A DNA stretch of 32,448 nucleotides from Bacteroidota bacterium (GTDB taxonomy: Bacteria > Bacteroidota > Rhodothermia > Rhodothermales > Bin80), in contig JAPOTS010000017.1 of the NCBI GenBank assembly GCA_026709065.1, positions 1 through 32,448 on the forward strand, in the 5' to 3' direction. Numbering within the stretch: the first letter of the stretch is position 1; each line of letters opens with the position of its first letter. This document shows, in pieces, positions 1 to 32,448 of this stretch. The notes beneath the pieces are model-generated. The model made no database searches. It was given only the letters and a program-made list of their open reading frames with translations, and was not told where the DNA came from. Both the position numbers and the translations under genes were made by a program.

Positions 1-2
1 GA

Positions 3-113
3 CAACTGAATCCGTGGGATTGGATGTCACTTTCCATCTCAGGATTGGCACATCACCGCCACGTATCAGGCGTAGATATGAGTCTCAATGTTCGTGGCAC
101 GCTTGAGATTTAA
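3..113 (+). CDS. C-terminal end of an unidentified protein (partial)
   Basis: A frame is open from the window edge to a TAA stop at 111-113 and encodes 36 residues ending in RGTLEI. The upstream part is outside the window. The residues alternate polar and hydrophobic (for example VDMSLNV), which would suit the last strand of a beta-barrel, but the final residue is not the usual aromatic. I do not recognise the family and the call rests only on an open frame that runs off the edge. Confidence 0.3.
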   Translation, partial: QLNPWDWMSLSISGLAHHRHVSGVDMSLNVRGTLEI

Positions 114-535
114 TTGAAGTGCACGCTTAGGATGAATCACTATAACGAGAGTCAATTGGTGAGATTCGGCCTCGTTATCTTATTACATTCCTCCGATAGA
201 GAATATTCATTCTCTGATATTCTGATGAACCATATGTTACAAATTGCATACTTCATTCGTATGCCTACGATTGATTTTTACATACCGTACATGCTACGAC
301 CCGTCGTGTGATCAACATTCAAGGTGTCGACTTAAACTCAATAATCTTGCATAAACTCTCACTGCACGAAAACATCAAGTTGAACAACAAGTTTTGTGAT
401 CAGGATGGGGATTTATGCAAACTAATCCTAAATTTCAAGTGACTCAAGACAGATACATTCGTTGAGGGACCATTACAGTTGGTCCAAGAATTCCTCCCTA
501 AGGAATTGAATGAATAATCATGAGTCTCATCGCCA
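114..535. other. Intergenic region with a cluster of small hairpins
   Basis: No convincing gene is seen between the plus-strand partial gene and the convergent Nramp-like gene. The stretch holds at least four perfect short inverted repeats: 198-204/209-215 (7 bp, loop 4), 246-251/259-264 (6 bp, loop 7), 467-472/480-485 (6 bp, loop 7) and 489-495/501-507 (7 bp, loop 5). None is followed by a clear T-run on either strand, so they are not standard intrinsic terminators. The two nearest the Nramp-like stop codon could still end transcripts of the minus-strand operon. Confidence 0.4.
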
Positions 536-1735
536 TTATAGAATCTGTTGGGTAACCCATAGCAATGTGCGAATCCCAAGCCCTAAACAGATAAGAGTTA
601 CTAAGACTCCCAACCCAAAATACCAGCGTGGTAACTGTACAGCATCTTGTCTGACCGATAGGTATAGGACAAACCCCGCAATGAGCGGTAACAACAATCC
701 ATTAGCAGCCTGAGCTGCAATGATGATTTCTAATGGATTACGCTCTAAAAGTGCGAATGTCATTCCTGTAACTAAAACAGAGATCCACACAATTCTAAAT
801 CCTATATGTCCCCGATCATCGGGCCATCCGAAAAGCTCACGAATACCGCATGCTGCTGCCAAAGGAGCGGTCACGGCCGACGTAATCCCTGCAGCAAATA
901 ACCCAACCCCAAACATAATCTCTGCAAACGGGCCCGCAACAGGACGAATGACAGCAGAAATATCACCCACTGACGAAATCGTATCGGTATCAAGTGCCGC
1001 CCCTGCAATTAAAATGGCCGCTGAAATAATCCCACCAAGCGGTAAAAAAATAGCCATTCCTGTCAACTCTCGCCGCCAAGCAAATTGCCTATTGGCTCCA
1101 CGCCAGTATTCCTTAGCTGCACTTCCATGTAAAAAGAGGTTGTAGGTGACGACCGTGGTTCCAACCAACGCAATCGTTTTGATCAATGCACCATCTGGAA
1201 TGCTTAGAACCAAAAAGCCCTTAAATGCCAATCCCCAGTCAACTGGTATAAAGATTAAACCAATTAAAAATATTCCCCCCATCAATGTTACTAGACCTGC
1301 CAAAACCTGCGTTACATTTCTAAGATCTAAAAGAAGAACTAACCCAGATAATCCACCAACTGATAAAACCAAGAGACTCTTATCAAAGCCTATCATTGTC
1401 CTAATACCCGATACCGCACCTACAATATTGCCAGTCTCAAATGCAGCAGTCCCTGCCCATAACCCCAAAACAACTAAAGAAATGATGAGCCATCGTGTAG
1501 ACGAATTTTGGGTATATTGTCTCAACGCTTCCCCCATACCAAGGCCGGAGAGGATTCCAGCTCCAGCGGTAAAAGATTGGAGGATAAACGTTGCCGCAAC
1601 CGAAAAGAATAAAACCCAGATTAGGGCGTATCCAAATTCTATTCCCGCGGTGGCACATGTCAATACTGTGCCTGGTCCTACAAAAGCCGCTACGACCAAT
1701 GACGATGTCCCCAGCTTAAATCTGAGGCGTTTCAT
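536..1735 (-). CDS. Divergent Nramp-family membrane transporter
   Basis: A 399-residue, strongly hydrophobic protein with about 11 membrane segments, consistent with the Nramp/LeuT fold. The first helix carries GPGT at residues 20-23, where classical Nramp manganese/iron transporters have DPGN. The sixth helix carries VTYN at 196-199, where they have MPHN. The metal-binding Asp, Asn and Met of the canonical family are therefore not all present, so the substrate cannot be taken to be Mn2+ or Fe2+. It begins at an ATG 12 bases after the korB stop on the same strand, so it is very likely the last gene of a korA-korB-transporter operon. Family membership is fairly sure; substrate is unknown. Confidence 0.8.
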   Translation of the reverse strand: MKRLRFKLGTSSLVVAAFVGPGTVLTCATAGIEFGYALIWVLFFSVAATFILQSFTAGAGILSGLGMGEALRQYTQNSSTRWLIISLVVLGLWAGTAAFETGNIVGAVSGIRTMIGFDKSLLVLSVGGLSGLVLLLDLRNVTQVLAGLVTLMGGIFLIGLIFIPVDWGLAFKGFLVLSIPDGALIKTIALVGTTVVTYNLFLHGSAAKEYWRGANRQFAWRRELTGMAIFLPLGGIISAAILIAGAALDTDTISSVGDISAVIRPVAGPFAEIMFGVGLFAAGITSAVTAPLAAACGIRELFGWPDDRGHIGFRIVWISVLVTGMTFALLERNPLEIIIAAQAANGLLLPLIAGFVLYLSVRQDAVQLPRWYFGLGVLVTLICLGLGIRTLLWVTQQIL

Positions 1736-1747
1736 GGTTCTACTGTG

Positions 1748-2821
1748 CTACGAAATCGTCCAAGTATCAGCGGCGTGAAGCAATTTACCAAGATCTCCTG
1801 ACCCTCGTTTTTTCGTAACTTCCTCCACCTGCTGCTGAAGCAATTGTTCGTAGGTGGGCCGCTGTTCAGAGTAAAAGACACCAAAGGGACGAGGCATTGT
1901 TGGCTGTTGCGACATTCGGCTGACAATTTCTGCTAATTCAAGTGTTGTTTCGTCGTATACCAGAGCGTCTGATACCGATAAATTCCCCTTCTCTAAATCA
2001 AATACAACCGGCATGAAGCCATCTAAACGAATCCCTTTGGTTTGATTGGCGAACAACATTGGTTTACCGTGCTCCAGAAAAATTGTACGATCAGATTTTG
2101 TCGCCTTCTCAGTAAAATCAAAGAATGCTCCATCATTGTAGATGTTACAGTTCTGATATATCTCAACAAATGAAGTGCCTTGATGCTCATGTGCACGACG
2201 AAGAATTTGAGTTAAATGCTTCGTGTCTCGATCAAGGGTTCTAGCGGAAAAAGAAGAGGACGCACCCAGACTAACAGAGATTGGATTAAATGGGGGCGAC
2301 ACGGAGCCAAAAGGGCTACTCTTGGTTACTTTTCCTATCTCACTGGTAGGACTAAACTGCCCCTTGGTGAGCCCATAGATTTGATTATTAAAGAGCAGAA
2401 TCTGTAGGTTTACATTTCTGCGCAAAATGTGAATCAAATGATTTCCTCCAATAGATAAAGCATCTCCATCTCCTGTGACCATCCAGACATCCAATTCTGG
2501 GCGTGAGGCTTTCAAACCTGTTGCAATCGTAGGTGCCCGGCCATGGATGGAATGCATTCCGTAAGTTTCCATATAGTAAGGAAATCGGCTTGAACACCCA
2601 ATGCCACTGATAAATACTACATTCTCACGTTTGACATCTAGTTGTGGCATGAGCCTCTGAACAGTAGCCAAGATTGCATAATCTCCACATCCAGGGCACC
2701 AGCGAACATCCTGATCACTAGAATACGCTTTACGGTCAACCTTGGGCTTGGTGGCGCTAGATGTAGGAGGACGACGGCTTGGGGGACGTGTCGGTTTGTT
2801 GATGGGGGGTAAAGTTGGCAT
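1748..2821 (-). CDS. korB: 2-oxoacid:ferredoxin oxidoreductase, beta subunit
   Basis: The thiamine-diphosphate-binding subunit of a KorAB-type enzyme that oxidatively decarboxylates a 2-oxoacid (probably 2-oxoglutarate) to the acyl-CoA and reduces ferredoxin in the cytoplasm. From the ATG at 2819-2821 the protein has 357 residues. It shows the cysteines expected to bind a [4Fe-4S] cluster: CPGC at 42-45, C76 in GIGCSS and C225 in QNCNIYND. The TPP/Mg motif GDGDALSIGGNH starts at residue 117 and is followed by NNQIYGLTKGQ. A TTG at 2837-2839 would give a slightly longer protein overlapping korA. The ATG was preferred because it lies 5 bases after the korA stop. The proline-rich N-terminus before about residue 25 looks unstructured. 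The exact oxoacid is inferred. Confidence 0.9.
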   Translation of the reverse strand: MPTLPPINKPTRPPSRRPPTSSATKPKVDRKAYSSDQDVRWCPGCGDYAILATVQRLMPQLDVKRENVVFISGIGCSSRFPYYMETYGMHSIHGRAPTIATGLKASRPELDVWMVTGDGDALSIGGNHLIHILRRNVNLQILLFNNQIYGLTKGQFSPTSEIGKVTKSSPFGSVSPPFNPISVSLGASSSFSARTLDRDTKHLTQILRRAHEHQGTSFVEIYQNCNIYNDGAFFDFTEKATKSDRTIFLEHGKPMLFANQTKGIRLDGFMPVVFDLEKGNLSVSDALVYDETTLELAEIVSRMSQQPTMPRPFGVFYSEQRPTYEQLLQQQVEEVTKKRGSGDLGKLLHAADTWTIS

Positions 2822-2826
2822 AATAA

Positions 2827-4716
2827 TTATTGGTTGCAATGTGCGATAGCAGCGTCAACGATCTCACTTGCCTTGAAGGGTTGCCCCTGAATTTTGTTAA
2901 GCGGCAAAATTGGTAAAAGAAACTCATCACGCAGAATACGAACGAGTTGACCTTTGTTGAGCTCTGGAACGATATAGCGCTCATAACGACTTAGAATGCT
3001 TCCCAAATCAGGCGGTAGTGGGTTGATGTGTTTAATCTGAACCATCCCAGTCCTTAATCCATCTGCACGTAACCGATCAACTGCACTCTTGATGGCTCCC
3101 TCAGTTGATCCCCATCCGATTATGATCAAATCGCCTTGAGAGTCACCATAGATTGTGAGTGGAGGAATAAACTTAGCCACCCTCTTAACTTTATCTGCCC
3201 GAAGATTGGTCATAAATTCATGATTGTCCGGATCATACGATACAGATCCCGTCTCATGCTCTTTTTCTAGTCCACCGAGGCGATGTTCCAAACCTGATAT
3301 TCCAGGTTTTGCCCATGGCCTTGCAAGCGTTTCTTCGTTACGTAGATACGGCAGAAATACCTCTTTACCCTCAACTTTATGATTCGGTTTGGTTACAAAT
3401 GGAACATGAAAGTCTTCGAGATCATCAGTTGAGGGAATCAGCCATGGCTCTGCACCATTGGCTAGGTAGCCGTCTGCCAACAGAATCACGGGTGTCATAT
3501 GACGTACTGCAATCAGGCATGCTTCATAAGCTGCATGAAAACAATCACCTGGAGTAGAGGCAGCGATGACTGGTAGAGGTGATTCTCCATTACGTCCATA
3601 CATGGATTGAAGTAGGTCACTTTGTTCTGTCTTGGTCGGAAGCCCAGTGGATGGACCTCCTCTTTGCACATTAACAATCACCATTGGTAATTCGGTCATG
3701 ATCGCCAAACCTATTCCCTCAGCTTTAAGCGTCAAACCTGGACCGCTTGTTGCACATACCCCCAGACTACCACCAAAGCTAGCCCCAATTGTTGCACCAA
3801 TAGCGGCGATTTCATCTTCAGCCTGGAAGGTTTTGACACCAAAATTCTTATATCTGCTTAAGTGATGAAGTAGATCGGAAGCAGGAGTAATCGGATAACT
3901 GCTGTAAAAGAGTTTAAGGTTACTTTTTGTGCTAGCGGCAACTAACCCTAACGCAAGCGCCTCAACACCGCGAATGGCGCGGTAAATGCCCGGTTCAAGT
4001 TTGGCAGGGGCAACTCTGTATTGGACAATAAAATCTTCGGTAGTTTCTCCATAATGAAACCCCTTTTTCAATACATGAATGTTTGCTTTTTGAATTTCTG
4101 GTCGATTGGCGAATTTGTGAGACAACCAATCCAGAGCAGGTTCAATAGGGCGGGAATAAAGCCATAACGTCAGCCCCAATGCAAACATGTTCTTGCATCG
4201 ATCCACAACTTTTTTGTCAAAGTTAAAATCTTTGAGAGCTTCTTCAGTCATTCTCGTGAGTTCAACCTTAAAGACCTGATAGTCTTTCAAGAGATTCTCA
4301 TCAGCCAATGGATCAACTCCATTGTATCCTGCGAGTTTGAGATTATGAGGTTTGAATGCATTCACATTGATCACAATAGCTCCACCACGACGGACTCGAG
4401 AAAGATTTACTTTCAGGGCCGCTGGGTTCATTGCAACCAATAAATCAACCTCATCACCCGGTGTTCGGACATTGACAGATCCAAAATGCAACTGAAAGCC
4501 ACTCACGCCATAAGTCGTGCCCGCGGGGGCCCTGATTTCAGCGGGGAAGTCTGGAAGCGTTGCCAGGTCATTTTGAGCAAATGCTGTGGCCAAGGTAAAC
4601 TGAGACCCAGTCAACTGCATTCCATCGCCAGAGTCTCCTGCAAAAAGGACAGTGGCCTCAGTAATTGATCTGACAGAGTTTGAATCTGTAAGTGTATCAG
4701 ATAAGTCTTGGTTCAT
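2827..4716 (-). CDS. korA: 2-oxoacid:ferredoxin oxidoreductase, fused gamma-alpha subunit
   Basis: Partner of the adjacent beta subunit; 629 residues, the usual size for a fused gamma plus alpha chain. Residues about 20-200 form the gamma domain, with the glycine-rich LFAGDSGDGMQLTGSQF near the start and PAEIRAPAGTTYGVSGFQ after it. Residues about 225-620 form the alpha part (domains I and II), with YPITPASDLLHHLS, the FQAEDEIAAIGA segment, TSGPGLTLKAEGIG and RGGPSTGLPTKTEQSDL, all typical of this family. No extra ferredoxin domain is seen. It is the first gene of the operon, starting at an ATG with no strong Shine-Dalgarno. 2-Oxoglutarate is the most likely substrate but this is inferred from family, not shown. 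Confidence 0.92.
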   Translation of the reverse strand: MNQDLSDTLTDSNSVRSITEATVLFAGDSGDGMQLTGSQFTLATAFAQNDLATLPDFPAEIRAPAGTTYGVSGFQLHFGSVNVRTPGDEVDLLVAMNPAALKVNLSRVRRGGAIVINVNAFKPHNLKLAGYNGVDPLADENLLKDYQVFKVELTRMTEEALKDFNFDKKVVDRCKNMFALGLTLWLYSRPIEPALDWLSHKFANRPEIQKANIHVLKKGFHYGETTEDFIVQYRVAPAKLEPGIYRAIRGVEALALGLVAASTKSNLKLFYSSYPITPASDLLHHLSRYKNFGVKTFQAEDEIAAIGATIGASFGGSLGVCATSGPGLTLKAEGIGLAIMTELPMVIVNVQRGGPSTGLPTKTEQSDLLQSMYGRNGESPLPVIAASTPGDCFHAAYEACLIAVRHMTPVILLADGYLANGAEPWLIPSTDDLEDFHVPFVTKPNHKVEGKEVFLPYLRNEETLARPWAKPGISGLEHRLGGLEKEHETGSVSYDPDNHEFMTNLRADKVKRVAKFIPPLTIYGDSQGDLIIIGWGSTEGAIKSAVDRLRADGLRTGMVQIKHINPLPPDLGSILSRYERYIVPELNKGQLVRILRDEFLLPILPLNKIQGQPFKASEIVDAAIAHCNQ

Positions 4717-4935
4717 GAGTTTAGATTGAATACATACCGCGTCGTATGACTACATCATAATTTCTCTTCAACCCCCTGCCTGTAAACGGGTTGCATATCA
4801 TAGTCTTATGGACACCATAGCCTGTCTAAAACGGCGAAGCTTTGTGTATAAAGGTATTCGTCTTGTTGATTACTACTTCAATATGTTAATAACAAATTGA
4901 TGGTTCTACAACTTTTTGGATCTTATAGTAGGACG

Positions 4936-6565
4936 GTTCTGCCTGATTTGCGTTACTTTAGCGCTCATTTATCAATCAACCATACAAGAACAGTCCTATG
5001 CAAAACTACATCAAAACGTTCAATTCAGCATCAATAGATTTACAATTAAGCATTGACACGATTTTGATAAAGGACATTGAGTTGGACCTTAAATCTCGTT
5101 CACCGATAGTGGCATTTCTCTATGGATTGCGGCAACTGTTAATGAATGAAAGCGCCGTTTATGAGCTGAAACTGTTGTTGGACAAGTATAATACTGGGGT
5201 GAGTAAGCGTCATGGTCGTCCTGGGATGAGTCTCTGGATTGTAATCCTTTTAGCGGCGGTGAAACAGGAATTACGTTGCAGTGATGATAATTTGGCTTTC
5301 TATGCCAATTCGCTGTTGCCTCTGCGTTTGATGATGGGACATAGTCTAAAGGATAAGACGCGATATACCCGTCAGGCGCTTCATGCGAATATATCATCGT
5401 TAGACTCTGAATTATTAAAAGCCCTCAACCGGTTGATCGTCAAATTTGGTCATCAAGAAGTGGGACACCAAGACGAGGTTGTTCTCAATACGCATGCCGA
5501 TAGCAAGGTGTGCTTGACGAATGTGGAGTATCCGACTGATCTCCGACTACTCTGGAATTCATGCACCAGTTTGATTGCATGCTGTGTGAGTTTCGCCTAT
5601 GCATTTGGGCTGACAGGCTGGAGACAGCATAAGTCGATCAAGCAGAAGCTTGAAAAGCTGTACAAGCATTCCTGTAAACGACGTCGGACGGCTTACCGAC
5701 TCAATAAAGTGATGAGGTATCTCAAGTATAGCAACTGGGTTGGAGAGAAAGCCAAAGAGATGCTGGGGGCGCTCACCGCTCAGAAAGAGGAGATCATGGC
5801 GCGTTTAGAAGGATCTACGCCGTCATCTGCGGATCGGATTCTCTTAGAGCAGATTGAAGAAGCCACGCAGAAGATCTGCCTCTATTTGGACTATATCGCC
5901 CTATTTTCGGATCAAATCATCCGCCGAGTGATCAATAATGAGACCATTCCAACCCAAGAGAAGATCTATTCCATCTACAAGCCCTTCACGCGTTGGATCG
6001 TGAAAGGGAAGGCGGGCGTGATGTGCGAGTTAGGTGTGCCAGTGGCCGTGGTAGAAGATTCATATCAGTTCGTCTTGGGCTATTGCATTGAGTGGAAAGG
6101 GGGAGACATTGATATTGCGGTATCGTTAGTCAAAGACATTGAGGAGCAATATCCGCATCTTAAGATGACCTGTTCGTTTGATTTGGGATTTTACAGTCCA
6201 GAGGTTCGCAGGCAATTAGAGACAGAGACGCGTTTGGAGACCGTTGGAATGTCACAGCGTGGCAGGTTGCCAAAAAAGGAAAAGGCGCGTCAGAATACAC
6301 AGGAGTATAAGGATGCGCGTGAAGGACATTCGCGGATTGAGTCATGCATGAATGTGTTGAATCATCGGGGAATGCGTTTGATTCGAGAGGCGAGTGAAGA
6401 GGGATTTGAGCGCGCGGTGGCCTGCACCATTATCACAGTGAATCTTCATCGGTTAGGGACGTTGATTCAGGCGCGAGAACTGAAGCGGCTCCGCCGGAAA
6501 GAGAAACAACGAAAACGCTTGCGGTTGGCGGCGTAGACCTCAACCGACCGAAAATCAGGGCAGAA
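4936..6565 (+). mobile_element. ISNCY-like insertion sequence
   Basis: The transposase gene is flanked by an imperfect inverted repeat. The left copy, TTCTGCCTGATTT at 4938-4950, matches TTCTGCCCTGATTTT, the reverse complement of 6551-6565, with one extra C. These may be the element ends or sub-terminal repeats. The AT-rich stretch to about 6776 ends in a motif (TAGTGCCCGTCC on the minus strand) that recurs upstream of the next gene and could be the true right end. I did not find a matching left end or a target-site duplication, so the boundaries are approximate. Confidence 0.6.
4998..6536 (+). CDS. ISNCY-family DDE transposase
   Basis: A complete 512-residue transposase. The N-terminal part has the conserved HGRPGMSLWIVILLAAVKQ segment, and the core opens with ADSKVCLTNVEYPTDLRLLWN, both characteristic of ISNCY (ISDol1-like) transposases. 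A DDE triad can be proposed: D168 in ADSKV, D395 in CSFDLGFYSP and E448 in RIESCMNVL. Between the first two lies a charged, helical insertion. The C-terminus is highly basic (RRKEKQRKRLRLAA), suited to DNA binding. The frame is undamaged, so the element may be active. It lies between two minus-strand genes and runs opposite to both. Confidence 0.85.
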   Translation: MQNYIKTFNSASIDLQLSIDTILIKDIELDLKSRSPIVAFLYGLRQLLMNESAVYELKLLLDKYNTGVSKRHGRPGMSLWIVILLAAVKQELRCSDDNLAFYANSLLPLRLMMGHSLKDKTRYTRQALHANISSLDSELLKALNRLIVKFGHQEVGHQDEVVLNTHADSKVCLTNVEYPTDLRLLWNSCTSLIACCVSFAYAFGLTGWRQHKSIKQKLEKLYKHSCKRRRTAYRLNKVMRYLKYSNWVGEKAKEMLGALTAQKEEIMARLEGSTPSSADRILLEQIEEATQKICLYLDYIALFSDQIIRRVINNETIPTQEKIYSIYKPFTRWIVKGKAGVMCELGVPVAVVEDSYQFVLGYCIEWKGGDIDIAVSLVKDIEEQYPHLKMTCSFDLGFYSPEVRRQLETETRLETVGMSQRGRLPKKEKARQNTQEYKDAREGHSRIESCMNVLNHRGMRLIREASEEGFERAVACTIITVNLHRLGTLIQARELKRLRRKEKQRKRLRLAA

Positions 6566-6585
6566 AAAAAACGCTCACTTGAGCG
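6564..6585 (-). terminator. Candidate intrinsic terminator at the 3' side of the transposase gene
   Basis: Read on the minus strand, a CGCTC/GAGCG stem with loop AAGT (6572-6585, extendable to 6 bp with a 2-nt loop) is followed directly by eight T (6564-6571). It would stop minus-strand transcripts arriving from the DUF5916 gene before they run antisense through the transposase. It lies about 190 bases beyond that gene's stop, within or next to the insertion element. Confidence 0.6.
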
Positions 6586-6772
6586 ATACCCGAGCTACGT
6601 CGATATGAGACGATTTGGTGAAAAATTTGAAGTTAAAACGCGTAAAAATCGTTTCCTGGTTGGAAAATTCCTGTGATTTGAGCGAGATTAGAATTTTTCA
6701 ACAAAAAGTTCCACAAAAATCCAATACAATCAGTAAGCCAGAATCTCAAAAAGGGACTTTTCTGGACGGGCA

Positions 6773-9091
6773 CTAACTACGAAAAAAATATTGAAATTTA
6801 AAGAAAATCTGTCGGTGACTTTGTCTGAAGTATTTGTGCGAACTTTCCGTACGGTCAAACTGATCTAAGTCATGCGTGGAACCAATATGCATGGCAGTAA
6901 AGGCATTGAGCTGATAGGTTAACAGTGGATCAATTTCTAACGTCTTTGTAAAATCGCTATACTGTGCAACCGTACGTAAAAATAAGTGACGAGTAAACTG
7001 ATACTTGACTCGGGTGCGAACAATGTATCCACTGAAGAATTCTTCGTTGGTCTGTTGATCTGAGAGTCTTGAATAGGAGAATTGTGGGCGTATAGACATG
7101 CGATTCGTTGGTCTCAAGGTTCCCCATGCATTTACTTCAAGGCTATTTCCAATTTCGGGTTCATCCAAAAATCGTGCAATGGATTCTCCAATGCTGATAT
7201 TTAAACCTACATTGATTGCACGACTAAAATTGCTGGATATATCCCCACTAAATCCTGTCATCGCGTTGAACTGCTCCCCCGAAAAATACTCATCTCTATA
7301 CCACCAATTGACTCGCAGATTCGTTTGTTGCTTGAACTGGAAGTTTACCGATGGACGAAAGAAAAATCTCTTTTGGAGTCCATCAAAATTCCAATTGTTA
7401 CCTAAGACCATATTGGGTCTGACTCGTTCTAAAAAGGGAATCACTTTTTCGGGATACATCGTAATCCCCTGCCAAAGAAATACTCTTCGGTTGTTATTCT
7501 GGCGGACAAATCCGTTATCGGCACGAAATGTAGGACTGATTGCTTCATAGCCAGCTGAAAAAGACCAGTATCTGGCATCTCGATCTAATTCTACACTTGT
7601 AGCATATCCACTGAAAGATTCTCCATCCAGAAATCCGGTATAGTTCTGACGACCAAAATAGAGTTCTCCTATCTGGTCATCTATGTCGTTATCAACTGGT
7701 TCATGATGATGGCTGTACACCATCTGCCCACTGATCCTATACTTCTGAAGAAACCTTGCACTGGCATCAACGCTGAATGTAGAACCCGATCCTCCCTCAT
7801 CCAGTCTTCGATCCGTCACTAAAGCACCGATAAATGAATCATTATCAAAATTCTGTATGACTCTAAGTATATTTGAGAAACTGTGTCCACCTTGTACAAG
7901 ACGGCTCTGTTCTTCAAACGGTAGTAGCAAGGGAGAGTGATTGTCTCGTGCCCCAATATAGGCTACATCAACGGGACCAAAACGTCCTGTTAACTTGGCA
8001 GCTGCAATTGGATCATTAATGGATCGGGTATATACCGTTTGAATTTCAGTATTAAATAATCCAGAGCCTTCTTGGAAAAACGGCCTCCGTTCAGCAAAAA
8101 ACAGAGCAAACGTAGAATTGACATCAATCTGGGCCTCATCCGCCTCAATCTGGCTGAAATCTGGGTTCACCGTCACATCCGCTGTTAAATCGGAAGTGAT
8201 TCCATACTTGACATTCAGGGAGGGATCCACGGTGATTCGCTCTTGATCAAAACCTGAAGTTGGAATGTTAGGATCCTGTAGTGATCCAACCCCACCACCC
8301 GTAAGAGATGGAAGTATCTCTAGATTACGACCCGATTTTACGCCCTTGATTCCACGAACCTCGCCCAGTTGACAACTCATGCAGGGGTTGTCTTGACTAA
8401 TCGCAGCCCAAGAATATTGACTTCTACTTTCCCTTGGGCGGGTTACCCATAGTGACGCTCCCCAAGTCTGAACATCCACATTCGGAAACCGCAAACTCTT
8501 AAAAGGGATCGCAAACTCAACCTGATACCCATCATCTGTAATCTGTCCACTGGATTGATAGAATAGATCAAATCCCTCATCCTCATCATTGAGGGTTATA
8601 AATATATCTCCCTGAATACCCAAAGGATTGGATGCAATGAAATAGAGTCCTTGACCATCACGATTTGGATCAAGAACAACTCCAGCATAATCATCTTGCC
8701 AGATTTCATCACGATCACTGAGGTTTGCTCGAATCAACTCTGGATCATCATAGACCACAATCGCCACATACAAGTAATCTTGATCGTAGGTCATCTTGGC
8801 TTTCAATCGGACAGGAGGACGGGTCATATCATTCGGGACAATCTCTGAAAAATTCCCTAGTGGTAGGATTTTATCCCACCCATCGTCATCCAGTTGGCCA
8901 TCAATATTAATGACGCCAGTTGCTTTAGCAAGCGTATGCGATGGTTGAATGTTTGGGCGAAATTCGCCAGAAGATGGAGATTCTGATTGAATGCCTCCCT
9001 CGTCCATAGAACCATTCAAGGATTGAGATTCGGCTGATTGGATGAGACAGCAACATAAGACACCAATAGGGAGCAGTGAAGCAAATTTCAT
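6773..9091 (-). CDS. DUF5916 outer-membrane protein with N-terminal CBM9-like domain
   Basis: A secreted, membrane-integrated protein of the DUF5916 family. From the ATG at 9089-9091 it has a good signal peptide (MKFASLLPIGVLCCCLIQS, with a Cys-rich core). The open frame extends 13 residues further to an ATG at 9130; the shorter start was chosen because it places the signal sequence at the N-terminus. After a low-complexity linker comes a CBM9-like beta-sandwich (INIDGQLDDDGWDK through about residue 245), the substrate-binding module usual in this family. The remainder, with many alternating-strand segments and the family signature ERRPFFQEGSGLFN, should be the beta-barrel. The protein ends KFQYFFRS; relatives usually end in an aromatic residue. 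The final TAG lies in an insertion-element-like end, so the last codon may have been replaced. Ligand unknown. Confidence 0.85.
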   Translation of the reverse strand: MKFASLLPIGVLCCCLIQSAESQSLNGSMDEGGIQSESPSSGEFRPNIQPSHTLAKATGVINIDGQLDDDGWDKILPLGNFSEIVPNDMTRPPVRLKAKMTYDQDYLYVAIVVYDDPELIRANLSDRDEIWQDDYAGVVLDPNRDGQGLYFIASNPLGIQGDIFITLNDEDEGFDLFYQSSGQITDDGYQVEFAIPFKSLRFPNVDVQTWGASLWVTRPRESRSQYSWAAISQDNPCMSCQLGEVRGIKGVKSGRNLEILPSLTGGGVGSLQDPNIPTSGFDQERITVDPSLNVKYGITSDLTADVTVNPDFSQIEADEAQIDVNSTFALFFAERRPFFQEGSGLFNTEIQTVYTRSINDPIAAAKLTGRFGPVDVAYIGARDNHSPLLLPFEEQSRLVQGGHSFSNILRVIQNFDNDSFIGALVTDRRLDEGGSGSTFSVDASARFLQKYRISGQMVYSHHHEPVDNDIDDQIGELYFGRQNYTGFLDGESFSGYATSVELDRDARYWSFSAGYEAISPTFRADNGFVRQNNNRRVFLWQGITMYPEKVIPFLERVRPNMVLGNNWNFDGLQKRFFFRPSVNFQFKQQTNLRVNWWYRDEYFSGEQFNAMTGFSGDISSNFSRAINVGLNISIGESIARFLDEPEIGNSLEVNAWGTLRPTNRMSIRPQFSYSRLSDQQTNEEFFSGYIVRTRVKYQFTRHLFLRTVAQYSDFTKTLEIDPLLTYQLNAFTAMHIGSTHDLDQFDRTESSHKYFRQSHRQIFFKFQYFFRS

Positions 9092-9172
9092 ACGATTGGA
9101 AAATGATAATGAGAACACATGGGAACCCATATCCTTACGAAATTTATTTTCATGTTGTTACACCTTCGTAAT

Positions 9173-9217
9173 ATGATCAAGAAAAAATCTTTGATCTTTT
9201 CTTGATCATCATCAAAG
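9173..9217 (-). promoter_or_regulatory. Overlapping inverted repeats in the leader of the DUF5916 gene
   Basis: A perfect 13-bp inverted repeat (9173-9185 with 9197-9209, spacer 11) overlaps a second 7-bp one (9189-9195 with 9211-9217). On the minus strand the second forms CTTTGAT/ATCAAAG followed by ATTTTTT (9182-9188), like a weak intrinsic terminator. The larger hairpin places the ATCAAAG arm in its loop, so the two structures exclude each other. This is the layout of a transcription attenuator. Alternatively, the repeated TTGATC/GATCAA words could be a protein-binding operator. It lies 40-85 bases upstream of the two possible starts. Confidence 0.45.
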
Positions 9218-9224
9218 TTTTAGA

Positions 9225-9480
9225 TAGTGTCTGTCCGAAAAAGATTTAAAAAGACTTAAGCGTCTATTCTATAAGGATTTTCCGCTTTGAATTTAGTTTG
9301 AATTAGGCGTGAAGATTTTGCGGCCTTTTTCCCATTACAGCGTTAAGGCACTAAGTATTTGATTATATGGGTTTCCTCATGGCACACCGCGAATGATACA
9401 ATGAATCAACCAGTGCCCACTAGAAATGCTGTGAGTTGGTGTCCGTCATAAAAGCCCATTTTTGAGATTTTAATTCATTT
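9225..9480 (+). repeat. Insertion-element-end-like remnants
   Basis: TAGTGTCTGTCCGAAAAAG at 9225-9243 resembles TAGTGCCCGTCCAGAAAAG, which is read on the minus strand from 6776. A second stretch at 9435-9480 (GTTGGTGTCCGTCATAAAAG, then TTTTTGAGATT) matches the same end more extensively, including the downstream TTTTTGAGATT word, and TTTTGTGGAA occurs further on in both. The copies around the DUF5916 gene point away from it. The rest of 9131-9871 shows no gene. These look like decayed ends of relatives of the neighbouring insertion element. Confidence 0.45.
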
Positions 9481-9871
9481 CGGCATGATAAATGAAGTGA
9501 CTTTTGTGGAAATTCTTGAGATGTCAGACCTGCGTTTAAAACTCTTCTCAGTCATTGAGCGTTAAGAGATTCTTGAAGAAGGTTTAATGTTCACTCGGGT
9601 TTTGAACTTGCCCGATTCAGCGAGCAATCAAAAGCCATGATATTTGAAACAACATTCAAAATTTGAGAGATTTGGGGTTTAGACAAACTTGTGATATGAA
9701 ATACATTAACCTCTTGACATACAAGCCTAGTTCAAGGTGAGATTTTACTTGACGCTTAATTATTAGTTATCTCACTTGCACCAAAGCCTTCTAAAACGGT
9801 ATGATTACAAATCTTTTTAGGATGAATCCTATATGTCTAACTTGCCTGTAACATATTTACCCTAAAAGTAA

Positions 9872-11401
9872 ATGGCAGTGACACCGGATGCACCAAGCTC
9901 ACAAAACTTGCCAAATCACGGCTTAAATGTAAGCGTGAAAAATTTTGGGCCGATCTACAGAGGCAACATTGATATTCGGCCACTTACTGTTTTTGTAGGA
10001 CAGAGTAACACTGGGAAGTCATATTTAGCCACCCTTGTCTATTCTTTGCACCGTTACTTTTCCAACAGCATAAATAATTTCACCTATTTTTTTCCTTGGA
10101 AAATCAAATCCTTAAAAGTCAAAGACGAAATTATATCTCACCCAGACATAATAAAATACCTTGATTCATGGATTTCTGCTCTTAATGAAGAGGATCAAAC
10201 ACCTCCGTTGCCAGAGCGAGTTGAGAAAGTGATTCGTTCAATCATAGAAAATGCCGAGTACCTGGCAGACCCTATTGAAAGGGAAATTATTAGGTGCTAT
10301 GGAATAAATTCCATCGGAGAATTGATCAGACTACCATATGCTAATGAAGCCGAAGCCATTGTAGATATTCCTCAACCGGATAAAAGGGGTAATCTGCAAT
10401 ATCACTTAGGCATCAATCACAACGAGTTCAATGTAACCACTAAATTAGACGGCTTAAGTTTGCCTTTTCCCGACTGGATTGAATCACGGGAATTGATTAT
10501 GATGAGTAAGACTATACTTAATGATCTAAATCCAGAATCCAAATCCGATCTGCACAATGCCAGTTCGCTATTGGGAATGCTCGCTGAAATAACTAGGAAT
10601 ACTATGAATAGCTTGCTTAGTCGGAATGCTTACTATTTACCTGCTGATCGGACTGGTGTCATGCATAGCCATCAGGTAGTCGTTAGTGCAATTATTCAGA
10701 ATGCAACCACAGCTGGGCTACGCCCTGCTCATGGTGTACCCATCTTGTCAGGCGTTCTCTCAGATTTCTTGGAACAACTCATACAAATGGCAAGCAAACC
10801 AAAATCTGAGATCAACCAGAAGTTAGACTCATTGGCATCATCAGTTGAGGAGACAGTTCTAAAAGGAGGGGTGAACCTTTGTGCTTCCAGTGTAAACTAT
10901 CCACATTTTTATTATAAGCCGAATGGATGGAACTTAACATTACCCCTCATGCGATCATCGTCCATGGTATCCGAGCTAGCACCAATCGTTCTATATCTCA
11001 GACATATTCTGACACCGGGCGATATTCTTATTATTGAAGAACCAGAATCACATTTACATCCCGAGATGCAAATTGAAGTCATCCGACTCTTGGCTCGGAT
11101 CGTACGTTCTGGAGTTCAAGTTGTTGTTACGACTCATAGCGAGTGGGTATTGGATGAGATAGCTACCATAGTACAGCGATCACAAAAAAGAGAATCTGAC
11201 AAGATCAATTCAGAAAATGCAAGCGACTGTCTCTTTCCTCATGAGGTTGGAGCATGGTTATTCAAACATCATGGAAAATCTGATGGAGTGGTTGTTGAAG
11301 AACTGGAGATAGATAATTCGGGATTATATCCTTCTGGTTTTGACCGAGTTGCTATTGATCAGCACAACCGATGGGCTGAAGTAGTAAGTGAAACTGAGTG
11401 A
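9872..11401 (+). CDS. AAA/OLD-type ABC ATPase, probable defence protein
   Basis: A 509-residue ATPase of the RecF/SMC-like (ABC/OLD) type. It starts with KNFGPIYRGNIDIRPLTVFVG and has Walker A GQSNTGKS at 43-50, Walker B ILIIEEPES with E389/E390, the LHPEMQ motif after it, and the switch histidine in VVTTHSEW (H422). The central 300 residues are helical and of no known fold to me. There is no TOPRIM domain, so the nuclease activity of true OLD proteins is not in this chain. Its stop TGA directly abuts the ATG of the next gene (11402), which encodes a decayed PD-(D/E)xK-like protein. The two look like a translationally coupled ATPase-nuclease pair, a common design in phage defence. The defence role is inferred. 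Confidence 0.8.
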   Translation: MAVTPDAPSSQNLPNHGLNVSVKNFGPIYRGNIDIRPLTVFVGQSNTGKSYLATLVYSLHRYFSNSINNFTYFFPWKIKSLKVKDEIISHPDIIKYLDSWISALNEEDQTPPLPERVEKVIRSIIENAEYLADPIEREIIRCYGINSIGELIRLPYANEAEAIVDIPQPDKRGNLQYHLGINHNEFNVTTKLDGLSLPFPDWIESRELIMMSKTILNDLNPESKSDLHNASSLLGMLAEITRNTMNSLLSRNAYYLPADRTGVMHSHQVVVSAIIQNATTAGLRPAHGVPILSGVLSDFLEQLIQMASKPKSEINQKLDSLASSVEETVLKGGVNLCASSVNYPHFYYKPNGWNLTLPLMRSSSMVSELAPIVLYLRHILTPGDILIIEEPESHLHPEMQIEVIRLLARIVRSGVQVVVTTHSEWVLDEIATIVQRSQKRESDKINSENASDCLFPHEVGAWLFKHHGKSDGVVVEELEIDNSGLYPSGFDRVAIDQHNRWAEVVSETE

Positions 11402-11837
11402 ATGAGCCTGACTGAAAAAATTCGAAATGAATATCGGAAAACATGTATTGTTGATAAACTTTAACGGCCTGATTGCTCTTATCGTTGCATGGAATTTCTA
11501 AGCCGTACATATTCATTGACTTAGATCTTCATGGATCTCCATTAGGGCCTAACGATAAAAAATGCGACTTTCTTGTGTACATTGACAATGTTGGTGAAAT
11601 GCCTTGTGTTGCTCCACTTGAATTTAAATCCACTTGGAGAGGAAAAATAGTTGAGCAGCTTCAGGCTGGTGCACAAGAGTAGAATATCGTGTTCCCCGTG
11701 AATTACAACAATGTCAATTTAGACCGATTGGAGTTCTTGGCAACTTTCCTAAGAATAAGAGGAAAGAAATTCGTCAACGAGTCTCGTTCAGGAATCATGA
11801 CGAGCCTGTAAGAATCATCTACTGTGGAGATCAATAA
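11402..11837 (+). pseudogene. Frameshifted PD-(D/E)xK-like nuclease partner of the ATPase
   Basis: Coding sequence runs through three frames. The first opens with MSLTEKIRNEYRKTCIVDKL and stops at 11462-11464. The second covers ISKPYIFIDLDLHGSPLGPN to LQAGAQE, stopping at 11680-11682. The third continues VEYRVPRELQQCQFRPIGVL and ends RIIYCGDQ at 11835-11837. Joined, they give about 145 residues, a sensible small protein, so at least two indels have broken it. The middle part shows KKCDFLVYID, then APLEFKS, matching the D-x(n)-ExK layout of PD-(D/E)xK nucleases. The start abuts the ATPase stop. Function is inferred from motif and context; a programmed frameshift is possible but two breaks make decay more likely. 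Confidence 0.65.
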
Positions 11838-12161
11838 TTAAAGCAATTTTGAGGGAAGAGTAAGGAAGAGAATGAATGCTTTTAGGGTATGTGTAATGAA
11901 TACTCCTAACACACAAATAGTGATAGACAATTCATTTTTAAGTTGTGAAGAGCACCAAGTAGGTTTATGAAGTATAGATTAATCCCCCATGGATCTTTTG
12001 TGTAAAGAAGGATGGATCTTCGCCGCTTTTTTGTCCACATTTCTATGGTAAAACGAGGTAAAGTGTTGTCCTATGAGTTCTACTCAATTTCTGATATAAT
12101 GGCAGAACTAAGCAATCTCTCTAATACTGTTGATCATGCTCAATCAACTAACAGTGCCAGA
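11838..12161. other. Convergent intergenic region with a hairpin
   Basis: No gene is seen between the decayed nuclease and the convergent TerB gene. At 12129-12134/12143-12148 GTTGAT pairs with ATCAAC around an 8-base loop, and ACTG/CAGT (12126-12129, 12052+100 i.e. 12152-12155) can extend the stem across a small bulge. There is no T-run, so it would be at best a weak bidirectional terminator. Confidence 0.3.
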
Positions 12162-13832
12162 TTAGTGCATGAATAATTCCATGTCAGCGTGCACATTTTT
12201 TACTGGAATTTTCAGAGCTTTATAGATGCTCTTGATCACCTTTATTTGATCATCAGTCACATCACCATCGATTGTAGCGACTTTGAAAGCGATCTCCACC
12301 GATGAGGGGTAACAGATGCTTCTCGGAGTCTTCTTGACCAGATCTCTGTACCATTGAATGGTCGGACAATAATCGCGCATGATGCGAAGATTTGCATGAA
12401 GACGAATCATTTCCTCTTCAACCAATTGCTTAGATTGGATATACTTTTCCAGAATCGTAACTGCATCTGGATGGATAGGATCTCTTGCATGGCCAACGAT
12501 GAATCCAGCCAAAATATACATGATGGATTCTTGATATTCATCGCTCACTTCTGTTAACCATGATCGATTCTCTGGAAGTTTAAATATAGCGTATGGAGCA
12601 TCAAAGCTAGATCCTTCCCATTCATAGATTGGATCAGGTGCCATCCCACAAGACAGAATCTTTAACGCTTCAGAAACCTTCCTGACCTGTGTAAGATATA
12701 CTTGGATATAGTGATCTAAATTGAGGACCTTTAGTAAATCTTGGATAGGAATATCTTCATTTGAAGGCATCGCTTTCTCTACCATGGTCTTGAGCTCTTT
12801 AAGCCCAGGTGGCAAACACATCGGTTTGATACTTTCAGGAAGTCGTTTATATGCGATTAATGGACTGTAGTTATATGCTCTTGTGGCCATATATAGACCA
12901 TAATCATAGATCATTTTTGAAGCTTGGTCAACCAACTCAATAGCGTCTTCATCTAATGACGAGATGGTGGTAAGGTCAGGAATCTTACCCAAATGGCGGA
13001 GTAGATCCACCGAGAAGCCCTGCTCCTTAGCTTCATACTTGGGGTGAAGTTCTGCTGTTACTTTGGGAATTGGAAGTCCATTTGGAAAATGCTGATCAAA
13101 CAAATGACCGAAAGTAACTATAAATTCTAAAAGTGCTCTTTGAACAGGTGCTTTTAGTGTTTTACCTGAGCAAATCAAATAGAGAACAAGGAACCAATGA
13201 TGATTCAATTGTTGTCCAGTCTCAATCTTGTTCTTCATGGCAACCCCAATATCCAGGGATGTGTGTTTGTGAGTTTTAATATCAGGATAGTGTGGTTCAA
13301 TCTCCTCAGCTGGTTTGATAATTGCGTTTGCAGTATCGATAAATTTCGTGAGGAATCTTTCAATGGTTCTAATCGGATATTTACCTCTGTATTGACCTAA
13401 TAGACGTTTCGCCTCAGAAAGAAGGATGAGGCATTCCTGCTCTTCAGGAGAATCAATAAAAAATCGTCGTTCCAATCCTAAGATATAGAGCAAGATGTAA
13501 CTTTGACCAAATCCATCAGCAGATCGCTCAGTAGCAAGCCACTCAAGATAAATAGCACGTTCAGAGGGTTCCATTGAACCATAGGACCATGGCTTTTCGC
13601 TCAGCTCAATTTTGGGATTAATTTCCTTGTTGAATTCTTTGACTGGCAGGTTTGGATCAATGGCTGAGTCATAATACTTTCCGAATGCACCGTCAACTCT
13701 GGTGCCGATATATACCATCCCTTGAATTTCACGGCCAGCTATGGTTAGAGTCTGATCTGCTGGAATCCAGGTATCATCAGGGTGTAGGGTAATGTTTTCT
13801 TTGAGAACAAGATCGCTTTGATCAATCATCAT
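12162..13832 (-). CDS. TerB-N/TerB-C domain protein
   Basis: A 556-residue soluble protein. Residues about 30-260 match the TerB-N domain: REIQGMVYIGTRVD, SAIDPNLPV, then SERAIYLEWLATERS and YILLYILGLERRFF. The last ~60 residues (KVATIDGDVTDDQIKVIKSI) fit the acidic TerB-C-type helical domain. The middle is helical with no recognised motif. TerB-type domains come from tellurite-resistance/stress systems and occur in predicted DNA-processing or defence operons, often beside an ATPase and a helicase. Here neither lies on the same strand next to it; the closest are the divergent ATPase pair and the Schlafen-like gene. No signal peptide or membrane segment. Domain call fairly sure, role unknown. 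Confidence 0.7.
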   Translation of the reverse strand: MMIDQSDLVLKENITLHPDDTWIPADQTLTIAGREIQGMVYIGTRVDGAFGKYYDSAIDPNLPVKEFNKEINPKIELSEKPWSYGSMEPSERAIYLEWLATERSADGFGQSYILLYILGLERRFFIDSPEEQECLILLSEAKRLLGQYRGKYPIRTIERFLTKFIDTANAIIKPAEEIEPHYPDIKTHKHTSLDIGVAMKNKIETGQQLNHHWFLVLYLICSGKTLKAPVQRALLEFIVTFGHLFDQHFPNGLPIPKVTAELHPKYEAKEQGFSVDLLRHLGKIPDLTTISSLDEDAIELVDQASKMIYDYGLYMATRAYNYSPLIAYKRLPESIKPMCLPPGLKELKTMVEKAMPSNEDIPIQDLLKVLNLDHYIQVYLTQVRKVSEALKILSCGMAPDPIYEWEGSSFDAPYAIFKLPENRSWLTEVSDEYQESIMYILAGFIVGHARDPIHPDAVTILEKYIQSKQLVEEEMIRLHANLRIMRDYCPTIQWYRDLVKKTPRSICYPSSVEIAFKVATIDGDVTDDQIKVIKSIYKALKIPVKNVHADMELFMH

Positions 13833-14572
13833 GAATATCTTAGAATTCTGAAAGCAAGGGCTGGAGAAACATCGAATTATACTCTTGATTTTTCATGATA
13901 GTGTATAATTTTCTTGAATTCTTGGAATTTTTCACAATAAATGGCCATTTAAGGAACCTGTAAGGGAGATAATATTGAATATGTTTTCATATAATTTCTA
14001 TGCCAAAATCCAATTCTATTCAAGCAGTCCTTTTCTGATTCGTCAACAAATCATGGTCTAGTTACCCAAGATCCTCATAGCACTCGGTCTGGTCAGCCAT
14101 GGCATGGTTTGCCGAAAGCAGCACTGGCAATGTGCAGTCAAGTTACTCCCATCATGGACGCTATCATACGTTAATAAGAACCTGCAAACTTTGATTTTAA
14201 TTGGATCTGGTCATATGTAGAGATTCATTTTTCAAATGATGTGCCACTCACCACGACACTCCTTGCTTTGGTAGATTAATCGGAGGTAGGTCTTTATACG
14301 AGACCTACAAAAGATGATCAAGCCTGACATCAAGTAATCTGGGAGTTGAAAGCCACAACTATTGACCGTGTTGTGAATCTTTTAAAAAATCCGTGTACTG
14401 TCCAAATCAGATTTTTTTATTCAAGCACTTGCTATGGTACAGATTAAATATTGCCAATGACCATAATAGCCATCTGATTGTGACTTTTTCTTAGGAGTTT
14501 TTTTTGACTCTTTCATTGTTGGAGAGCAACTAATTATTGAGATTAAATTCGCCCATCATGTTCAAACTACGA
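13833..14572. other. 740-bp gene-poor region with a perfect hairpin
   Basis: No frame of convincing coding character is present. At 14286-14293/14301-14308 GTAGGTCT pairs perfectly with AGACCTAC around the loop TTATACG. It lacks a T-run on either strand, so it is not a typical terminator. It could be an operator, a small RNA element or a relic of a mobile element end. The rest is AT-rich and looks like decayed sequence. Confidence 0.35.
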
Positions 14573-15889
14573 TCATGTGTCGCTTCTAAACGATGAAATG
14601 GGATCAAAATAGTTACGGATTAATTTTGGATTATCAACAATTGGAGCGTGATTTATATCTGAATTAGGTTCAAGAAAATCTTGAATCATTTTGGATTTTT
14701 TTGCCTCCCGACTTGACTTTGAATCAGATTGAGCGTTTGAGGAATCTTCATTGGATTGGAAAAACACATGACCCATCTCTGGTGACGGAATTCGAAAAAA
14801 TGTAATTGTCACAAAATTTTTAGAAATGGTATATTTGGGTTCAGCTACTTTATGTTTGCGACATTGATCTTGAATAAGGCGAATACCATATCCTACACGT
14901 TCAACCATGCCCATACGATGAAGAATCCTAAATAATAATGGATTCCTTGGGATGCTACTTATCCCAAGCTCCGATTCAGTCATACCAGACGGTAAGCCTC
15001 CAGGGCTTATGATTTCTAACCTGTCGGAGTATAAATGGACTTGAATATTTCCAGCAGAACGATAGTCACGGTGAGCGAAAGCATTGATTACAGCTTCCCG
15101 TATCGCGGATGGAGGAAATTCGGGGCGCTCTTCACGATGTAGTTTTTCTATGATATATTCAATATTGATTTTAGACAGAATCCATTCTACTGTGTCATTA
15201 ATCATTGAAACGATATCGCTATGAAAATCATGTCGACCGAGGATATGCGCTTTAGTGGTTCCCATAAACAAAACACACGAAACGTCTGCACTGATATTGA
15301 AATCCCGTATATTCTTGGCCAGTAGCCAGGCGCATGCGTTAGTCACCTTAAAATTTTTGGTGATCAGATCCAAGTTTCTTAGAGCAATTTTGGGAGACAT
15401 CTCACTGGGGATCTTAGACTGCTCTTGAAACCATAACCAATGATCTTTATCCAAATCATCCTCCAAAGAAAAACTTTGACAAATACTATTATCAAAATGT
15501 AGATATCCTACTTCATAAAAGAAATTCCCGATTTCCTCCCTTGACAGTTGCTGAGAATTAGCTCCTTGACGGAGATAGAATTTCCCTTGAAATGAGTAAG
15601 GCTGTCTTTCTTGTGGAGGAACCTCAATACAAATGACTGAATCAAGACTCTTGATCTCTATGTGAATGGGAGGATCTGCTGAGTATGCAATCGTCTGAAT
15701 CTTTGATCTTAAACTATTTGTATCAGAGATCCCAACAATTTTGCCAGAATCACAAACTCCTAATAGAATTTCCCCGCCAGAAGAGTTAGCAAATGCACAG
15801 ATTTCGCGCCCGATATTGGATGTAAACGATCGTTGGAACTCAATACCGCTCCCCTCTCCTTCAGCTATAAGTTGATTCAGTTGATCAAT
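14573..15889 (-). CDS. Schlafen AlbA_2 plus GHKL ATPase protein (RecG-related), start codon unclear
   Basis: The frame is open from 15913 to the stop at 14573 and encodes one continuous protein of about 440 residues. Residues ~1-130 form an AlbA_2 (Schlafen-type) domain: QLNQLIAEGEGSGIEFQRSF, EICAFANSSGGEILLGV, then GKFYLRQGANSQQLSREEI. The second half is the HATPase_c_4 module: PPSAIREAVINAFAHRDYRS, the LEIISPGGLPSG box and HRMGMVERVGYGIRLIQ. The length fits the family. No in-frame ATG, GTG or TTG precedes the TTG at 15466, which would delete the whole AlbA_2 domain. ATT at 15887-15889 is offered here as the start. An AAG two codons earlier (15893-15895) would be ATG with one base change, so the start may have been lost by mutation. 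Such proteins are predicted nucleic-acid-binding regulators or defence factors. Confidence 0.7.
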   Translation of the reverse strand: MDQLNQLIAEGEGSGIEFQRSFTSNIGREICAFANSSGGEILLGVCDSGKIVGISDTNSLRSKIQTIAYSADPPIHIEIKSLDSVICIEVPPQERQPYSFQGKFYLRQGANSQQLSREEIGNFFYEVGYLHFDNSICQSFSLEDDLDKDHWLWFQEQSKIPSEMSPKIALRNLDLITKNFKVTNACAWLLAKNIRDFNISADVSCVLFMGTTKAHILGRHDFHSDIVSMINDTVEWILSKINIEYIIEKLHREERPEFPPSAIREAVINAFAHRDYRSAGNIQVHLYSDRLEIISPGGLPSGMTESELGISSIPRNPLLFRILHRMGMVERVGYGIRLIQDQCRKHKVAEPKYTISKNFVTITFFRIPSPEMGHVFFQSNEDSSNAQSDSKSSREAKKSKMIQDFLEPNSDINHAPIVDNPKLIRNYFDPISSFRSDT

Positions 15890-16048
15890 AGTCTTAGTCT
15901 GTGAATTATTGAACTATATACTTGACTGTTATAAGTAGATTTTCACTTGATTGTTCAAACGTGAGAATTACCCTGTTTAGGTAGATGCACTATATATGAA
16001 ATATAATTTCAGGTTTCAATGATTGTATTGCTTTACAATAGATACACG

Positions 16049-17218
16049 TTATGTTGACATATCCCTAATCGATTTTAGGGTATCTTCAATTGGAGGGAGA
16101 TAGGTTGTGTTCAAAGCTCGACTGCGAATCATATAAGCTTCCAAGAACCCTCTATGAGAGGCTGGATTTTCAACAGCCTCCACGATTAGTTGATGATCAA
16201 GTCCATTGATACGATCACACGCTGCCCGTAAGGCATCCATTGAAATCTTAAGTGCAATATCTACAGGCATTCTTTCAGGATTAATATCAAGTCCAAACCA
16301 ACCTTGATAGCCATGCATCTTGAGAACATAAAGCCCGGCCTCCATTTGCTCTGGTGAGATTAATCCAACGTTAAGATCTTGATCATAATTTCCAAGCGGC
16401 TGGCTATTCCAGTGAGTGTGCGCTAATCGACCTTCGGATAGAGGCCAACTCAATGCATAAGCAATATCCTCAAACCCCATTAAAAGATGGCCAATTTCTG
16501 GATTCATACATACCAGTTTATGATCATCATTGAGTAACTGGGTGTTGGTTTCGTGTTGCAACATAGCCTCCACCTGTTGGCCGAGCAGTACTCCTTCTGG
16601 AGTTAAGCTGTAAAGGATTCGTCCTCTTGGTTCATACGGTTTGGGCTCAAATGCAATCCTTGTCCCAGGGGCATTATCCAAAGCCTCGGCAAGACCTTCT
16701 GCAAATCTTTTGCGCATCATGGCCATATTGATTCCAAAAGGGTTCTCATACCCATCGATTCCAGGCCATACCACAGAGAACTCGCACCCTAACTCCTGTC
16801 CTAATTGCAATGAGCGAGTTGTACGGTCAATTGCTGATTGGCGAATCTTATTATCTGGGTTAGAGAGAGAACCGAACTCAAATGCTTCATCGTAAAATAA
16901 TAGCGGAATAACCGTTAATATTTTTATCCCAGTATCCTGTATAAATTTTTGCCAGATATCAAGATTGTCTTCGTTAATCTCATTAGGATAATGAGCTTCA
17001 AGAGCCTCTAAGCCATAATCTTTCAGAGATGCAGCAATTTCTAAACGAGATTCTATGGATTCATAAGGCTTATAGTTTGCATGAAACCTTGAATTAGCTG
17101 GTGAAAAGAACCATATTCCAGCTGAAAATTTTGGTGTCAGCTCAAACGAATTCAAGTGAGAAGCAAGGGCATCTCCGTTAAGGAGTGTGGATTGTGAACG
17201 TAAATCTATAAGTGACAT
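16049..17218 (-). CDS. Xylose-isomerase-like TIM-barrel sugar isomerase
   Basis: A 389-residue cytosolic protein, the length of class I xylose isomerases. Shared landmarks are H76 (EAHYPNE), VVWPGIDGYENP at 149-160, FEPKPYEPRG with E191 and K193, NPEIGHLL with E241 and H244, YDQDLN with D279 and D281, and D311 in GLDINPE. These match the metal ligands and catalytic residues of xylose isomerase except one: the HxD site (Asp245 in Streptomyces-type numbering) reads HTHWNSQ here, placing His269 where Asp is expected. It is probably a metal-dependent aldose-ketose isomerase whose sugar is uncertain. It stands alone, without kinase or transporter genes next to it. Confidence 0.7.
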   Translation of the reverse strand: MSLIDLRSQSTLLNGDALASHLNSFELTPKFSAGIWFFSPANSRFHANYKPYESIESRLEIAASLKDYGLEALEAHYPNEINEDNLDIWQKFIQDTGIKILTVIPLLFYDEAFEFGSLSNPDNKIRQSAIDRTTRSLQLGQELGCEFSVVWPGIDGYENPFGINMAMMRKRFAEGLAEALDNAPGTRIAFEPKPYEPRGRILYSLTPEGVLLGQQVEAMLQHETNTQLLNDDHKLVCMNPEIGHLLMGFEDIAYALSWPLSEGRLAHTHWNSQPLGNYDQDLNVGLISPEQMEAGLYVLKMHGYQGWFGLDINPERMPVDIALKISMDALRAACDRINGLDHQLIVEAVENPASHRGFLEAYMIRSRALNTTYLPPIEDTLKSIRDMST

Positions 17219-17416
17219 CTGTAGTTAATGAATGAATCTCAATAATACGGAAAAACAATCAAGTTGTCAATCTAACATCGAGGGACTCAACTACAATTCT
17301 GATATTAAGAACTACCCTGAGTCCCCATGAATCTCAAAAGATTTATCTGAGATCAACAACTTTAATCATAGCTCAGTCATGCATGAGTGAATTTGCTGAT
17401 ATATACCTCCGCATTT

Positions 17417-20400
17417 CTAAGGCCTATCTTCAGATAAACCTATCCCTCTAACATGATGGTCAGGAGAAACATAGCGGGTATGATAATGGATCCAGTCCGA
17501 CGCATGACGCTGGTAGACAGGATCATCTTGTAACCTTCCTGGCACTTCATCATAAGTCGGATCTCCATGAGATGGCAGAGGCCTCAATGTCTTTGAAAAT
17601 GTGGTATTGTAATCACCATCCTTTACCCATCCATCACCAATCAGAACAAAGTCTCTTTGGTTACCAGAAACAACTGGATCTGTCTCTGGAAACTGAAATA
17701 GCATTTCATCCCCTGCATTCATAATGACATAACGATCATCTATCGTCTCTAAAAGCGGGATCACATCTCCAAAGCGGGTATGATACCCTTGTAAGTCCCG
17801 CCAGATCTGCGCTGTTCCACTGAGATCAGAATAAACTGGTAGCTCAGGTGATGACCGATCTTTCTCATTCACTATGGAAAATCCTCGATATCTAAGATCA
17901 GCCGTCGTGGGCATTAAATGTGTAACTTTGGCAAGTGAATCATCTAATTTCGCGGCCGTAAATAAAGCATCCCAGTATATCTCTAAATTCGTATGTAATC
18001 GGAATCTCTGGGAATCAGAGCGCCGCTCCACTGAAGATAAATCAATGAGGATCGTTTTCGTTTTGCCACTGGGAAACCCAAGATTTTCATGTATCGTTTC
18101 CCAGGTGCCATCTGATTTCTGGGCTTCAAGTCGTAGTCCAATCGGAGGAGAATGATCTCCTTGGCTTATCGCCACATTGATAGAGCTATCAGTGGGGCGA
18201 ATCCATCCTTTTGCAACGAGCCAAGCATCCTGAGGTGTCTCGTTATCGATTTCAATCTCAAGATAATGGGAGCGTGTAATGCCCTGATAATCGCCACGAC
18301 CAAAGAAATCTGCATATACATTATCTTGCCTAGTCACAGTCTCTAACAAATCATGACCTCCATCATCCCAAGCACCGACGATCGGTTGAAGCTCAGATGT
18401 CACATGAATTTTCAGTTCTGGAGGCGGGAAAGCAAATCTTTCATCAACAAAGATTTCCGTTCCAATAGGATGGTCTACAACTTTGAGAGATACATGATCA
18501 AAGAAGTGAGTTTCCCATAATTCGGCGGTGATGCGCACATCATAGTACCCATTCTGAGGTTGTAACTGATCTCCCGATATCTTGACCCAATCTTCAGTTG
18601 TCATGATACCAGCCGTCTCCTGAGCATTAATTCTTAATCCTAATGGTGAACGCCAAATAAAGTCTGTCACAAACGTCATTTCCTCTCCGTTCCATGTGAA
18701 TAACCATGGACAAGACCCTTTCAGTCGTTGAGTAGCACTGACAATTTCGTCTGAAAGAAGATCAAACTCTGCCTGCACTGATCCATTAGGCCATGTAATC
18801 CGAGCAACATTGGCAAGGGTGTTACTCCCAAGCCCAAAATGGATAATCGGTTGGGTGATTGGTTGTTTTTGATATAAAAGGCCCGCTCGAATTTCAACCT
18901 CACCCCCAATTCCAAAAGAGTTGATGCGCTGATCGCCAACTGCCTGCGCTGCTCTTGGCTGGATCTGTTTCCAGTGATAGTCTTGACTGGGTAAAATTCC
19001 ATATCGAGCAGGTTGCTGATTTGAATCGATTCCAATTAAATCCAAACGCCCAGCAAACCTCGTAGCACTCAATGCAAACGTTTCCATCTCAATGATTTCT
19101 TCAAGCCTATAGAACTGATAATCCTCATCCTGAAGGAGAATTAGTGTTCTGTCTTCGGAAGTGACTACTAAATCTTTGCCTCCATTATTATCAAGGTCAC
19201 CAACGAGTAATTGCGAGTGAGATGAACTAATGGTAACTTGGGCTAAAAGCTCTGTCAGCGGATTATTCCCTAAAGTCATTCTATGAATCTCACCAGTATC
19301 AGTCAATAATAAGAGTTCTATTTTGCCATCACTATTAGTGTCCGAGATCGTGACATCCTGCAATTTAAGACCGTCTGCATAGGATGAAATAGGTGTAAAT
19401 TGACCTTGACGTTGATTATCCATAATGATCAAATGACCATCATTGTCTAACAGAGCCGCATCAGGATCTCCATCTTGATCAAGGTCTGCCCAAGAAAATT
19501 CAAGAATACTTGACTGAATTGAAAACCAATTCGCAGATCCAAAGGTCCCGTCTCCATTATTTCGGAGCAACATTAGCCCCTGCTCTGCATGATTCAATAC
19601 GAGATCTAAATCTCCTTCTAGGTCAATATCTGCGGTCCAAACCCCCGAATAGGATGCGTTGGATAACGTAGAGCTTAAGCCTAGTTCATCGGTAACATCT
19701 GAAAACTGTTCTAATGAATCCTGACGGAGCATACGCAACCCCTCAGTCCCTACTAACATGAGATCCATACGAAAATCAGAATTGTAATCTATCGCTGTCG
19801 CGGCATTATGCCCCCTCATGTTGGGAGACGGCCATGCTTCACCGCGAAACGTTTTGATTGAATCGCTTCCAGCAAAAAAAATCGCAGGCAGTGCATTATT
19901 GCCAAGTGCAACGGCTGAAATCCATTCCTGAGATGAGCTAGATAGAGTTGCTGACTGGGTCTCTTTGATAAACTGTAAGGAATCATCCTTAGGAGATGGA
20001 TACGAAGATGGGGTTTCTAATCTCAACAATTCTATGATTGGATCCCCAATTCTTTCAACTGAAACTCTAACATCAGCTAAATCTTGGCGATACCTAGATT
20101 CACTGAGTAAAATATTTCGTAATACTGTCAATTGAATCGTAGCTTGATCACTTTGGGATACATTTCGGAGTTTGGCAATTTGATCATTGACATCTGCACC
20201 CCACATATAGCGATCCAATTCATCAATGATTTGTTGATCAACTGATCCTGTAATAGCCGATTGTTCAAGTTTTTTCAAGATCACTGCCGTATTTCCGGGA
20301 GCAATGATCATCAGATTGGCCATCAATGATTCGCTTTCTTGTGAATCATAGGGTAAATATTCAAGGAGTTCAAAAATTGCACGGGAGTTGAGAGAGTCGG

Positions 20401-20794
20401 TAGATACTGCCTTGCGAAGAAACCTGATTTGGGAAGCTTCATCACCTATCATACGAGCATGCGCAGCAGCAAGGACAAGAATATCGCTTTGAGTTGAGTC
20501 AAGATCCAACGCAACTGTGAGTTGCTCTTGAGCTTTAGGTAGTTCATTGCGTCGCATGGACATCAGCGCAAGATTGGCCCATGAGGCTGGCTCATTGGGC
20601 GCGAGCTCAGTAACGAGATTTAATTTTGCCTGCGCTCGTAGATCTTCTCCCACCTCCATCGCTGTTACACCATCATAAAATGCACTTACCGTTGAGTTAT
20701 ATAACTCAGAACCTTGCTGTGGGTCATTGGATCCTCCACAACCGACAAATAATCCCGAGACTAAGAGGATAGCACTAAAAAATTTGAAATTCAT
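17417..20794 (-). CDS. CRTAC1-like lipoprotein with TPR, FG-GAP and ASPIC/UnbV domains
   Basis: A large 1125-residue exported protein. The N-terminus is a lipoprotein signal (SAILLVSGLFVGCGG) with Cys19 as the likely lipidated residue. Residues ~30-220 hold TPR-like helices (EPASWANLALMSMRRNELPK). Residues ~315-610 hold FG-GAP/VCBS calcium-loop repeats with DxDxDxD-type loops (ADIDLEGDLDLVLNH, ADLDQDGDPDAALLDN, TISDTNSDGKIELLL, VGDLDNNGGKDLVVT), forming a beta-propeller. An ASPIC/UnbV segment follows (IIHFGLGSNTLANVARITWP, about 650-670). The last ~450 residues look like beta-rich domains of unknown type (CPWLFTWNGEEMTFVTDFIW onward). It is anchored outside the cytoplasm and probably binds Ca2+ and protein or carbohydrate partners; exact role unknown. 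Confidence 0.85.
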   Translation of the reverse strand: MNFKFFSAILLVSGLFVGCGGSNDPQQGSELYNSTVSAFYDGVTAMEVGEDLRAQAKLNLVTELAPNEPASWANLALMSMRRNELPKAQEQLTVALDLDSTQSDILVLAAAHARMIGDEASQIRFLRKAVSTDSLNSRAIFELLEYLPYDSQESESLMANLMIIAPGNTAVILKKLEQSAITGSVDQQIIDELDRYMWGADVNDQIAKLRNVSQSDQATIQLTVLRNILLSESRYRQDLADVRVSVERIGDPIIELLRLETPSSYPSPKDDSLQFIKETQSATLSSSSQEWISAVALGNNALPAIFFAGSDSIKTFRGEAWPSPNMRGHNAATAIDYNSDFRMDLMLVGTEGLRMLRQDSLEQFSDVTDELGLSSTLSNASYSGVWTADIDLEGDLDLVLNHAEQGLMLLRNNGDGTFGSANWFSIQSSILEFSWADLDQDGDPDAALLDNDGHLIIMDNQRQGQFTPISSYADGLKLQDVTISDTNSDGKIELLLLTDTGEIHRMTLGNNPLTELLAQVTISSSHSQLLVGDLDNNGGKDLVVTSEDRTLILLQDEDYQFYRLEEIIEMETFALSATRFAGRLDLIGIDSNQQPARYGILPSQDYHWKQIQPRAAQAVGDQRINSFGIGGEVEIRAGLLYQKQPITQPIIHFGLGSNTLANVARITWPNGSVQAEFDLLSDEIVSATQRLKGSCPWLFTWNGEEMTFVTDFIWRSPLGLRINAQETAGIMTTEDWVKISGDQLQPQNGYYDVRITAELWETHFFDHVSLKVVDHPIGTEIFVDERFAFPPPELKIHVTSELQPIVGAWDDGGHDLLETVTRQDNVYADFFGRGDYQGITRSHYLEIEIDNETPQDAWLVAKGWIRPTDSSINVAISQGDHSPPIGLRLEAQKSDGTWETIHENLGFPSGKTKTILIDLSSVERRSDSQRFRLHTNLEIYWDALFTAAKLDDSLAKVTHLMPTTADLRYRGFSIVNEKDRSSPELPVYSDLSGTAQIWRDLQGYHTRFGDVIPLLETIDDRYVIMNAGDEMLFQFPETDPVVSGNQRDFVLIGDGWVKDGDYNTTFSKTLRPLPSHGDPTYDEVPGRLQDDPVYQRHASDWIHYHTRYVSPDHHVRGIGLSEDRP

Positions 20795-21351
20795 AATATC
20801 AATTGATTAAGATGACTGTAACAGAATGCATGGTTATTTGTTGACTTAACCCCGACTTATATCAAAACCTTGAGATTCTGCAATTGTGGAAAGTAGATTA
20901 AATAGGGAGCGTGTGAAAGAAGAAGGCTTTAGGCATATTGGTTGATATTCAATTAAACCCGAAAAAACGAGATAGTCTTTCCAGTTATTGTATCCGAGTG
21001 TGGCACTCTCTAACAGGTGCCATTCACTGATCAGATCTCAGTAACTTCAAAGATTTTTTGAGAATCATTCAAGATGACACCTGCCTTGATGAAGCAAGGA
21101 GATCACCACCAAAATGGTTTGACTGGAGCAACTCACTTGATTCAAAACAAAGATTGAATGGGGCCGATCGTCCTTTGATTGATTCAGATGTGACCTCAAC
21201 CACTTCAATTTTGATACTATCATTAGTCCAGACATATAATTTCCAATTTCGTCAATTGACGGGGGGTTGTTTCTAAAAAACCTGAAATACCACCAGTTGA
21301 ATCAAAATCTATGCTGGTGCATACTCCAAGAGATCCCCCTATGATCAACTC
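20795..21351. other. 557-bp intergenic region
   Basis: Lies between the DUF6607 stop and the CRTAC1-like start, both on the minus strand. A 72-codon plus-strand frame (21058-21276) has no recognisable motif and starts at TTG, so it is not called. A small inverted repeat TGGCAC/GTGCCA sits at 21001-21006/21017-21022. Otherwise nothing is recognised. It should contain the promoter of the CRTAC1-like gene. Confidence 0.35.
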
Positions 21352-22194
21352 TTATTCTTCCTCTCTAAGATTGATATTTTCTCTCAGAGCAAGTTTGTCA
21401 TTCCACTCTGATCGAACGGCATCCCATTGTTCATGATGTTCTGTCCACCAATTTTGAGCGACCTGACACTTTTGATCGTCAATTTTTGTGTAGACATTAT
21501 GGCCTTTTTCTTGGGCCAAAAGCACATCTGAACTCCCTTCTGCTCGAATCACTTTATCATTATCTTGATCATGGATCCAGTAATCTGGCGTGGCGATAAT
21601 GTGATTCGTTCGCACGGTAACATTATAATCGTCCCGAATCGTATGTTCTCGTCGAGGAAGAGGAGCATCGGTTGTGTTTTCCCAAGAACTTCTGCCATCA
21701 ACATGGACCCAAGTGGCTGATCCCTCATATCGGGGGCTATCATCTACCTGGGTAACTCTTTGTGTCCATTCCCCCTTCACGCTCTCTGGCGGAAGAGAAA
21801 CATAGGTCCAGTGTTGATCATGATCAAACTGATACGCATCCGTGTTCTCATATAACCAGTCTTGCCTCCAGTGCTTAATGGTTTGTTGTCCATTGACAAT
21901 GAGTAGATGTTGCATGGAGATTTCATCTGGTTGATCAATCAACAGTTCAACCCACTCCAAAGCACCAGTCTGTTTCACCTCTGATGGTGTGTAAAGAGAG
22001 TCATCAGAATAACTGAATGTCTCAGCAAAGCTAAATGTTACTTCATAACATCCCTGCATACTTTTTATCGCCTCGCGATCCAGTTGAATCTTTGATTCAG
22101 AAGCCATCAGCGATGAGTGCACCTGAGCACTGCTATCAACTGCAACTAAATAGCAGAGCAATGAAATAAATAAAATGGATGAAAAAAACTTCAT
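21352..22194 (-). CDS. DUF6607 family secreted protein
   Basis: A 280-residue protein with a signal peptide (MKFFSSILFISLLCYLVAV, cleavage probably near SSAQ). The mature part has the features I associate with DUF6607: SMQGCYEVTFSFAETFSY near the N-terminus, GALEWVELL, the tryptophan-rich IKHWRQDWLYENT and WTYVSLPPESVKGEWTQRVTQ, then SPRYEGSATW and RREHT. Such proteins are exported and of unknown function, often near TonB-type or heme-related genes, which are not seen here. The charged C-terminus (NWWTEHHEQWDAVRSEWNDK) is typical. It lies 557 bases downstream of no same-operon gene, so it is probably monocistronic. Confidence 0.7.
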   Translation of the reverse strand: MKFFSSILFISLLCYLVAVDSSAQVHSSLMASESKIQLDREAIKSMQGCYEVTFSFAETFSYSDDSLYTPSEVKQTGALEWVELLIDQPDEISMQHLLIVNGQQTIKHWRQDWLYENTDAYQFDHDQHWTYVSLPPESVKGEWTQRVTQVDDSPRYEGSATWVHVDGRSSWENTTDAPLPRREHTIRDDYNVTVRTNHIIATPDYWIHDQDNDKVIRAEGSSDVLLAQEKGHNVYTKIDDQKCQVAQNWWTEHHEQWDAVRSEWNDKLALRENINLREEE

Positions 22195-22987
22195 GACAGA
22201 ATATTGTTTTGTGAAAGTAAGTATTTAGATTTAGTCTAAATACAAATAAACTGTACATTCTAATGAGTGTTCCCGCACATTGCAGATTGGTTGATCTGTC
22301 AAAGAATTAGATTCAACACAAACAGACATACTCCATAAAGTCCAAATAAGAAGTGGTTTTTGCTGATACACCAGCGACGATCGTCACTTAAATCCACATG
22401 GGCAGTGAAACAGTTTTGATTAGTGTAGTAAAGCCTTTTAATCAGGCACGATATCAAGTTTCAGTTGATATAAGTTAAGCTAACTCTAAGATGAATAGGG
22501 ACAGTGGATACTAATTTAGTGGGACACTTTTATGAAAAAATAGTGACCTGATTTAAATTAAAAGTTAAGGTTCTATCACGATATTTGTGGGTGCAGGTCC
22601 AAACCTCCGCAGAAGAAGAGAATAGCAACGCGGAAGTTTTCAATCTTCTGTATCCTCTCCCAATAGTTTTGATCTCTTTGATTTTTCCGTCATTTTCTCT
22701 GCCCATTGGACAGTGGATAAATAATGCATTGTAGATTCAATACATAAACATCTACTGGATGTAGCCTCTTATCTATTTCCACATTGTAATAGCCAGCGAG
22801 ATCCTAATTTAGTGAGTGGAGCAACAAGGATTCTATAAATGTATCTTGTATGAAAAAATGAATTTGGTGGAACCAGAATCATTCGTTTCCACACAAAACA
22901 TGGTAGAACCAATCCTTAGAATGAAATCAGGACGATGACCTTTCAGGTCTTACAGTAAGGGGCTATCCAAGATTAGCAGACCGAGAG
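22195..22987. other. 793-bp region with short dispersed repeats
   Basis: No gene is recognised. Three short words each occur twice: GGACAGTGGATA at 22499-22510 and 22708-22719, CTAATTTAGTG at 22511-22521 and 22804-22814, and TATGAAAAAAT at 22531-22541 and 22849-22859. In the first block they follow one another closely; in the second they are spread out. This suggests one or two decayed copies of an insertion-element end or another small repeat. Confidence 0.4.
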
Positions 22988-23428
22988 TTAAGAACCACCG
23001 GTGAGCAATAATGTTATCAGCCACCCACCCATGGTCAAGATTATACCGATACCAGTAGTTATACCAATCTTGAGCCATTTAATCACTGAATCAAACCGTT
23101 TGTCTACTAAATCAAACCGTTTGTCTACTAAATCTAAACGTTTATCTATTGAATCTAAACGCTGATCTACTGAATCAAAACGATGATCCACTGAATCAAA
23201 ACGATGATCCACTGAATCAAAACGATGATCTACTGAATCAAATCTGGCATCAACAATACTCTTGAACGAATCTGTTTCAGACTTAACTGAAGTGGTTGAT
23301 AGATCCGTCTGAATTTCCACGAGTTCGTAAGTTTCTGCTTCAGTCAAGGATCCGTTTTGATCCAACTTCCTCAACAAGACAAAAGCACGGGTGCGCAGGT
23401 TAGATGTAGATTTTGATGTGGGTTCCAT
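22988..23428 (-). CDS. Heptad-repeat coiled-coil protein with C-terminal membrane anchor
   Basis: A 146-residue protein. Residues 59-115 are a regular heptad array of the form RFDSVDH/RLDSIDK/RFDLVDK, eight to nine copies with hydrophobic F or L and V or I at a/d-like positions, so a parallel coiled coil is expected. Residues 119-142 form one hydrophobic transmembrane helix (WLKIGITTGIGIILTMGGWL) with a very short tail, so the coil most likely faces the cytoplasm. The N-terminal 50 residues are charged and helical. The layout recalls Bdr-like and DUF1640-type proteins, but I do not assign a function. It stands alone, well separated from both neighbours. Confidence 0.65.
   Translation of the reverse strand: MEPTSKSTSNLRTRAFVLLRKLDQNGSLTEAETYELVEIQTDLSTTSVKSETDSFKSIVDARFDSVDHRFDSVDHRFDSVDHRFDSVDQRLDSIDKRLDLVDKRFDLVDKRFDSVIKWLKIGITTGIGIILTMGGWLITLLLTGGS
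23087..23254 (-). repeat. 21-bp tandem repeat, eight copies, in frame
   Basis: Eight consecutive 21-base units begin with TGAATC or TAAATC on the plus strand. The units at 23171-23191 and 23192-23212 are identical and the next differs by one base, while units toward the 23087 side have diverged. Each unit encodes one heptad of the coiled-coil protein on the minus strand. Because the unit is a multiple of three and near-identical copies adjoin, copy number can change without breaking the frame. Confidence 0.85.
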
Positions 23429-23813
23429 GATGGAATATGGAATTAGTAAGGATTTTGTACAGATATAACCACGGTGTGTTCCTGATAGGAAACTATTACT
23501 GGGAGCAAGTAGATTAGCAGCACTACAGGTAGCCTTGCAACATCAGCCTATTGATTAATTCAACCTCAAGTCATTAGACGTTAACTTTCTATGCTTTTGT
23601 GTTATTTCATAGCATGGATTCCCCCGCCTCTCTGATCATCAAGAATCATCCAATAATACACCATAAATAACACTGAAATGAAATGTTCTAATACGTAACA
23701 CCTTGTTGTGGTGATAGAAAATGAATCAAATCTCATTGTTAAAGCATGATCGTCACTACATGGCAGAACTATCTTTTCTAAGTCCCATTGTGGATCTGTT
23801 TGATCCTTAACTC
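23429..23813. other. 385-bp intergenic region
   Basis: Lies between the restriction subunit gene and the heptad-repeat gene, both on the minus strand. I see no gene, no clear terminator and no strong repeat. It presumably contains the promoter of the heptad-repeat gene. Confidence 0.3.
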
Positions 23814-26603
23814 CTAACGAGATTGAGTGTCTGACAAAATGTCTCTGATTTCGCTAGGTGCAAGTGCAATATCGCAGGACCAGTCTCCAAATCGTCTATC
23901 CTCATTGACAGCTCGAACCCACTCTTGAAGAAATCTGTGCTTGGCCTTTGTCTCGTCATTTTCTTTCCCTTTGATTTCAAGAACCAGCATGGTCCCTGAT
24001 TGAAGTTTAATGATAAAATCAGGGCGATAATTACGGATGATTCCTCGGTAATGGTATTTGATTTCAAAACCGAGATGATCATTTTTAACCCATGCCAGTA
24101 TCTCCGAATTTTTATCAAGTTCTTTGGCTGCTAAGGCTTCCCACGTGCTATCGTAAACACAATAATTGATATGACTCCGTTTAGTGAGCCCACAGGGCTT
24201 GGAGGTATCCCATGAAATCATATCTCCAGTAGAACGAATGGGTTGATCTGAATCAAGCAATATTTCTCGATTTTCAGAATTCTCAGAACGAATCGCACCT
24301 ATTATATACCTGACAACCTTGGTCATTTCAAGGCTGATGATAATTTTACGCTTCCGATCGTTGGCTTGAATGAGCAATTGAGGTAAGATATGAATTCCAT
24401 TAGGTCGGGCAATAAACTGCTCAACTAGATGTACTAACTGAGATAACAGATCAACTCTCCCTCCTTTCCAATTGGGATTGAGCTGATCACACACTTCTTT
24501 GGCTGTCTGAAATATAATTGTCTGCAACCGTCTGTCTCCCATTAATTTCTCCAAGTCAATTTCTTTAATTTTGGTAAGATCGGGCTTGCCTTCAACGGTC
24601 GGCGCTAGTTCGGCCAGTTTAGGAATATTTGTTGTGTCCAAGGTGAGTGGACTTAGTTTTTTCCAATCCACAACTAATTTCGTACGGAGTGCGTGTTCAA
24701 TACGAATCACATTTGGCCATTTAATCTCAAATGTCTGTTGTCTTTCAGTAATCGGTTCAACCGTTGTCTTTGGTTTAGGGGGTGGCGGTGGAATGTCCAA
24801 TCCACCTTCATGAGGTAGAAAGGTGAATGGAACTCCAAAAATATTGACATATTCTGGATCAAAAAATCCTGTTTCTGGATTCACATCATAAGTCGTACGA
24901 CGTAATCCACGCCCGACCACCTGCTCACAAAGAAGTTGGCTCGTGAACGCTCTCAGTCCCATGATATGCGTGACTGTCTTCGCATCCCATCCCTCGGATA
25001 ACATTCCAACAGAGATTACATTCTGAATCATCTCCCCTGGCTTGCCCACCTGCCCTACCGTATCTACTTGCTGCCGTAAAAACTCAGCCTGTTGCTTTTT
25101 AGTCCGCTCTTCTTTGGGTTTACTATCATCATCTATATCTGCAATGGGCACTTCCGAACTGTCGGCTTGACTCAGGACTTTTGAGTCAATATGAAGAATA
25201 CGTTCAGGATCACATAGTTCTTTAATGTCTATTTTTTTATGATCAAACATGTATTTGATGCGTGCGGCTGTTTCGGTGCGATTAGCCACTGTAATCATCA
25301 CTGGCCGAGTGTGATTACCAGATTGATTTTCCCAATTTTTTAAAGTTTCTCTCCAATCATAACCAAGTAAATTATAACCATGACGGACTAAATCAGGTAA
25401 CTGCTCCTCAGGTAGTGCTTTCCTGTTTAAGTCGCTCTGAACTTCTGGATCATTATAGATGTGATAGAGCCTTGATTTGTAGGTTTGAGCATCTGGTAGA
25501 GCATCATCATTTATCACGACACGAGGTGTCTTCACCAGCCCTGATTCAATCGCATCATTAAGCCCAAAGTCAGTTACAATCCAACCAAACAGTGCTTCCT
25601 CACGGGTTTGATTTCCAGATGGTGTAAAAGGTGTTGCTGAAAAATCATAACATTTCAGTATACCACGGGCTTTGTGGATTCTGTCTAATCCACCGATCCA
25701 TTTTGTGGCTTTTTCAAGCTCATTTTTTTGAACACCCCTCTTGGAATTAGGGGTTACACGCCATGCATGATGTGCTTCATCATTGATAATCAAGAGGTTT
25801 TGTGTATTAGAGATCTTCCCAAGAACTTCCCTTGCATAGGCCTCATCACTCTGTACTCCCCGTTTATCAACTCCACGTTTTTTAGCAATCTGTTCTGCCG
25901 TTTTCCAATTTAAAGCGTGCCAATTACGGATTACAACGCGTCCCTGACGTAATTTCTCAAGTAATGCCGAAGGGACTATCCTAAAACTTTCATAATAATT
26001 ATCTGGGTCGTTGGGATCAACAACTGCCAAACGATTCTTAACTGTAAGCCCAGGAGCTACAACAAGGACATTCTTAGAAAATCTTATATCCTGCTTATTT
26101 GCGACTTTGTTGAGGATATGCCATGCAATCACCATGGCCATGACCACAGTTTTGCCAGACCCGGTAGCCATCTTTGCACACAGCCTTTGAAACTCTCCAC
26201 CGTCAGACGTAATATCCAAACCAACTTTTTGATTTGCAGGAGCTTCTGTCAGCCAGATCAGTGTTTCAGCCGCTTCCAGTTGACAAAAGAAGAATCTCCT
26301 TGTTTCAAATTCTTCGGGATCATGCCAATAATTTAGCAATCGTCTAGTAACACTTGTGACTCCAGGGTATCCATCATTACGCCAGTTCTTGACACGTAGC
26401 CGAATTAGATTCACAAGTGGAATTTCTTGAAAAATTCCTGGATCATCAAAAGATTTTGAATCCTTGGAAGCTACTAAATATCCGGCGGGCCGACGCTTAT
26501 TAATTATGTCAAACTTTCTAATATGCCTTTCGTAATGCCAGTGCCTTTTAGGCTCATCATAAGGGGAGTTGATAATTAATTGGTCAATGGTTTTGCTAGG
26601 CAT
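23814..26603 (-). CDS. res: Type III-like restriction subunit, BPTD_3080 family (helicase plus nuclease)
   Basis: A 929-residue DEAD/DEAH helicase-nuclease, the cutting half of a restriction-modification system. The N-terminus INSPYDEPKRHWHYE and RRPAGYLVASKDS are family-specific. Walker A is MATGSGKT at 145-152, the Walker B DEAH box is at 275-278 (INDEAHHAW), motif III-like YDFSATPF follows, and motif VI is QVVGRGLRR. The C-terminal ~90 residues carry a PD-(D/E)xK nuclease core, YRPDFIIK then MLVLEIKGK. No frameshift or missing motif is seen. It begins 139 bases after the end of the modification gene on the same strand. If the methyltransferase is off while this protein is made, the host could be exposed to self-cleavage unless cleavage needs Mod, as in classical type III enzymes. 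Confidence 0.88.
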   Translation of the reverse strand: MPSKTIDQLIINSPYDEPKRHWHYERHIRKFDIINKRRPAGYLVASKDSKSFDDPGIFQEIPLVNLIRLRVKNWRNDGYPGVTSVTRRLLNYWHDPEEFETRRFFFCQLEAAETLIWLTEAPANQKVGLDITSDGGEFQRLCAKMATGSGKTVVMAMVIAWHILNKVANKQDIRFSKNVLVVAPGLTVKNRLAVVDPNDPDNYYESFRIVPSALLEKLRQGRVVIRNWHALNWKTAEQIAKKRGVDKRGVQSDEAYAREVLGKISNTQNLLIINDEAHHAWRVTPNSKRGVQKNELEKATKWIGGLDRIHKARGILKCYDFSATPFTPSGNQTREEALFGWIVTDFGLNDAIESGLVKTPRVVINDDALPDAQTYKSRLYHIYNDPEVQSDLNRKALPEEQLPDLVRHGYNLLGYDWRETLKNWENQSGNHTRPVMITVANRTETAARIKYMFDHKKIDIKELCDPERILHIDSKVLSQADSSEVPIADIDDDSKPKEERTKKQQAEFLRQQVDTVGQVGKPGEMIQNVISVGMLSEGWDAKTVTHIMGLRAFTSQLLCEQVVGRGLRRTTYDVNPETGFFDPEYVNIFGVPFTFLPHEGGLDIPPPPPKPKTTVEPITERQQTFEIKWPNVIRIEHALRTKLVVDWKKLSPLTLDTTNIPKLAELAPTVEGKPDLTKIKEIDLEKLMGDRRLQTIIFQTAKEVCDQLNPNWKGGRVDLLSQLVHLVEQFIARPNGIHILPQLLIQANDRKRKIIISLEMTKVVRYIIGAIRSENSENREILLDSDQPIRSTGDMISWDTSKPCGLTKRSHINYCVYDSTWEALAAKELDKNSEILAWVKNDHLGFEIKYHYRGIIRNYRPDFIIKLQSGTMLVLEIKGKENDETKAKHRFLQEWVRAVNEDRRFGDWSCDIALAPSEIRDILSDTQSR

Positions 26604-26742
26604 GGTTCAATTCAAATTAATCGTTCAGTTGGGGAGAATGGAATCTCCTGTGAGATGTTGGATACGAGCAATTATTGAATGTTTGATTAGATTACTCTGG
26701 CTACCAAACATCAACTGAAAACAAAATGATTGAGATGATGGA

Positions 26743-27330
26743 TCACTCTAATTCTAAGATCTTTAGACTTTCAATGCCGCGATCATCAATGATTTTGACC
26801 GCTGCTCTTCGATGCTCACCTGCCTTAAATGGTAGTGATTTTGTACCGACATAAGCATTGATGAGACTTGGATCAATGTCTGCTTTGAGGTTTTTTTCTA
26901 ACCGCTTCAGATCTTTCTCTCCCCTATCTGTAAGAAAGAATACCTGTCTGGGAAATAGGCTACGGCCATCGTAATCGGTATCAAGCATCCACATTGCAAT
27001 CTTCTCGGAATTTCCAGAGTCAATTTCTTCAGTCTCCATATTGAAGTAATCAAATCCATGAACGGAAATCCGATACTCCTTATTATTTGAGTTAGGATCC
27101 TTTTCAACCCGTACGTCTGGTTGGCCGATCAACCAGAAACTTTCGTTACTGGCGCGTTTCTTTCTCAGATCATCGGTTAAAAGATCGGAGTTCATCTGTG
27201 CTTTAAGCAGCGTCATGCCTGGCCAGTTTGTTTCATCAATGTCTTTTGAGGCTTCTGGATCAAATTGAAAAGCCGCAAAAATTATGATGGATGGCTTAGG
27301 GACAATGCTATTGGCATCCTCAATTGCCAT
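26743..27330 (-). pseudogene. mod: C-terminal part of the Mod methyltransferase, now out of frame
   Basis: From the ATG at 27330 it encodes 195 residues: IVPKPSIIIFAAFQFDPEAS, NWPGMTLLKAQMNSDLLTDD, SFWLIGQPDVRV, KIAMWMLDTDYDGRSLFPRQ and RGIESLKILELE. This is the C-terminal domain of the BPTD_3080-associated methyltransferase. The frame is open further upstream: 27331-27546 reads WRDELLKTGVRGKSGQRISF to FGPDHAPLEQRQVA without a stop, and remains open through the poly-C tract. The ATG is therefore probably an internal methionine and this is not an independent gene. It is separated from the N-terminal part by a one-base frame difference at 27536-27548. It may be expressed as part of a full-length protein when the upstream frame shifts. 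Confidence 0.8.
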
Positions 27331-27476
27331 AGCGACCTGCCGTTGCTCTAGGGGAGCATGATCGGGCCCGAACGAAACGACGACGCGGCTGGGCGTAGAT
27401 GAAGCCTCTTTACTTTCTGAACTGTCGGGTAGGGTTTCTCCTTCGGCGTGCAGGTAACGCGTTGCAGGCAGGGGTT

Positions 27477-29306
27477 CTAACCTTGCGAAAGAAATACGTT
27501 GCCCTGACTTCCCACGTACACCTGTTTTGAGTAATTCGTCACGCCAATCCTGTTGACGTATTGTTTGCCCAGAACGCTGTGGATGAAAAATCGAGGGGGG
27601 GGGGGGGATTTTGAGTCGACCTCTTGAAGTGGTTTTACGGTTGGTGCTGGAACCGCCTCAACGGTAAATGGCCCTGCAACACGGGTTTTACTTTTATCTA
27701 TGAGCGGTTGGTCATACAAGACTGTTTCTCTGGGTTCCTCGTCATAGCCTAATATTTTTGGGGAAACGGTTTTTACGCTTTTATATTCAAATCCAGACCC
27801 GACACCCTCATTAGGATGTGCTAATTCGTAGTAATCGTAAAATGCAGTTAGGAGGCGTTGCCGAGCCACCGCAATAGCCACGCGTGAAGTGTCACACGTA
27901 ATCCACCGTCTGCCCCATTGTTCTGCAACAAATGCAGTGGTTCCACTGCCGCATGTAAGATCAATCACGATATCACCTGGGTCACTCGTCATTAAGATAC
28001 AACGTTGAATTGGTTGGGGTGCAGTTTGAACAACATAGCGTTTTCCTATAGCTGATCTTTGGTGAGCCCAGACATTATTTATCCTCCTGCCAGGTACTTC
28101 ATTTTCGTAACGTTTCCATCGTAACCAAGCATTGTCACCTTTGACTGCATCAAGCCGACCAAGAGCTGCAAGTCTATCCAAACCGTCCTTAGAAATAGCC
28201 CAATGTGTGTTTTTAGGGCAAAGAAATTTTCGTCCATTCCACTCATATGGCTCCGATCTACCAGTCGAGGAAGCACCTTGAGAATTAAGTTTTTGTAATT
28301 CATATATTCTAGATCCTTGAGGCAAATGTTGATCTGGAGCAAAACGTTCTTCTTGCGTGAGTTTTCTGCGAGTCCCGTTTGGAAGCTCAACCATTACAGT
28401 CCATCCGAGTAACTGAATTGTACCCTTGCGATCCATTGACTCATATAACTGTCTATATTTAACCTTTTGAATATCTTTAGCATACCAAATAAGATAATCT
28501 GCGACCTCAGGAAGAGTATTTGCAGAACTACCGCTCGTGGTAGTATATGTAATGGTAGCTACTCGATTCTCAGCGCCAAAAATCTCATCCATGATTATTC
28601 CAACGCGGTGAACATTTTCATCCCCAATCTGCATAAAACAACTTCCACTTTCATGCAACAAATCATGAGCTAACAACAACCGATCTCGGAGGTAGGTCAA
28701 ATACGAATGGATCCCCAACTCCCATGTGTCTCGGAATGCCTGGATCTGTTCTGGCTCAGCCGTAAGATTTTGATCCGCGTCTCCACCCGTTGGACTTTGT
28801 TCGCTTACAAATGGCTGGAAATTTGAACGATACCCTACTCCATACGGAGGATCAATATAGATGGTTTGTACTTTCCCACCAAGTCCTTCCTTTTCCAACA
28901 AACTATTCATAACTAATAAACTATCCCCAGCAATCAATCGATTCACCCAATTCTGACGATGTTTATAGAACTCTATCGCCTGACGAAGTGGTGGATTTTC
29001 TTCAGGTGTAGAAAATAAAGATAACTGCTCAGAGGTATCATCAGCACGTTTGCGAACAGCATCAATGACGGTATGTGGATCCATTCGCTCATGGACATGA
29101 AGCGATACAGTGGGTAAGTCAAATGATGTGCGCTCTTTCTTACCAGCCCACTCTAATTGCGGGTCTATATGCGGATCATGATGATATATCTTCTTGTCAT
29201 CCTGCCCGTCCGTTTCGGGAGTGACTAAACCCACAGGGGGATTATTTACGCGCTCTTTTCCTTCATGAGTGTAAGTTTCTACCGTTCGCTTCTTGGTACG
29301 CCCCAT
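27477..29306 (-). CDS. mod: Type III-like Mod DNA methyltransferase, N-terminal catalytic part (truncated)
   Basis: The first 609 residues of a beta-class N6-adenine/N4-cytosine methyltransferase. The conserved start RVNNPPVGLVTPETDG is followed by LEWAGKKERTSFDLPTVSLH. The catalytic DPPY is at 152-155 (YIDPPYGVGYRSNF) and the AdoMet-binding motif VIDLTCGSGTTAFVAEQWG lies near 455-470, giving the DPPY-first order of the beta class, with the target recognition region between. After residue ~560 comes a C13 tract coding SPPPP, then RFFIHSVLGKQYVNRIGVTN. From there the frame is wrong, adding YSKQVYVGSQGNVFLSQG and a stop. The continuation is in the neighbouring frame down to 26743; the full protein would be 854 residues. 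Both catalytic motifs are kept, but the missing C-terminus may be needed for the Res complex. Confidence 0.88.
   Translation of the reverse strand: MGRTKKRTVETYTHEGKERVNNPPVGLVTPETDGQDDKKIYHHDPHIDPQLEWAGKKERTSFDLPTVSLHVHERMDPHTVIDAVRKRADDTSEQLSLFSTPEENPPLRQAIEFYKHRQNWVNRLIAGDSLLVMNSLLEKEGLGGKVQTIYIDPPYGVGYRSNFQPFVSEQSPTGGDADQNLTAEPEQIQAFRDTWELGIHSYLTYLRDRLLLAHDLLHESGSCFMQIGDENVHRVGIIMDEIFGAENRVATITYTTTSGSSANTLPEVADYLIWYAKDIQKVKYRQLYESMDRKGTIQLLGWTVMVELPNGTRRKLTQEERFAPDQHLPQGSRIYELQKLNSQGASSTGRSEPYEWNGRKFLCPKNTHWAISKDGLDRLAALGRLDAVKGDNAWLRWKRYENEVPGRRINNVWAHQRSAIGKRYVVQTAPQPIQRCILMTSDPGDIVIDLTCGSGTTAFVAEQWGRRWITCDTSRVAIAVARQRLLTAFYDYYELAHPNEGVGSGFEYKSVKTVSPKILGYDEEPRETVLYDQPLIDKSKTRVAGPFTVEAVPAPTVKPLQEVDSKSPPPPRFFIHSVLGKQYVNRIGVTNYSKQVYVGSQGNVFLSQG
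27536..27548 (-). other. Frame-break point, probable loss of one 13-bp repeat copy
   Basis: On the minus strand ATTGGCGTGACGA encodes IGVTN in the upstream frame and, one base on, WRDE in the downstream frame. The expected family sequence reads IGVTNWRDELL. Two tandem copies of this 13-mer would encode exactly that, so a 13-base deletion between direct repeats explains the break. Confidence 0.6.
27595..27607 (-). repeat. C13 homopolymer tract inside the mod gene
   Basis: Thirteen C on the minus strand (G on the plus strand) encode the SPPPP stretch. Tracts of this length slip readily at replication and are the hallmark of phase-variable type III mod genes. At 13 C the frame runs into the conserved RFFIHSVLGKQYVNRIGVTN. 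At 14 or 11 C the frame continues without a stop into the C-terminal part. Confidence 0.85.
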
Positions 29307-29521
29307 TGGGTAAATGATTTACTGAATGTGATTGAACAAATGTGAATTTTACTTGACAGATCGGAAACATTGGATACACATTTAGATTAACATGAGTTCA
29401 CACTGAAAATTCTAACATGATTACCTCATTGCTACCTGCCTAACATTCACATTCCACCTCATATCGTAGTCAAAAGTTCCCACCGTGTCGATTTTCAGTC
29501 ATCGCTCCACTTCTATACATT

Positions 29522-29546
29522 CCTATCATCTATACCTAATGATAGG
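29522..29546 (+). promoter_or_regulatory. Perfect inverted repeat upstream of the M16 peptidase gene
   Basis: CCTATCAT at 29522-29529 and ATGATAGG at 29539-29546 pair perfectly around a 9-base spacer. The repeat ends 34 bases before the start codon, a position suited to an operator or a 5' leader hairpin. No regulator gene lies beside it. Confidence 0.4.
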
Positions 29547-29580
29547 TTCATATCATTATTCAAGCTCAGAAGACTAACTC

Positions 29581-32250
29581 ATGCAAATTCCAAAAATTCA
29601 ATACGAAAAATTTCATCTTGATAACGGATTAACCGTTATCGTCCACGAAGATCATAAAGCTCCTCTGGTTGCCGTTAACCTCTGGTATCATGTGGGATCC
29701 CAAAATGAACCAGAGGGAAAGAGCGGATTTGCCCATCTCTTTGAGCATCTGATGTTCAATGGTTCAGAAAATTTCAATGACGACTATTTTCAGATCCTTG
29801 AACGTATCGGTGCAACTGACTTGAATGGAACTACCAGTAGAGATCGTACCAATTATTTTCAAACAGTACCCAAAAATGCCATAGATATAGCATTATGGAT
29901 GGAATCCGATCGAATGGGACATCTCCTTGGAGCGATTGACCAAGAGAAATTAGACGAACAGCGTGCGGTTGTCCAAAACGAAAAACGACAAGGTGAAAAT
30001 GCACCCTATGGAAAAGTCTTCAACTACATTACAGAAGCGACCTATCCTAAGGGACACCCCTACGCTCATACTGTGATAGGCTCAATGGAAGACATCAGTG
30101 AGGCCGAGTTAAAAGATGTTGAGGAATGGTTTAGTTCCTATTACGGCCCAAATAATGCAGTCCTCTCCATAGCTGGCGATATCACTGTAAGTGAGGCCCG
30201 TAGATTGACAGAAAAATACTTTGGTGATATACCACCTGGTCCACCAGTAACCCGATTTGATACATGGATTGCAAAACGTACAGGAACTCAACGTCAAATT
30301 ACCCAAGACCGTGTTCCACAGGCACGCATCTATAAAGTGTGGAATGTTCCAGAACGGTATTCCAAAGAACTTCATCAATTAGGCCTTCTGACAAGCGTAT
30401 TGTCAACTGGAAAGAACTCCAGACTCTATAAGCGCTTAGTCTATTCTGATCAAATTGCTACCAGTGCGAGCGCTTATCTTCATTCTGGAAGTATCGGAAG
30501 TCAATTGATTATCCAAGCAACTGCTCACCCAGGTGTGCCATTAAATGCTGTTGAATCTGCAATAGATGAAGAATTATCTGAACTGATCTCCAAGGGTCCG
30601 ACCCCTGATGAGCTCCGTAGAATTTTGACCCAAATTAAAGCAGGCTTCATCTACGGAATGGAACGGATTGGAGGCTTCGGTGGGAAATCAGATATCTTGG
30701 CCTCCTCTGAAATCTATGGAGGTAGCCCAGATGCATATCTGCAATCTTTCAATGACAAAGATGCTGCTACCCCAGAAACGGTTAAACAAACCGCAGAAAA
30801 ATGGCTCTCTGATGGTGTGTACATTTTAGAGGTGCATCCCTTCACAGAACATTCATCAACTGACGAAGGCGTTGACAGATCAATCTTGCCAAAAACTGGA
30901 CCCGAACCAAAAGTCACCTTCCCTGAACTACATAAAACCATATTAAGTAATGGACTTAAGATTGTGCTCGCACAGCGGCACTCCATCCCATCAGTTAGCT
31001 TCGCACTCATTCTTGATGCAGGCTATGCCTCTGACCAAGGAATCGCACCTGGAACAGCCAGTATGGTGATGGGAATGCTTGACGAGGGGACAACCAGTCT
31101 CTCAGCATTGGAAATTAATGAGCGGATTGGTAATCTTGGATCAAGCCTTCGTGCAGGTGTTGGACTTGACGGATCCTCCGTCAATTTAACATCGCTAGTA
31201 GAAAATCTAGAACATAGCTTAGACCTATATGCAGATATCATTCTGAATCCATCATTTGCTGAGTCCGAATTAGAAAGAGTTAGAGCTGAACGCTTGGCGG
31301 GGATTCAGAGAGAACAAGTGACTCCCATTCAAATGGCTTTGCGTGTCATGCCAAAACTCTATTACGGATCAGACCATGCTTACAGTAATCCATTGACTGG
31401 AAGCGGCACAATTGAATCTGTCACAAATATGACACATGATGATCTTCAGTCCTATTACCAGACCTGGTTTAAGCCCAATCATGCCACAATGGTCATTGTC
31501 GGAGATACTAACCTAAACGAGATCGTCCCGCTATTAGAGGCCCGCTTAGGCGCATGGAAAGCGGATCCAATTCCAGAAAAAAATATCTCCACAATTCCGA
31601 CCGAGCAAGGCTCGCGCATCTATCTGATGCATCGGCCCGAAGCACAACAATCAATCATTCTGGCTGGACATCTTGCTCCACCACGTAATACACCCAATAA
31701 CATTGGCATTGAGACCATGAATACCATCTTGGGAGGCGCATTTACCTCTCGGATAAATATGAATCTGCGCGAGGATAAAGGCTGGTGCTACGGGGCAAAT
31801 TCATTGCTAATTACAGCGCGTGGACAACGACCATTCTTGGTGTTTGCCCCGATTCAATCAGATAAGACCAAAGAGTCCATGATTGAGATTAAAGCTGAGT
31901 TAGAAGGCATTCTCGGCAACTCACCTGCAACGGAAGATGAAGTTCTCAAAGCCCAAGAAAGTCAAACTCTCGCACTCCCTGGACTATGGGAAACCAATGA
32001 TGCCATCTCTTCAAGTATCCAAAATCTCATCCTGTATGACTTGCCAGAAAACTATTATGACACCTATCCTGATCAAGTGCGCTCTATGAATGTTGAAACC
32101 ATTACATCCGCTGCTCATGAGCTACTAAAACCCAATGATATGATCTGGCTGATTGTCGGGGATTTGAATGTGATTGAATCAGGTATTCGTGAGCTAAACT
32201 ATGGGCCAGTTTCTCTGCTTGACCCTGAAGGGAATCTTGTCGGTGAATGA
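29581..32250 (+). CDS. M16 family zinc metallopeptidase (two fused M16 halves)
   Basis: An 889-residue pitrilysin-type peptidase. The N-terminal half has the inverted zinc motif HLFEH at 52-56 (GFAHLFEHLMFNGSENF), with E134 in VVQNEKRQGENAPYG as the third ligand. A second M16 half starts near residue 445 (HKTILSNGLKIVLAQRHSIP); it lacks an HxxEH motif and ends with the substrate-binding RINMNLREDKGWCYGANS segment. One catalytic plus one degenerate half in a single chain is the usual clam-shell design. The start is fixed by an in-frame TAA six bases upstream of the ATG. No signal peptide is visible, so it should be cytosolic, unlike many exported relatives. It probably degrades peptides of medium length. 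It is monocistronic and divergent from mod. Confidence 0.9.
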   Translation: MQIPKIQYEKFHLDNGLTVIVHEDHKAPLVAVNLWYHVGSQNEPEGKSGFAHLFEHLMFNGSENFNDDYFQILERIGATDLNGTTSRDRTNYFQTVPKNAIDIALWMESDRMGHLLGAIDQEKLDEQRAVVQNEKRQGENAPYGKVFNYITEATYPKGHPYAHTVIGSMEDISEAELKDVEEWFSSYYGPNNAVLSIAGDITVSEARRLTEKYFGDIPPGPPVTRFDTWIAKRTGTQRQITQDRVPQARIYKVWNVPERYSKELHQLGLLTSVLSTGKNSRLYKRLVYSDQIATSASAYLHSGSIGSQLIIQATAHPGVPLNAVESAIDEELSELISKGPTPDELRRILTQIKAGFIYGMERIGGFGGKSDILASSEIYGGSPDAYLQSFNDKDAATPETVKQTAEKWLSDGVYILEVHPFTEHSSTDEGVDRSILPKTGPEPKVTFPELHKTILSNGLKIVLAQRHSIPSVSFALILDAGYASDQGIAPGTASMVMGMLDEGTTSLSALEINERIGNLGSSLRAGVGLDGSSVNLTSLVENLEHSLDLYADIILNPSFAESELERVRAERLAGIQREQVTPIQMALRVMPKLYYGSDHAYSNPLTGSGTIESVTNMTHDDLQSYYQTWFKPNHATMVIVGDTNLNEIVPLLEARLGAWKADPIPEKNISTIPTEQGSRIYLMHRPEAQQSIILAGHLAPPRNTPNNIGIETMNTILGGAFTSRINMNLREDKGWCYGANSLLITARGQRPFLVFAPIQSDKTKESMIEIKAELEGILGNSPATEDEVLKAQESQTLALPGLWETNDAISSSIQNLILYDLPENYYDTYPDQVRSMNVETITSAAHELLKPNDMIWLIVGDLNVIESGIRELNYGPVSLLDPEGNLVGE

Positions 32251-32448
32251 TGATCTGATGATGCTTAAATCATCAAGGTTAAAGATGAGAACCGTAGCCT
32301 GAATTTCCAACACCGCTTGTAAAGGACCTTCCAGTGTGTTTAAGATCAATAATGGTTGAGGCATATGTTTTATTTGTCATTATATTATGTGATTAAAATA
32401 TAGTACCACTACTATAATAAGCCTCTCAACTATAATCTTAAGTCGATT
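32251..32448. other. Downstream region of the M16 gene, window edge
   Basis: No gene is recognised. Short inverted repeats lie at 32267-32272-type GATGAT/ATCATC just after the stop and ATAGTA/TACTAT near 32399-32415. TTGAGGC near 32355 is echoed by GCCTCTCAA near 32421. None has a clean T-run, so a terminator cannot be called with confidence. Confidence 0.3.

What the first reader, a model, noticed from the sequence alone, without database searches (positions are those of the whole stretch)
9872..11837. Coupled ATPase plus decayed PD-(D/E)xK-like partner: candidate two-gene defence system
Seen: an OLD/RecF-like ATPase without a nuclease domain whose TGA abuts the next ATG, and a following ~145-residue coding stretch broken in two places with a D-x(n)-ExK pattern (CDFLVYID, APLEFKS). 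Known: ATPase-nuclease pairs are common anti-phage systems. Inference: this is such a pair, and the toxic effector has been disabled while the ATPase frame is intact.
Basis: partly seen in the sequence, partly recalled or inferred. Interest (0 to 1): 0.6.

Follow-up and report, generated by a model that had tools for sequence, protein, structure and literature searches.

The report
Phage-defence-like gene pair, nuclease broken
The window holds an intact ATPase gene followed by the wreck of its small partner gene; relatives show that the intact partner carries a conserved nuclease active site, so this is a damaged copy of a known type of two-gene anti-phage system (PD-T4-4/WonAB-like), in a genome that keeps another intact copy.

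Summary
ATPase 9872-11401 (509 aa, ABC/AAA_15, no Toprim) is intact and abuts a partner that is broken four times, not twice: one nonsense codon and three one-base frameshifts. Twelve intact pairs were found in the same order, one of them in the same genome (contig C33). In ten distinct partners aligned, D-x(n)-E-x-K plus a downstream Q are among only eleven invariant columns; the motif alone would be weak evidence (30% by chance). The ATPase's best PADLOC match is PD-T4-4_A (4e-40). The partner family is homologous to PDC-M47B/PD-T4-4_B (hhalign 4e-8). The tree puts this clade outside the sampled PD-T4-4/M47 ATPases. The partner was under strong purifying selection (dN/dS 0.09), so its decay is recent. 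Across the wider group in these genomes, five loci keep the ATPase frame without a usable nuclease and one shows the reverse, although the ATPase is the larger target. This suggests that the nuclease is the costly half, as reported for WonB. Phage defence and toxicity are inferred by homology; the PD-(D/E)xK fold was not confirmed (single-sequence AlphaFold pLDDT 40). A new member of a known kind.

The parts
9872..11401 (+). Intact ABC/OLD-type (AAA_15) ATPase, 509 aa, putative sensor/regulator
   Evidence: Open frame; AAA_15 2e-24; PD-T4-4_A 4e-40, PDC-M47A 4e-34; 75% identical to the intact relative L008; dN/dS 0.23
9998..10021 (+). Walker A, GQSNTGKS
10640..10657 (+). Conserved PADRTG motif with arginine (perhaps the counterpart of WonA R182; inference)
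10955..10984 (+). ABC signature region, SSSMVSELAP
11024..11062 (+). Walker B and D-loop region, ILIIEEPESHLHP
11129..11146 (+). H-loop, TTHSEW
11402..11860 (+). Broken partner gene (remnant of a ~150-aa PD-(D/E)xK-like protein): stop codon at 11462-11464, frame changes near 11477, 11680 and 11833
   Evidence: intact homologues
11518..11535 (+). DLDLHG: conserved DxD strand of the partner
11560..11577 (+). KCDFLV: invariant Asp of the putative active site
11617..11631 (+). LEFKS: invariant ExK of the putative active site
11656..11673 (+). QLQAGA: invariant Gln in the following predicted helix

Best explanation
This is a decayed copy of a two-gene ABC-ATPase plus small-nuclease defence operon of the PD-T4-4 / PDC-M47 / WonAB kind. 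In intact copies the ATPase would dimerise on ATP, sense some product of phage infection, and hold or license the small PD-(D/E)xK-like nuclease. When triggered, the nuclease would cut nucleic acid and abort the infection. Shown here: the two-gene organisation, the ATPase motifs, the invariant D/ExK/Q core, homology to known systems, and the four lesions that disable the partner in this genome while the ATPase frame stays open. Inferred from WonAB (PMC12137116): the sensor and effector roles, the toxicity of the free nuclease, and abortive infection. Here the operon can no longer make the effector, so as a defence system it is presumably dead or reduced to the ATPase alone.
For: Intact pairs at twelve loci in the same order, including the window's own genome at C33. 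Invariant D40, D42, D56, E74, K76 and Q86 in ten partners. ATPase hits to PD-T4-4_A 4e-40 and PDC-M47A 4e-34. Partner relatives hit PDC-M47B at 6e-5 and PD-T4-4_B at 0.011. Partner profile against an alignment of PD-T4-4_B, M47B and two related plasmid partners: hhalign E 4.4e-8, aligned over D, ExK and Q. The partner profile finds the own genome's PDC-M47B at 9e-6. Partner dN/dS is 0.094 against L008, so it was a selected gene until recently. Five loci with ATPase intact and partner broken or absent against one reverse case. Defence-type neighbours in relatives: AIPR, Schlafen AlbA_2, Fic, and a phage integrase. WonB is reported toxic without WonA and needs its nuclease lysine (PMC12137116).
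Against: The window partner itself hits no PADLOC, Pfam or NCBIfam model. The AlphaFold model of its intact homologue has pLDDT 40. No phage, plasmid or viral contig carries a close homologue. No activity is known for this clade. The loss bias rests on six loci.
Confidence: 0.78

Rival explanations
1. The pair is a toxin-antitoxin module: the partner is a nuclease toxin and the ATPase its antitoxin. Loss of the toxin leaves a harmless antitoxin, and no phage trigger is needed.
For: Five loci keep the ATPase without a usable partner, against one reverse case. In WonAB, excess WonB is toxic and WonA with WonB is not.
Against: The ATPase has full ABC hydrolysis motifs and relatives are proven phage-defence systems. 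The WonAB authors considered a toxin-antitoxin reading and give an argument against it. One locus (G270:C7) keeps an intact partner with a split ATPase.
Confidence: 0.12
2. The partner breaks are assembly or sequencing errors and the operon is intact in the living organism.
For: Three of the four lesions are one-base shifts, few excess amino-acid changes have accumulated, and only one assembly is on hand.
Against: One lesion is a substitution to a stop codon; the indels are not in long homopolymers; the ATPase and the 929- and 1125-aa neighbours are uninterrupted; other genomes show independent partner damage.
Confidence: 0.07
3. The ATPase has a function of its own, with the partner dispensable, and is being kept as a solitary gene.
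For: All four lesions fall in the partner, which is 23% of the operon (rough P 0.003 if lesions were spread evenly; 0.012 for the three later ones). A solitary intact ATPase exists at G270:C162.
Against: The window ATPase branch shows no special constraint (dN/dS 0.23, same as its relatives); 12 of 16 loci are paired; the lesions may simply be recent.
Confidence: 0.12

Closest known systems
PD-T4-4 (Vassallo et al. 2022, PMC9519451; PADLOC PD-T4-4_A/B)
   Same: AAA_15 ATPase followed directly by a small PD-(D/E)xK-type partner; ATPase HMM 4e-40 including the C-terminal extension; partner core aligns over D, (D/E)xK and Q.
   Different: ATPase longer (509 against ~480 aa), partner shorter (~153 against ~209 aa); the partner does not reach the PD-T4-4_B model; separate clade in the tree.
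PDC-M47 (PADLOC phage-defence candidate)
   Same: Same gene order; M47B is the best model for the partner relatives (6e-5); the same genome carries a true M47 pair at C21.
   Different: The ATPase matches M47A over only part of its length; separate, well-supported clade.
[quoted passage not shown]
   Same: Two-gene operon, ABC ATPase without Toprim, small PD-(D/E)xK-type nuclease with its catalytic Lys at a similar place (WonB K71; K76 here); spacing from Walker B Glu to H-loop His about 33 residues in both.
   Different: Sequences not compared here. The insert between Walker A and the conserved Arg is about 60 residues longer if the PADRTG Arg matches WonA R182.
Gabija / OLD nucleases / PARIS / Septu
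   Same: Related ABC-type ATPase core (weaker PADLOC hits to AriA, GajA, Old, PtuA).
   Different: No Toprim in the ATPase and no UvrD-type, Toprim or HNH partner.

Membership tests
PD-T4-4 / PDC-M47 | ATPase matches the A-component model | tested here: met
   PD-T4-4_A 4.1e-40 and PDC-M47A 3.7e-34, but over parts of the length
PD-T4-4 / PDC-M47 | Partner matches the B-component model | tested here: inconclusive
   Window remnant: none. Intact relatives: M47B 6e-5, PD-T4-4_B 0.011; hhalign against a mixed alignment of both 4e-8
PD-T4-4 / PDC-M47 | A then B, adjacent on one strand | tested here: met
PD-T4-4 / PDC-M47 | ATPase groups with PD-T4-4/M47 ATPases in a tree | tested here: not met
   15 family sequences form their own clade, 100/100, apart from four PD-T4-4/M47-type sequences; long branches
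[quoted passage not shown]
[quoted passage not shown]
   V. cholerae sequences not fetched; no public profile on hand
[quoted passage not shown] nuclease toxic alone | not testable with these tools
   needs the bench
PD-(D/E)xK nuclease fold | Conserved D, ExK and following Gln | tested here: met
   Invariant in ten homologues
PD-(D/E)xK nuclease fold | Alpha-beta-beta-beta-alpha-beta core in a confident model | tested here: inconclusive
   Order of elements fits, but pLDDT is 40 from a single sequence
OLD / Gabija | C-terminal Toprim nuclease in the ATPase | tested here: not met
   Only AAA models hit; 83 residues after the AAA_15 match
PARIS / Septu | Toprim (AriB) or HNH (PtuB) partner | tested here: not met
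   Partner relatives hit neither

The most novel reading that the evidence does not exclude
These Bacteroidota carry a distinct subtype of ATPase-nuclease pair (long-insert ATPase, short nuclease). It repeatedly loses the nuclease while the ATPase stays intact, and the left-over ATPase is kept for a use of its own, for example restraining the nucleases of sister copies in the same cell.
Probability: 0.12. Interest if true: 0.55.

Novelty: new member of a known kind. Interest (0 to 1): 0.35.

Why it matters
It adds a separate, unannotated clade to the little-studied family of ABC-ATPase sensors paired with small nucleases; the partner hits no curated Pfam or NCBIfam model. The window's genome carries at least four loci of the wider group: C33 and C21 intact, C96 and C132 without a usable nuclease. 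Natural effector-first decay fits the reported toxicity of WonB and makes a simple prediction: the nuclease is the costly half, and the ATPase alone is harmless.

Tried and rejected
Viral-contig scans with partner and ATPase alignments gave no partner homologue and four weak ATPase matches. tblastn of the L008 ATPase found nothing in plasmids or phages. A more divergent family ATPase found plasmid ATPases, and the three examined carry ~175-210-aa partners. A profile search of solved structures with the partner family found nothing. A single-sequence structure prediction failed. Deeper alignments were not handed to the structure tool, because its rule allows only loci fetched by certain tools. 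No literature was found on PDC-M47. PARIS, Gabija and Septu were considered and rejected on partner type. A purely chance motif was rejected on conservation.

Full report
What is there. The window frame 9872-11401 (+) encodes a 509-residue ATPase with AAA_15 (2e-24) and AAA_21 matches in Pfam and nothing nuclease-like. It has Walker A (GQSNTGKS), a PADRTG arginine motif, an ABC signature region (SSSMVSELAP), Walker B (ILIIEEPESHLHP) and an H-loop (TTHSEW). Its TGA abuts an ATG at 11402. From there three frames carry pieces of one protein: 11402-11461, 11473-11682 and 11655-11834.

Lesions. Aligned with the intact relative L008 and counted by codon, the partner has one nonsense codon (codon 21, 11462-11464) and three one-base frame changes near 11477, 11680 and 11833. 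At in-phase codons the partner has dN/dS 0.094 against L008, and the ATPase 0.227. So the partner was a strongly constrained gene until recently. Assembly error is unlikely, because one lesion is a substitution, the indels are not in long homopolymers, and long neighbouring genes are uninterrupted; reads were not available.

Intact homologues. A search of 296 genomes of the phylum found intact partners of 83% and 61% identity next to intact ATPases in the same genus, and two more divergent pairs in a sister genus. With a profile, more pairs appeared, including one in the window's own genome at contig C33 (ATPase 524 aa, partner 150 aa). Searching the family and the order with the ATPase profile gave 16 loci. 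Twelve are intact pairs: G270:C20, G167:C22, G215:C117, G215:C134, G395:C98, G392:C15, G396:C28, G000:C33, G278:C58, G462:C17, G463:C176 and G301:C25. Three have an intact ATPase frame without a usable partner: the window; G270:C11 (frameshift near the end of the partner); and G270:C162 (no partner within the stretch examined). One, G399:C57, has a broken ATPase and no partner.

The motif. In ten distinct intact partners the eleven invariant columns include D40, D42, D56, E74, K76 and Q86 (L008 numbering). In shuffles of the peptide a D-x(10-25)-[DE]xK arises 30% of the time, so conservation is the argument, not the motif in one sequence. The order of predicted elements in the AlphaFold model is that of a PD-(D/E)xK core, but pLDDT is 40 and I give it no weight. 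Weak HSDR_N and Cas4 matches in relatives point the same way.

Relation to known systems. The ATPase's best PADLOC models are PD-T4-4_A (4e-40) and PDC-M47A (4e-34). Partners of relatives hit PDC-M47B (6e-5) and PD-T4-4_B (0.011). The partner profile aligns with an alignment of one genuine M47B (the own genome's), one genuine PD-T4-4_B (an Escherichia marmotae plasmid) and the partners of related Bernardetia and Enterococcus ATPases at E 4.4e-8, over D, ExK and Q. Those plasmid copies are also ATPase-partner pairs. In a tree the fifteen ATPases of the window's family form their own clade (100/100) apart from the four PD-T4-4/M47-type sequences, which have long branches. PD-T4-4 came out of a phage-resistance selection (PMC9519451). 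WonAB, described as related to PD-T4-4 and to the 'OLD-ABC ATPase + Novel REase' operons, is an abortive-infection system in which the nuclease is toxic when made in excess of the ATPase and both active sites are needed (PMC12137116).

Which half is lost. I also looked at PDC-M47-type loci in these genomes. Intact pairs: G000:C21, G270:C42, G396:C19, G395:C117, G397:C3 and G160:C55. ATPase intact with no usable partner: G000:C132 (absent) and G392:C128 (cut after residue 67, before the ExK). ATPase split with partner intact: G270:C7. Together with the window's family this makes five ATPase-only loci against one partner-only locus, although the ATPase is about three-quarters of the operon; a rough one-sided binomial gives P of about 0.003-0.01. 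The numbers are small and the searches for M47 loci used the ATPase as bait, so this is suggestive only. For the window's family the phylum was also searched with the partner as bait, and every partner found had its ATPase.

Mechanism. The best-supported reading is a sensor ATPase that holds or licenses a small nuclease, which is released or activated on infection. The roles are inferred from WonAB; the anatomy is shown here. In this genome the locus cannot make the nuclease, but a second intact copy (C33) and an M47 pair (C21) remain. Neighbours of relatives include AIPR, Schlafen AlbA_2, Fic and a phage integrase, and the window itself has a type III restriction-modification pair, which fits a defence setting.

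Verdict. A real, damaged member of a known kind of ATPase-nuclease defence pair, from a separate clade. It is moderately interesting for the separate clade and the tendency to lose the nuclease first.

Noticed in passing
window 14573-15910, - strand: Schlafen AlbA_2 / HATPase_c_4 protein whose frame is open well upstream of the listed TTG start (AlbA_2 5.6e-19), but with no ATG, GTG or TTG before that domain: start codon lost or unusual.
   Followed up: partly
window 12162-13832, - strand: TerB_N-domain protein (2.5e-27) facing the broken partner; weak PADLOC hits to SngA and PtuB.
   Followed up: no
window 23814-26603 and 27477-29306, - strand: Type III restriction-modification pair (res-like helicase-nuclease and N6/N4 methyltransferase) with an unannotated 195-aa ORF between them at 26743-27330.
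   Followed up: no
window 22988-23428, - strand: 146-aa protein with near-perfect tandem repeats 'RFDSVDH' and a C-terminal membrane-like segment; a similar repeat-bearing protein (RIDQVNG) lies near the broken ATPase in L046.
   Followed up: no
window 4998-6536, + strand: 512-aa transposase-like ORF with no significant Pfam match, only DDE_3 at 0.065.
   Followed up: no
L072 (G270:C7) 325-2293: M47-type operon with the ATPase split into two frames that overlap as stop/start (1179-1182), partner intact: a broken or a genuinely split ATPase.
   Followed up: no
L074 (G000:C132): The window's own genome has another M47-type ATPase with no detectable partner.
   Followed up: partly

Follow-up and report, generated by a model that had tools for sequence, protein, structure and literature searches.

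The most familiar repeat-driven contingency loci are those of pathogens. The locus described here raises the question of whether a homopolymer in a Type III methyltransferase gene (mod) of a Rhodothermales bacterium is such a locus, and what its variation would do to the enzyme. It lies in a stretch of 32,448 nucleotides, hereafter the window, which covers positions 1–32,448 of contig JAPOTS010000017.1 in assembly GCA_026709065.1. The reading favoured here, to which we give a probability of roughly 0.8, is that a run of thirteen C is a slipped-strand phase-variation element in a Type III mod gene accompanied by an intact BPTD_3080-family restriction endonuclease (Res), and that it is part of a genome-wide contingency set. 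Random switching of the kind seen in Campylobacter and Helicobacter is judged very probable because sister species differ in tract length at this site and because further restriction-modification genes and genes for surface proteins contain runs of this kind.

A homopolymer that breaks the mod frame

The plus strand of the window carries G13 at positions 27595–27607, which is C13 on the coding (minus) strand of mod. This is the window's sole C/G run of seven or more. A search of the window for C9 returned five overlapping matches, all within the tract, against a mean of 0.05 and a maximum of one in 100 shuffled sequences. Run counts and orthologous tracts of other lengths mark it as a putative slippage element.

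At this length the mod frame is broken. The gene as assembled is an open reading frame of 609 amino acids on the minus strand (27477–29306), which starts at 29306, ends in a TAG stop at 27477–27479 and contains the methylase domain PF01555. Its C-terminal part (the C part), comprising 283 codons and a stop (26743–27594, minus strand), is out of frame with the mod start at C13 and lies in a different frame that is open over 26746–27657. When tract length was varied by script, C11, C14 and C17 gave proteins of 853–855 amino acids, and the remaining lengths from 9 to 18 gave 587–610. The tract is a long simple repeat within the frame, and its length decides between a full and a truncated Mod. DPPY (residues 152–155) and DLTCGSGTT (from residue 449), which we take to be the catalytic motifs of Mod, both precede it. 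The original prediction had thus counted and placed the tract exactly, and the motif and frame positions confirm its location between the catalytic motifs and a conserved C-terminal part. The possibility that an out-of-frame gene still yields the C part as a protein of its own was considered and rejected. The first ATG, GTG or TTG in the frame of the C part is its codon 89 of 283, which means that such translation would not produce the complete domain.

Under the favoured reading, the gain or loss of a single base, by slippage within living populations, would shift the last 283 codons into or out of frame, and one tract length in three would restore the long Mod frame. The assembled consensus would represent the out-of-frame state, a 609-residue Mod that keeps its catalytic motifs and loses the conserved C part; this truncation would most likely abolish productive methylation. 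Because a Type III Res needs its Mod, restriction would be lost too, and the whole system would be switched. The consensus length of a long homopolymer in a metagenome assembly can be one base off, and any single in-frame or out-of-frame state is therefore unsafe.

The Res partner and the ancestral form of Mod

Downstream of mod, an intact open reading frame of 929 amino acids (23814–26603, minus strand) encodes a Res with the ResIII domain PF04851. It scores 1082 bits against the equivalog model NF046055, whose cut-off is 800, and the BPTD_3080-class Type III assignment made in the original prediction is therefore borne out. The adjacent Mod has methyltransferase profile matches in both of its parts. 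Pfam places PF01555 in the first part and has no match in the second, and the PADLOC profile PDLC03632 (Type III methyltransferase, 983 positions) matches the window's C part at positions 731–981. The same profile matches an intact homologue (L157), used here in place of the window's core, at 78–545 (E 1.2e-145).

Counted from the aligned start, 69 of 80 named Mod homologues have an open frame of 800 amino acids or more (median 849). Just three of the 80 gave no match to the C part; of these, one is a rearranged remnant, another stops early and the third sits close to the end of its contig. Because the homologues are mostly open over this length and PDLC03632 covers both parts, mod was ancestrally one long frame.

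Column identity was calculated over 43 homologues, with residues numbered by L157. The linker that holds the tract (residues 558–575) has a mean identity of 0.527, the same value as the recognition region (241–400), and is flanked by better-conserved sequence, with 0.770 before it in the motif-I region and 0.758 after it in the C part. According to the original prediction, slippage would change the C-terminus and leave the enzyme in place. This is less secure, given that the assembled allele is a truncated one and that the part it lacks is about as well conserved as the motif-I region (0.758 beside 0.770).

Predicted structure of the lost part

A model of the C part built from 52 sequences (pLDDT 82, pTM 0.77) has two predicted subdomains. 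Residues 13–137 of the model resemble the NucS nuclease domain (Z 9.9, rmsd 2.4, 102 residues aligned), and residues 12–141 resemble EndoMS (Z 9.4; rmsd 2.4–2.7 for the two comparisons). The same half also resembles PaqCI (Z 7.7), MspJI (7.5) and FokI (7.2), and a Foldseek search with the C part gave weak matches (2vld, E 0.13). Residues 157–283 are modelled as similar to Ig-like sandwiches (Z up to 9.1). No ExK signature, which we take to be the catalytic motif expected of the PD-(D/E)XK nuclease fold, was evident by eye in the conserved columns of the C part. The model suggests that the C part may be a nuclease-derived domain for DNA binding or assembly. A full-length model of an intact Mod homologue was set aside (mean pLDDT 61, first 200 residues poor).

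A separate domain behind a complete set of catalytic motifs raises the possibility of a two-state enzyme, in which the short form would be active with another specificity or without coupling to Res, and the long form would add the C-terminal domain. The nuclease-like first half of the modelled C part is consistent with this, and there are precedents. In Helicobacter pylori JHP1272 and the NgoAV HsdS, as predicted for the window Mod, a homopolymeric tract gives rise to both a full-length and a shortened protein. According to PMC3936762 and PMC7394358, both forms are active in each case: a second tract in the Type IIG enzyme JHP1272 changes the recognition site, and full-length and truncated NgoAV HsdS differ in specificity. 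The retention of the C part in nearly all of the 80 homologues argues against a short form that functions by itself, and we regard a two-state enzyme as rather unlikely. Loss of function on truncation, as the switching reading has it, is also what was seen in the closest documented parallel. In PMC3936762, the Helicobacter pylori Type III mod HP1369–HP1370 (M.HpyAXVII) is active when its frame is corrected and gives no methylation in its split form. The window Mod differs from it in family as far as seen, in its BPTD_3080 Res and in its additional C part of 283 amino acids.

The same site in related genomes

Whole or partial mod genes were found in eight of the ten genomes of the genus, and the tract site is readable in seven. 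The window's own genome (G000) and G001 both have C13, and G005 has C10; in all three, core and C part are in different frames. G007 has C11 and a single frame. G004 has C16, with only the C part present before the contig ends, and G006 has C8 in a remnant followed by unrelated DNA. G002 has one frame and no long tract (C5). In G008 a contig end cuts mod before the tract site, and G003 and G009 have weak mod matches at best. A second mod paralogue in G001, 59% identical, is without a tract. A tract of at least eight thus occurs at the homologous place in six of the seven readable genomes, and its length differs between species, each represented by one genome. The original prediction, which called the tract a likely slippage switch, had proposed tract length in relatives as a check; the lengths are not uniform (8, 10, 11, 13, 13 and 16, and one genome without a long tract), and the proposed switch is supported to that extent.

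The same comparison bears on whether mod is a decaying pseudogene, or is intact with its tract miscalled. Long homopolymers are generally error-prone in assemblies, and the G006 gene is a remnant that ends at the tract. In that genome, neither the C part nor Res was found in the 9.7 kb examined around mod, which breaks at C8 (locus L155, 5705 onward), and the sequence looks as if a rearrangement had ended at the C8 tract. Decay would also leave tract-bearing genes out of frame, as all six tract-bearing methyltransferases of the window's genome are. Against both forms of this explanation stand the recurrence of the tract in six of seven genomes at different lengths, the two mod halves, which are open and conserved apart from the frame break, and the intact Res. 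We consider decay or miscalling improbable, and as a general explanation assembly error was rejected, since several assemblies share the tract site.

Outside the genus, the 80 homologues were checked for C/G runs of at least eight within or directly after the matched gene. One from Bacteroidota (L176) has a C8 run in the linker and differing frames, and in another (L220) the core match is directly followed by a C/G run, close to where the contig ends. Two mod paralogues of Rhodobacteraceae bacterium bin131 (L161, at 751; L178, at 1867) each have a C10 tract close to residue 103, which is in frame with the start in one paralogue and out of frame in the other; these tracts have no A-run beside them and occur at another position and in another phylum. 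A further homologue (L171) has C9 about 100 bases upstream.

The relatives also bear on habitat. G001 is Rhodothermaceae bin80 (contig MPNB01000136.1), which comes from the sponge Aplysina aerophoba; PacBio and Illumina data of this sponge have been deposited (PMC5649159). G007 matches a bin named Bacteroidetes CAR4_bin_2, perhaps from the Carteriospongia of PMC8163846. The description of this lineage as environmental in the original prediction is doubtful in light of the sponge origin of bin80.

Tracts across the genome

The window's own genome contains 20 C/G runs of at least ten, where 0.9 would be expected from the window's base composition. Runs of eight or nine match expectation (19 observed, 19.1 expected), and poly-A runs of at least nine fall below it (18 observed, 69 expected). 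Six of the 20 tracts lie in DNA methyltransferase genes against 0.43 expected, a figure that follows from N6_N4_Mtase and N6_Mtase frames covering about 2.1% of the genome. The corresponding P of 2.8e-6 treats tracts as independent; merging the near-copies L018 and L020, which leaves 19 tracts, gives 2.0e-6. The six genes, all of which read out of frame, are the window mod, two mod-like genes (L006, L012), one of Eco57I/TaqI_C type (L007) and two of the N6_Mtase family (L015, L022). None of the 18 poly-A runs falls inside a listed methylase match, and one lies 358 bases from a degraded match.

Fibronectin-III proteins account for four more tracts, each near the start of the gene (L013, L018, L019, L020). 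Others lie in or before an Ig-like protein that falls below Pfam's cut-off (L017), upstream of a Big_12 protein (L023), upstream of a WD40 protein (L021), at a putative lipoprotein recognised by eye (L010) and in folD (L011, 2021–2030). The remaining tracts are without a clear gene.

These counts bear on the suggestion that the tract is a chance homopolymer in a proline-rich linker, under no selection for switching. The linker is C-rich even in a tract-free homologue (L158), as this suggestion would have it. A chance origin, however, does not account for an excess that begins at ten while runs of eight or nine match expectation, for the concentration in methyltransferases, for the variation in length at homologous sites or for a flanking signature that ignores the coding strand (see below). 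It is very improbable, and was rejected on the run counts.

Tracts across the genus

Gene classes and flanks were counted for 84 tracts in eight genomes of the genus. G002 and G009, which hold 30 of the 114 tracts found, were left out because several of their tracts belong to G/C stretches as long as 50 bases, some of which are located where a contig ends; such stretches, seen at L142, L136, L145 and L147, are probably assembly artefacts. At least 27 of the 84 tracts lie in restriction-modification genes: six of 20 in G000, five of 16 in G001, one of one in G003, three of five in G004, four of 13 in G005, three of 15 in G006, four of 12 in G007 and one of two in G008. These class counts are lower bounds because 14 tracts, all among the 80 that lie outside the mod orthologues, had no individual family scan (L008, L009, L014, one of those at L017, L076, L095, L103, L112, L113, L114, L117, L122, L130 and L133).

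The tract-bearing restriction-modification genes include Type I specificity subunits, Type IIG-like enzymes, Type ISP enzymes and a C5 methylase. Judged by the longest frame across each tract, eight of these 27 tracts are in frame and 19 are not, a call that is unreliable for tracts close to a gene start (L084, L090, L120, L123). Around ten tracts of the relatives lie in or directly before genes for fibronectin-III, Ig-like, cadherin-like or leucine-rich-repeat proteins (L078, L086, L087, L092, L096, L102, L111, L118, L121, L129). The window tract would thus belong to a contingency set of this Rhodothermales genus in which restriction-modification genes are enriched and surface proteins are included.

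By sequence, the 84 tracts form 59 groups. Nine of these have several members, paralogues included, and tract length varies in all nine; examples are a Type ISP group (10, 11, 11, 11 and 14) and a fibronectin-III group (10, 11, 12, 15 and 16). An extra Type ISP tract of 11 occurs at the homologous place in G002 (L144), outside the 84. In the Type ISP genes (L075, L098, L106, L126, L131, L144), the G-tracts of 10–14 occupy a homologous place in the C-terminal specificity domain, and some are in frame and some not. At L093 (3011–3022), C12 lies midway through an HsdS-like gene, a counterpart to the NgoAV HsdS, with two frames of about 190–198 amino acids.

Some observations count against the favoured reading. 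Some tracts lie in housekeeping genes, namely folD, a ribonucleotide reductase (L119, 3016–3026) and an SRP54-type GTPase (L132, 2999–3008), where they are 10–11 G/C long and where switching is implausible. Other counter-examples are a transposase (L080), a glycosyltransferase (L128) and a tract just before a sulfatase (L081). In addition, a mutS-family gene is present in all ten genomes of the genus, so that loss of mismatch repair was rejected as the cause of the tracts. Helicobacter pylori and Campylobacter jejuni, to our knowledge, have no mutS-type mismatch repair.

A flanking A-run

Many of the tracts share a flank. When the sequences are written on the G strand, positions -7 to -3 contain four or more A in 47 of the 84 tracts, compared with 48 of the 2213 G-runs of 4–7 present at these loci (odds ratio 57; P 6e-48, computed without merging related tracts). 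On the opposite side, at least four T at +3 to +7 occur in 11 of the 84. The A-run is independent of the coding strand, being present at 15 of 25 G-coding and 23 of 37 C-coding tracts with spanning frames of at least 200 amino acids. Counted by group it occurs in 25 of 59, and among singletons in 19 of 50. An A-run followed by T or C directly before the G-tract is seen in either coding orientation at L006, L012, L018, L021, L023, L100 and others.

The motif AAAAAYG9 occurs 63 times in the ten genus genomes against three for the reversed control, six times against none in six other genomes of the family, and once against once in 98 other genomes of the order. Three of the ten genus genomes (G003, G008, G009) lack it. 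In a sample of 395 genomes from the phylum, eight have the motif, including one that belongs to another order; beyond the family, the motif was counted twice and the control 13 times. The signature is almost confined to the genus. In the window's genome, searching with the flank pattern also recovered G9 loci in two methyltransferase frames (L247, L250, by overlap with Pfam places) and in a fibronectin-III-like gene identified by eye (L249).

The window tract is not among the 47, having a looser form of the signature in which four bases (TCGA) separate AAAAA (27586–27590, plus strand) from G13. In both mod homologues with a recognised linker tract, and in none of 74 others, including L176 with its C8, the start of the C part has five T. 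In mod, the A-run seems to arrive together with the tract. Mod homologues from other groups that have a C/G run inside or close by (L161, L178, L176, L171, L220, L231) show no A-run there.

Tentatively, the genus may possess a lineage-specific hypermutable cassette, made up of about five to seven A, a T or C and G9–16 in either orientation, in restriction-modification and surface-protein genes. The A-run would promote the birth or slippage of the G-tract in cis despite the mutS-family gene, generating a combinatorial repertoire of methylation and adhesion in an uncultured, probably sponge-associated genus. This is possible, though we would sooner expect it to prove wrong. The flank is in any case a testable lead on how hypermutable G-tracts originate and persist.

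Relation to known systems

Switching of a Type III mod by repeat length, as predicted here, is the principle of the modA and modD phasevarions. Repeats of that type lie mostly in the 5' part of mod, unlike the present tract, which follows the catalytic core. Repeats are reported in 17.4% of the Type III mod genes in REBASE (PMC7394358). For C. jejuni, PMC4889913 gives 12–29 polyG/polyC tracts per genome, a number similar to the 20 found here, and describes a Type IIG gene, cj0031, with G9 inside the gene, conserved domains on both sides and homologues in which the tract is missing or interrupted. The C. jejuni loci mostly modify surface glycans, whereas restriction-modification genes and fibronectin-III or Ig-like proteins prevail here. 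Many tracts here also have an A-run on the G strand, a signature surveyed within the phylum Bacteroidota.

Type III mods that switch through repeats have been described before, as have contingency sets of polyG tracts (PMC3936762, PMC4889913, PMC7394358). As far as the open-access literature was searched, what is new is the lineage, the breadth of restriction-modification types together with fibronectin-III and Ig-like proteins, the location of the tract ahead of a distinct C-terminal domain, and the signature in the flank. In that literature, neither Rhodothermales together with phase variation nor BPTD_3080 was found. If the favoured reading is true, a contingency set this large, rich in DNA methylation and restriction genes and extending to fibronectin-III and Ig-like proteins, in an uncultured genus of which one or more members live with sponges, would suggest that symbionts too employ such random diversification, directed against phages or towards the host. 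Enrichment of sponge symbionts in genes for restriction-modification, fibronectin-III and cadherin has been reported (PMC8163846). A practical caution is that phase-variable genes look broken in assemblies.

Other features of the window

Several further features lie in the same window. Three are possible defence genes: an AAA_15 ATPase like PD-T4-4_A (9872–11401; PADLOC E 4.1e-40), a TerB_N protein weakly like SngA (12162–13832) and an HATPase_c_4 protein (14573–15466). A dispersed repeat at 22569–22912 is 84–88% identical to copies in two other contigs of the same genome (C52, which holds L010, and C91, which holds L018). It is followed at 22988–23428 by an open reading frame with tandem repeats of about seven residues (HRFDSVD) and then a hydrophobic end.
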